Source of the DNA: Spirochaetota bacterium
GTDB lineage: Bacteria; Spirochaetota; UBA4802; JAFGJZ01
Assembly: GCA_016934935.1 (NCBI GenBank)
Contig: JAFGRW010000103.1
Location: 1-47,653 of the forward strand
Direction of reading: 5' to 3'
DNA length: 47,653 nt
Positions 1-47,653 of the stretch are shown in pieces; position 1 is the first letter of the stretch; the number at the start of each line of letters is the position of its first letter. The notes under the pieces are model-generated. The model ran no database searches. It was not told the DNA's origin and was given only the letters and a program-made list of their open reading frames with translations. The position numbers and the translations under genes were made by a program.

Positions 1-85
1 AACTAAAGAACCGCCGTGTACCGAACGGTACGCACGGTGGTGTGAGAGGACGGTAGGTAAAATAATTACCTACCTCCTACTCGAT
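1..85 (+). mobile_element. 3' end of a group II intron (domains V and VI)
   Basis: This is the 3' tail of a group II self-splicing intron whose body and any reverse transcriptase lie upstream of the window. Domain V is visible: bases 10-18 pair with 33-41 (one G-U wobble), a two-base bulge sits at 31-32, and 19-22 pair with 27-30 around a four-base loop. Domain VI follows: 44-49 pair with 76-82 leaving A79 unpaired as the expected branch-point adenosine, and 52-60 pair with 66-74. The intron would end at the GAT at 83-85, with A79 a few bases from the 3' end, as usual for these introns. The bulge, hairpin sizes and branch A together make this hard to get by chance. The remaining uncertainty is the exact 3' splice position. 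Confidence 0.85.
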
Positions 86-364
86 TTATAATAAAAAGGT
101 GTTGTTTACAAATAACCAAATGTAAAAACAATAGATTAATAATCAGCGTCTGCTTCAAGTTATTTACATAAACGGATTGCGAAATAAAGTATTGCTGCAT
201 TTCGAAGTCTGTTAATCCTTCCATTTATTAAACCAATGTTAAATAACAGCTTAATTGTACCAAAAAGTATAAAATGGTATTGCGAAAAACATGACAAAAG
301 TTGATAGGTTCATTATGTTTACTTGAAGCTTTAAGTAGAAATTTACAGGTTAGAGGTGCTGAAT
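86..364. other. intergenic region upstream of glnN
   Basis: This stretch is AT-rich and holds no credible gene. A weak promoter candidate for glnN is ATGACA at 291-296, a 17-base spacer, and TATGTT at 314-319. The only clear signal is the AGAGG ribosome binding site at 352-356. The intron insertion point lies at its left edge, so part of it is the 3' exon of whatever the intron interrupted. Confidence 0.4.
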
Positions 365-2461
365 ATGTCAAATTTTAGCAATATTTTTGGAGTAAAGGTT
401 TTTAATGATGCTGTTATGCGTGAGATGCTTCCGAAAGCCACTTACAAGGCGCTTAAAAAAACAATAGATAATAATGAGAAACTGGCTCCGGACGTCGCAG
501 AGGTAGTCGCAAGTGTTATGAAAGATTGGGCTCTTGAGCAGGGAGCGACTCACTTTTCTCACTGGTTTCAGCCTATGACGGGAATTACCGCTGAAAAACA
601 TGACTCTTTCATTTCACCAACAGGTGATGGTCGTGTTATTCTTGAGTTTTCTGGAAAGGAGCTTATTATGGGTGAGCCGGATGCTTCTTCTTTCCCTAAC
701 GGAGGAATACGGGCCACTTTCGAAGCACGCGGTTATACAATATGGGACTGTACTTCACCGGCTTTTGTTAAGGATAATACACTGTGTATTCCGACAGCTT
801 TTGCTTCTTACACCGGAGAGGCTCTCGACAAAAAAACACCGCTTTTGAGAGCGATGGATGCAATTAACAAACAGGGTATGCGTGTTTTAAGAGCTCTTGG
901 CGATAATGAGTCAAAAAAGCTTATTACCTATGTTGGTGCCGAGCAGGAATATTTTATCATTGATAAGGATATGTTTGATGCCCGTAAGGATCTGAAGTAC
1001 TGCGGAAGAACCCTTTTTGGTGCTGCTCCTTCAAAAGGGCAGGATATGGATGATCAGTATTTTACTGCGATAAAAGTACGTGTTATGGATTTTATGATTG
1101 ATCTGGATCAGGAGCTCTGGAAATTGGGAATACCTTCCAAAACAAGACATAATGAGGTCGCGCCTGCTCAGCATGAGATAGCACCGATATACTGCACAAC
1201 AAATGTGGGTACAGATCAGAATCAGCTTTTAATGGAAACCATTAAAAAAGTTGCGGCTCGACATGATCTGGCCTGTCTGCTTCATGAGAAACCTTTTGCC
1301 GGTGTAAATGGATCGGGCAAGCACAATAACTGGTCTATGGGAACCGACACTGGCCGTCTATTAACAAATCCCGGGAACGCTCCTCATAAAAATGACGAAT
1401 TCCTGTTGATGCTTTCGGTTGTAATGCGTGCTGTTGATAAATACGCGGACGCGATTCGATCTTCGGCAGCTGTGCCGGGTAATGATCACCGCCTCGGCGC
1501 TAATGAGGCTCCGCCGGCGATTATATCAATTTTTGTCGGAGCTCAACTTGAAGACATTATAAATCAGATTGTCGAGAAGGGCTGTGCCTCATCTTGTATC
1601 TCTGCTGAGCAGATGCGTCTTGGAGCTTCAACCTTACCTGATATGGACAAGGATACAACCGACCGTAACCGGACTTCTCCGTTTGCATTTACAGGTAACA
1701 AGTTTGAGTTTCGTATGCCCGGGTCTTCACAGTCGATTGCGGGACCAAATTTTGTTATTAACGCCGCGATTGCTGAAGTCTTTAGCGAAGTTGCCGACAG
1801 GCTCGAAGGTGCTTCTGATGTTAAGGCCGAAGTTCAGAAAATCATTGTTGAGTATATGAAAGAGCATCGCAGAATTATTTTCAATGGTAATGGATATTCA
1901 GAAGAGTGGGTTAAAGAGGCCGAGAAAAGAGGGCTTCCTCACAACAGAAATCTTGTGGATGCAAAACTGGCTTTAATCGATCCAAAAAATGTTAAAATGT
2001 TCAGCGACATGGGTGTACTATCCGAGAGAGAGTGCCATGCCCGCTATGAGATTTTACTTGAACACTATGTTAACACGATTAAAATTGAGGCTATGACCGC
2101 GTTAGAACTTGCCAAAAGAGATCTTTTGCCATCAACTTTCAGGTTTATTACTGATCTTGCTCATTCAATTAACGCTGTTAAGACTACCGGTATTGCTGCT
2201 AATCTTGAAGCTCAGGAATCCTTAATTATTGAAGTTTCCGAGCTTGCCTCATCGGCCAAGAAAAAAATAGCTGTTCTTGATAAGGCAATAGAGCAGACCC
2301 TCGCGATTGATGATGTGCCAAAACAGGCCGCCGCTTTCAGGGATAACGTTGTAACGGCAATGAGTGATCTTCGTGCTGATTTTGACCGGCTGGAACTTCT
2401 AGTAGATTCAGAATACTGGCCTTTGCCAACTTATGGAGAGATGCTCTTTAGTGTGATGTAA
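365..2461 (+). CDS. glnN: type III glutamine synthetase (GlnN)
   Basis: This enzyme makes glutamine from glutamate, ammonia and ATP in the cytoplasm. At 698 residues it has the length of the large type III (GlnN) family rather than the ~450 residues of GlnA type I. Family hallmarks are visible: [10 protein letters not shown] near residue 315 and [17 protein letters not shown] near 370, which form part of the nucleotide/glutamate site. I chose ATG at 365 because AGAGG (352-356) is well spaced for it. A GTG at 356 in the same frame would overlap that ribosome binding site. The gene stands alone, downstream of a group II intron end, and finishes in a strong terminator. Type III enzymes are common in Bacteroidota, cyanobacteria and some spirochaetes. 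Function is confident. Confidence 0.96.
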
Positions 2462-2475
2462 AACAGAATAATAAA

Positions 2476-2516
2476 TTCAACAAAAAAGGAGCCCGATGGG
2501 CTCCTTTTTTGTTGAA
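2476..2516 (+). terminator. rho-independent terminator of glnN
   Basis: A long perfect hairpin lies 15 bases after the glnN stop. The arms contain GGAGCCC and GGGCTCC around a GAT loop, and are extended by an A-tract on the left and a T-tract on the right. It would also work on the opposite strand. Confidence 0.9.
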
Positions 2517-2607
2517 AAAAGCTTGATAAACGATATAAATCTGTCAAAATTTTTGTTTAGTCTGTTATAGATAAGATAGTAAATAAAAATAATTGCGGGG
2601 TGTCAAG

Positions 2608-3219
2608 ATGCATTATCTCTTGTCAAGATTAACTTGTTTTATGTTGTCGATTATTATTTTAACAGGTTTGGCTGCTTGTGGAGGCAGTAGTAGCAAGAAA
2701 GATTCAGATTTAACCAATGATGAAAGTGAAGAATCTGTACAGATAATGGAAGATGCGGCAGGTCTTGGAGAGTTTCCTGAAGATGCCGAAGTCACCGAGA
2801 CAGAATATCTGGAAGTTAATGGGGAAGAGGTTACCGGAACAGAAAACACACGGGTTGATAATGTAGATGATACCAATGGCGATACCTCTGTAAGGATTCC
2901 CGGAGAGCTGTCGTCACGAGCTTTAAAAGAGGTTGTCGCTTTCGGAATATGGTATAACGGGACAATGCATCAAACAGCAGAGTCAGAAAGCTTTCAAGAT
3001 TTGTTGGTTAGCATTCAAAATATTGACTTTGGAGTTGTCAGTTTGGATGAATATTTACAAGATTCTACAGAAAAAATTGATATAATAAAATTACCTCTTG
3101 TATTCAAGCCTTATGATAACTATCTCTGTTTTTACTGGAAAGATAATAGTGGCAAGGAGTATCGTACACCTGTGGTTGCGATCTATTATGATCCATTGTC
3201 AATTGATCTTGATTTATAG
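2608..3219 (+). CDS. acidic lipoprotein of unknown function
   Basis: The 203-residue product begins with a lipoprotein signal peptide: a hydrophobic stretch and the lipobox LAAC near residues 21-24, followed by GGSSSKK. It is therefore predicted to be exported and lipid-anchored. The next ~75 residues are very acidic and low in complexity (many E, D, T), probably a flexible tether. The C-terminal ~110 residues (from about 95) look folded and contain aromatic beta-type segments such as FGIWYNG and YLCFYWKDNSGKEYRTP. ATG at 2608 is preferred because GGGG at 2597-2600 is correctly spaced; an upstream TTG at 2593 is less likely. I recognise no family. It stands alone after the glnN terminator. 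Confidence 0.75.
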   Translation: MHYLLSRLTCFMLSIIILTGLAACGGSSSKKDSDLTNDESEESVQIMEDAAGLGEFPEDAEVTETEYLEVNGEEVTGTENTRVDNVDDTNGDTSVRIPGELSSRALKEVVAFGIWYNGTMHQTAESESFQDLLVSIQNIDFGVVSLDEYLQDSTEKIDIIKLPLVFKPYDNYLCFYWKDNSGKEYRTPVVAIYYDPLSIDLDL

Positions 3220-3429
3220 AAATTTCTTTTAATTCTCTTTTTATAAAAAACTTACAAAAAATTCGAATAAAAGATAATTAATCGATAATACTTCGTGAAT
3301 TAAAGCATTTTTTCGAAGTTTTCTTGTGATATTTTTTGTATAATGGGTTTTGTTTAATTACTGGATTTATAAATATGAATCTGTTTATGTGGTTATATTG
3401 TTCTTATTTGTGATTATATGGGTGTCTAA

Positions 3430-3699
3430 ATGAAACATTGTGTAATTATTATTGTCGTATTACTGTTTGCCTTTTCATGTTCTGATGAGCAGTCGATAGG
3501 TAAACAGGAATTAAAATTGGTATGGAATAACTATTATGAGAAGGAGTTTATTACAAGCTTTTCGCGTGAGTTGACCTCATCTTCTCGTAAGGATATTATG
3601 TCGTCGGTTGCTGCGGATTTTGGACTCTCAGCTGATTTGATTTTCAGCGTGTTAAAAAAAGATGATCCGGATAAGTATAATAAGCTTTTTGAAAAATAA
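3430..3699 (+). CDS. small lipoprotein of unknown function
   Basis: This 89-residue product has a short signal peptide ending in the lipobox-like FSC at residues 15-17, followed by a charged mature part of about 72 residues that looks helical. No domain is recognised. It lies 58 bases before the S41 protease gene on the same strand and may be co-transcribed with it. A perfect TATAAT hexamer at 3339-3344 could be the -10 element, although no good -35 is seen. The ribosome binding site is weak. The lipobox and the context support a real gene, but its role is unknown. Confidence 0.6.
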   Translation: MKHCVIIIVVLLFAFSCSDEQSIGKQELKLVWNNYYEKEFITSFSRELTSSSRKDIMSSVAADFGLSADLIFSVLKKDDPDKYNKLFEK

Positions 3700-3757
3700 A
3701 CCAGTGTATCTGCGGCGGATAGATAAAATTTGCCGTGTTGATTAGTAAGGATGTAAT

Positions 3758-5125
3758 ATGAAGAAATTTCTCAGTGAACGTAAAATCTATTTAACCCTGT
3801 TTATCTTTTTTTTGGGCTTTTTCATGGGTACGAATCTTTCGTTTGTAAGTTCTGCACAGGATCCCTCTTTTAAATATCTGGATTTTTTCCATTTTGTTTA
3901 TCAAACCATAAAGCTTGAATATGTCGAAGAAGCAGGGCCCAAAAAGCTGTTTTACGGTGCAATTGACGGAATGGTCTCTTCTCTTGAGGATCCATATTCA
4001 AGGTTTCTTGATGAAAAAGAGTACAGTGAATTTTTTCATCAAGTCACCGGTGAATTTGTGGGTGTTGGAATAGAAATTACGACTAAAGATAATCAGATAG
4101 TAATAATAAGCCCAATTGACGAGAGCCCGGCCAAACGGGCAGGCATACAGGCGGGTGATAGAATAGTTCAAATTGACGACACAGTTGTCAGACCCGATAA
4201 TATAAATGATGTAATAAAGAACATTAAAGGAAAACCTGAAACAACAGTGCAACTGAAGATAAAGAGAGAGGGGTATCCTGAGCTGCTTAATTTTTCCATA
4301 AAAAGAGCTCCTGTAAAAGTAAGTGCTGTTAAGTATGGTGTTATTAAAGAGAAGCCAAAGAGTGGTTATCTGAAAATTACCAATTTTTATAGTGATACAC
4401 ATCTTGATGTGCGAAAGGCTCTTCTTGACCTCGACAAAAAGGGTGTGAAATCACTTATTCTGGATTTGCGTAATAACCCTGGTGGTAATCTTGAGACGTC
4501 TATTCATATAGCGGACTATTTTTTGCCTAAAAATTCTGTTATAGTCTCTACCAGAGGTAAAGAGGGCTCTGGTGTTTCTGAAGAGTATAAGGCCGAGCAC
4601 GATGTGCTGTTTAAAGGCGATATTCTGATTTTGGTTAACGAGGGAAGCGCTTCGGCTTCTGAAGTACTAAGTGGTGCTCTTCAGGATAATAAGCGTGCGA
4701 TACTGGCTGGAGAAACCACGTTCGGTAAAGCCCTTGTTCAACGTGTGATAGATATTGAAAAAGGCAAAACAGGTTTTGCCTTAACTATTCGCAAATATTA
4801 TACACCTTCGGGCAAAATGATTCATAAAGCCGGTATTAAGCCTGATTATTTGGTTAAACAGGATATAATACCTGAAAATGATAAAAAGAACCTTGGGCGT
4901 GTTTTTAATGACAAATTAATAGAAAAATTTGCTCAAAAGTATGAAAAATATAATGAAGAAAACATTGAGTTATTAGTTTCTTTTCTGAAATCAAAAAATG
5001 TTCCGTTGTCTAAAAAGGTGGCTGCCTTTTATTACAAGTTTGAGCTTAACCGTGATAAACCGGATGCTCTTTACGATCTTGAATTTGATAATCAGCTAAA
5101 AGATTCACTCAAGTATCTTAAATGA
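3758..5125 (+). CDS. S41-family carboxy-terminal processing peptidase (CtpA/Prc type)
   Basis: This is a periplasmic serine protease that trims or degrades C-termini of envelope proteins. The 455-residue product has an N-terminal signal/anchor (residues 8-32), a PDZ domain at about 95-175 (VGVGIEI ... SPAKRAGIQAGDRI), and an S41 peptidase domain at about 190-365. Within the motif GSASASE the catalytic Ser is most likely S299. The general-base Lys would be K324 in FGKAL, with the 25-residue spacing known for the family. The start is supported by AAGGA upstream. Its stop overlaps the tsaD start (ATGA), so the two are translationally coupled. The ~90-residue C-terminal tail is variable in the family. 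Confidence 0.93.
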   Translation: MKKFLSERKIYLTLFIFFLGFFMGTNLSFVSSAQDPSFKYLDFFHFVYQTIKLEYVEEAGPKKLFYGAIDGMVSSLEDPYSRFLDEKEYSEFFHQVTGEFVGVGIEITTKDNQIVIISPIDESPAKRAGIQAGDRIVQIDDTVVRPDNINDVIKNIKGKPETTVQLKIKREGYPELLNFSIKRAPVKVSAVKYGVIKEKPKSGYLKITNFYSDTHLDVRKALLDLDKKGVKSLILDLRNNPGGNLETSIHIADYFLPKNSVIVSTRGKEGSGVSEEYKAEHDVLFKGDILILVNEGSASASEVLSGALQDNKRAILAGETTFGKALVQRVIDIEKGKTGFALTIRKYYTPSGKMIHKAGIKPDYLVKQDIIPENDKKNLGRVFNDKLIEKFAQKYEKYNEENIELLVSFLKSKNVPLSKKVAAFYYKFELNRDKPDALYDLEFDNQLKDSLKYLK

Positions 5126-6120
5126 AAAATATTATCGGACTTGGACTTGAAAGCTCTTGTGATGAAACCGCGGCCGCCATTGTAGAAAACGGCTCGCGTG
5201 TTTTATCGAATCGTATTGCAAGCCAGATAGATATTCACTCTGAGTATTATGGGGTTGTTCCTGAGATTGCGTCCAGAGCTCACCTGGAGATGATTAATCC
5301 ACTTATTGATTCTGCCTTGAAAGAGAGTGGGCTTACTTTTGATGACATTGATTATGTAGCCGCGACAAACAGGCCGGGGCTGATAGGCTCTCTTATGATT
5401 GGCCTTCAGGCAGCCAAGACGATCAGTTATATAAAAAAAATTCCTCTTATTGCCGTAAATCACCTTGAAGCACATCTGTATGCTCCATTTTTAAACAGTG
5501 AAACCATTAGCTACCCTTACATCGGCCTTCTTGTTTCAGGAGGTAACACGGCTCTTTACCTGATGAAGGGAATTGGAGAGATGATTCTATTAGGGCGAAC
5601 CATGGACGACGCAATAGGTGAGGCCTTTGACAAAGTCTCAAAATTTATGGAGCTTGGCTATCCGGGTGGTCCGTTAATTGATAAACTTGCCCGAAAAGCC
5701 GTAAAAAAGGAAAAATTGTTTCCGAAACTTCTGGCGGCGAAAAATGCAGATTACAGGTTTTCATATTCCGGATTAAAAACAGCAGTGATTAATTATGTGA
5801 AAAATAATCCTGACTATGATATTAATGAAGTTGCCTATTCGTTTCAGGAGAGCGCGATCGAGATTTTGATACGAAGAACTTTTGCCGCAGCACGGGATTA
5901 TGGTTTAAAAAACATAGTTATTGCCGGTGGTGTAGCGGCCAATAGCAGATTAAGGGAGCTTTTTTTGTCGGAATGCCGTGATGGTGAAAAAATCATAATA
6001 CCTCCAATTGATCTTTGTACGGATAATGCCGCGATGATTGCCGGGGTGTCTTATCACTACTTTTGCCGTGGCCAGTTTGACACACTTGAAGCGGATGTAA
6101 CAGCAAAAATCAGGGTATAG
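5122..6120 (+). CDS. tsaD: tRNA N6-threonylcarbamoyltransferase TsaD
   Basis: TsaD transfers the threonylcarbamoyl group to A37 of ANN-decoding tRNAs (t6A), acting with TsaB and TsaE in the cytoplasm. The 332-residue product is full length. ESSCDET is at residues 10-16. The metal-binding HxxxH is H114 and H118 in NHLEAH. Later ASKHA-fold motifs include SGGNTALY and AGGVAANSRLRE. It overlaps the upstream protease gene by four bases and is followed after two bases by an unknown gene, so it sits in the middle of a three- or four-gene operon. The function is universal and the assignment is secure. Confidence 0.97.
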   Translation: MKNIIGLGLESSCDETAAAIVENGSRVLSNRIASQIDIHSEYYGVVPEIASRAHLEMINPLIDSALKESGLTFDDIDYVAATNRPGLIGSLMIGLQAAKTISYIKKIPLIAVNHLEAHLYAPFLNSETISYPYIGLLVSGGNTALYLMKGIGEMILLGRTMDDAIGEAFDKVSKFMELGYPGGPLIDKLARKAVKKEKLFPKLLAAKNADYRFSYSGLKTAVINYVKNNPDYDINEVAYSFQESAIEILIRRTFAAARDYGLKNIVIAGGVAANSRLRELFLSECRDGEKIIIPPIDLCTDNAAMIAGVSYHYFCRGQFDTLEADVTAKIRV

Positions 6121-6122
6121 TC

Positions 6123-6878
6123 ATGAGACAGACTAAGGGAGAATCGTTTTATAATCTTCTAGAATTTGTTTTGAATATGGACGAAAATCCATCTATTTCA
6201 GCAAACGATAAGGCAATTTTTGAAAATCTAATGATAGAGTTTTTCTTCAAACATGAGTGTGAAGAAAAATCAATTTTGGCAATATTCAAAAATATGGAGT
6301 TACCAAAACAGTTTAAGGGTCTAAAGAGTCTTTTATATATGCCTCTTGATTCCGTTTCCGGTTTTGTAAATGCTGATACAATAAATGATACCTTTGCCGG
6401 GCGTGTTATGCTCTCACGCCGTTATCTTAAATGTGTTTATCCTTTGCAGGAACCTGAATTCAAAATGCTTCCAGTCGAAATTCAATTGCCACTTATAGAC
6501 CGCATTAAAGATAAAAACAATAATATAATTAAGGCTTTTGAAAAGATGCATAAGGATATCGAAGACGATAGAAACCGGACTGTAATGAAGCTTATTGCGC
6601 TGGTAATAAAAAATGTGCATCTTAAAACCGGATTTCCCCTCAAAGACACAAAGAGACCTGCCGTAGAAATAATAAAAGAAAACTATAATGGGTGCGCGCA
6701 AATATTCAATGGTGATCCTGATGTTGTAGTTGACTTGACAGATAACAAGAAAATCAGACTGCTTGCAAAAGAATTTTATCTTGTGCATAGCCATAAAGAT
6801 ATTGTCGAAATATCAGATTTATTAAAAAAAGAATTTAAAAGATTTGTCTGGCGGATTTCAAAAATCATGCAGATATGA
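6123..6878 (+). CDS. conserved-looking cytoplasmic protein of unknown function
   Basis: The 251-residue product starts two bases after the tsaD stop, which indicates translational coupling even though no clear ribosome binding site precedes it. It has no signal peptide or membrane segment. The sequence is rich in lysine and aromatic residues and mostly helical by eye, with no motif that I recognise. Notable stretches are GFVNADTINDTFAGRVMLSRRYL (about residues 79-101) and a basic C-terminus. The position directly after tsaD suggests a housekeeping or lineage-specific role. I do not assign a function. Confidence 0.75.
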   Translation: MRQTKGESFYNLLEFVLNMDENPSISANDKAIFENLMIEFFFKHECEEKSILAIFKNMELPKQFKGLKSLLYMPLDSVSGFVNADTINDTFAGRVMLSRRYLKCVYPLQEPEFKMLPVEIQLPLIDRIKDKNNNIIKAFEKMHKDIEDDRNRTVMKLIALVIKNVHLKTGFPLKDTKRPAVEIIKENYNGCAQIFNGDPDVVVDLTDNKKIRLLAKEFYLVHSHKDIVEISDLLKKEFKRFVWRISKIMQI

Positions 6879-7022
6879 TGGAGAAATGGAGTGTGAGAAG
6901 GTGTAGGTCAGCTTGCTTATTTCAGGTCTCGGATATTCTGCGAGTTTGCTTTTATGGACTTGCAAGTTATAAAATGGCTTTAAGTCGAAAATTGTAAAAC
7001 AACAAGGGTTTTCAATTAATCA

Positions 7023-7937
7023 ATGAACAACTTTTTATCAGCGAAAATCAATATCGGCATTTCGGCCTGTCAGTTTGGATCTAAAATCAGATACAACAGC
7101 AAGGGGCAGGATATTACAACCTTTATGGGGCGTGAAAAAAGTGACTTCATTTGGCATCCGGTTTGCCCTGAGGTGCTGAGCGGGATGGGTGTCCCTCGTA
7201 ACCCGGTAAGTCTGCGGGGCGGTAACGGTGATGATTTCTGGAAAGGAACAGCTGATATTAAAAACAGAGGCGGTACTAACCTTAACGACTGGGTAAAAGA
7301 GGGTGTGAAGTCGGCCATTGGTACATTAAAAAGAGCCAATGTTAAAGTTTATATTTTTATGGAAGGAAGTCCGACCTGCGGTGTTTACCGTACATCTTTA
7401 AAGAATAAACGGTTGGGACATCCGCCGGGGATATTCGGTTCGCTTTTATTGAAGGAAGGCTTTTTTCTAATACCATCCAGTGATCTTCAGAGTGCATTGC
7501 GATGGTGGGATTGGCGCAGGCGTATGTTCGCGTTTTTATGGATAGATGATCAATCTTTTGACAAGATATCCGGCGCTGTGAATGCCTGGCATGTTGTAAA
7601 GTTTCTTGTGCAGGAGCTATCGCGCAAGGAGGCCGACATTATCGGCAAGACTCTTGCGCAGGGGAAATCTATCAGCAAAAAAGAGCTTTCAACTCTTAAG
7701 CGCGAGATTCAGGATATTTTAAGAAGACCCTCTTCAACTGCCAAAATTAAACAGTCACTGTGGAAAAGTTATGCTTTTATGCGAAAACATTTCGGCATGT
7801 CCATGGATAATATCAAAATGCCGGCTGAGCTGCGAGGGTTTACACATATAGCGGAAGAATTAAGATCACTTGAAATCGAGAGCCGTAAAGAGGATTATCT
7901 GTTTGGTGCTTCGCCCGTATATTACAAGATGAACTAA
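7023..7937 (+). CDS. DUF523/TudS-like protein with a C-terminal extension
   Basis: The N-terminal ~150 residues match the DUF523 family, which includes the thiouracil desulfidase TudS. Visible motifs are ISACQFG with C16, HPVCPEV with C48 followed by GMGVPRNP, and EGSPTCG with C119. In TudS three cysteines hold a [4Fe-4S] cluster, so C16, C48 and C119 are the probable ligands. The remaining ~150 residues are an extension rich in K, R and W, reminiscent of proteins where DUF523 is fused to DUF1722, though I cannot confirm that domain. The gene is alone, and the ribosome binding site is weak (AAGGG about 14 bases upstream). The substrate is unknown; a role in removing sulfur from nucleobases is inferred from the family. 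Confidence 0.8.
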   Translation: MNNFLSAKINIGISACQFGSKIRYNSKGQDITTFMGREKSDFIWHPVCPEVLSGMGVPRNPVSLRGGNGDDFWKGTADIKNRGGTNLNDWVKEGVKSAIGTLKRANVKVYIFMEGSPTCGVYRTSLKNKRLGHPPGIFGSLLLKEGFFLIPSSDLQSALRWWDWRRRMFAFLWIDDQSFDKISGAVNAWHVVKFLVQELSRKEADIIGKTLAQGKSISKKELSTLKREIQDILRRPSSTAKIKQSLWKSYAFMRKHFGMSMDNIKMPAELRGFTHIAEELRSLEIESRKEDYLFGASPVYYKMN

Positions 7938-8094
7938 AAGGATCAGCTTATAATAGAATTCTCAATTAATTAATTTTCAATCAGGATCCATATGCAAGCA
8001 GCACTGCTTTGATCAAAGTTGTTCTTGGCGATCAGCAAGTTACCAGCATTTTCGTTTGAAAATGGTCTGAATATAAATTTAATTGCAAATTAAA

Positions 8095-8127
8095 AAGGAA
8101 CCGCATACTTTACGTAAACGGTTCCTT
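8095..8127. terminator. bidirectional terminator between convergent genes
   Basis: Arms AAGGAACCG (8095-8103) and CGGTTCCTT (8119-8127) pair perfectly around a 15-base loop. The hairpin lies between the plus-strand TudS-like gene and the minus-strand glucanase gene, with A-rich sequence on the left and a T-rich tail on the right, so it can serve both. Confidence 0.7.
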
Positions 8128-8173
8128 CCTTTATGTTAAGAGCTGATAAAAGGCAAATTTTAATTCAAAACCC

Positions 8174-11100
8174 TTACTGCTGAGTAAATATCCTTTGCAG
8201 TTCATAGTATGCCGGGCGCGGGTTACGATAGATATCCACAATACCCCAATACTCTTCATTGAATGTTAAATCAGGATAAGGGCCGCCTCCCGGGGCAACG
8301 CCGCCTGCATCCTGCACCGATGGACTTCCACTCCCGTCTTTCCACCACTCATCAGCCCATTCAAAGATAGTGCCACCGGAACAGACTTTGCCGGAATCAT
8401 TTACAACGCTGTTATCCATTAAGAGCTGTGTCAGTATTCTTGCAGCATAGGCTTGTGAAGTTGTGTCCTCGGCATTGATATTCGCGTTCCAGGCGTCGGC
8501 ACCGTATTCGGCCATAAACATCGGTTTACCTGTAAGGTTTTTCCAGTGGGCAAAGACATTGTTAAAATGCAGTTCCGAATACATATTGAGGCCCCAGATG
8601 TCAACATCAGGCATTGCGTTAATAGTCTCAGCCGACGGAATATGTCCGTAAACCGTTACCACCGGATGCGTGCTGTCATTGGCCTTGATTAATGCCGCGG
8701 CCTGGTTCAGTTTTGAAATAGCGTCGTCATGCGACAAACCAACATACAGTCCGTTGTAATTCCATTCGTTTCCAATACACCACATCAGGATCGCCGGATG
8801 ATCTTTTACTGCATTCACAGCTTCGACCACGCTTGACGGATCGTTTCCGCCCCAACCATACACGGTGTTTATTACATAGATTCCCTTTTCATACAGCAGA
8901 TCAAGAACAGCCCTGTCTGTGATAGCCTCGTATGTTCTTACAGCGTTAATACCGGCTTGCTGCATAAGTGTTGCGTCTTGCCGTACATAACCTGTAAAAT
9001 CAAGCCCGGCGGGGTGAGTCCCGCCAACACCGACCGGGTTCCAGCATACCCCCTTGATATAAAAAGGTTCGCCATTTACCATAATGCGTCTGCCGTTAAC
9101 AGTTACACCATCTGTTATAACCGGGTTATCATCCGCTGAAACAGTCAGTTCAAAGTAGTTAATATTAAACTCGTATCCTGTTGCATTTAAGCGAACAGTC
9201 TGTACACCTGCCTCAAGATAAACGCTGTCTTTTACATCAGTCCAGTTCTGCCATCCTCCGGTATACGGAATTCTGGTTGTTGCCTTTACGGCTTCACCGG
9301 TAACAAATTGAACTTCTCCATTATAAGTATTACTTGCGCTTCGATAGGTCAGCGTGTATTCACCGGAAGCAGGAACATCAATCAGATACTCTATCCAGTC
9401 ACCAGCATCGATATAACCGATATTCTGAGTTCCCTCACTGCACTCTTCAAGCTGCATACCATACATATCCGTATAGCTTTCCGCCTCTATGCGGCCGATA
9501 TCCGTTTGCGGATTAGTATTGTCAGATGAACCATCTGAAGAGTCATCACTCTGACCGGGAAGATGTTTATATGTGTACCGGTTCGAGTCATATGCTAATC
9601 CACTCTTTTCATATGTTATAAAGAACTCCGCGCTCTCTCCATCTGCAAAGTCGAAAACCATTTCATGGCGGCCTGTTGTTGGATTATAGGTTAAACCATA
9701 ATTCAGTTGTGTGTTTCTAATCAGATGCAGATCAACAAACGCTGATGTTCCGCTCTTTGAACGGAAATAAAACAATGCGCTGCTTTCTGACACAGCCTTC
9801 ATACCTGCGGTAAAATCTTCTGTATCAATCGAAACATCACCACCACCGGCATCGCCGTTATCACCGTTATTACCATCATTGGTTCCATCATCATCATTAT
9901 TATTATCATCCTGACCATCACTGCTTTGACCCGGAAGGTGTGTATATGAATAGCTTACCGAATCGTATGCAAGACCGCCCTTTTCATATGTTATAAAGAA
10001 CTCCGCGCTTTCTCCGTCAGTAAAATCAATTGCCATTTCATATCTTGCACTGGACGCGTTAAACGGAACACCGTAGTTTAACTGAAAATCACGAATCAGG
10101 TGCAGATCCACAAAAGCAGAACTTCCCGATTCAGGTTTAAACCAGAACAGGGCTTCAGTCTCAGTCACAGCTTCAAACCCTGCAGTATAGTCATCCGTGT
10201 CGGCATATACATCACCACCACCTGCTGTACCGCTGTTATCATCACTACTGTCATCATTATCCGTATTGTCACCATTATCGTCATTATCACTTTCACCATC
10301 ATAGGCGTCACAGGTCCAGTAGTCTTCCTCGCCCTGTTTCTGATAAACACGAACCCAGTCAATAATCATCTCGTCGTTTTCACCAAAGGTATCTACAATA
10401 AGATCACTAAGCGCGTCTTCACCGCGCCTGTAACCTGTTGCGTCTCCGCCCATTGCAAGGTTAAATATTACGTAATAGTGCTGAGCAAGCTCTTCCTGAT
10501 TATTATCTTCGGGGTCAATCTGCATGTCAAACATCTTGTATCTGTTACCATCCGCGTCACAGATGTACCATAATAATTCATCGTTTGTCCATTCAAACTC
10601 AAAGACATAATAGTCTTCATGAAAAGGTTTCACATTAAGCCCGGTAGACTGATCAACTGTTTCATGGTTATCAAAGTTTACAAAGTTATTGAAGAATCCG
10701 TCGCCGTGAATACGTCCCCGTGTGCCTTCGTCATTTTCAAACCAGTAAAATTCGTCATCAGGCCACTGCATGTGATCGGGAATGCCCCAGATCCCGACAA
10801 CACCGTCATACCAGTCAACATCAGGGTTGTGCCAATGTGTAGTACTCGAAACCACCCAGTTACCATAGTTTATAAATCCGCCTTCAACTATGTCAATCTC
10901 TCCGCAGGCAGGCCATGTCTTTGTTTCGGCTGAGGGAAACTGATCGTTTGCCTTCTGATTTATTCCAAGCATCCAGAAAGCCGGCCAGACACCGCGAGCT
11001 GATTTAAGTTTAGTGTCAGTCTGCTGTGCGTCAGGGTCATGAAGCTTGCCGCCCATATTCGGCATCTTGATCCGGGCCGCGATTTTTCCAAATTTAAAAT

Positions 11101-11539
11101 GAAATTTATTATGAGAATGGATCTTGCCGGAGGTGAAGTCGACCATTTTGTTCTGCCCCAGATATGTGTTGTGATACTGCTCTTTTATCAGCTTCAGATG
11201 CAGTTTACCATCCTTTAAAAACACATTATCAAGCCGGTCGGTATAGGCCTGCCACTCATTATTTCCCCAGAACTTGTCACCGGTTTCGTTTCCATCCTGT
11301 GCCGAACCGACACCCACACTATAAGACCATTTTGTCTCATCAATGCGCTGAGGTGTACTTCCGCTGTCAAATTCGTCTTTCCAGACAAGTCTGTATTCAC
11401 TTCCGGCATCATACATGCCATTTAAACTGGCCGATAAAACCGGGCCTTTATCACTATTTTTTGATGATGAGTCGTCACAACCGGCAAATACAGTAACAGC
11501 CAGAATGCTAAGAACCCATAAAACCGCAATTTTCTTCAT
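8174..11539 (-). CDS. modular beta-1,3-glucanase lipoprotein: GH16, two CBM56-like modules, CBM6, GH-A barrel
   Basis: This 1121-residue surface enzyme probably breaks down laminarin-type beta-1,3-glucan. The lipobox FAGC is at residues 18-21. A GH16 domain (about 47-402) has the catalytic signature EIDIVE at 214-219, with E214 and E219. Acidic N/D-rich linkers join two ~95-residue modules (about 443-538 and 569-663) that resemble the beta-1,3-glucan-binding family CBM56. A CBM6 module follows at about 684-801 (IEAESY ... YIDAGDWIEY). The C-terminal ~310 residues form a second catalytic barrel of clan GH-A, similar to GH2 C-terminal barrels, with acid/base E925 in GNEW and nucleophile E1011 in AEYG. 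GGGAG upstream fixes the start. Two hydrolases in one chain suggest endo attack coupled to trimming. The GH family of the second barrel is uncertain. Confidence 0.9.
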   Translation of the reverse strand: MKKIAVLWVLSILAVTVFAGCDDSSSKNSDKGPVLSASLNGMYDAGSEYRLVWKDEFDSGSTPQRIDETKWSYSVGVGSAQDGNETGDKFWGNNEWQAYTDRLDNVFLKDGKLHLKLIKEQYHNTYLGQNKMVDFTSGKIHSHNKFHFKFGKIAARIKMPNMGGKLHDPDAQQTDTKLKSARGVWPAFWMLGINQKANDQFPSAETKTWPACGEIDIVEGGFINYGNWVVSSTTHWHNPDVDWYDGVVGIWGIPDHMQWPDDEFYWFENDEGTRGRIHGDGFFNNFVNFDNHETVDQSTGLNVKPFHEDYYVFEFEWTNDELLWYICDADGNRYKMFDMQIDPEDNNQEELAQHYYVIFNLAMGGDATGYRRGEDALSDLIVDTFGENDEMIIDWVRVYQKQGEEDYWTCDAYDGESDNDDNGDNTDNDDSSDDNSGTAGGGDVYADTDDYTAGFEAVTETEALFWFKPESGSSAFVDLHLIRDFQLNYGVPFNASSARYEMAIDFTDGESAEFFITYEKGGLAYDSVSYSYTHLPGQSSDGQDDNNNDDDGTNDGNNGDNGDAGGGDVSIDTEDFTAGMKAVSESSALFYFRSKSGTSAFVDLHLIRNTQLNYGLTYNPTTGRHEMVFDFADGESAEFFITYEKSGLAYDSNRYTYKHLPGQSDDSSDGSSDNTNPQTDIGRIEAESYTDMYGMQLEECSEGTQNIGYIDAGDWIEYLIDVPASGEYTLTYRSASNTYNGEVQFVTGEAVKATTRIPYTGGWQNWTDVKDSVYLEAGVQTVRLNATGYEFNINYFELTVSADDNPVITDGVTVNGRRIMVNGEPFYIKGVCWNPVGVGGTHPAGLDFTGYVRQDATLMQQAGINAVRTYEAITDRAVLDLLYEKGIYVINTVYGWGGNDPSSVVEAVNAVKDHPAILMWCIGNEWNYNGLYVGLSHDDAISKLNQAAALIKANDSTHPVVTVYGHIPSAETINAMPDVDIWGLNMYSELHFNNVFAHWKNLTGKPMFMAEYGADAWNANINAEDTTSQAYAARILTQLLMDNSVVNDSGKVCSGGTIFEWADEWWKDGSGSPSVQDAGGVAPGGGPYPDLTFNEEYWGIVDIYRNPRPAYYELQRIFTQQ
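9605..10009 (-). repeat. direct DNA repeat marking duplication of the CBM56-like module
   Basis: Bases 9605-9634 and 9980-10009 are identical over 30 positions and lie 375 bases apart, exactly 125 codons. They code for the same stretch of the two CBM56-like modules (core AEFFITYEK). The flanking module sequence is similar but diverged, so the duplication is older than the identical core might suggest, or this segment is under constraint or conversion. Confidence 0.8.
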
Positions 11540-11676
11540 CTGTTAACTCCCTACACATTTAATAAACACTACCCGACTGGTTTTTTGTCTAAAAAATTAT
11601 ATTGAAAAAGATAGGACAGTCGGCTTATGCAACTGATTGCAAAGATATAGTAAATGTTGCAAATGTCAACAAATTA
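11540..11676 (-). promoter_or_regulatory. putative control region of the glucanase gene
   Basis: Read on the minus strand, a perfect TTGACA occurs at 11670-11665 and a perfect TATAAT at 11601-11596, 57 bases before the start codon; these two do not belong to one promoter. Between them are hexamers of the form (A/T)TGCAA at 11627-11632, 11637-11642 and 11657-11662. They are spaced 10 and 20 bases apart, so they fall on one face of the helix. This could be a regulator array controlling carbohydrate use. Evidence is sequence pattern only. Confidence 0.35.
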
Positions 11677-11839
11677 TTTGTTTTTAATGGAAACAATAAG
11701 GCTTTTAATTTTGTCTTGCTCGAAACATGTTCAATTTGTTATTTTTTTATAGAAAATTATGATAACAGTGGTGTGATAATAATGTCCCGACAGGCTTGTT
11801 TGAACTTGGGCAAATAGTTGTTATGAGAATTTATATTTG
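11677..11839. other. AT-rich intergenic stretch without a gene
   Basis: This is the rest of the 369-base gap between the divergent glucanase and outer-membrane genes. A 71-codon open frame crosses it on the plus strand, but it starts with TTG, has no ribosome binding site and codes for no recognisable protein. Nothing else stands out. Confidence 0.4.
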
Positions 11840-11868
11840 TTGCCTTTATCGATTTTTGGATGTATATA
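11840..11868 (+). promoter_or_regulatory. putative sigma-70 promoter of the outer-membrane barrel gene
   Basis: TTGCCT at 11840-11845, a 17-base spacer and TATATA at 11863-11868 lie about 40 bases before the start codon at 11909. Four to five of six bases match consensus in each element. Confidence 0.45.
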
Positions 11869-11908
11869 GTGATAAAGTCATAAAAGAGAGTTAATGTGGA
11901 GATAGAAT

Positions 11909-12688
11909 ATGAAAATTTTTTATTGTGTTTCAAACTGCTTTATAGTAAAATTTTGTAAAATCGGTCTGTTTTGTACAGTACTGACTATGTTTAGTCAAAA
12001 CACCTTCGCTAATGCCTTTATAGATGCAGAGTACGCTATGGTCTTTACCGGATACAATGATGTACAGGTTCCATCTGATGATGGTACCCGTTTTTCGTTA
12101 AAAGACGATATTGCTTCAGATTCCGGCTTTGCGCCGAGAATGCGGATTGGTTATACTTTTTTGCAAAGGCATAGTCTGCTTCTTCTTGCGGCACCTTTGA
12201 CGATTTATGGAGAAGGAGTCATTGATAAAGATATTGATTACCGTGGAAAAACCTTTGAAGCTGGAACAGAGGTGAAGTCGACTTACAGATTTGATTCTTA
12301 CAGAATTACTTACCGGTATATTTTTGTAAACAGTAACCAGTTTTCCGTTGCGGCAGGTATAACAGGCAAGATACGTGATGCGGAAATAAGGTTAACAGGT
12401 GAAAATGGCTCCGCGGGCAAAAGTAATATAGGTTTTGTGCCGCTTATACATCTTATGGCACAATGGAAATTCACGGACAAATACAGTATGCTGCTGGATA
12501 TGGACGCGTTGGCTTCTCCTTATGGAAGAGCAGAAGACGCGCTTTTTGCGTTGCAGTATCACTATAATGAAAAAACAAGTTTTAGACTGGGTTATCGAAT
12601 ACTTGAAGGCGGCTCGGATGGTGGTGGAGATGTTTACACCTTTGCTTTGTTCAATTACATAACGGTTGGGTTGACAACAGAACTATAG
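11909..12688 (+). CDS. outer-membrane beta-barrel protein, function unknown
   Basis: The 259-residue product has an N-terminal export signal (hydrophobic around residues 18-34, ending ANA) and then many short alternating segments typical of beta-strands. Examples are FAPRMRIGYTFLQ, YRITYRYIFV, FSVAAGITGKIRDAEIRL, and a final hairpin ending TVGLTTEL. This is the pattern of a monomeric 8- to 12-stranded outer-membrane barrel. GGAGA at 11899-11903 supports the start. The gene is divergent from the beta-glucanase and could share its control region, so an envelope role linked to glucan use is possible but unproven. I do not recognise a specific family. Confidence 0.75.
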   Translation: MKIFYCVSNCFIVKFCKIGLFCTVLTMFSQNTFANAFIDAEYAMVFTGYNDVQVPSDDGTRFSLKDDIASDSGFAPRMRIGYTFLQRHSLLLLAAPLTIYGEGVIDKDIDYRGKTFEAGTEVKSTYRFDSYRITYRYIFVNSNQFSVAAGITGKIRDAEIRLTGENGSAGKSNIGFVPLIHLMAQWKFTDKYSMLLDMDALASPYGRAEDALFALQYHYNEKTSFRLGYRILEGGSDGGGDVYTFALFNYITVGLTTEL

Positions 12689-12870
12689 GTGAGCTTATAA
12701 TTATATATCAGGCAATTGATTATGGTTTAAGGGTTATCTTTTTTGATTCTTGCTTGTCATCTATTATGGAGGGTGTTAATCCTTGACCATAGAACTGTCT
12801 TGATAAATAATAGGTTGATAGACTGGTTTTTCCCATGATTTTGCATACAAATAATAATTCAAGGATTGCA

Positions 12871-13431
12871 ATGAAAACGGGTATTAACGCTCTTTTGGAT
12901 ATTTTTATAACTTTTTTTAAAATTGGCTCGTTTACTATTGGTGGGGGATTGGCTATGATCCCTCTGATTGAAAGAGAGACTGTTCAAAACAAGGGGTGGA
13001 TAAAAGAAGAAGAAATTTCTGATGTTATTTCCCTTTGTCAATCGGTACCCGGAGTTATTGCTATTAATATTTCCATTTTTATAGGCTATAGGCGGGCAGG
13101 TCTAATCGGTGCGTTTTTTGCTGCACTTGGAGTTATTCTTCCTTCATTTCTAATAATTATGCTTTTATCAAATATTCTTTTGAAAAACTATTCTAATCCG
13201 TATGTTCAGCAAATTTTTGCCGGTGCCAAGGTGGGGGTTACTGCCTTATTAGCCGCGGTTCTTATTAAACTGAGCAGGCAAATTATCAAGGATGCTTATT
13301 CGTTTACAGTAGCCTTTTGTGCTTTTGCCTCTGTAATCGTCTTTGGTGTTCATCCTTTCGTTGTAATTGGGGTTGGAATAATTTTAGGAATAATCTATTA
13401 TAATGTATTTATTCTCGGTAAAGTTAAATGA
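12871..13431 (+). CDS. chromate transporter, N-terminal-type half protein (ChrA family)
   Basis: This is a membrane protein of the ChrA family (CHR), in its short form that works as a pair with a second half protein. The 186-residue product carries FKIGSFTIGGGLAMIPLIE near the N-terminus, the family signature also seen in the next gene, followed by about six hydrophobic segments. ATG at 12871 is chosen because AAGGA (12861-12865) precedes it by five bases; an upstream ATG at 12835 has no such site. Its stop overlaps the next start (ATGA), so the two halves are translationally coupled and probably form a heterodimer. The family exports chromate. In many anaerobes the natural substrate is unknown, so chromate itself is an inference. 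Confidence 0.9.
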   Translation: MKTGINALLDIFITFFKIGSFTIGGGLAMIPLIERETVQNKGWIKEEEISDVISLCQSVPGVIAINISIFIGYRRAGLIGAFFAALGVILPSFLIIMLLSNILLKNYSNPYVQQIFAGAKVGVTALLAAVLIKLSRQIIKDAYSFTVAFCAFASVIVFGVHPFVVIGVGIILGIIYYNVFILGKVK

Positions 13432-14021
13432 TATACTTGTTGTTATTCTGGACTTTTTTTAAGATTGGTGCGTTTAGCTTTGGCGGAGGTCTGGCCATGA
13501 TAGCCCCGGTTCAGGCTGAAATGGAATATTATGGCTGGATGAGCACGGACGAGTTTGCCAATATTATAGCGGTTTCGCAGATAACCCCGGGGCCTATTGC
13601 GGTTAATACTGCTACCTATGTTGGAATTAAAACAGCCGGATTTATGGGGGGATTATGCGCTACCCTGGGTGTTTCAATGCCGGCTTTGATAATCATGACG
13701 TTGATAGGGCATTTTTACAAGCAGTACAAAGATAGCGTTCTATTCATTTCTGTTTTGGCTCTTTTAAAGCCTGTTACATTGGCTTTGATTGCTTCGGCGG
13801 TTGTTATTGTTGCACGAACAGCTTTTGTCAGCGGTAATAATTATATCGCAGTACCAGAATCTATTAATTTAGGCATCGATCTTGTTAATATTATTTTGTC
13901 GAATTTTAACCTGATACCCATAATATTTTGTCTGGTCATGATCCCTCTCGTATTAAAATTCAAACTGCATCCTGTTCTGGTTATTGCGTTATCAGCCGTT
14001 TTCGGCCTGATTTTTTTATAA
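13428..14021 (+). CDS. chromate transporter, C-terminal-type half protein (ChrA family)
   Basis: This is the partner of the preceding half-size ChrA protein, with 197 residues and about six membrane segments. The signature FKIGAFSFGGGLAMIAPVQ occupies residues 11-29. It is followed by MSTDEFANIIAVSQITPGPIAVNTATYVG, the conserved segment with the TPGP motif. The start ATG overlaps the previous stop by four bases. The two halves are clearly related to each other, consistent with the known duplication origin of full-length ChrA. The function is anion (chromate) export by family membership; the substrate has not been shown for this organism. Confidence 0.9.
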   Translation: MIYLLLFWTFFKIGAFSFGGGLAMIAPVQAEMEYYGWMSTDEFANIIAVSQITPGPIAVNTATYVGIKTAGFMGGLCATLGVSMPALIIMTLIGHFYKQYKDSVLFISVLALLKPVTLALIASAVVIVARTAFVSGNNYIAVPESINLGIDLVNIILSNFNLIPIIFCLVMIPLVLKFKLHPVLVIALSAVFGLIFL

Positions 14022-14093
14022 TGTGACGTCAACATCGTCTCAATTTTATTAATTCTTCTTTAACGACTCACAGGAAACTTGAAAATCATCTTA

Positions 14094-14122
14094 TTGCAGA
14101 AAGCATCACTGTTTGGTATAAT
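14094..14122 (+). promoter_or_regulatory. sigma-70 promoter of the LacI-domain histidine kinase operon
   Basis: TTGCAG at 14094-14099, an exact 17-base spacer and a perfect TATAAT at 14117-14122 lie 62 bases before the TTG start of the kinase gene. This is among the best promoters in the window. Confidence 0.65.
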
Positions 14123-14184
14123 ATTATTTTGATTAATTCTTAAAAAAGGTATATACTGTTATGTATTGAACAAGGAGTTGGCCA

Positions 14185-16797
14185 TTGAATCGCATTACAG
14201 TCGGGTATTTAACATTTGATCTTGCTGGAACATATAACCATCAAATGTGGCATTATTTATCGCTTGAAGCCGAACGTCGTGGAGTAAGGCTCGTCACTTT
14301 TTGCGGTGGTATTCTTTATGGCAAGAGTAACCATCAGCATGAATGGAATAAAATATATGATCTTGCGTCTATGAAATCTCTTGACGGTTTGATTGTGTTA
14401 AGTGCTTCTCTGGGGCAGGCTTGCAGTACAGGTGAAATGGAATCTTTTTTAAACCGGTTTAAACCTCTTCCGATGGTTAGTATAGGAGCCGCATTACGAG
14501 GTATTCCTTCAGTTGTGGTAAATAATGAAGCAGGTATGGCCCGGATAGTCGAACATATGATTGATGCTCATGGCATATCTTCTCCTCTTTTTTTGATGGG
14601 TCCCAGGGATAATGTAGAAGCAAAAATACGCTATAGTGTTTTTGCCGACGTGCTTTCTAAAAATGGAATCGTATATGATAAAAAAAATATTTGTTACGGT
14701 GAATTTAGATATGATAGGGCCATAAGTGTTGTGGATGCTGCAATAGAAAATGGTATTAAGTTTGATTCGATTATAGCTTCTAATGATGATATGGCCATGG
14801 GGGCTGTAGATGCTCTTATAAAACGCGGTTACGATGTGGCCAGTGATGTGGCTGTTAGCGGTTTTGATGATTCATCGGCTGCACTTTTTTGTACGGTTCC
14901 TTTGACAACAGTTAGGCAACCGCATCAGGCGATGCTTGAATCAGGTCTTGATATGGTTTTGAAGCTTATTGAGTCCAAACCTGCAGACGATCTTGTTATG
15001 CTGGAATCTGAAATAGTAATTCGCAAATCATGTGGTTGCACAGGGGTAAACAAGATAGGGTTTACTGATTTTGAAGATAAAAACCTGATTCCTTCATTAA
15101 AGAAATCTTTTGATGATATATTTAAGGAACAGGTCTTTTTGGATATTTTAGCCGGAAAGGGAATAAATCCTGTTTTTGAAAACACAGAAAATCTTTATCA
15201 AAGTTACAGGGAATATATTAATACCAAAGATTGTAATACTTTTATTGCAGCTCTTTTGAAAGCAGTGAATGATAATATAAATAGAATATCGTATGAAGAA
15301 TGGGATGAGATTCTGTCTTTATGGAGTGCGTTAGAAATAAAACGAAATTTTGTTAATCAGAGTACTGTTTTGTCTGTACAGGATTGTTTTGCAAGAGCCA
15401 GAATGCAAATACAGGATATGATCCATAATCGATTGCTTTTAAGTAGAGCAGAGAATCAGCAGAAAGATTTTCTGATGATAATCTTTAACTCCTATTTCTC
15501 TCCGATAATGGAAATTGATAATTTTTTAAAGTATATTCAGGCAGAACTGCCCAAGTTCGGAGTAAAGGAGTTTTACGTTAATCTCTTTGAATCTGAAAAT
15601 AATGATAAATGTCGAATGATAATGAATTTTAAAACAGACGGTACAGCTTTTCATGATGATAATGGTCCGGTTTTTGAATCTGTAAAAATTCTGCCAGACG
15701 GATTGGAAGGAACTGTAGGTAATAATATTGTTATTGAACCGTTGATCAATTATGAGGTTTTGATAGGATTTATTATTTTTGTTATAGATGGGTCAATAGA
15801 TATAATAGAAAATATCAGACAGATTGTCTGTAATTCTCTTGTTTCCATAATGCTTGCTCAGGAAGTTATGCGGGATAAACAATTGAAAATACTGATGAAT
15901 AATCTGGAGATTAAACAAAAGGAACTCGAGGAAGCCTATGCGTCATTAAAGGATAATCAGAACAAGATGCTTATAATTGAAAAGATGGCATCGTTAGGAC
16001 GTATGACCGCCGGAATTGCTCACGAAATGAATTCGCCCCTTGCGGCAGTCAGGGCTTCTTTAGCGGAGCTAAGTGACTTGGTTAAGGAATATGACGAATC
16101 AATAGGTGATGATTCGGTAAATAGTGATGACCATAAAGAGATTGCGTCTGATATGAAAAATTCTCTTCAGCTGGCCATAAAATCGGCGGAGAGAGCTGCC
16201 TCATTTGTACATGGAATAAAATCGCAAACAAGAGATCTGTCGTTAAAAGAGCGGATCAGTTTTGATGCTGTTCCGGTGATAAATGAAGCTGTTTTATTGA
16301 TAAGTCATGCGGTAAAGAGGGCGCACTGTACGGTGAACTTTGAACATGATGGTAGAGTAATGGTGTATGGTGTTCCCGGCAGGTTGTCCCAGGTTATTAC
16401 AAACATGATTAATAATTCCATAGAAGCCTGTGTTGACCAGGACGAACCTTCGATAGAAATTAAACTGAAAAAAGTAAAAGCTGAAGAGAAAATACTGCAA
16501 AATCATACAACAAAAGTAGGTGCCGGCGTTGATCAATATAAAAATGGAGCAATTTTACTGACAATTTCTGATAATGGATCAGGTATTAGTGCCGAAAATA
16601 TAATAAGAGTATTTGATCCCATTTTTACGACCAAACCATTCGGAGTAGGGACTGGCTTGGGGCTTACTCTTGTGCATGATATTGTAACTACAGATTTTAA
16701 CGGCTCCATAACGGTCGAGTCACAACCCGGAGCAGGAGCGACATTTTTTATTATTTTTCCGGATCCGGAGGTAGAGCATGGCTCGAAAACTGACTAA
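14185..16797 (+). CDS. histidine kinase with an N-terminal LacI-type ligand-binding domain
   Basis: This 870-residue protein has no signal peptide or clear membrane segment, so it should sense a cytoplasmic ligand. Residues 1-285 have the fold of LacI/GalR effector-binding domains but lack the DNA-binding helix-turn-helix. Typical motifs are SLDGLIVLS, FDSIIASNDDMAMGAVDAL and VAVSGFDDSSAA. Residues 300-550 are a linker and a possible GAF-like domain; a coiled coil occupies about 560-600. The HisKA box is MASLGRMTAGIAHEMNSPL with phospho-acceptor H613, followed by a HATPase with N-box NMINNSIEA and G-boxes SDNGSG and GTGLGLTL. The start is a TTG with AAGGAG well placed upstream. It overlaps the following REC-GGDEF gene by 20 bases, its obvious partner. 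The ligand is probably a sugar or similar small molecule by homology. Confidence 0.88.
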   Translation: MNRITVGYLTFDLAGTYNHQMWHYLSLEAERRGVRLVTFCGGILYGKSNHQHEWNKIYDLASMKSLDGLIVLSASLGQACSTGEMESFLNRFKPLPMVSIGAALRGIPSVVVNNEAGMARIVEHMIDAHGISSPLFLMGPRDNVEAKIRYSVFADVLSKNGIVYDKKNICYGEFRYDRAISVVDAAIENGIKFDSIIASNDDMAMGAVDALIKRGYDVASDVAVSGFDDSSAALFCTVPLTTVRQPHQAMLESGLDMVLKLIESKPADDLVMLESEIVIRKSCGCTGVNKIGFTDFEDKNLIPSLKKSFDDIFKEQVFLDILAGKGINPVFENTENLYQSYREYINTKDCNTFIAALLKAVNDNINRISYEEWDEILSLWSALEIKRNFVNQSTVLSVQDCFARARMQIQDMIHNRLLLSRAENQQKDFLMIIFNSYFSPIMEIDNFLKYIQAELPKFGVKEFYVNLFESENNDKCRMIMNFKTDGTAFHDDNGPVFESVKILPDGLEGTVGNNIVIEPLINYEVLIGFIIFVIDGSIDIIENIRQIVCNSLVSIMLAQEVMRDKQLKILMNNLEIKQKELEEAYASLKDNQNKMLIIEKMASLGRMTAGIAHEMNSPLAAVRASLAELSDLVKEYDESIGDDSVNSDDHKEIASDMKNSLQLAIKSAERAASFVHGIKSQTRDLSLKERISFDAVPVINEAVLLISHAVKRAHCTVNFEHDGRVMVYGVPGRLSQVITNMINNSIEACVDQDEPSIEIKLKKVKAEEKILQNHTTKVGAGVDQYKNGAILLTISDNGSGISAENIIRVFDPIFTTKPFGVGTGLGLTLVHDIVTTDFNGSITVESQPGAGATFFIIFPDPEVEHGSKTD

Positions 16798-18271
16798 GAA
16801 CAGGTCAACCGGCATAACGATACTTGTAATTGACGATAATATTGAATACTTGGAAGCTACCTGTAAACTGATTGAACGTGAAGGTCATACTGTTATATCA
16901 TGTTCTAATCCGGAAGAGGCGCTTGAACTTTGCAAGAGTAAATTTTTTGATCTTATTCTTGTAGATTTTTATATGCCTCAAATGACCGGTGAAGAATTTG
17001 TTGTTAAATTAAGACTTTTCAATACCCTTGTTCAGGTGATACTTCAAACAGGTTACGCGAGCGAACAGCCGCCACGTGAGATGCTAAAAAAACTGGATAT
17101 TCAGGGCTATGTGGACAAGAGCGAAGGCCCTGACAAACTGTTACTTTGGGTCGATGTAGGAATATCCGCCGCAAAGACAACACAATTTTTATATAAGAGT
17201 CGCGAAAGTCTGAAATACATTTTAAATGTTACTCCGGATCTTCACAAGATACAATCGCTTGATGAGTTATTAAAGGGCATTCTGATACAGATAATGGGTC
17301 TGTTGGGTGTTGTCAGTTCTTTTCTTGCCGTTTTTAAAAATAATAAAATTCCATTTCATAAGGAAGAAAAATCAGACAATAACGGTTTCATAACCATGAT
17401 TCAGAATGAGGATGTCTTCTATGTGCAGGCTGCAACCGGCCGATTTAGAGAGAAGCAGCCTGTTAATACTCTGCTCAACAGTGAGGAGTACTCTTTTTTG
17501 ATCAAAACCATTCATGAATCAAAAATCGTAGTTGATGAAAGCAAAACATATGTACCTCTCTATGTGGGAGACCAGGTTCTTGGTGCCATTTATATGGAAC
17601 AGCCTATTGAATCGGAACAGGATATAAATCTGTTAAACATATTCGCCAACCAGGCAGCCGTAGCGATACATAACTCACAGCTGTATAAATTCGCGACCGT
17701 TGACCCGCTTACCGGTGTTTTTATGCGCGGTTATATAATGCAATGTTTTTTGCGAGAGTTGCGTCAGGCCTTTAGAAATAAAACTGAATATACACTGCTT
17801 ATAATCGATCTTGATGACCTTAAAAAGATTAATGATGAACATGGGCATGTTGCAGGAGATAAGGCTTTAAAGTTAATGGGAGACTGTTTGAAAGATAGCA
17901 CGCGTCAAACAGATTATGTTGGCCGTTACGGAGGAGATGAATTTTTGGTTATACTTCCCAAACCCGGGGAAGAGGGTACAGGGCAGGTTTTAGACAGGAT
18001 ATATAATTACCTTAAAAAAAAGAGATTTACCATAAACAATACCGCAATCGGAATTAGCTGTTCTATAGGCGCTTTAATGATACCAGCACCAGAAGACGAA
18101 AGTATAGCAGTATCCGTACCAATACCCCAGTTTTATTACGAGAAAGCTGCTGAACGTTTTATAAAGGAAGCGGATGCTGCCCTTTATATAGCAAAGAAAG
18201 AGGGCAAAGGAAAGTATATGTTCGCGGAATCGACTGCCAGTTGGCCGCGTGAAGCCTATCCAGATGAATGA
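16778..18271 (+). CDS. response regulator with GAF and diguanylate cyclase (GGDEF) domains
   Basis: This 497-residue response regulator makes cyclic di-GMP when phosphorylated. The receiver domain spans about residues 13-130, with acidic residues D19/D20 and phospho-acceptor D63 in LILVDFYMP. A GAF-like domain spans about 150-300. The GGDEF domain covers about 305-480, with an intact active-site motif GGDEF at 385-389. An RxxD inhibition site is at R376-D379, five residues before it, so product feedback is likely. GGAGG supports the ATG start, which lies inside the end of the kinase gene. The pair forms a complete two-component system linking a cytoplasmic LacI-type ligand to second-messenger signalling, possibly motility. 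Confidence 0.93.
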   Translation: MARKLTKNRSTGITILVIDDNIEYLEATCKLIEREGHTVISCSNPEEALELCKSKFFDLILVDFYMPQMTGEEFVVKLRLFNTLVQVILQTGYASEQPPREMLKKLDIQGYVDKSEGPDKLLLWVDVGISAAKTTQFLYKSRESLKYILNVTPDLHKIQSLDELLKGILIQIMGLLGVVSSFLAVFKNNKIPFHKEEKSDNNGFITMIQNEDVFYVQAATGRFREKQPVNTLLNSEEYSFLIKTIHESKIVVDESKTYVPLYVGDQVLGAIYMEQPIESEQDINLLNIFANQAAVAIHNSQLYKFATVDPLTGVFMRGYIMQCFLRELRQAFRNKTEYTLLIIDLDDLKKINDEHGHVAGDKALKLMGDCLKDSTRQTDYVGRYGGDEFLVILPKPGEEGTGQVLDRIYNYLKKKRFTINNTAIGISCSIGALMIPAPEDESIAVSVPIPQFYYEKAAERFIKEADAALYIAKKEGKGKYMFAESTASWPREAYPDE

Positions 18272-18380
18272 CTCTTGTGATTAGTTGTTCTCAAATTTAA
18301 TTTTTATAATTTTCTTGTGCTGGACGGTCGTCACGCGCAATATGATTATAAAAATGTCAGCAAGAGTCGAGGGGTGGGCT

Positions 18381-19046
18381 TTGTTCAAAAAAGGAATTTT
18401 TTTTAAAGGATTTATAACCGGTATGCTTTTGCAACTGGCCATTGGGCCGGTATTTGTTTTTATCATTAATATTACACTACAAAACGGATTATTAAATGGG
18501 CTCGCGGCTGTAGCCGCAGTAACAGTTGTTGATTATTTATATATCGTAATGTCAATAATAGGTATTGGCGCTTTACTTGAAAAACCCGGGCTTAAAAAAA
18601 TAATGCTTGTTGTCAGCTCAATCGTTCTGATTGTTTTCGGAGTGCTGCTTGTTAATAAAGGTATTAATTTTGTTTTAAAAGAAACGTCTGTTATCGTTTT
18701 GGAAAGTTATTTTAAAAGTTTTGCCACAGTTTTTATTCTAACCATATCAAGTCCCTTAACGATTGTTTTTTGGACTGGTCTGTTTGGCAACAAGGCTATT
18801 GAATATAAACTTGATAAAAAGGGGCTTCTTGTTTTTGGGGCGGCAGCGGGTTTGGCAACAGCGGTATTTATGGGAACAAGCGTTATTGTTTTATCAACAA
18901 TAAAAGTTGTTTTGCCATTGCTTGTCTTTAAGGTTCTTAATATTTTTGCGGGTTTGGTGCTTATCTCATTTGGAATTATGAGACTCGTGCCCTCAAAAAT
19001 TAAAAATAGTGTTAATCCGGATTTGTCTCCGGATATTGATATGTAA
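18381..19046 (+). CDS. LysE/RhtB-type transporter
   Basis: This is a probable exporter of amino acids or similar small molecules in the inner membrane. The product has about six hydrophobic segments. The N-terminal motif FFKGFITGMLLQLAIGPVFVFIIN matches the GxxxGxxPGP-type start of LysE/RhtB proteins. I place the start at TTG 18381, giving 221 residues, because GAGGGG (18369-18374) sits six bases before it and the result matches the family's usual N-terminus. In-frame starts at 18285, 18342 and 18354 would add residues that look non-native. It ends in a shared terminator with the convergent acetate kinase. The substrate is unknown. Confidence 0.8.
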   Translation: MFKKGIFFKGFITGMLLQLAIGPVFVFIINITLQNGLLNGLAAVAAVTVVDYLYIVMSIIGIGALLEKPGLKKIMLVVSSIVLIVFGVLLVNKGINFVLKETSVIVLESYFKSFATVFILTISSPLTIVFWTGLFGNKAIEYKLDKKGLLVFGAAAGLATAVFMGTSVIVLSTIKVVLPLLVFKVLNIFAGLVLISFGIMRLVPSKIKNSVNPDLSPDIDM

Positions 19047-19081
19047 CCGCCAATAACTGATACAATAATTATCAGCGGTTA
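19044..19081. terminator. bidirectional terminator between lysE-type gene and ackA
   Basis: Arms TAACCGC (19044-19050) and GCGGTTA (19075-19081) pair, with an inner stem TGATA/TATCA. The left arm includes the stop codon of the transporter gene. T-rich sequence follows on the plus strand. Confidence 0.6.
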
Positions 19082-19093
19082 TAATTTTAGACC

Positions 19094-20347
19094 TTAGCTT
19101 TGAAACGAGGAAAGCTCTTCGTTAAAAACAAGCTTGTAGGTGTCTACAGCTATCTGAAGTTCTTCGTTTGTGGGTATTGTCAGAATTACGGCCTGTGAGT
19201 AGTCGGATGATATGATTCCCTCGCCACCCTTGGGTATGCTGTTGTTTTTATCCTTATCCAGAACTATACCGATATTTTCCAGCCGCTGACATATCTGCTC
19301 ACGTATGTCGGCGTTGTTTTCGCCAATACCACCTGTAAAAACAATGGCGTCCACCTTTACCAGATTCGCGGCATACGATCCGATATATTTCCTTATTTTG
19401 TAGGTATAGACTTCCAGTGTTTCGATGGCCTGCTGATTACCTTTGCGGGCGGCTTCCTTAAGATCACGCATATCGCTTGAAACTTCTGATACTCCCATCA
19501 TGCCGCTTTTCTTGTTTAGCATTTCGCTTAGCTCGGCCGAAGAAAATCCTCTGTCCATAAGAAAAAGCAGAATGGAAGGATCAAGGTCGCCTGACCGTGT
19601 GCCCATCATAACGCCTTCAAGAGGCGTAAATCCCATTGATGTGTCTACGGAACGCCCGCGCTCTATTGCGGTTATAGATGCACCGTTTCCAAGGTGACAG
19701 GTTATAAGGTTGGTGTTAACGCTTGATCTGTAAAGCAGATCAAGAGCCCGGTTGGCAACATAACGATGACTTGTTCCGTGAAATCCGTATCGGCGAATTT
19801 TGTATTTTCTGTACAGTTCGCGTGGTATTCCGTAAAGGTATGCTGCGGGCGGCATGGTCTGATGAAAGGCTGTATCAAATACGGCAACGTTATGTATTCC
19901 TTTAAACTGATTCTGTGCTTCAATTATTCCTGTAAGATTGGCCGGGTTATGCAGAGGAGCGAGTTCCGAATACTCTTCTATAGCTTTAAGTACGGATTCA
20001 TCAATTACTACCGATTCTGAATAACTTTCTCCACCGTGAACAACCCGGTGGCCGATTGCTGTGATATCAGATATATTTTTTATTATGCCTTTTTCGATGT
20101 CAGTTAGTGCTTCAACAACATATTTAAATGCGGTTTTGTGGTCAGGAACGGGAGTATCTTTTGTGTACACTCCGTTTTCAGCTTTCTGTTCAATATTTCC
20201 CGTTTCCATGCCAATTCTCTCGACTTTACCTTTCCCACGGCTTATCATTTGCGGCATATCGTAAACTTCATATTTAAGAGAACTGCTTCCGCAGTTTATG
20301 ACCAGTACTAACGCTTCTGTTTTCTGTGATTGTTCACCACTATTCAT
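19094..20347 (-). CDS. ackA: acetate kinase
   Basis: AckA interconverts acetyl phosphate plus ADP with acetate plus ATP, the energy-yielding step of acetate fermentation. The 417-residue product shows the family motifs in order: VINCGSSSLKYEVYD near the N-terminus (phosphate/ATP loop), GHRVVHGGE, FDTAFHQTMP, HLGNGASITAI and GIGENN. ATG at 20347 is chosen because GGAG lies seven bases upstream; a TTG four codons further out belongs to that ribosome binding site. No phosphotransacetylase gene is in the window. It is divergent from the hydrogenase-maturation operon, so acetate and H2 metabolism may be co-regulated from the intergenic region. Confidence 0.97.
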   Translation of the reverse strand: MNSGEQSQKTEALVLVINCGSSSLKYEVYDMPQMISRGKGKVERIGMETGNIEQKAENGVYTKDTPVPDHKTAFKYVVEALTDIEKGIIKNISDITAIGHRVVHGGESYSESVVIDESVLKAIEEYSELAPLHNPANLTGIIEAQNQFKGIHNVAVFDTAFHQTMPPAAYLYGIPRELYRKYKIRRYGFHGTSHRYVANRALDLLYRSSVNTNLITCHLGNGASITAIERGRSVDTSMGFTPLEGVMMGTRSGDLDPSILLFLMDRGFSSAELSEMLNKKSGMMGVSEVSSDMRDLKEAARKGNQQAIETLEVYTYKIRKYIGSYAANLVKVDAIVFTGGIGENNADIREQICQRLENIGIVLDKDKNNSIPKGGEGIISSDYSQAVILTIPTNEELQIAVDTYKLVFNEELSSFQS

Positions 20348-20551
20348 TATAAACTCCAAAAAATATATTAAATTGTATAGATAAATTAAATTTTAATAAT
20401 AACTATCTAATCCTTATAATTCAAATAGGCTCTTTTTGCAACAATAAATTTCACAACTTTTGAATGCGCGTCCATGAAACCGGTGGCATTTGTAAAGTGC
20501 AGGTAAAACTTTTAACAGAGTGTCTGATAAACAGGGTTTTTCTTTTGCAAA

Positions 20552-20565
20552 TTGATTAAAGTCAA
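20552..20565 (+). promoter_or_regulatory. FNR/CRP-family box upstream of hydG
   Basis: TTGATTAAAGTCAA differs from the FNR consensus TTGAT-N4-ATCAA at one position. It lies about 70 bases before the hydG start, a normal activator distance, in the region between divergent ackA and hydG. Anaerobic control of hydrogenase maturation would fit. Confidence 0.5.
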
Positions 20566-20571
20566 TACAAT

Positions 20572-20592
20572 GTCTATCATTGAATGATAGAC
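20572..20592 (+). promoter_or_regulatory. perfect palindromic operator upstream of hydG
   Basis: Arms GTCTATCATT (20572-20581) and AATGATAGAC (20583-20592) are perfect inverted copies around one central G. The site is 40 bases before the hydG start codon and just downstream of the FNR-like box. No T-tract follows, so it is better read as a repressor or regulator site than as a terminator. Confidence 0.6.
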
Positions 20593-20631
20593 TATCTGCT
20601 GTTGGAAATAAAATTACTTATGGAGACGGGT

Positions 20632-21803
20632 ATGTCTATAATTAACGTGCAAAGTATTGATGAAATTCTGAAAACAGAAAAATGTGAAAATGACAGACTT
20701 AAGGACATCTTCTCAAAGGCAAAAGAATTAAAAGGGCTTTCCGCAAATGAAGTAGCATGTCTGACTTTGATAAACGATGCGGAAATGCTTGAAGAGCTGT
20801 TCGCAACTGCTCAGTATATTAAAAATTCAATTTATGGAAGAAGACTGGTTCTTTTTGCCCCTCTTTATATATCCAATCTCTGTGCCAACGAATGTCTTTA
20901 CTGTGCTTTCAGGGCAGGTAATAAATCTGTTCATCGCCGGGTGCTTAGCCAGTCAGAAATTGCCAATGAGATAAAAATTCTTGAGGAGCAGGGGCATAAG
21001 CGGGTTTTGCTCGTTGCTGGAGAGTCTTACCCTGAAGAAGGTTTTAAATACGTTCTTGACTCTATTGAAACGATTTATAAAACAAAGAATGGCCACAATG
21101 AAATAAGGCGCGTTAATGTAAATATTGCTCCTTTGAGCGTTGACCAGTTTAAGCAGCTTAAAAAATCGGCTATTGGTACATATCAGCTTTTTCAGGAGAC
21201 CTATGACAGGGATGTTTACAGTAAAGTTCATACAGCCGGAAAAAAGAGTGATTATGAATGGCGGTTAACTGCTATGGATCGAGCCATGGAAGCCGGAATT
21301 GATGATGTGGGCATTGGGGTTCTTTTTGGACTGGCTGACTGGCGTTTTGAGACTCTTGCTCTTATGCAGCATATTAATCATCTGGACAGCAAGTTTGGAG
21401 TAGGCCCGCATACCATAAGTGTTCCCCGTCTTGAGCCTGCAACCGGATCTGAAATTTCTGTGCATCCGCCTGTTCCAGTGGATGATATAACATTTAAAAA
21501 GATAGTTGCGATATTACCCGTCTTGGTTATATTCCTTCGTTTTGCACGGGTTGTTACCGTTTAGGACGAACAGGCGGTGACTTTATGGATTTAGCCAAAC
21601 CTGGTCTTATACGCCATCATTGCGATCCGAATGCTGTATCTACTTTTCAGGAGTATCTTAACGATTATGCTTTGCCCGAAACAAAAACGAGTGGCGAAGC
21701 TCTTATTAAGAAAGTTATTGACGAGATGGAGCAGAAACCGCGGGATTTAAGTATTAAGATGGTTGATGATGTCAAGAGCGGAAAGCGTGATGTCTTTTGT
21801 TAG
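20632..21803 (+). pseudogene. hydG: [FeFe]-hydrogenase maturase HydG, broken by an internal deletion
   Basis: HydG is the radical-SAM tyrosine lyase that makes CO and cyanide for the [FeFe]-hydrogenase H-cluster. The first frame (20632-21564) contains the CX3CX2C cluster motif C84-C88-C91 and runs normally to FKKIVA. It then switches to a short nonsense tail and a stop. The real C-terminal part continues in another frame from 21510: DITRLGYIPSFC, the second cluster motif CTGCYRLGRTGGDFM, then AKPGLIRHHCDPNAV and a normal end at 21803. Compared with the ~470-residue family, about 70 residues are missing between FKKIVA and the DxxxxGYIPSFC segment. Loss of part of the barrel should inactivate the enzyme. 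The start has GGAG upstream. Aspartase-like and hydF genes follow. Confidence 0.88.
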
Positions 21804-21844
21804 TTGTAATAAATGGTTTTTCTAAAATAGGTCCGGGGCAGGGT

Positions 21845-23239
21845 ATGGAAAAAAATTACAGGACAGAATCAGATTCTTTAGGCTCGGTTGAAATTTCAGC
21901 GGATTCATTGTTCGGCATAAACACGATGCGGGCACTTAAGAATTTTCCATTCAAGTCGCGCCCTGCACCTGAATCCCTGATTCGAGCCTATGGTACCGTT
22001 AAATACGCGGCTCTTTTAATGTGCCGTGATCTTGATGTGTGGGATAATTATAAAGCAGAATCGCTTATTAATGCCGCTCGCGAGATGTCGCAAGGTGAAC
22101 TCTCATCATGGATTGTTACCGATATGATGCAGGGTGGTGCCGGAACTTCTTTAAATATGAATGTGAACGAGGTGATTGCCAACCGGGCGCTTATACTAAT
22201 GGGTAAATGCGCCGGTGACTACTCTGCTGTTTCTCCGACAGATGACGTAAACCGCTTTCAGTCGACCAACGATACTTTTCCTACCGCGCTTCGTCTGGCA
22301 CTGATTAACTGTTTGCGCAGTCTTGAAAGTTCCGTTTCAGGTTTGCAGCAATCTTTCGAGAATAAAGAAAAGGAGTTCGCCAGGATTGTTAAACTGGGCC
22401 GAACAGAACTGCGAGAAGCCGTGCTTACTACACTGGGGCGGGAAATGGGTACATATGCTGAGGCTTTTGGCCGTGATCGCTGGAGGCTTTATAAATGTGA
22501 AGAGCGGCTTCGAGTTGTAAATCTTGGAGGTACTGCGATAGGTACTGGACTGGGTGCACCGCGGGAGTATATTTTTGGTGTTGTTACCAAATTGCGCGAT
22601 CTGACAGGAATAGGTTTCGCGCGAGCAGAGAATCTTCAGGAGGCAACCAGTAACACGGATGTTTTTGCCGAGGTGAGTGGAATTTTAAAAGCCTGCGCGG
22701 TTAATCTGTTAAAGACAGCCGGTGATTTGCGGCTTTTATCCGGTCCGTTAGGTGAAATAAATCTTGTTCCTGTTCAGGCAGGGTCTTCCATTATGCCGGG
22801 GAAATATAATCCCGTTATTGCGGAAAGTGTGTCCCAGGCGGCATATCAGGTTATGTCTAACGATAGCACTGTAACTCATCTTTGTGCTGCGGGAAACCTT
22901 GAACTGAACGCGTTTATGCCTCTTTTGGCTCATAACATGCTGGATTCTGCGGAGCTGCTCACAGAATCGTGCAAAATGTTGGCTTTGTGTGTAGAGGGCA
23001 TAAGTGCAAACGAGCAGGTATGTCAAGGCCAGGTCGAAAACTCGACCGCCGTGGTTACAGCTCTTGTGTCGGCACTTGGCTATGACACTTGCAGCAAAAT
23101 AGCCCAAAAATCGGCTGAAAGCGGTAAGTCAATAAGAGATGTATCGGTCGGAGAAGGTTATTTGAGCGGTGGTGAATTTGACAGGTTAGTATCTTTTGAG
23201 GCTGTATGCCGGCTTGGCAGCAAAATTGAAAATATTTGA
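21845..23239 (+). CDS. aspartate ammonia-lyase-like protein of the hydrogenase maturation operon
   Basis: The 464-residue product belongs to the aspartase/fumarase superfamily. Visible motifs are GAGTSLNMNVNEVIANRA, STNDTFPTALRL and the catalytic loop GSSIMPGKYNP. The family's aspartases turn aspartate into fumarate and ammonia. An aspartase-like gene lying between hydG and hydF is a pattern I recall from other hydrogenase maturation clusters, where its purpose (perhaps ammonia supply) is not settled. I place the start at ATG 21845, 42 bases after the hydG stop, preceded by a G-rich stretch. Two substitutions near the catalytic region (GRTELREAVLTT for the usual GRTQLQDAVPMT) suggest a divergent subfamily, so the exact substrate is uncertain. 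Confidence 0.85.
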   Translation: MEKNYRTESDSLGSVEISADSLFGINTMRALKNFPFKSRPAPESLIRAYGTVKYAALLMCRDLDVWDNYKAESLINAAREMSQGELSSWIVTDMMQGGAGTSLNMNVNEVIANRALILMGKCAGDYSAVSPTDDVNRFQSTNDTFPTALRLALINCLRSLESSVSGLQQSFENKEKEFARIVKLGRTELREAVLTTLGREMGTYAEAFGRDRWRLYKCEERLRVVNLGGTAIGTGLGAPREYIFGVVTKLRDLTGIGFARAENLQEATSNTDVFAEVSGILKACAVNLLKTAGDLRLLSGPLGEINLVPVQAGSSIMPGKYNPVIAESVSQAAYQVMSNDSTVTHLCAAGNLELNAFMPLLAHNMLDSAELLTESCKMLALCVEGISANEQVCQGQVENSTAVVTALVSALGYDTCSKIAQKSAESGKSIRDVSVGEGYLSGGEFDRLVSFEAVCRLGSKIENI

Positions 23240-23250
23240 AGGTTTGAGTA

Positions 23251-24471
23251 ATGCAAAACACACCGAAAGGTAGCAGATTACATATTGGAATATTCGGAAG
23301 AAGAAATGTAGGCAAGAGCAGCCTTCTTAACCTGATTGTCCGGCAGCAGGTCTCGATAGTATCAGATTTTGCCGGAACTACAACCGACCCTGTAGAAAAA
23401 CCTATGGAACTATTGCCGTTAGGCCCGGTGTTGTTTATTGATACCGCGGGAATTGACGATATTGGTGAACTAGGAGATCTGAGAGTTAAAAAAACCACAC
23501 AGGTTTTCAGGCGAACAGATCTGGCTGTTATTGTTACCGATGGAACCTGGGGAGATTTTGAAGACAGAATTTGTCAGGAGTGCGGGAAGTATGCCATTCC
23601 ATTTATTGTTGTGTTTAATAAAAGCGACGAGGTTAAGCCGCACAACTCCCTGACTGCAAAACTGACGGAAGATAAAATTGCGTTTGTACATACTTCGGCG
23701 CTGAATAATAGCGGGATTACGGACTTCAGACAGGCGCTGCTTGATAACGCGCCTCCCGGGTTTCTGAATAATCCGCAAATAATTGGAGATCTTGTTAAGC
23801 CGGGAGAAACTGTACTGCTTGTTGTTCCGATAGACAAGGAGGCGCCAAAGGGCAGACTTATTCTGCCGCAGGTACAGACGATCCGTGATCTGCTGGATAG
23901 TGATGCAATTTGTGTAGTAGCCAAAGAGAGGGAACTTAAAGCAGCTATTGATAATCTTAAAATGCCGCCAAAACTGGTTGTTACCGATTCACAGGCTTTT
24001 TTAAAAGTAGACGCTGATACTCCTGAAGATATTCTATTAACCAGTTTTTCTATACTTTTTTCCAGATATAAAGGGGATCTCGCAATACAGACACAAGGGG
24101 CTCTTGCTGTCGATAATCTTAAACCCGGTGACCGTGTGCTGATTGCGGAGGCATGCTCGCACCACCCCATTACCGATGATATAGGTACTGTAAAGATTCC
24201 CCGCTGGCTTAATCAGTATGTCGGGGGTGAACTGGATTTTTCAAATATGCAGGGACGTGATTTTCCGGAAGATTTATCAGAGTTTAAACTGGTCATTCAT
24301 TGCGGTGCGTGCATGTGGAACCGGCGCGAGATGCTTTCCAGAATGCTGCAGTGCAAAGAGGCCGGAGTACCAATCACAAACTATGGCCTGGTTATTGCTT
24401 ATAGCCTTGGAATATTCAAGCGCGCGCTTCAGCCGTTTCCCGAAGCGCTGGAAGTTTTCCTTAACAGGTAA
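23251..24471 (+). CDS. hydF: [FeFe]-hydrogenase maturation GTPase HydF
   Basis: HydF is the scaffold GTPase on which the [2Fe] subcluster is assembled before transfer to hydrogenase HydA. The 406-residue product has an N-terminal G domain with P-loop GRRNVGKSS near residues 15-23, the switch motif DFAGTTTDP, DTAG, and NKSD. A dimerisation region follows. The C-terminal cluster-binding motif is CSH near 301 and HCGAC near 350, fitting the CxH-X46-53-HCxxC pattern of the family. GAAGG upstream supports the start, 11 bases after the aspartase-like gene. It appears fully intact, unlike hydG. hydE is not in the window. Confidence 0.96.
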   Translation: MQNTPKGSRLHIGIFGRRNVGKSSLLNLIVRQQVSIVSDFAGTTTDPVEKPMELLPLGPVLFIDTAGIDDIGELGDLRVKKTTQVFRRTDLAVIVTDGTWGDFEDRICQECGKYAIPFIVVFNKSDEVKPHNSLTAKLTEDKIAFVHTSALNNSGITDFRQALLDNAPPGFLNNPQIIGDLVKPGETVLLVVPIDKEAPKGRLILPQVQTIRDLLDSDAICVVAKERELKAAIDNLKMPPKLVVTDSQAFLKVDADTPEDILLTSFSILFSRYKGDLAIQTQGALAVDNLKPGDRVLIAEACSHHPITDDIGTVKIPRWLNQYVGGELDFSNMQGRDFPEDLSEFKLVIHCGACMWNRREMLSRMLQCKEAGVPITNYGLVIAYSLGIFKRALQPFPEALEVFLNR

Positions 24472-24493
24472 TAACAACCGTCAGAATTTTATG

Positions 24494-24532
24494 CTTGCCG
24501 GGTTTTAAGGCAGCCATATTTTATATGGCAAG
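24494..24532. terminator. possible hairpin between convergent hydF and flagellar gene
   Basis: GCCATA (24513-24518) and TATGGC (24524-24529) form a tight hairpin. An alternative outer pairing CTTGCC (24494-24499) with GGCAAG (24527-24532) competes with it. No T-tract follows, so the terminator role is only suggested by position. Confidence 0.35.
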
Positions 24533-24541
24533 TACCATGCT

Positions 24542-25372
24542 TTATCTGCCTACTTCGCTGATAAGTTTTCCCAGTGTCTGATCGGCAGTCTGAATGCTCT
24601 TCTGGTTAGCTTCGTAACTTCGCTGTACTTCTATCATGTCTACCATACCGCGAACTACGTTTACGTTTGATTTTTCCAGAAAACCCTGATGTATCTTGAG
24701 ATTAAGAGGAGGTAACGCCGGACCGGACTCTTCGGTTTCACGGTACATCGATGTTCCCTCTTTCTTGAGATGACGTTTGTACTCGAAGTCGGCAATTTTA
24801 AGTTTATCGATAACAACCTGATCCTGCCACTCGTTTTCGTTTTGACCTACGACAGGTTCTTCAAGAAGGTCACGGTTAACAACAATTTCGCCGTTTTCGC
24901 GCACTACAAAGTTATGTTTTTGTATTCTTATGATTCCGTTTTCGCCCATAACAGGGTTTCCATTATGGGTCATCAGAATACCTTCGTCATTAATTGTAAA
25001 GGATCCGTTGCGAATATATCGTTCACCCTTTTCGGTCATAACAGTAAAAAATCCTTCACCTTCAAGGGCCAGGTCAAACTGGTTTTCGGTTCGCTGAAGT
25101 GATCCCTGTTCAAACTGGGTAAAAACCTCGTTCACCTCTACGCCGGTGCCAAGTTTTCCTACATAGGGCATGGAGTCATATGATCCGGTTGGTACAATAC
25201 CTACGCCGTCATCGTTGATTCTGCGGATTATCATGTCTGGAAAAGCCTTGAAGATTGTTGTATCTTTCTTAAAAGCCGTTTTGTCGACATTCGCAAGGTT
25301 GTTGGCAGTTACATCCATCTTTGCCTGTTGCGATATCATTCCGCTTGCGCCGGTATAAATTCCTCTGATCAT
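24542..25372 (-). CDS. flagellar basal-body rod protein, FlgG/FlgF type
   Basis: This is a structural protein of the flagellar rod or hook base. The 276-residue product starts with the conserved helix [37 protein letters not shown]. It has the central EGEGFFTV segment and ends in the matching C-terminal helix [29 protein letters not shown], both features of the family. It resembles the FlhO/FlgF-type proteins of spirochaetes; whether it is distal rod FlgG or proximal FlgF cannot be settled by eye. The start codon follows the murA stop with no gap, and its ribosome binding site GGAGG lies inside the end of murA, so translation is coupled. It is the only flagellar gene in the window. Confidence 0.9.
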
Positions 25373-26638
25373 TTACATGCCTCCTGTTACCCTCCTAATA
25401 TCGGCATTTACGGCTGATAACTTGTGACATAATTTTTCGTAACCGCGGTCACAGTGGTAAATTCTTCGAATTTCAGTCTCTCCCTCGGCGGCCAGCGCGG
25501 CAATTACAAGAGCTGCTCCGGCTCTAAGGTCAGACATCATTACAGGAGCAGACATAAGCGATGTGCCGCCTTTGATGATGGCGCATTTTCCCTCTATGGT
25601 AATCTGGGCACCCATACGGTGAAGCTCTGCAACATGGGTAAATCTGTTTTCAAAAATATGTTCGACCATTACCGAAATGCCTGGAACGGTTGTCATTAAA
25701 GCCATCATTGGGGCCTGAAGGTCGGTTGGAAAACCGGGATGGGGAGTAGTTTCGACAAGTATTCCCCTTAGGTTGTCAGATGGAGCAACCGACGCCCAGT
25801 CCGGACCGGTTTTTATCTGGAAACCCATCTCTTTAAGCGAGTCAAGCAACGCCTCGATATGATCAGGAACAATATCAGTAACCCTAATATTTCCTCTTAC
25901 AGCTGCACCGGCAAGCAGATAAGAGCCTGCCTCGATTCGATCCGGCATAATATGATATTCCACAGCCTTTAGAGAGGCGACACCCTTAACGGCGATTCTC
26001 TCCGTGCCAAGCCCCTGAATATCGGCGCCCATTTTAATCAGGAAATTTCCAAGATCAACAACATCCGGCTCCATAGCGCAGTTTTCGAGCACGGTTTCAC
26101 CTTCGGCAAGAACCGCACCCATAATCAGGTTGATGGTCGCCCCCACGGATACTTTCGGCATTACATAAAGCGCACCCTTAAGACCTTTTGTGCGTGCCTT
26201 TACATAACCGTGATCAAGATTGATGTCAGTACCAAGTTTTTCGAAACCCTGAAGATGTATATCAACCGGGCGTGCACCGATAGCGCATCCTCCCGGCAAA
26301 GAGACATCGGCCTCCCGGCATCTGGCAAGAAGTGGACCCATAACGTAAATGGAAGCGCGCATTGTTTTTACCAGATCGTATGGAACCTCACCGTTGATTA
26401 TCTCTTTTGCGTCTATTGTAAGAGTGTTGGTCTCATTATCAAATGATGTTTTTGCTCCAAGGTGTTCTATCAGTTTTATGGTTGTTCTAATGTCCATTAA
26501 ATCTGGAACATTAGTAAGTATCGTTGTTCCATCGGCGAGAAGACTTCCTACAATAATAGGCAGTGCCGCATTTTTTGCTCCTGAAATGGGAATGTCACCC
26601 GATATTTTTTTACCGCCATTAATCTTGTAAATGTCCAT
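25373..26638 (-). CDS. murA: UDP-N-acetylglucosamine 1-carboxyvinyltransferase MurA
   Basis: MurA catalyses the first committed step of peptidoglycan synthesis, transferring enolpyruvyl from PEP to UDP-GlcNAc. The 421-residue product has the two-lobed EPT fold motifs: ISGAKNAALPI near the N-terminus with the substrate-binding KN, and LPGGCAIGARPVDIHLQGF. C118 in that segment is the active-site cysteine attacked by fosfomycin. The length is normal. It is followed without a gap by a flagellar rod gene. The pairing of cell-wall and rod genes is sensible because the rod must cross the peptidoglycan layer. Confidence 0.97.
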   Translation of the reverse strand: MDIYKINGGKKISGDIPISGAKNAALPIIVGSLLADGTTILTNVPDLMDIRTTIKLIEHLGAKTSFDNETNTLTIDAKEIINGEVPYDLVKTMRASIYVMGPLLARCREADVSLPGGCAIGARPVDIHLQGFEKLGTDINLDHGYVKARTKGLKGALYVMPKVSVGATINLIMGAVLAEGETVLENCAMEPDVVDLGNFLIKMGADIQGLGTERIAVKGVASLKAVEYHIMPDRIEAGSYLLAGAAVRGNIRVTDIVPDHIEALLDSLKEMGFQIKTGPDWASVAPSDNLRGILVETTPHPGFPTDLQAPMMALMTTVPGISVMVEHIFENRFTHVAELHRMGAQITIEGKCAIIKGGTSLMSAPVMMSDLRAGAALVIAALAAEGETEIRRIYHCDRGYEKLCHKLSAVNADIRRVTGGM

Positions 26639-26868
26639 TGTATCCTCAATTTTTACTTTATATGTAAGGTACCTGTTATTTTATAAGAGTTATTTTTCAA
26701 TTAAAAAAAAAGAGCGGAAATGACGGTCTGTTTGTAATTAATCCGTTTGTGCTTAAAAATTTGCCGTTTTTTAAAGATAATGCTGTTATATTCCGAAAAT
26801 GAAATGGGGTTCTGTTTTTTTTACAAGTTTTAAAACAGACTGATCTAATATGGATACTTAAATGAGAT

Positions 26869-28263
26869 ATGAAACAGATTAGAATCATCTTATATGCTGC
26901 CGTTGTGTTTTTTTCGGCCGTAATTCTGCCCGTAGAATATGACGAGGGATATCTTTTGGAGACTCCCGAATCGTATTATGGACGAATTGAGTATCTGCCA
27001 ACCCTGGAAAAAATAAACTATATCCGGGGAGCGGTTGTGCGTAACCGGGATGTTTTTATTAGCTGGATCAAACTGGATCAAAAGGATGTCGTTTATACTG
27101 TTTATCGAAATACACGTGTTATGGACACATATATGGCCTTTGAGAGCGCAATCGCTGTCGGAGAGGTCATCGACAGAGAGAGTTTTCTTGATACTTCAAT
27201 CAGGGAGTCCGGAGTTTACTATTACGCTGTAACAACCAAAAAAAACGGATATGCCGAGGATAAAAACCTTAAGGCGTATATGAGCTATTTACCTGATGGT
27301 TTTACTGTTAGAACCGGTGTTGATCACTCTACAGTATATTCAATTGATGCCAAGCGTTACAGTGACGGAATTGTGATCAGCTGGAAAAACCCCTATAACT
27401 ACAAGGGAAGTCTGTTTGTTTACCGTTCGACAGATGTAATTGATTCTAGTGAAGCACTGAACAGGGCCGTAATGATAAAAAAGACGGATAATGTCGAAAC
27501 CTATCGAGATCGTAACGCTTCAAGAAATTTTTATTACGCTGTTTTAATGGAGGGGCCGGATAACCGACCGGCACGGATTTTCAGCCCCGGAAATAATTTT
27601 ACGGGTCGAAGCTCGACTCCCCGTACTGAACTGCCATCAAATGGAAAAGCACGTCAATATGTAAATGCGTCAATTGAAGGAGGGCGGGCTGTAATAAACT
27701 GGCGTATGCCAAGAGGCAATTATCTTCTTTTTAAAAGCAGCACAAGACCGGAAACCCGACGAGACGCGCGCCGCGGACAATTATTAAAAAGATTTGATAG
27801 TTCGTTGAATTATTACTATGATAATAGCGGGGATTCAGATAGTTATTATTCGATAGTACCGGAAAATCGTGCTAATGACACACGAAGGATTGTTGAAGGA
27901 ATAGACATGGTTTTCCTTCCGTCTAATAAAGCTGTAGAACCCAAGATAAAAAGCGGCACGGAGCTATCGAGGCTTGATGATGTAACAAGTTCAGATGTTT
28001 CGGCTGACAGCATTGACCGGCTGGTTAAGGAATTTTACCGTACAAAGAACTATAAGCCGATTATACGACAGCTTCTTAAAATAGCATCTGGCAGTGGTAA
28101 CGGGCCTTACAGAGCCAAGGCCTATTTTTTTGCGGGTCGCATTATTGCCGAGCAGGGAGATTACCGTATGGCATTAAATTATTTGTACCGTGATGATGTA
28201 ATTAAGTATTATCCTAAAGAGGCAAAGTTCTGGCAGGACTATTGTCTGACAAAATTGGAATAG
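26869..28263 (+). CDS. secreted protein with fibronectin type III-like repeats, function unknown
   Basis: The 464-residue product has an N-terminal signal segment (residues 4-21). Three ~90-residue units follow that look like fibronectin type III domains, with patterns such as VFISWIKLDQKDVVYTVYRNT, IVISWKNPYNYKGSLFVYRST and AVINWRMPRGNYLLFKSS. Each has the tryptophan and YxVYR-type strands of that fold. The last ~90 residues are helical and TPR-like (YRAKAYFFAGRIIAEQGDYRMAL). It is probably periplasmic or surface exposed. Ten bases after its stop a TPR protein gene begins, so the two form an operon. No specific function is recognised. Confidence 0.75.
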   Translation: MKQIRIILYAAVVFFSAVILPVEYDEGYLLETPESYYGRIEYLPTLEKINYIRGAVVRNRDVFISWIKLDQKDVVYTVYRNTRVMDTYMAFESAIAVGEVIDRESFLDTSIRESGVYYYAVTTKKNGYAEDKNLKAYMSYLPDGFTVRTGVDHSTVYSIDAKRYSDGIVISWKNPYNYKGSLFVYRSTDVIDSSEALNRAVMIKKTDNVETYRDRNASRNFYYAVLMEGPDNRPARIFSPGNNFTGRSSTPRTELPSNGKARQYVNASIEGGRAVINWRMPRGNYLLFKSSTRPETRRDARRGQLLKRFDSSLNYYYDNSGDSDSYYSIVPENRANDTRRIVEGIDMVFLPSNKAVEPKIKSGTELSRLDDVTSSDVSADSIDRLVKEFYRTKNYKPIIRQLLKIASGSGNGPYRAKAYFFAGRIIAEQGDYRMALNYLYRDDVIKYYPKEAKFWQDYCLTKLE

Positions 28264-28272
28264 GTATTTTTT

Positions 28273-29511
28273 ATGAACGCGAAAAGAGTGATAGGGGCAT
28301 CGCTGCTGATAACAGCCGGTCTATTGATGATCACCTATTATGAGCTGACTTTTAGACCAGAAAACGAGGCCGCCAAGCTGTTCAGGGAAGCGAGTCTTAT
28401 ACAGGAGCGCAATGATCGTGAGTCCATTAATCGGGCTATAGATTTATATACCCGTGTTCTGGCGCGTTACCCTGAAACCAGAGCCGCGATAGACTCTACC
28501 TTTAAAATTGCCGAGTCTTATGAGAAGGTTGATCTTTACAAGCTGGCTTATCTGAAATACTCTTATCTTTTAAAGAATCCCTATGTGATGGCAAACAAAG
28601 AGAAGAAAAACGAGGTTCTGGCCCGTATGGCTGCCTTGAAAATAAAGCGTAACTATTCTGAAGAGGGGCTTAATCAGCTGTATACGGTTTTAAACAACTC
28701 TACGGATAGCGAGTTTAGAAGCAGAATCTATTCAGAGATCGGTTATACTCATTTAAGGCTGGGTAATGTTGACAAAGCTGATGATGCTTTTGACTTGGCA
28801 CTTCGTGAAAATCATGATAATGAAGAGGCTCTTCTGGGGAAGGCCAGGTCATTAAGGCGATTGGGAAAAAACAGTGAGGCTTTTAAGAAATATGATTACT
28901 TTCTGGCACATCATGGTGCCTTTAGCAGCTACACTCCTGATGTAAAACGGGCATATCTTGATCAGGCTTATAACGCAGGTCTTAGCAGTTATCGAAACGC
29001 GAGTTTTTGGCCGGCTATTAACTATTTCGGTATTGTTCTTAAAAATTTTCCTGAATCAAAATATAGTGAAAATGCCTTATATTGGACTGCGGAGTCATAT
29101 TATTCTCTGGGGCGCTATTCGCGGGCAATCGGCTATTATAACAGGACATTGTCTAACGGTCTTTATCACAAGGATGAGGACGCGCGAATTAAGAAGGGTT
29201 ATGCTTACTTTATGCAGAAGAAATATGATCTTGCGGCAAGGGAATTTCAATTATATCTTGAGAAGTATCCGCGCGGAAAACATAGGCATATCGCCACTCG
29301 TTGGAAAGAGACAAGCGCGCAGGAGCTGATGCAAAAAATACGAAAAGAGACTGTTGAGGCTGAACCCGTTCCGGAGCCACGCGAGGTTGAACCGCGTACT
29401 CGTTACGAGGTTGTGCCGGAAAGTAAATACGAAGAGGCTGAATCCGGAAAGGATGTCTATCTTGGATCTTCGGTAGCTAAGGTTGTACCTGATGATGTTA
29501 CCGAACTGTAG
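28273..29511 (+). CDS. membrane-anchored tetratricopeptide-repeat protein
   Basis: The 412-residue product has one N-terminal membrane segment (residues 6-24) and then about eight TPR-like helical hairpins across residues 30-355. Examples are INRAIDLYTRVLARYPETRAAIDS, YTHLRLGNVDKADDAFDLALRENHDNEEAL and YSLGRYSRAIGYYNRTLSNGL. Long stretches resemble the outer-membrane assembly/CpoB-type TPR proteins. The C-terminal ~60 residues are charged and proline-rich (VEAEPVPEPREVEPRT). Its last 55 bases overlap the 3' end of the convergent aat gene. Partner and role are unknown; it is probably part of a periplasmic complex with the preceding FN3 protein. Confidence 0.8.
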   Translation: MNAKRVIGASLLITAGLLMITYYELTFRPENEAAKLFREASLIQERNDRESINRAIDLYTRVLARYPETRAAIDSTFKIAESYEKVDLYKLAYLKYSYLLKNPYVMANKEKKNEVLARMAALKIKRNYSEEGLNQLYTVLNNSTDSEFRSRIYSEIGYTHLRLGNVDKADDAFDLALRENHDNEEALLGKARSLRRLGKNSEAFKKYDYFLAHHGAFSSYTPDVKRAYLDQAYNAGLSSYRNASFWPAINYFGIVLKNFPESKYSENALYWTAESYYSLGRYSRAIGYYNRTLSNGLYHKDEDARIKKGYAYFMQKKYDLAAREFQLYLEKYPRGKHRHIATRWKETSAQELMQKIRKETVEAEPVPEPREVEPRTRYEVVPESKYEEAESGKDVYLGSSVAKVVPDDVTEL

Positions 29512-30185
29512 AGTTCGGTCCAGCTGCCGGTAATATCTCTATGTTGTATGCCCGTATCAAGAATCCCTAGATATTCACGGCGGCTTATACTCTCGCCGCC
29601 AAGAGTTTCTACGTGCGCAGTATGAACCTGTGAGTCGATAAGTGAAAACCCCAAAGTTTGTACAAATTGTGCCATGGAAATAAATGCCGCTTTTGAAGCG
29701 TTAGATGCAAATGTAAACATCGACTCACCGAAAAAAATGGATCCCATGGACAAGCCATAAAGCCCGCCTACAAGTTCTCCATTTTTCCAGGCTTCGAACG
29801 AGTGGGCATAGCCCGCGTCAAACAGCCTGCAGTAGGCTTCTATCATCTCTTCAGTTATCCATGTGCCTGGCTGCCCGGCTCTTGGGATGCCGGAGCAGTT
29901 ATTGATGACCTGTTCAAAAGCTGTATCAGCTGTTATTGTAAAAACTTTTTTTTCAAGAATCTTGCGCATACTTTTTGAAACATATACTTTATCCGGAAAA
30001 ACCACAAAACGGGGGTTGGGTGACCACCAGAGTATCGGGTCTTCGTTGTACCACGGAAAGATGCCGGATCGATAGGCGAGAAGCAACCTCTCGGTGGTTA
30101 AATCGCCTCCATAAGCCAAAAGACCGTCGTTCGGAGCTTTTTCCGGATCCGGAAAAAGCAAGTTTTCGTCCAGTTTGTGAAGCAT
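29457..30185 (-). CDS. aat: leucyl/phenylalanyl-tRNA-protein transferase
   Basis: Aat adds Leu or Phe from charged tRNA to proteins with basic N-termini, turning them into N-degron substrates. The 242-residue product has the family motifs FPDPEKAPNDGLLAYGGDLTTERLLLAYRSGIFPWY, WWSPNPRFVV, and the C-terminal VHTAHVETLGGESISRREYL. It follows clpA by five bases. Adaptor ClpS, unfoldase ClpA and Aat thus lie together as one operon that covers the recognition side of the pathway. Its 3' end overlaps the convergent TPR gene by 55 bases, so antisense transcription is possible. No separate terminator is seen. Confidence 0.96.
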   Translation of the reverse strand: MLHKLDENLLFPDPEKAPNDGLLAYGGDLTTERLLLAYRSGIFPWYNEDPILWWSPNPRFVVFPDKVYVSKSMRKILEKKVFTITADTAFEQVINNCSGIPRAGQPGTWITEEMIEAYCRLFDAGYAHSFEAWKNGELVGGLYGLSMGSIFFGESMFTFASNASKAAFISMAQFVQTLGFSLIDSQVHTAHVETLGGESISRREYLGILDTGIQHRDITGSWTELYSSVTSSGTTLATEDPR

Positions 30186-30190
30186 ATTGG

Positions 30191-32479
30191 TTATACCGTG
30201 GTAGTCTCCTCAATCTTTGCTTTAAAACTGAATTTTACTTCGTTGTTTTTCAAGGTTGCCTTAATTTCACCGCCTTTCGCTAATATACCGAAAATTAGCT
30301 TCTCTGCAAGAGGTTTCTTGAAACTGTTCTGAATTACCCGGGATATTTCACGAGCACCAAATTCGGCAGAAAAACCTTTGTCGGCTATCCATTCACGGCA
30401 GTTTTTTGATATGTTTAAGCTTATCTCTTTGGCCGAGAGTTTCTGTCTGAAAATATCAAGCTCTTTATCCACAATTCTTAAAACCATGGCGCGTGAGAGG
30501 TTCTCGAATTTTATTACAGCATCAAGACGGTTTCGAAATTCGGGTGAGAAAAATTCCTTAACAGCCGTATCTACAGCGCCTGTGTTTGTCTGATCAGTAA
30601 AACCAACCCGGGCTTTACCAAGATCCCGGGCTCCGGCATTTGATGTCATGATGATTATAACGTTGCGGAAATCGGCTTTCTTGCCGTTGTTATCCGTCAG
30701 GGTGGCGTGATCCATAACCTGGAGCAGAGTGTTAAATATATCAGAGTGAGCTTTTTCTATCTCGTCAAGCAGCAGTACGCAATGAGGAGTTTTACGTATT
30801 GCCTCGGTAAGCTGCCCGCCTTCGTCATAACCTACGTACCCAGGAGGAGCTCCAATAAGACGTGCTACGGTATGTTTTTCCTGATATTCACTCATGTCAA
30901 AACGGTGCAGTTCTATCGCCATCTGTTCGGAAAGCTGGCGGGCAAGTTCTGTTTTTCCGACACCGGTTGGACCCACAAAAAGCAGGGATGCCACCGGTTT
31001 TGTGTCGTCTGTAAACCCGGCTCTTGATCTTAATATGGCTGATACCAGCTCTTCGATAGCGTGATCCTGGCCAAAGATATTGTCTTTTAGACGTTTCTTA
31101 AGATTCTTGAGTTTTCCGCTTTCGCCTTCGCTTAAGCTCTCTTCGGGAATACGTGTCATTAAAGCGACAACTTTTTCAATCGCTTTGCGGTCAATTGTGA
31201 CGGCTTCTTCGTTCTTGTCGTTTTTATGGTTAAGCTGAACAAAGGCTCCTGCTTCATCAATAAGGTCAATAGCCTTGTCGGGTAAATGCCGTTCATGAAG
31301 ATATTTTATAGAAAGATCAACCGCGGCTTTAAGGGCATCGGCTGTATAAATAACGTTATGGTGATTTTCGTATCTGGATTTTAATCCTTCAAGAATTTCA
31401 CCCGTCTCTTTTGCAGTTGGTTCGGGAATGTTGATTTTCTGAAAGCGGCGCACAAGTGCTTTGTCTTTTTCAAAGAATTTCCGGTATTCTTCAAAGGTAG
31501 TGGATCCAATACATCTTATCTTCCCTGAAGCGAGAGCGGGTTTAAGAAGATTAGAAGCGTCCATTGATCCGCCGCTTACAGCGCCGGCTCCAACGACGGT
31601 GTGTATCTCATCGATAAAAATAATAACATTTGATTTTTTTTCGAGCTCTTTTATGACACGTTTGAGTCTCTCTTCAAAATCACCTCGAAATTTAGTGCCT
31701 GCCAGCATGGATCCCAAATCGATGGAGTAAATTGATGAATCCTTAAGAGCTTCGGGAACTTCACCGTTGGCAATAAGTTCGGCGAGACCTTCTGTAATAG
31801 CGGTTTTCCCTACACCAGGTTCTCCTACATGAATCGGGTTGTTCTTCAGCCGCCTGCAGAGAACCTGCATTGTGCGCTGTAAAATATCTTCACGACCTAT
31901 TAAGGGTTCTGTTTGTCCATCGCGGGCTTTCTGTGTAAGATCTTCGGTATATTTTTCCAGAAAAGAGTCGCTTTTCCTCCTGTCTTCCTCTTTTTTATCA
32001 AAAAGATCTTCGTCATCATCTTCAAAATCGTTTTCGGGTTTTGCTCCGAATTTTGAGTGATGCGAGATATATTCAAGTATATCAAGTTTGGTTAAGCCCT
32101 GTTTCGCCAGAAGAAATCGTGCGAAACAGCCCTCTTCTTCAAAAATTGCTACAAGAATATCTCCAAAGTCAATTTCCCCTTTGTGAGCTGATTCTACATG
32201 AATATAGGCTCTTTGCATGCTGTTTTGCAGAGCTGCTGTTTCAACAGGTTCGCGCTCGGTCACACCTTGCACTCTTGGGACTTTTTCGTTAAGGTAATTG
32301 TTAAGCTCATCCCGTAGAACTTCGATATCTATATCAAGATCTTCAAAAAGTTCGTGGCTGCTTGAGAAAAAGAGTGATGTGTAAATAACATGTTCCGGCG
32401 ACAGATATTCATGGTTACGGTGAATAGCTTCCTGAAAGGATGATTTTAATATTAGTTCAAGTTCCTGATTTATTCTCAT
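30191..32479 (-). CDS. clpA: ATP-dependent Clp protease ATP-binding subunit ClpA
   Basis: ClpA is the AAA+ unfoldase that feeds substrates into ClpP. The product is 762 residues. An N-domain (about 1-145) is followed by an acidic linker and a first AAA module with Walker A GEPGVGKT near residue 219 and Walker B VIIFIDEIHT. The second module has GPTGVGKT near 503 and VLLLDEIEKAH. A VGF loop after SNAGARDLGKAR replaces the IGL/IGF motif that docks on ClpP. I chose ATG at 32479 because its AGAGG is well placed and it overlaps the clpS stop by one base (TAATG). Earlier in-frame codons would extend it into clpS. No clpP is in the window. Confidence 0.96.
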   Translation of the reverse strand: MRINQELELILKSSFQEAIHRNHEYLSPEHVIYTSLFFSSSHELFEDLDIDIEVLRDELNNYLNEKVPRVQGVTEREPVETAALQNSMQRAYIHVESAHKGEIDFGDILVAIFEEEGCFARFLLAKQGLTKLDILEYISHHSKFGAKPENDFEDDDEDLFDKKEEDRRKSDSFLEKYTEDLTQKARDGQTEPLIGREDILQRTMQVLCRRLKNNPIHVGEPGVGKTAITEGLAELIANGEVPEALKDSSIYSIDLGSMLAGTKFRGDFEERLKRVIKELEKKSNVIIFIDEIHTVVGAGAVSGGSMDASNLLKPALASGKIRCIGSTTFEEYRKFFEKDKALVRRFQKINIPEPTAKETGEILEGLKSRYENHHNVIYTADALKAAVDLSIKYLHERHLPDKAIDLIDEAGAFVQLNHKNDKNEEAVTIDRKAIEKVVALMTRIPEESLSEGESGKLKNLKKRLKDNIFGQDHAIEELVSAILRSRAGFTDDTKPVASLLFVGPTGVGKTELARQLSEQMAIELHRFDMSEYQEKHTVARLIGAPPGYVGYDEGGQLTEAIRKTPHCVLLLDEIEKAHSDIFNTLLQVMDHATLTDNNGKKADFRNVIIIMTSNAGARDLGKARVGFTDQTNTGAVDTAVKEFFSPEFRNRLDAVIKFENLSRAMVLRIVDKELDIFRQKLSAKEISLNISKNCREWIADKGFSAEFGAREISRVIQNSFKKPLAEKLIFGILAKGGEIKATLKNNEVKFSFKAKIEETTTV

Positions 32480-32802
32480 TATACCTCTTCCATGCTGCAT
32501 CGCAGCGGAAAACCGGCGTGCTTCGCAAGCGCGTGCACGTGGCTGACTTTTGTGTTGGCAATATCGTATATATATATGCCGCAAACCGTTGATCCCTCGG
32601 TATGAATCTGCATCATAAGGTTATTTGCCTCTTCAGCAGACTTGTGAAAAACCTTTTTTAGAACTTCCACAACAAAGGGCATTGTGGTATAGTGATCGTT
32701 ATGCATGATGACCGTGTACATAGAAGGTTCTTCGAGTTCATGGTTAAGCTCCGCTTCTATCTCTTCGGAACTGTTGTAAATTGTATTAAATATTCTTGCC
32801 AT
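32479..32802 (-). CDS. clpS: ATP-dependent Clp protease adaptor ClpS
   Basis: ClpS delivers proteins with Leu, Phe, Tyr or Trp at their N-terminus to ClpA. The 107-residue product has the N-end pocket residues N35, D36 and H67 within HNDHYTTMPFVVEVL and MQIHTEGSTVCGIY. This matches the conserved N/D/H set of the family. A disordered N-terminal ~25 residues precede the core, as usual. It is the first gene of the clpS-clpA-aat operon and overlaps clpA by one base. A sigma-70 promoter lies just upstream. Confidence 0.96.
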   Translation of the reverse strand: MARIFNTIYNSSEEIEAELNHELEEPSMYTVIMHNDHYTTMPFVVEVLKKVFHKSAEEANNLMMQIHTEGSTVCGIYIYDIANTKVSHVHALAKHAGFPLRCSMEEV

Positions 32803-32838
32803 TTCGATTCCATTATAATGAATGTTGCTTTATGTTCT

Positions 32839-32865
32839 TTTATATATATAGCAATAAAATGTCAA
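32839..32865 (-). promoter_or_regulatory. putative promoter of the clpS-clpA-aat operon
   Basis: On the minus strand a perfect TTGACA (32865-32860) is followed after 15 bases by TATAAA (32844-32839), about 37 bases before the clpS start. The spacer is a little short, but the AT-rich run allows slightly different registers. Confidence 0.5.
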
Positions 32866-32912
32866 GCCTGCAAGCAATAAAGTGATGATAAAGTGGAATG
32901 TGTAACTCTTGT

Positions 32913-33358
32913 TTAAAGCAGATTTTTTTTGCGGCAATATTTTTTTACTGATAATAATATCTCTTCCATAATATTAAAAGCGTCAATGGCAAGTATCAAT
33001 CCGGCAATTACATCCTGTTCGTTATCGGGATATTCGTGAGTCATTTTGTTTCGAATGGCTCGAAAACTGAACCACTGGTCTGCTGATTTGATGATCTCAA
33101 GTTTTTCCAATTTATCCAGAACTTCGAGTAAAGACATGTTGTCTTTGTACTCACCCAGGGATGTCAACAGATCTTTGAAAAGTTTATCACCCATAAAGTC
33201 TTGAAGCCTGATAAATCTGTAAATAAAAGCGTCAATGGTTTTGATTTTGTTATCATCAAGAAAAACCTTACTATTCAGATTATCTATATCGATTTCGTTG
33301 TGGTTTTTTTTGCCCTATTGTAGTGTAAAAAGGCAGTATTTATCGAATTATTCAGCAT
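32913..33358 (-). CDS. HepT-like HEPN toxin with a frame break at an A8 tract
   Basis: HEPN proteins of this type are RNA- or NAD-linked toxins paired with an MNT nucleotidyltransferase. The start ATG at 33358 overlaps the MNT stop (ATGCTGA). The first ~17 codons (MLNNSINTAFLHYNRAK) run into eight adenines at 33311-33304. After the tract the original frame stops within about seven codons, while the HEPN sequence continues in the -1 frame: HNEIDIDNL ... IDAFIYRFIRLQDFMGDKLF. The active motif RNKMTH (Rx4H) lies in the C-terminal part. An ATG at 33194 would give only a truncated form. One extra A, or a -1 ribosomal slip at AAAAAAA, would restore the whole ~147-residue protein. It is intact, decayed, or frameshift-controlled; the sequence alone cannot decide. 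Confidence 0.7.
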
Positions 33359-33648
33359 AATAGCACCCCTTCAGCTTTTGCTGTTTGATAAATAGCGGTA
33401 GTTTTTTTATCAGGCGTTTTAACAACAAGATCAATCTTTCGTTGAGTTGCATTTTTGCATATAAGTTTTAAAAAATCAATTTCTGACTTTGGATCAACAG
33501 TTGAGTTACTCTCCAGAAAAAGATCTATGTCGCCACCTTTTTTTGTGTCATCCGTGCGACTGCCAAAGAGATAGAGGCTGGAATCATGCGGGAAACAAAG
33601 TTGTTTGTATTTTTTTATTTTGATTAATATGTCTTCAGATAAACGCAT
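33352..33648 (-). CDS. MNT-type nucleotidyltransferase antitoxin (MntA-like)
   Basis: The ~98-residue product is a minimal nucleotidyltransferase of the type that neutralises HEPN toxins by AMPylation. The catalytic motif GSx10DxD is complete: G29, S30, D40 and D42 in the segment GSRTDDTKKGGDIDLF. It precedes and overlaps the HEPN gene by seven bases, the standard order for these pairs. I start at ATG 33648 (MRLSEDIL), with AGAGG about ten bases upstream. The frame is open further upstream to 33711, but that part does not look like the family. The intact antitoxin beside an interrupted toxin is noteworthy. Confidence 0.85.
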   Translation of the reverse strand: MRLSEDILIKIKKYKQLCFPHDSSLYLFGSRTDDTKKGGDIDLFLESNSTVDPKSEIDFLKLICKNATQRKIDLVVKTPDKKTTAIYQTAKAEGVLLC

Positions 33649-33874
33649 GATCGTAAAACCTCTTACTGCAGCAACGATTATTTTAGATTTATCTTTATAA
33701 ATTGCTGTCAAAAATCTTTATCCGGTAAAGCTGGTTTATTATTGTCCAAATTATGTTTACTAGCTAATTTTAAGTTTAACTTAGGTTTGTATGATGTCAA
33801 GCCAAAGAGTTATTTTATTTCGTCATCTTTTGCTGTCTTGAGATAAAAAAATTTATATTTAGTCAGAGTTTTTG

Positions 33875-33921
33875 TTGACAGTTTATTATGTATTCTGTAA
33901 ATTAACCAAACAGTAGGTAGG
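33875..33921 (+). promoter_or_regulatory. tetR promoter with overlapping TetR operator
   Basis: Perfect TTGACA (33875-33880), a 17-base spacer and TAAATT (33898-33903) form a good sigma-70 promoter. Immediately after it, ACCAAACAGTAGGTAGG (33905-33921) matches the sequence in front of the neighbouring aldo/keto reductase gene. A repressor bound there would cover the transcription start and the ribosome binding site. Confidence 0.6.
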
Positions 33922-33926
33922 TTTAA

Positions 33927-34520
33927 ATGGCTATAAAAGGTGCTGACACCAAGGAAAGAATACTGAAAGAGGCTTTGAGCGAATTCGCTTCGCATGGATA
34001 CGAAGGGGCCCGGATGGACAGGATTGCCGCCGCTGTGGGTATTAATAAGGCTTCTCTCTATTTTCATTTTAAGAGCAAAGAGGAGATATTCCGGGAGCTT
34101 TTTAATGCGGTGCTGCGTAAATACAAGTCGTTTATTCGCCGTACGGCCGATTCGCTTTCCGGACTTGAAACAGGCAAAAGACTGCAAGAATTTTGCCGTA
34201 TATATCTCGAGGACAGTTTTGATAATCCGGAGATCGATTTCTGGAACAGGATATATTATCTGCCGCCGCAAAATATGCGTGATGAAATCTTGAGTCTTAC
34301 CAAAGGCGATAAGAATTGCATGATTCAGGAAATAATTAAAATTATTGAAGAGGGCAGGAATAAAAAAGAGATACGGAATACAGACAGTAAAAAAGCCGCG
34401 TTGACTCTGTACTATTCACTTACCTGTGTCGCACTGTCTAAAGATATAATGACCAAAAAAGAGGGCTTGGACGACATGAAAGGGGTATTGAATTTTTTTT
34501 GGCAAAGCATTTCAAACTGA
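33927..34520 (+). CDS. TetR-family transcriptional regulator
   Basis: The 197-residue product is a typical TetR repressor. The N-terminal helix-turn-helix occupies about residues 8-52 (KERILKEALSEFASHGYEGARMDRIAAAVGINKASLYFHFKSKEEIF), followed by a variable helical ligand domain. The start has only a weak AGG-rich site, which lies inside the operator, so the repressor would also block translation. The operator sequence is repeated before the next gene, an aldo/keto reductase. The regulator therefore probably represses itself and that enzyme, and responds to an aldehyde, a quinone or a related toxic carbonyl. The ligand is unknown. Confidence 0.92.
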   Translation: MAIKGADTKERILKEALSEFASHGYEGARMDRIAAAVGINKASLYFHFKSKEEIFRELFNAVLRKYKSFIRRTADSLSGLETGKRLQEFCRIYLEDSFDNPEIDFWNRIYYLPPQNMRDEILSLTKGDKNCMIQEIIKIIEEGRNKKEIRNTDSKKAALTLYYSLTCVALSKDIMTKKEGLDDMKGVLNFFWQSISN

Positions 34521-34540
34521 TATTTTTTTTGCAAACTAAA

Positions 34541-34558
34541 CTACCAAACGGTAGGTAG
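34541..34558 (+). promoter_or_regulatory. TetR operator before the aldo/keto reductase gene
   Basis: The sequence CTACCAAACGGTAG (34541-34554) is an inverted repeat of CTACC and GGTAG around AAAC. ACCAAACGGTAGGTAG (34543-34558) matches the tetR operator at 33905-33921 at all but one position. It lies 18 bases before the start codon of the reductase. Confidence 0.65.
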
Positions 34559-34575
34559 AAAATAGGAGAATTCAA

Positions 34576-35553
34576 ATGGAAAAACGTAAACTGGGAAGAA
34601 GCGGTATTGAGGTATCGGCATTGGGTCTGGGTTGCTGGGCAATCGGAGGACCGTTTATCTTGGGCGGAAAGGCTGATGGCTGGGGTCAGGTGGATGACGA
34701 TGAGTCGATCAGGGCGATTCATAAGGCACTTGATTTGGGTGTAAATTTAATAGACACCGCGGACTGTTACGGTGTGGGGCACAGTGAAGATGTCATCGGG
34801 AAGGCCTTAAATGGGAAAAGAGACAAGGCTGTAATAGCAACCAAATTTGCACATTTTGGAAACGAGGCTACAAAGACTTTGCATGGTGTGAATCTGACAC
34901 CCGATTACATCGAACGAGCCTGCGATGCTTCGTTAAAAAGATTACAAACCGATTATATTGATCTGTACCAGTTACATGAATGGAATGTCGCATTAGTTGA
35001 GGTTGATCCAATACTTGATGCTTTAGACCGGCTTGTACAGAAAGGCAAGATTCGCACGTATGGGTGGAGTACTGATCTTGTAAACGGCGCTCTGCTTTTT
35101 TCACAGCGTGAAAACTGCAGCGCGATACAGCACTGCATGAATATTTTTCAGGACGCGCCGGATATGGTTGATTTTTGTGAAAAAAATGATCTTGCTTCAA
35201 TTAACCGCAGTCCGCTTGCAATGGGCTTTTTAACAGGTAAGTTTACGTCAGGATCGGTTGTCGGTAAGGACGATGTCCGCGGTGCGGGCCACTCGTGGGT
35301 TCCGTTCTTTAAAGATGGAAAGCCGGAAGAGGAGAGTCTTAAGCGGCTTGATTCGGTTAAAGAGATTCTTGCTTCTGATGGACGGACTCTTACCCAGGGT
35401 GCAATAGGCTGGCTGTGGGCAAGAAGCGGCAATACCATACCCATTCCCGGATTCAAAAGCGTGAAACAGATCGAAGAGAACGCAGGCGCTTTAGAAAAAG
35501 GACCTTTAAGCAGTGAACAGATGAGCGAGATAGAGAAGATCCTAAAGCGCTGA
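34576..35553 (+). CDS. aldo/keto reductase
   Basis: This is an NADPH-dependent oxidoreductase that reduces aldehydes or ketones. The 325-residue product has the family's (beta/alpha)8 barrel with the catalytic tetrad D60, Y65 (in DTADCYG), K90 (ATKF) and H134 (YQLH). The C-terminal cofactor segment includes IPIPGFKSVKQIEENAGAL. AGGAG is well spaced before the ATG. It is preceded by a TetR gene on the same strand with a shared operator sequence, so it is probably induced by a toxic carbonyl. It ends in a large hairpin. The substrate is not known. Confidence 0.94.
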   Translation: MEKRKLGRSGIEVSALGLGCWAIGGPFILGGKADGWGQVDDDESIRAIHKALDLGVNLIDTADCYGVGHSEDVIGKALNGKRDKAVIATKFAHFGNEATKTLHGVNLTPDYIERACDASLKRLQTDYIDLYQLHEWNVALVEVDPILDALDRLVQKGKIRTYGWSTDLVNGALLFSQRENCSAIQHCMNIFQDAPDMVDFCEKNDLASINRSPLAMGFLTGKFTSGSVVGKDDVRGAGHSWVPFFKDGKPEEESLKRLDSVKEILASDGRTLTQGAIGWLWARSGNTIPIPGFKSVKQIEENAGALEKGPLSSEQMSEIEKILKR

Positions 35554-35568
35554 TTTATGATGGAGCCG

Positions 35569-35614
35569 CAATCATGCTCTGTCTGTCTTAACTTGAGCAG
35601 ACAGAATGTGATTG
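35569..35614 (+). terminator. hairpin after the aldo/keto reductase gene
   Basis: TCTGTCTG (35578-35585) pairs with CAGACAGA (35598-35605), and CAATCA (35569-35574) pairs with TGATTG (35609-35614) to extend the stem. There is little T-tract, so termination is likely but not strong. Confidence 0.5.
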
Positions 35615-35722
35615 TGATTAAATAATTGACATCTTCCGAATTTATCTATTTATAATGTGCTCACGGAAGTGATCATATGGAAGTTATTCCATAAAATATA
35701 TAATGGAGAGAATATAATTTCC

Positions 35723-36655
35723 ATGTTCAAAAAAACTATAAAAAAAAATAAAATATTATTATTGATTATTATTACAGTTGTTGTATTTGTTCTGATATTT
35801 CGCGGTAGAGGGTATTTTGAAAACGTGAATAAGATAAGTCGAAAAGAAGTGTTAGATTACTACAGGCAGTACAGCAGCAATACCGATCCCGGAGAGTATT
35901 TGTTTTTATACGAAAGTCTGCCGGTAGATATTTCTGAGCTCTGTATATTAATTAAAAAACAATTAATCCATCCAGTAAAAATAGATGAATTTCCGGAATT
36001 AGCCGGAAAAAAATCCGAAGATGAAACTTTCTATTCTGTCAGGGAAATGCTGGAAGAGTTAGTAAAGCGCAATCCGAAGGGTTTGGTCATTGACAGGTTG
36101 CCGGAAGAAAGGCTCAGGCTTTCGTGCAGATTTCACTCATTATTGCTTGCTTCTATTTTGAAATCACAAAATATTCCGGTACGGGTCAGAGTAGGATTCG
36201 CGGAGTATTTGGCTCCCCCCGAGGTAAACAAGAGTATTGATCACTGGATTTGTGAAATTTGGGATGAGCAAAAAAGCAGTTGGATTTATGTTGATCCCGA
36301 TTTATGCAAAGTTAATTTTGATAAAACTGAATTTGAACCAGCCGGTGAGTCCTGGCTTAAAGTTCAAAAAAAACAGGTGGATCCGAATCAATATGGTGTT
36401 GCCGTATGGTGGGGGCATGATTATATCAAGGCTAATCTGTTACATGATTTTTCGTGCGTGTTAAACAATGAGCTTATATACTGGGAGGGGCCGGCACTTG
36501 CCCGAAAGAAAGTATTGTCGTATACAACGGATGATTTGGAATTGCTTGATACAATATCTGTTTTGCTTCAGGATATTGATGATAACTTTTATGAATTAAG
36601 AAAAATCAGTCTTGATAAACGACTGGGTGATATTACGGATTATCCAAGATATTAA
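35723..36655 (+). CDS. membrane-anchored transglutaminase-like protein
   Basis: The 310-residue product has one N-terminal membrane segment (residues 11-26) and a periplasmic domain of the transglutaminase/protease-like fold. A Cys-His-Asp triad is visible: C135 in RLSCRFHSLLLASILKSQNIP, H174 in IDHWICEIWD and D191 in WIYVDPDL, the usual core of the family. I place the start at ATG 35723 (MFKKTIKKNKILLL) because it gives a normal signal anchor. A GTG at 35657 lacks a ribosome binding site. These proteins often act as peptidases or in peptidoglycan-linked work, but the activity of this one is unknown. It appears monocistronic. Confidence 0.8.
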   Translation: MFKKTIKKNKILLLIIITVVVFVLIFRGRGYFENVNKISRKEVLDYYRQYSSNTDPGEYLFLYESLPVDISELCILIKKQLIHPVKIDEFPELAGKKSEDETFYSVREMLEELVKRNPKGLVIDRLPEERLRLSCRFHSLLLASILKSQNIPVRVRVGFAEYLAPPEVNKSIDHWICEIWDEQKSSWIYVDPDLCKVNFDKTEFEPAGESWLKVQKKQVDPNQYGVAVWWGHDYIKANLLHDFSCVLNNELIYWEGPALARKKVLSYTTDDLELLDTISVLLQDIDDNFYELRKISLDKRLGDITDYPRY

Positions 36656-36891
36656 TAGAGAGACAAATAAAATTAAAAAAACGTAGAAAGAGCCAGATGT
36701 AACCGCCGATCTTCGGGAATGTATGTTTGCGCTATATGCGGCTTTTCAGAGTTGTATGCCGGAAATTTTGATCGTATAACAGTGGACATGAAGCTTGTAA
36801 GAAAGATGCAATTGCTTTTGTGTAAGTTATTCTGAGTCTGTATTAGTGATTCGTTGTTATATATAAAGTATACATAATGGCAGGTCATCAT

Positions 36892-37527
36892 ATGATAAAA
36901 AAACTGGCGTATTCAATTGGAAGAAACGATGAGAAACCAAATATAGAGCTGGCTGTGGAATTAACAGAAAATGAAGACTTAAAGGGAATTGCCGAAATTG
37001 TTAATGGCCTTAATGATTCTGTTGAGCAAATAGCAAATGACTGTATTAAGGTCCTTTATGAAATTGGCGAAAGAAAGCCGCAGCTGATTGCCGAATATGT
37101 CGATGTTTTTATTCAGCTTTTGAATTCAAGAAATAATAGACTGGTTTGGGGTGCAATGACTGCTCTTTCTAAGATAGCGTTTTTGAAACCTCAGAGAATA
37201 TTCGATAATCTTGAGATTATAATAAAAGCATACAAAAAAGGTTCTGTTATCACTGTTGATAATAGCATAAGCGTGTTTGCCGCATTGGCAAAAGCCGGAT
37301 CAGAGTTTAACAAAGTAGTTTTTCCGTTACTGATAAAACATCTTGAAAATTGCAGATCCAAGGAAGTTGCTCAGCATTCGGAAAGAGCTTTTGTATGCAT
37401 AAACCATAAGAACAAAGAAGATTTTATTGATGTGCTGAATAAGCGGTATGATTCCCTGACAGACTCTCAAAAAAAGCGTATCGCTAAAATAATAAAAAGA
37501 ACAAAAGAAGAGCGGTATCTGCTGTAA
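36892..37527 (+). CDS. HEAT-repeat protein
   Basis: The ~211-residue product is made of helical HEAT-like repeats: LNDSVEQIANDCIKVLYEIGERKPQLIAEYVDVFIQLL, NNRLVWGAMTALSKIAFLKPQRIFDNLEIIIKAY and further units. It has no signal or membrane segment. It is probably a cytoplasmic scaffold or phycobilisome-lyase-like helical protein. ATG at 36892 has AGGT upstream; an in-frame ATG at 36877 is the alternative. It stands alone. Function unknown. Confidence 0.75.
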   Translation: MIKKLAYSIGRNDEKPNIELAVELTENEDLKGIAEIVNGLNDSVEQIANDCIKVLYEIGERKPQLIAEYVDVFIQLLNSRNNRLVWGAMTALSKIAFLKPQRIFDNLEIIIKAYKKGSVITVDNSISVFAALAKAGSEFNKVVFPLLIKHLENCRSKEVAQHSERAFVCINHKNKEDFIDVLNKRYDSLTDSQKKRIAKIIKRTKEERYLL

Positions 37528-37683
37528 AATATTAATTGGTGGTGAAATTGCCGGAACAATCGGTTTTTTGTGACAAATGAAAGGACATCAATTTATGAAA
37601 TTGGTTGCTGGATAGCATAAACAGGCGGGTAATGTTAAAAAATAGCAGTAAGTAACTAAATTGTTTGTCCTGGGAGATAATAT

Positions 37684-38262
37684 TTGAGACCGGAGTTAAA
37701 TAAAAAAATCAATGCAGATGAGTTTTTAAACTTTTACTGGCTGAAGGAAGAACTCTTTGCCTTCTGCAAAAACCAGGATCTGCCGGCATGCGGCAGTAAA
37801 GATGAGCTGACTGCCAGAATCCATGAGTATCTGCGAACCGGGAAAGTAATGACTCCGTTAAAAAAGAAAAGTACAGCAGGACAAAAAACGGGTACGCCTC
37901 CTGCTTTGGATTCAAAAATACCGGCGGGTTATAAAAATGATGAGATGCACCGTGAATTTTTTAAATCGGTAATTGGTGATCATTTTAAGTTTAACGTTGC
38001 ATTTATGAACTGGATGAAAGAAAACCACGGAAAAACCTATAGGGATGCAGTCAGGGAATGGAAACGAATCATCGAGGAAAAAAAACAGGGAAAGAAAACG
38101 GAAATATCGTCGCAGTTTCAGTATAACCAGTATACAAGGGATTTCTTTAACGCGAACCCTAAAGCCAAACGGGATGAGGCGATAAAGTGCTGGAAATATA
38201 AAAAGTCTTTACCCGGTCATAATAGATATGAAGAGAGTGATCTGGTTGCGTTAAAAAGGTAG
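37684..38262 (+). CDS. SAP/DUF6434-like DNA-associated protein
   Basis: The 192-residue product starts with a SAP-like helix-loop-helix (residues about 8-45: LNFYWLKEELFAFCKNQDLPACGSKDELTARIHEYL), a motif that binds DNA. It ends with a segment resembling DUF6434 (FQYNQYTRDFFNANPKAKRDEAIKCWKYKKSLPGHNRY). The middle is basic and proline/lysine rich. The start is a TTG with GGGAG six bases before it. Related small proteins are common in Firmicutes and some other bacteria, with unknown role. Its neighbours give no further hint. Confidence 0.75.
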   Translation: MRPELNKKINADEFLNFYWLKEELFAFCKNQDLPACGSKDELTARIHEYLRTGKVMTPLKKKSTAGQKTGTPPALDSKIPAGYKNDEMHREFFKSVIGDHFKFNVAFMNWMKENHGKTYRDAVREWKRIIEEKKQGKKTEISSQFQYNQYTRDFFNANPKAKRDEAIKCWKYKKSLPGHNRYEESDLVALKR

Positions 38263-38332
38263 AAACACTCTGTGTATCTGCCTTTAAATGTGTAAACAAC
38301 CAAAATGCCATGAATAATCAGGTCGTATAATA

Positions 38333-40420
38333 TTAATCTGATTGATTCAGGTATTTTACTAACAATACCTGATTACCTTTTTCGTTGTATCTGATCTTGT
38401 CAAAGATGCTGGACGAGATGGTGATTCCCCTACCGTTAGCGAGCATTTCCTTGTTGTTTTCTCTGGTCTTTTCTTCTATAAATGATTTGTAATCGAAGCC
38501 CTGACCTTCGTCCGTGATCCGGTAAACAGCTTTCTTGTTGTTAATTTTATAAGCGATATGCACACGCTTGTCCCGATGTTCATCGCTTCGCTGTCTTTTC
38601 TGTAAAAGCTCAAAATAGTTGTCATTCATCAGTGCGCGGGTTTTTTCTTCGCAGGTTATCTGCAGGTTCCCATGTTCTATTGCATTAATTACTATTTCGC
38701 GAAGAGCCATTTTTATAAGAGTCGCGGTTTTGTTTGGAATAAAACGGTTAAGGTTTCGCGTAAGTCGGTGTGAAATCTCTTCGGCTGTGATAAGCGAGTT
38801 CTTAATCTTGTACTGCTGATGCTCTGACTCAAAATAATCAAGAAGTGAATCTTCCTGTATGCCTGATGCTTTTCCCAGTATCTCTGTTCTACCGTCAAAA
38901 TTTATATGTTCCAGCCTGATCTGAAACTCTTTGGGCTCTCCGATAAATGGAGATATAAAGGGAGCCCTGAATACAACGGATTCTCCGGTATCGCGGAATA
39001 GTTTAAGTTTCTCCATAACAAAATTCTTTATAACACCGGTATTGTTTTCGTCGTACACGAGATCAATAAGGTTGCGGTTTTTGATTTCTTCCGGATTAAC
39101 CTTGAAGTGTTTCTTGAGAGCCTGATTAAAGGATAAAATATTCCACTCTTCATCAAGTGTAAAAATCATGTCGTCAGAGCCTTCAATAAGCATATCGAAT
39201 TTTTTGGCGGTAAAGAGAACCTCTTTATCGGATTTTTCTTTTTCAACACGCATAACGTTTATTCTGTCGCCAAGGCCAAAAGAGAGTAAAATAAAATTAA
39301 TTACCGATCCGATAAGTATAGAATAGTTGGTAAAAAAAGACGATGGGAAAAGACCGGCGACTTTAAGAGCATAAATGATGCCGCCAATAAGCATGGCTGT
39401 CCAGGCTATCATAAAAAATCTGGCAGGCCGGTATTTTTGCAACAATGATTTGACACCAATGTATAATACAACAGGGAGTATTAATAGAGAAATTATCATT
39501 TGCGCCTGTATGGCAAACGGGTACGAAACAATAACTTGCAAAGCAACAGCTGACAACGTAACGGGTATCATGATCAACAAGTATCTGTTTGCAAATGGAA
39601 ACATCTGTTTTGTATCAAGAAATGACTTGGTGAGCAGAATAAAAGAGACAAGAGCCAGAGCAATGGAAAAAGGAATATTGTGATTATATTTTTCCAATAA
39701 AACAGGAGTAAAATATTCATAAAAATATCCGCTTTGTGTTAACTGGAAAAACCCGTATGAAAAGACAAAAAATATGTAATAGAGATAAGATTTATCGCGT
39801 ATGTTTATGAAAAGAAGCAGGTTAAAAAACAGTATAAAAATAACAATACCCGTGTATCCGCCCATTACATATTGTTCATTGTGTTTACGGGTATTAAACG
39901 TGTTTTCTTCCGTAAGCTGTAGCGGTATTTCCATACGGTCTTCGTTTTCAAAACGCATATAAACGGCAGCACTGCTGTTTTGTTCCAGCGTCAACGGAAA
40001 CGCGAAATTGCGGTACTTAACGGGACGTTTGATAAATGGTTCTCTGTAACCGGAGGAATAGTGAATTGATACAGCCTCGTCTTTTACACAATAGAAATCG
40101 ACAAAATCCATCAAGGGGTATCCCAATTCCAGAATCCAGTTAGAGCTGGAAGATTTATTTGTCAGATCGAATCGCACCCAGTATGCGGATTCTGTAAAAC
40201 CGTAATAGGGAACGTCTTCTGTCGATTTTATAAAGCTTTCTTCGGACTTTATAATTGATTGTATAGTATGTTTGTGTTCGGGGTCTTCGAGCAGGTAAAC
40301 ATCTTTGCCAATATCCAGTATTGTTGTGTCAGGTGCTATTGAGATGGAGGCAAAAATTGATGCTCTGATCAACAATATGCAAGCGGCAATAATAAGAGCC
40401 GGGATGTTCTTCAAACACAT
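38333..40420 (-). CDS. 7TMR-DISM receptor with PAS and RsbW-like ATPase domains
   Basis: This 695-residue receptor has a signal peptide (1-24). A periplasmic 7TMR-DISMED2 domain follows at about 40-175 (YWVRFDLTN ... WILELGYPLMDFVDFY), then seven membrane helices at about 185-390. A cytoplasmic PAS region spans about 400-530 (LIEGSDDMIFTLDEEWNILSFNQALKKHF), and a C-terminal ATPase about 555-690. That ATPase has the N-box LREIVINAIEHGN and the box TDEGQGFDYKSF of RsbW/anti-sigma-factor kinases. I see no HisKA phospho-acceptor box before it. It may therefore phosphorylate a partner serine or act as an anti-sigma switch rather than work as a classic histidine kinase. GGAGG precedes the start. 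It is probably a sensor of extracellular carbohydrates. Confidence 0.9.
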   Translation of the reverse strand: MCLKNIPALIIAACILLIRASIFASISIAPDTTILDIGKDVYLLEDPEHKHTIQSIIKSEESFIKSTEDVPYYGFTESAYWVRFDLTNKSSSSNWILELGYPLMDFVDFYCVKDEAVSIHYSSGYREPFIKRPVKYRNFAFPLTLEQNSSAAVYMRFENEDRMEIPLQLTEENTFNTRKHNEQYVMGGYTGIVIFILFFNLLLFINIRDKSYLYYIFFVFSYGFFQLTQSGYFYEYFTPVLLEKYNHNIPFSIALALVSFILLTKSFLDTKQMFPFANRYLLIMIPVTLSAVALQVIVSYPFAIQAQMIISLLILPVVLYIGVKSLLQKYRPARFFMIAWTAMLIGGIIYALKVAGLFPSSFFTNYSILIGSVINFILLSFGLGDRINVMRVEKEKSDKEVLFTAKKFDMLIEGSDDMIFTLDEEWNILSFNQALKKHFKVNPEEIKNRNLIDLVYDENNTGVIKNFVMEKLKLFRDTGESVVFRAPFISPFIGEPKEFQIRLEHINFDGRTEILGKASGIQEDSLLDYFESEHQQYKIKNSLITAEEISHRLTRNLNRFIPNKTATLIKMALREIVINAIEHGNLQITCEEKTRALMNDNYFELLQKRQRSDEHRDKRVHIAYKINNKKAVYRITDEGQGFDYKSFIEEKTRENNKEMLANGRGITISSSIFDKIRYNEKGNQVLLVKYLNQSD

Positions 40421-40505
40421 TTTGACCTCCGTTTATCAAACCATATTTAAGATACTCAATAATTAATTTTTAATAAGGAACTTGTCCTTGAAGGCTGCTC
40501 ATTCC

Positions 40506-41108
40506 TCAAATTTTCTGAAGCAACTCTGATTCAAACATGCTTACTGGAGAGATAACCCTCTCTTCGGGATTAAATCTGTTGCCGTACCTCTTCTTTATCA
40601 TCAGTTTAACTCTGGGATGTGTCAGGTCAAAATCTTTGAATTTCTGGATTTGTCCGATCTCAATATCGAGAGCTTCCTTGTAAATTTTCCACACCAGTTC
40701 GGAACAGTAAATCCGGTGGTTGCTCCATTGAAAAAGAGAATCGTACCTTTTATCCTGGAATTTCCTGCCAACAGCTTTCATTTTTTTAAGATTATCCGGT
40801 GTGAGCAGTTTGTCCGCATTCTTTAGCCGTTTTATTACATAATGGCCGTCTTTGCCTCTTTTGATCCACTTGTCCAGGGGCGTCAGGGAGACTCTTTTTA
40901 TTGCCTCATAGACATAGTACTGGTTGTCAATTTTATAAATAATTCCCATATGCGTATAACGTGATTTTGTAATTATGGCAAGCTCATCTGACTGTGACGA
41001 TTGTGATTCCTGGAAAATAATGTCTCCATTCCGGATTTCGGAAGCTTGTGTGCTGCACCCGGTTAAATTAATAATCAGAAGAATAATAATATAATGACGA
41101 AGGGCCAT
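40506..41108 (-). CDS. YiiX-like permuted papain-fold lipoprotein
   Basis: The 200-residue product is a lipoprotein (LTGC ending at C18) of the YiiX/NlpC-P60-like superfamily with permuted papain fold. The catalytic residues H53 (RYTHMGIIY) and C135 (RIYCSELVW) are both present. Family members act on lipids or on peptide bonds of the cell envelope. I start at ATG 41108, which gives a normal lipoprotein signal with AGGAG 11 bases upstream. An upstream ATG at 41159 would add 17 residues before it. The gene stands alone. Confidence 0.85.
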   Translation of the reverse strand: MALRHYIIILLIINLTGCSTQASEIRNGDIIFQESQSSQSDELAIITKSRYTHMGIIYKIDNQYYVYEAIKRVSLTPLDKWIKRGKDGHYVIKRLKNADKLLTPDNLKKMKAVGRKFQDKRYDSLFQWSNHRIYCSELVWKIYKEALDIEIGQIQKFKDFDLTHPRVKLMIKKRYGNRFNPEERVISPVSMFESELLQKI

Positions 41109-41328
41109 ACTCTCAATATCTCCTGTATATTTATGAATAAGGTTAAACACGGAATTCATTAAGTGCTAAATAAATGATTTAATTAACACTTGAACAGTTG
41201 TACCGTCCGGAACAGGTTACCTTCTGGAATTTTCACCGGATAATTATAAAAACTTAAATGTGTAATTGTCAAGAAGTAATAAACAGTGTTAAGCGTTAAA
41301 AATAACAAATTCAAAAGTAATTCTCTGT

Positions 41329-42228
41329 TTATTGGTATAGAAGATACTCTCCTTCTATTCTGGTAATTGCACCTCCGCCAAAGCAGACCCGTGATCTGCC
41401 CTGTTCATCCTTTTCGATTTGAAGTCTGACAATGTTATGGTTTTCTTTAAAGCCGTTTTGTTCTATCAGGAGTGTTCCGGTAGTCCATAACCTGTTTTTA
41501 AGCAGATAGTATCCAAAGGCCGAGTTGCCCGATCCTGTAGCGGGATCTTCAAGATAGCCGAATGTCGGGGCAAAGACCCGTGTACGGTAGTTGTTTGATT
41601 TTATATAAGTGTCCGGGGTAAAAACATGGACAATATCCACTCCTGACTGTTTACAAAAGGCGTTGAGTTCGTCCAGGTCAGGTTTGATGCTGATGATTGT
41701 GTCAAGATTCTGAACAGGTACAATAAGTGTATTAAGTCCGGCGTTTATTACTGAAACGGGATATTCTTTGTTTATATCTGAAACATTTATCCTGAGGTTA
41801 AGTGCGATTTGTTTGACGCCCGGTGCGGAATCACTAAAAACGGGGTTGGGTGACATTATAAAGACGGAGTCTTCGGTCACGATTCTGTTCCGGACAACAA
41901 GCCGGTCGTTTTTTGTTTTTATGGTCAGGGTTTCAAAGTTATGAAAATATGGATCCGTTTTGATAATATCGTACATTATAGCGATTGTGGCGTGACCGCA
42001 AAAATCGACCTCGCGTTCGGAGGAGTAGTAGCGCAGGTCGAATTCTGTATCGCCGGTGCGTGCGGCAAAGCCGACTTCGCTGACAAAACCTTTCAGCTCT
42101 TTCGCTATCTTCAGCATCTCATTCTCAGTTAATTGAGAAAGCGATTCAAGAGCTATGTATCCGGCCGGATTACCACCCGATTTTGCAGAGGCAAAGGCAT
42201 CTATTTTTTTAAATGGTAAATTTCTCAT
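41329..42228 (-). CDS. PhzF-family isomerase/epimerase
   Basis: The 299-residue product belongs to the PhzC/PhzF superfamily (diaminopimelate-epimerase fold). Motifs are FASAKSGGNPAGYIAL near the N-terminus, VSEVGFA with the general-acid/base Glu, EVDFCGHATIA in the first half and DPATGSGNSAFGYYLL in the second. Most members have unknown small-molecule substrates; only the name-giving protein makes phenazines. AAAGG is 12 bases upstream of the start. No biosynthetic partner genes are nearby, so a phenazine role is unlikely. Confidence 0.9.
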   Translation of the reverse strand: MRNLPFKKIDAFASAKSGGNPAGYIALESLSQLTENEMLKIAKELKGFVSEVGFAARTGDTEFDLRYYSSEREVDFCGHATIAIMYDIIKTDPYFHNFETLTIKTKNDRLVVRNRIVTEDSVFIMSPNPVFSDSAPGVKQIALNLRINVSDINKEYPVSVINAGLNTLIVPVQNLDTIISIKPDLDELNAFCKQSGVDIVHVFTPDTYIKSNNYRTRVFAPTFGYLEDPATGSGNSAFGYYLLKNRLWTTGTLLIEQNGFKENHNIVRLQIEKDEQGRSRVCFGGGAITRIEGEYLLYQ

Positions 42229-42264
42229 GATTGTTTTATACCTTTGATCTGTGTTGGGGGCAAT

Positions 42265-42525
42265 TTAGCCGGAACAGTATCCTTTACCAAAGACGTTTTT
42301 AACACATTTTCCGGCGCCTATGCAGTTCGCATCAATATTGCAGGGGGTGCCGGATTTATCCATTGATCCAACTTGTTTCTTGACACAAACACAGTCCTTG
42401 CACTCCTGACCAAATTTACAATCATGATTGCCCAGGCAGCTTGAGGATTCTGCGCTTAAATTCACAAAGAAAATCAATGTGCAAAAGAAAAGAACTGCAA
42501 TGTTTAAGAAAATCATATTTTTCAT
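42265..42525 (-). CDS. small secreted cysteine-rich protein with a duplicated motif
   Basis: The 86-residue product has a signal peptide (hydrophobic to about residue 24) and nine cysteines in the mature part. Two copies of the spacing C-x5-C-x5-C are visible: CLGNHDCKFGQEC and CNIDANCIGAGKC, about 32 residues apart, with further cysteines after each. The pattern suggests a disulfide-rich extracellular domain like those of surface or predatory bacteria. The start at 42525 has AAGG upstream; an earlier frame start at 42555 is less likely. No family or function is recognised. Confidence 0.7.
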   Translation of the reverse strand: MKNMIFLNIAVLFFCTLIFFVNLSAESSSCLGNHDCKFGQECKDCVCVKKQVGSMDKSGTPCNIDANCIGAGKCVKNVFGKGYCSG

Positions 42526-42555
42526 TGTTTTGTACCTTGGAATTAATATTAACAA

Positions 42556-42867
42556 ACAGTGTAAAACGACTTAGTGTGTTGAGATTATTTTGTATTTAGT
42601 CTAAGCTATTACACAATTTATACAATGTCAAGTGGTAAAAATTGAACTTCTCTACACGTAGTATTTGTATATTTTGTGTTGAAACTAATTTTATTAATAG
42701 TCGAGCAATGATTTGTTTGTACAAGATGATATAAATTTTCTATTTAATTGATTCAACAGAGAAACCAAAAAGAGGCTCCTCCTTTTTTTATAGGGTTTAG
42801 AAAATTCTTGACTAATTCATCATTGAAACTACTGTTTCGCCAATAGTGAAAATGAAGGTGTAATAAA
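42556..42867. other. AT-rich intergenic region
   Basis: These 312 bases between the divergent Cys-rich gene and the winged-helix operon hold no gene. A run with AAAAAGAGG followed by CCTCCTTTTTT (about 42767-42790) can only form a hairpin with a two-base loop and is not a convincing terminator. AAGGTG at 42855-42860 is the likely ribosome binding site of the downstream regulator. Confidence 0.4.
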
Positions 42868-43416
42868 ATAATAGATCTGATAAAAATAATTACTTCTGAC
42901 AGTTTTTTTAAAGTTGTCGATTATCTCCGGTTAAACCCTGAAACAAACGCCTATAGTCTTACCAAAACCGTAAAGATACACGTGGTCACCGCTCAGCGGA
43001 TTCTGGATACACTTGAAAAGTACAAATTTGTAATATCGTCAAAACAAAAAAAAGGATTAGGCAGGCCTTCAAAGATTTACACCTATATGGGCGGCGAATT
43101 CAGTGTAAATCTTGATGAAATGCTGAAAATATACCAAAGTCGGTTGATTTACATAAGGGAGGCCGGAAACCCGGAGGTCTCTTTCAGTTTTGATATAGAT
43201 AAGGAATTAATCAATGCCGTTCTTTTGAAAGGCAGGTCAGGAAAAAAAATCAAAATGGACGACCAAAGGGGCAGGTTGTTATGGCTTCTCCCTCCCCCGG
43301 ATTCTAGAGGCGAAACTATAGAATCCATCGCAGAGAAGACAGGATTTCCGATTATTGATTCTGTCATATTTTTCAGAGAAATGATCGAATTGAATATAAT
43401 AGAAGAGGTTAAATAG
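42868..43416 (+). CDS. winged-helix regulator with no standard start codon
   Basis: The reading frame is open from 42856 and codes for a winged-helix domain that starts before any ATG, GTG or TTG. The residues are IIDLIKIITSDSFFKVVDYL, then LTKTVKIHVVTAQRILDTLEKYKFV and the wing GLGRPSKIYTY. The first standard start, GTG at 42982, would cut off the first helices. AAGGTG at 42855-42860 is correctly spaced for the ATA at 42868, so an ATA start or a mutated ATG is possible. The C-terminal part (about residues 130-182) looks like a second winged helix (ESIAEKTGFPIIDSVIFFREMIELNIIEEV). Its stop overlaps the next gene's start (TAGTG). It is probably a small DNA-binding regulator of its membrane partner. 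Confidence 0.7.
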   Translation: MIDLIKIITSDSFFKVVDYLRLNPETNAYSLTKTVKIHVVTAQRILDTLEKYKFVISSKQKKGLGRPSKIYTYMGGEFSVNLDEMLKIYQSRLIYIREAGNPEVSFSFDIDKELINAVLLKGRSGKKIKMDDQRGRLLWLLPPPDSRGETIESIAEKTGFPIIDSVIFFREMIELNIIEEVK

Positions 43417-44102
43417 TGACAGGTATTGCTATTATTACCGCTTTGGTTATTGTTTTTTTGCTCTTGTCCCTGTTCCTGCTGTTATCCCATGGTAAAATCA
43501 GAATCAAACCTATTGTGTATCAGATTACTTATTGTTCTATGGTTGCCCTGCCTTTAATGACGTTTACCTATTATAAGTACTTATATGACCTCACACAATA
43601 TATTCCTTATGTGATATTATATTTTATTTGCATATTGACCCCGACCCTTGGGTATATGTGGTATAATATTCTAAAAAGAAGGCAGCCTGTTTTTCATACC
43701 TTCCTGCTCAGTGTAGGTATACTGATGATAATATCGTCGGTCTTTTTTGATACTCAACTTGTTTTGTATTTGATAGCTGCCGGATTTGCCTTGATAATTC
43801 CGTTTTTTGTCCATATCTTCAGATACCCGTATCTTGATTCAACATGGCTCTATTCAATAGCAGAAGAGATCGCAGCCAATATTACCAACAAAGGTAAGCA
43901 TAGTTTAAAACCGGTAATTATTGATACAGTTAGTAACAGAAAATGCATTATTAATACAGTTGGAATAATATTGTATTATAAGAATAATAAGGTTATCGGG
44001 ATTATGAACAGGAAGACTCACCGTGCATTAGGGTCGCCCAATTTACATGAATTCTTCACCTCCCTTGTTGAGACTATAAGAAAAACCCGAACAATGCGAT
44101 GA
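43416..44102 (+). CDS. membrane protein of unknown function, coupled to the winged-helix regulator
   Basis: The 228-residue product has about five membrane segments in its first 140 residues and a cytoplasmic-looking C-terminal ~85 residues (NITNKGKHSLKPVIIDTVSNRKCIINTVGIILYYKNNKVIGIMNRKTHRALG). The GTG start overlaps the regulator's stop by one base, and AGAGG lies inside the end of the regulator, so translation is coupled. No family is recognised. A regulator plus a small membrane protein with a soluble tail could form a sensing pair. Confidence 0.7.
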   Translation: MTGIAIITALVIVFLLLSLFLLLSHGKIRIKPIVYQITYCSMVALPLMTFTYYKYLYDLTQYIPYVILYFICILTPTLGYMWYNILKRRQPVFHTFLLSVGILMIISSVFFDTQLVLYLIAAGFALIIPFFVHIFRYPYLDSTWLYSIAEEIAANITNKGKHSLKPVIIDTVSNRKCIINTVGIILYYKNNKVIGIMNRKTHRALGSPNLHEFFTSLVETIRKTRTMR

Positions 44103-44155
44103 TGGAGAACATGCTAATTAGCTAAACTAAATGAGGTGGCTCCCTGTTTCATAGG

Positions 44156-44518
44156 TTATTCTGTTGCATCTGCTGTCAGGGTATATGTCTTTACGACCAT
44201 CCCGGAATCGCACATTTTACCGGATATCGCGTAGGCTTTAATTGTTGTTGAAGATGTGATGGTGAAAGGCCCCTCGTATTTGTCATGCCTGTCCGGATGT
44301 GTACCGTCCGTGGTGTAATAGATTTCCGAACCCTCTGTTTCGCAGCTTAATGTGATTTCAAGTTCATCTACTGAAAATTCTCCTGCTTTAGGTGTAAAGA
44401 CGGGTTTTTTCACTGTGTTGGATTCGGTGCACGCGATGTCGTCCAATATGTCCTCACAGGACGCGGCGACGCATAACAGAGTGCTCATTAAAAGCGGCAT
44501 AATGATGATCTTTTTCAT
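44156..44518 (-). CDS. small lipoprotein with a chitobiase C-terminal (CHB_HEX_C) domain
   Basis: The 120-residue product is a lipoprotein (signal to AASC) followed by a beta-sandwich that resembles the CHB_HEX_C/FN3-like domain. Its key pattern is ITLSCETEGSEIYYTTDGTHPD ... YEGPFTITSSTTIKAYAISG, in which YYTTDGT(H/D)P is typical. These domains usually accompany glycan-active enzymes, but here it is free-standing. ATG 44518 has GGAGG just upstream. Two propeller lipoproteins follow upstream on the same strand, so it may serve the same surface complex. Confidence 0.8.
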   Translation of the reverse strand: MKKIIIMPLLMSTLLCVAASCEDILDDIACTESNTVKKPVFTPKAGEFSVDELEITLSCETEGSEIYYTTDGTHPDRHDKYEGPFTITSSTTIKAYAISGKMCDSGMVVKTYTLTADATE

Positions 44519-44574
44519 TGTTTCCTCCATGTTTTATTATGATTCCGTTTTACGGTGCTAAATCAATAACTTTG

Positions 44575-45627
44575 CTATAATCCGTTCGATGTTGCGTGAC
44601 AAATCACCCGCTTTGCGCTGCTGTCTGCTCCGGTATAATAAAGATGGTATACGCCATCTGCAAAGACCACAGAAGGGCCGGTGGAGATGCCGGTTTCCTC
44701 GTTTTTTAAATAAGAATTCGCAGTAAAAACAGGATTATCGGCATACTTTGTCCATTCGATTCCGTTGGATGAAACTGCGTATCCTATACCGGTATATGTT
44801 TCATTTCCGGTTGCGTCAAATGAGCCGTACCACATATAGAATTGTTGCTTGTCGCTGTTCCAGATAACAGTCGGGTGCACTACATCGTCACAGTCCGTCT
44901 CAATATGGCTTCCATACTCCCACAACTGTGATGCTGTTAATGCCGGATTATCTGAATCCATTTTCCATGTAATACCATCAGTTGATGTTGCATGCAATAT
45001 TTCCAGCTTGTTGGAAACAACTTCAGAAAAAGAATTAAACCACATATGATATGTGTTCTCTTTCACTACAACAACGGGATCAGAAAAAACATTGATATTG
45101 TTAAGATCAATAACAAGTCCTTCCTTCGAGTAAGGGCTTTCATCGGCAGAAAGCCTTGTCCAATTTGTACCTTCTGCAGAGTATGCAAGGCCTATTTTGG
45201 TAAGGTCGGGCGTTGTTGAGGCGGCTCCACCATACCACATGGTGTATCGTTTTTCTGTTGGAGCATTTTCATTATAGGTTACAGTTGGTATTTCGGTTTT
45301 AATATTATCCCATCCACCAATTGCGGGGGAAAATACGATTTGTGGATCAGACCAGTTGTCACCATCGATTGACTCTGAATAACATACATGAGCCATGTTG
45401 TCCTCATTCGTTACGCATGATGCCCAGAGTTGATACTTATTGCCAGTATACAGTACTGACGGATCACAGATGTCAGTAATGGTACTGTTTCCGGTCAGAA
45501 CCGGATTTGACAGAGAACGTTCCCATATATTATCCGGTTCCGGAACTGTCACTGGTTTGCTTCCTCCATCACAGTGCGCCAGAATCAGAGTGATAATCAT
45601 TACAGGTATAGTATAGATATATTTCAC
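44575..45627 (-). CDS. beta-propeller lipoprotein (glycosidase-like fold)
   Basis: The 350-residue product is a lipoprotein (LAHC) with a propeller of five repeated blades such as ICDPSVLYTGNKYQLWAS, KRYTMWYGGAA, TYHMWFNSFS, QQFYMWYGSFD and GVYHLYYTGAD. The (Y/F)xMWYG repeats are like those in GH32/GH43/GH68-type and related predicted glycosidases. No catalytic residues are assigned. The start is GTG with AAGGAG seven bases away. It is adjacent to a related gene, 12 bases apart, so they were probably made by duplication. Confidence 0.85.
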   Translation of the reverse strand: MKYIYTIPVMIITLILAHCDGGSKPVTVPEPDNIWERSLSNPVLTGNSTITDICDPSVLYTGNKYQLWASCVTNEDNMAHVCYSESIDGDNWSDPQIVFSPAIGGWDNIKTEIPTVTYNENAPTEKRYTMWYGGAASTTPDLTKIGLAYSAEGTNWTRLSADESPYSKEGLVIDLNNINVFSDPVVVVKENTYHMWFNSFSEVVSNKLEILHATSTDGITWKMDSDNPALTASQLWEYGSHIETDCDDVVHPTVIWNSDKQQFYMWYGSFDATGNETYTGIGYAVSSNGIEWTKYADNPVFTANSYLKNEETGISTGPSVVFADGVYHLYYTGADSSAKRVICHATSNGL

Positions 45628-45639
45628 ATCAAAACTCCT

Positions 45640-46971
45640 TTATTCCATATTCGTTAGTCCGGCTTCGGTTGTGCCATATCCAAAGTAGACAAATGAGAAG
45701 TTATCCAGTTTTGATCCAAAAAACCAGAGATGAAAGGTGTCGTCTATCAGAACCGCGCTGGGGCCTCCAACCATCTTTTCATACCAGCTTCCCGATGTGT
45801 TTTCCAATATCGGATTGCCGGGGGTTCGTTTCCAGCTCAGGCCGTCTTTGCTGCTTGCATGACCGATGGCATACACTGTTTCTTCACTGTTCTGTCCCGC
45901 GTAAAACAGATGATACTCCTCGTTTGGACCCTGAATTACGTTATAGTGGCTGGCCCAGGCATGATCCCACTCTCCCGATGTTCCGCGCTGAAATATATAA
46001 TCCGGGTGTTTTCGCCATGAAATACCATCCTCTGATTCTGCATAGCACATCCGGACATCCCAGGTGGTACCGTCTCTCTCAGTTGATTCTCCCATGGCGC
46101 CATACCACATTTTGAATATTTTATCGTTGGTGTCATAAATTACTGTTGGTTCCATAAGTCCCCCGGCTTCATGGAGGTCTCCGTTATTGGCAGTGTACAG
46201 ATCCTGGTACCAGGTTGATGTATAGTACGGCTTTTCCCATTGGTATTCGCTGGTAATAACCGGGCTTTCGCGTTTGGTCCAGGTGTTTCCGTCAGATGAT
46301 GTGGCGCATCCGATACCAGAAAAATAGCGATAGGTGACACCGTTATATTCAACAGATGTTTTTCCCGCGTAATAGAGATACCAGATGTCTGTATCCGGTT
46401 GTTTTACAACAGTACATGTCTCCATTCCGTATTTGTCCCACGCTCCCTCTTCGGGTTCCAATACGAGGTCAACATTTGTTGTCATGTTCTTGGGGTCACT
46501 CCAGTGCAAACCGTCACTGCTTTCGGCGTACGCTATACCCTGGATGTTTAGTTGGTCTTCATCAGCGTTATAATCTCCCTTATCCGGTGGAACCTGTCCG
46601 TCCAGATCAATATTTTTTACCGCGGAAAACCACATCCGATATCTTTCGTTGTCATAGACTACTGAAGGATCGCTGATCATTCCAAAGAGATGAAAGTTGG
46701 TTTGGTCTGTTTCAGTCAGTCCATATGCAGCTGCAAGTGAACTGTATGCGTCGGCAGGCTCGTTGACTGTTTGTATCGGTGAATCACTGAGGAGGGTAAC
46801 CTTGTCACTTGTGTTATTGTCTGTATCATGTTTATCTGTATCATCTTTGCAGCCCACGGTTGCCAGTATACAGATAACCGTGATCAGTATTGCTGTGATA
46901 TAGGCAGCCTGATTCATATATTTCGCTGCACCGTATGTTTTGAGAATAATGTTTTTTTTAATGTAAAACAT
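45640..46971 (-). CDS. beta-propeller lipoprotein, paralogue of the neighbouring gene
   Basis: The 443-residue product has a lipoprotein signal with ATVGC after an unusually long N-terminal region (the start at 46971 is fixed by GGAGG seven bases before ATG; ATG 46917 is an alternative). The mature part shows the same blade motifs as its neighbour: RYRMWFSAVKN, IWYLYYAGKTS, KIFKMWYGAMG, EYHLFYAGQNS and TFHLWFFGSKL. It is a five-bladed propeller of the GH43/GH32-like superfamily without a clear catalytic signature. It is probably a glycan-binding or glycosidase-like surface protein. Confidence 0.85.
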   Translation of the reverse strand: MFYIKKNIILKTYGAAKYMNQAAYITAILITVICILATVGCKDDTDKHDTDNNTSDKVTLLSDSPIQTVNEPADAYSSLAAAYGLTETDQTNFHLFGMISDPSVVYDNERYRMWFSAVKNIDLDGQVPPDKGDYNADEDQLNIQGIAYAESSDGLHWSDPKNMTTNVDLVLEPEEGAWDKYGMETCTVVKQPDTDIWYLYYAGKTSVEYNGVTYRYFSGIGCATSSDGNTWTKRESPVITSEYQWEKPYYTSTWYQDLYTANNGDLHEAGGLMEPTVIYDTNDKIFKMWYGAMGESTERDGTTWDVRMCYAESEDGISWRKHPDYIFQRGTSGEWDHAWASHYNVIQGPNEEYHLFYAGQNSEETVYAIGHASSKDGLSWKRTPGNPILENTSGSWYEKMVGGPSAVLIDDTFHLWFFGSKLDNFSFVYFGYGTTEAGLTNME

Positions 46972-47335
46972 GTATTGCCCTCCGTTTCAATTTTGTTGAA
47001 TCCTTCATTTTATTTATCAGGGATAAAAGATTGAACAGATCTTCGTTCAACTTGTCGAGTGGAGCAGGGGCGATGGGGGTTTCCGTTTCAAAGAGTCCAA
47101 AATAATATCCCTGGAGGCATAATTTTTATGGTTTAGGACTAAAATTCTCAGTATGGTTGATGATTATACCTCTATGTTTCAGCTTTGATAATCCATTATT
47201 TAATGATTATATTTTCACTTAAAGTGAAAATAATAAGCAAATGAAGTAAAAGTCAAGATTTTTTTTAATTTAATAAAGAGTTAGTATCATTAATAGCGGG
47301 ATTACGTGTTTTATATAACCTGAATTCAAGTAACA
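46972..47335. other. AT-rich intergenic region before the insertion sequence
   Basis: No gene is seen. The main signal is the 23-base palindrome at 47210-47232, described separately. It separates the propeller gene promoter area from the IS30-type element. Confidence 0.4.
47210..47232. promoter_or_regulatory. palindromic sequence upstream of the propeller gene
   Basis: Arms TATTTTCACTT (47210-47220) and AAGTGAAAATA (47222-47232) are perfect inverted copies around one A. It lies about 240 bases before the divergent propeller gene. It has the size of a dimeric regulator operator; it could also be a weak terminator. Confidence 0.45.
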
Positions 47336-47365
47336 AGTGCAACTCTTCACCATAGAGAAGAGTTG

Positions 47366-47441
47366 ACTACTGATAGACCATATTTTCTTTATGTAAGTGA
47401 CCAAACCAACTTAAAGGAGATACGCATGGCCTATCAGCAGT
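47366..47441 (+). promoter_or_regulatory. leader hairpin that would sequester the transposase start
   Basis: Bases 47366-47379 (ACTACTGATAGACC) pair with 47428-47441 (GGCCTATCAGCAGT) at 12 Watson-Crick positions out of 14, the other two being G-T or A-C type. The second arm begins at the G of the ATG, and the loop contains the ribosome binding site. It would hide the start codon in long read-through mRNA. Confidence 0.5.
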
Positions 47442-47653
47442 TTACTTATGAAGAGCGAATATTACTCTATGTATATTGTAAAGCAGGTTTTTCAGTACCA
47501 GAAATAGCCAAATTGTTGAAACGTGACAAAACCACTATCTATAGAGAACTTGATCGTAATAAAGGAGGCAAAGGATATCGGTTTAAACAGGCTCAGGAGA
47601 AAAGCGAAGAGAGAAAACTGAACTCATATAAGAACTGTAAATGGACTGAAGGC
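47426..47653 (+). CDS. IS30-family transposase, N-terminal part
   Basis: The visible 76 codons (the gene runs beyond the window) begin MAYQQFTYEERILLYVYCKAG. They carry an IS30-type helix-turn-helix: FSVPEIAKLLKRDKTTIYRELDRNKGG, with the typical xxIxRELxRN segment. The DDE catalytic domain is outside the window. AAAGGAGA lies six bases before the ATG. The frame is open to the window end. Confidence 0.85.
   Translation, partial: MAYQQFTYEERILLYVYCKAGFSVPEIAKLLKRDKTTIYRELDRNKGGKGYRFKQAQEKSEERKLNSYKNCKWTEG

Follow-up and report, generated by a model that had tools for sequence, protein, structure and literature searches.

Assembly of the catalytic metal centre in iron-iron hydrogenases requires the enzyme HydG. 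Iron acquires its CO and cyanide at the auxiliary cluster of HydG, and the two HydG chains found among the solved structures both carry the auxiliary motif CX2CX22C. In the available part of PMC9431212 the cluster of this motif was found by mutation to be essential in HydG, auxiliary-site sequences are reported to vary among HydGs, and the C. autoethanogenum HydG CLAU_RS03260 is described with the spacing C-x(5)-C-x(19)-C and deemed a plausible HydG. ThiH and HydG share a tyrosine-cleaving radical-SAM core (PMC9046217), and the text of that paper available to us lists T299, R300, R306, S318 and S321 of ThiH as tyrosine-binding residues that are conserved in HydG, with T299, R306, S318 and S321 placed around the phenolate. 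An aspA gene has been described beside hyd maturase genes, where its product was proposed as the ammonium source for the bridging ligand (PMC11736057, in the portion available). Residue numbers used below are those of ThiH (TcThiH), mapped onto HydG via the 7pd1 alignment.

The window analysed here is the whole of contig C4 (47,653 bp) of a metagenome-assembled spirochaete genome, G000 (3.75 Mb in 138 contigs, 89% complete, 1% contamination), and a genome of the same genus, G001, served as the reference for hydG, gene order and operon comparisons. The window's hyd operon has the order hydG, aspA-like gene, hydF, and its features are as follows:

20552–20565, + strand: TTGA-N6-TCAA box, a pattern match 66 bases upstream of the hydG start
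20632–21564, + strand: 5′ fragment of canonical hydG, 310 aa (TIGR03955, 325.6 bits, profile 15–310; G001 alignment)
21508–21519, + strand: deletion junction, 208 bp absent relative to G001, with the probable repeat word GATATTAC at 21510–21517
21510–21803, + strand: 3′ part of hydG, lying in a different frame and including the CX2CX22C end for the auxiliary cluster (TIGR03955, 95.8 bits, profile 377–468)
21845–23239, + strand: aspartate ammonia-lyase-like gene of the hyd operon, intact (NF008909, 556 bits)
23251–24471, + strand: hydF, intact (TIGR03918, 571 bits; cut-off 326)

The native hydG of this operon is a dead gene that has lost both its frame and its substrate-binding segment. An earlier note on this DNA had described HydG motifs in two frames and an internal loss of about 70 residues, and both descriptions hold: TIGR03955 matches 20641–21534 (profile positions 12–311) and, in the other frame, 21519–21794 (376–468), and alignment with the intact 467-aa open frame of G001 hydG leaves one large gap of 208 bp (69 codons plus one base) at 21508–21519, the remaining gaps being only 9 and 3 bases long and near the 5′ end. 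The left fragment retains the radical-SAM CX3CX2C motif (CANECLYC) and is HydG-like up to the junction (~21517), after which an out-of-frame tail runs to a stop at 21562–21564, while the auxiliary CX2CX22C sits solely in the other frame, out of frame with the core. The equivalents of T299, R300, R306, S318 and S321 all lie within the deleted segment.

The junction sequence is GTTGCGATATTACCCGT; translated in the two frames its bases give A-I-L and D-I-T, the same pair of readings that the earlier note had given. That note also proposed recombination between two short direct repeats, an idea that fits: the protein P0122, an 86% relative that is intact at the junction, has IVAILR on the left and IADVAR on the right, both flanks are consistent with such repeats, and the word GATATTAC is compatible with both coding frames. 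The repeat is shorter than first thought, since an Ala codon stands before the right-hand copy and the shared word is thus probably GATATTAC (8 bp, or 9 if that Ala codon is GCC as in G001) and not all 10 bases. This word occurs five times in the window against 1.65 expected.

Both halves of hydG are free of other frame lesions in the G001 alignment, and their pN/pS values against G001 (0.23 and 0.14) compare with 0.22 for hydF and 0.32 for aspA. These ratios give no signal of relaxed selection on hydG; synonymous sites are saturated in this comparison, so that neither the timing of the deletion nor relaxed selection is measurable by it. The lack of further lesions and the hydF-like ratios support the suggestion of a recent loss, and the deletion seems young when set against the split from G001. 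The aspartase-like gene and hydF, which the earlier note had described as looking intact, are intact. The aspA-like ORF reaches upstream as far as a TTG at 21797 and is 65% identical to the G001 gene at the same place; hydF is 78% identical to G001 hydF and is the only hydF above cut-off in a profile search of G000. The upstream TTGA-N6-TCAA box, which we take to be an FNR-type consensus, is the sole match in the 47.6-kb window and weak as a match alone (2.3 expected by chance), and the same box lies 71 bases upstream of hydG in G001, inside a 36-base stretch of 83% identity. Elsewhere in the window, 26869–28263 is a 464-aa ORF with no NCBIfam match, and G001 has a 481-aa ORF at a like place.

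A search of the genome for hyd genes found, besides the hydF of the window, a second hydG, hydE and two HydA-type proteins. The second hydG, a copy whose existence the earlier note had offered as one way out, is intact, belongs to a different class and lies in a seemingly foreign cassette on contig C91 (11270–12817, 515 aa; TIGR03955 427.6 bits against a cut-off of 312.15); we refer to its product as alt-HydG. It adjoins a gene for a TM1266-type hydrogenase regulator (TIGR03959, 104.9 bits). The distance between flanking acyltransferase-like and histidine kinase genes is 2758 bp in G000 and 479 bp in G001, which gives an insertion of ~2.3 kb, and the 2758-bp stretch contains a 140-aa ORF, the regulator and alt-hydG, none of the three having a match in G001 C49:74000–90000. 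Twelve of the 20 ORFs listed on C91:1–20000 have a best match that is collinear on this same piece of C49 (of the other eight, four are near the stretch ends, one is small and three are in the gap). C91 as contamination of the bin was rejected; the collinear flanks of the cassette tie the contig to G000. The 140-aa ORF (L202:10355–10777) matches no NCBIfam or Pfam family and may be left over from the element that carried the cassette in; a repeat search for mobile-element ends at the insertion gave only 14–23-base pairs, the longest of them AT-rich.

The hyd operon of Spirochaetes bacterium ADurb.Bin215 (L051) comprises regulator, alt-hydG, hydF and hydE. Its regulator and alt-HydG are 82% and 83% identical to those of the G000 cassette, whereas the native hydF and hydE of G000 are only 49% and 36% identical to their counterparts there, so a horizontal gain is likely; on these identities the simplest reading is that the regulator-hydG cassette came from another spirochaete, the direction of transfer being what we infer, and the alternative to a gain in G000 is a loss of the cassette in G001. 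A tree of 91 rows made by a quick method groups G000 alt-HydG with P0001, near P0002, L051 and L055, in a mainly spirochaete alt clade, and groups the window's hydG fragment with P0122 and G001. The GC3 of alt-hydG (34.6) is within the range of its five neighbours (30.1–36.0), a comparison in which no foreign base composition and no sign of recent arrival were seen. In another genome of the same order (G007) the only HydG over the cut-off is of the alt class, groups with Marinimicrobia on a separate alt branch, and is encoded on another contig than hydE and hydF (contigs C71 and C100); alt-HydG may thus have entered this order twice.

The class to which alt-HydG belongs was compared with canonical HydG in 202 alt rows (120 proteins, 80 named loci, G000 and the same-order G007, with proteins and loci not deduplicated against each other) and 127 canonical rows (119 proteins plus 8 from same-order genomes). 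The named alt loci number at least 80 and come from many phyla. The 120 nearest homologues of alt-HydG all have FCT[A/S]GYRCGRTG, and the auxiliary cysteines are spaced CX5CX19C in 202 of 202 alt rows and CX2CX22C in 126 of 127 canonical rows, the last of which has no readable motif; in the alt rows the place of the second auxiliary cysteine is taken by Gly, with an additional Cys three residues further on. Pocket residues were counted in 201 alt rows, G007 having been placed in the other group. All 201 have Asp at the S318 equivalent and N, C, A or V, never Thr, at the T299 equivalent; the equivalents of R300, E301, N158 and E128 are kept in every one, and the CX3CX2C core is present in 200, the remaining row being gapped. 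None of the 121 rows in the first alt group keeps the R306 equivalent, yet it is R in 49 of the 80 loci. G000 alt-HydG itself has N, D, S and L at the T299, S318, S321 and R306 equivalents, respectively. The alt class is monophyletic (SH-aLRT 100) and nests within canonical HydG with distant ThiH outermost, a placement that carries a long-branch warning. An AlphaFold2 model of alt-HydG has a mean pLDDT of 86.8, with values under 50 at 425–427.

A universal linkage between Asp318 and the moved cysteine was rejected, as it holds in the alt rows and fails outside them (in L179 and L180 the Asp goes together with CTACYR). The second HydG of Pontiella (L193), which has SQIDAGS with CTGCYR, and L179 and L180 all have CX2C and an Asp at the S318 place (SQIDAGS, TQIDADS), and by these motifs they are possible intermediates between the two classes. 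Seven other spirochaete HydGs (L175, L177, L178, L181, L182, L183 and L184) have the auxiliary-site variants CTAGYRI, CTADYRL and CTADYRC and, judged by eye, one or more further Cys within the span bounded by the first and last ones, as though the second auxiliary-cluster ligand wandered in them.

Does alt-HydG do the job of HydG? Its lack of CX2CX22C, the motif of a cluster that is essential in HydG, means that function by analogy is not guaranteed. Co-occurrence was examined in 44 of the 80 genomes with named alt loci. In 40 of these alt-HydG is the only full-length HydG, several of them having weaker ThiH-like matches, and the other 4 keep a second full-length HydG (41–49% identity, all with the CX2C motif), so the two classes can coexist. 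HydF is present in all 44 (partial in G045, G057 and G063), a HydA domain in 43 (the miss being G065) and HydE in 42 (missing in G043 and G045). In 41 of 80 alt loci the 1.5 kb upstream holds a TM1266-like gene on the same strand, 12 of the 80 having less than 1.5 kb of upstream DNA, and a protein cluster that we identify as HydF from one representative is found in 49 of 81 alt loci, in 46 of them within 1.5 kb. Among 296 genomes of the spirochaete phylum, with at most five candidates scored per genome, 94 contain HydG at E ≤ 1e-70. A single match of this strength is present in 93 of them; the exception is G000 with two, of which one is the broken gene. G045 (Brucepastera parasyntrophica, L058), a complete chromosome with alt-HydG, yields no HydE at an E limit of 1e-50, and its HydF match is confined to positions 2–316 of 392, so that its maturation may be eroding; in G057 (Treponema sp. 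JC4) the hydF match begins at profile position 77 and includes one internal stop.

G000 keeps hydE, hydF and HydA, all on contigs other than C91. Two of its HydA-type proteins were recognised by what we take to be H-cluster motifs (three by pattern on C54; two by pattern and the third by eye on C104), and two further proteins with a HydA domain, on C53 and C136, look sensor-like. The option in the earlier note that hydrogenase maturation is broken is probably wrong, because the second hydG, of a different class and in the seemingly foreign cassette, is intact. Alt-HydG presumably matures hydrogenase in G000. It is predicted to do the same overall job, cleaving an aromatic amino acid (probably tyrosine) to a CO/CN-bearing iron unit, and its auxiliary cluster would be held by the relocated second cysteine.

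By itself the hydG deletion would be an ordinary pseudogene; its interest is the likely reason why it was tolerated, namely that a HydG class whose cluster motif and pocket differ from the textbook ones has taken its place. With the deletion, the insertion site, the cassette identities, the split between classes and the co-occurrence with hydrogenase genes all observed directly, a HydG displacement caught midway is the most likely explanation. We put at roughly three in four the probability that the native hydG was broken by the 208-bp out-of-frame deletion and that the cassette alt-HydG, likely gained from another spirochaete, likely now serves the native HydE, HydF and hydrogenases as their source of HydG function. 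The order of events that we infer is entry of the cassette followed by decay of the native hydG. The cassette of TM1266-type regulator and alt-HydG would have entered between two chromosomal genes; with two HydGs present the native operon's hydG would have become dispensable, and slippage or recombination between the 8–9-base direct repeats would have removed the substrate-binding segment and broken the frame. Native HydE and HydF would now receive the CO/CN iron unit from alt-HydG, for use in the HydA-type proteins of C54 and C104 and perhaps in those of C53 and C136. The steps of the AspA-like enzyme and of HydF would come after the HydG step, whichever HydG performs it, and in this proposed course aspA and hydF would have stayed because the imported HydG would still need them.

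It is quite unlikely that the break is an assembly artefact, as the earlier note had allowed, or a minority allele, with most cells carrying an intact hydG. That G000 is a metagenome assembly in 138 contigs and 89% complete speaks for this explanation, but the junction lies inside a 47.6-kb contig at an 8–9-base repeat, and such a repeat is far shorter than assembly words. In addition, an identical truncated protein (P0121) is present on two contigs, which may or may not come from independent samples, by length neither of them the window contig, the longest (30,775 bp) being shorter than it; among the best 120 of 7995 proteins scored the next nearest is 86% identical, and a single bad assembly is therefore disfavoured. 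We also regard as unlikely that HydG function has been lost altogether, alt-HydG having another job and the hydrogenases lacking an H-cluster. The missing canonical auxiliary motif and the Asp at the S318 equivalent would suit such a loss, as would C91, which has no hydE, hydF or hydA match over the family cut-offs. Against it stand the hydrogenase-system regulator that alt-hydG adjoins here, the regulator and HydF genes near so many other alt loci, and the 44 genomes examined, 40 of which have alt-HydG as their only full-length HydG and which together hold HydF in all cases and HydA and HydE in nearly all.

That the broken hydG still works, through two interacting fragments or programmed frameshifting, is scarcely credible. 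Neither half has other frame lesions, and their pN/pS values are not raised relative to hydF, which is what continued function would predict, but 69 codons are gone and with them the R300, T299, R306, S318 and S321 equivalents. Programmed frameshifting was rejected on this ground, as it cannot restore substrate-binding residues that the DNA no longer encodes.

Returning to displacement of the native HydG by alt-HydG, a broader form of it can be put forward tentatively, at a little under even odds: a second HydG class would do the same job with one auxiliary cysteine moved by three residues, an Asp in the tyrosine pocket and a different handling of the substrate or a different substrate, and a regulator-hydG cassette would cross spirochaete lineages and displace canonical HydG, leaving native HydE and HydF in place, G000 being in mid-swap. 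If true, so widespread a class would show which features of HydG auxiliary-cluster chemistry are truly required. A genome in which the canonical HydG is dead and another, likely imported, is live would be a natural swap experiment, which predicts that alt-HydG can hand its product to the HydE and HydF of another lineage.

A HydG with CX5CX19C is already in print for one organism, and in our search of the literature on HydG variants, transfer and pseudogenes, mostly in outline, this spacing was found only in PMC9431212, and no published description of the alt class, its pocket change or a displacement was found. The C. autoethanogenum HydG, compared by its published description, has spacing identical to that of the alt class; it is a single gene of one organism, and the available part of PMC9431212 describes no class, pocket change or displacement. 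As in the aspA-containing hyd operon of the available text of PMC11736057, aspA lies here beside hyd maturase genes, but the hydG of this operon is broken. The ThiH tyrosine lyase (7pd1) has the same fold as the alt-HydG model at 25% identity and is without the HydG auxiliary-cluster end, its alignment to HydG stopping before this. Closest is canonical HydG (TIGR03955; 4wcx, 4rtb): the model matches 4wcx_A with a TM score of 0.85 by query and 0.96 by target at 43% identity, and alt-HydG keeps the CX3CX2C core and R300, E301, N158 and E128, but differs from it in the CX5CX19C spacing, in Asp for S318 and in a residue other than Thr at T299.
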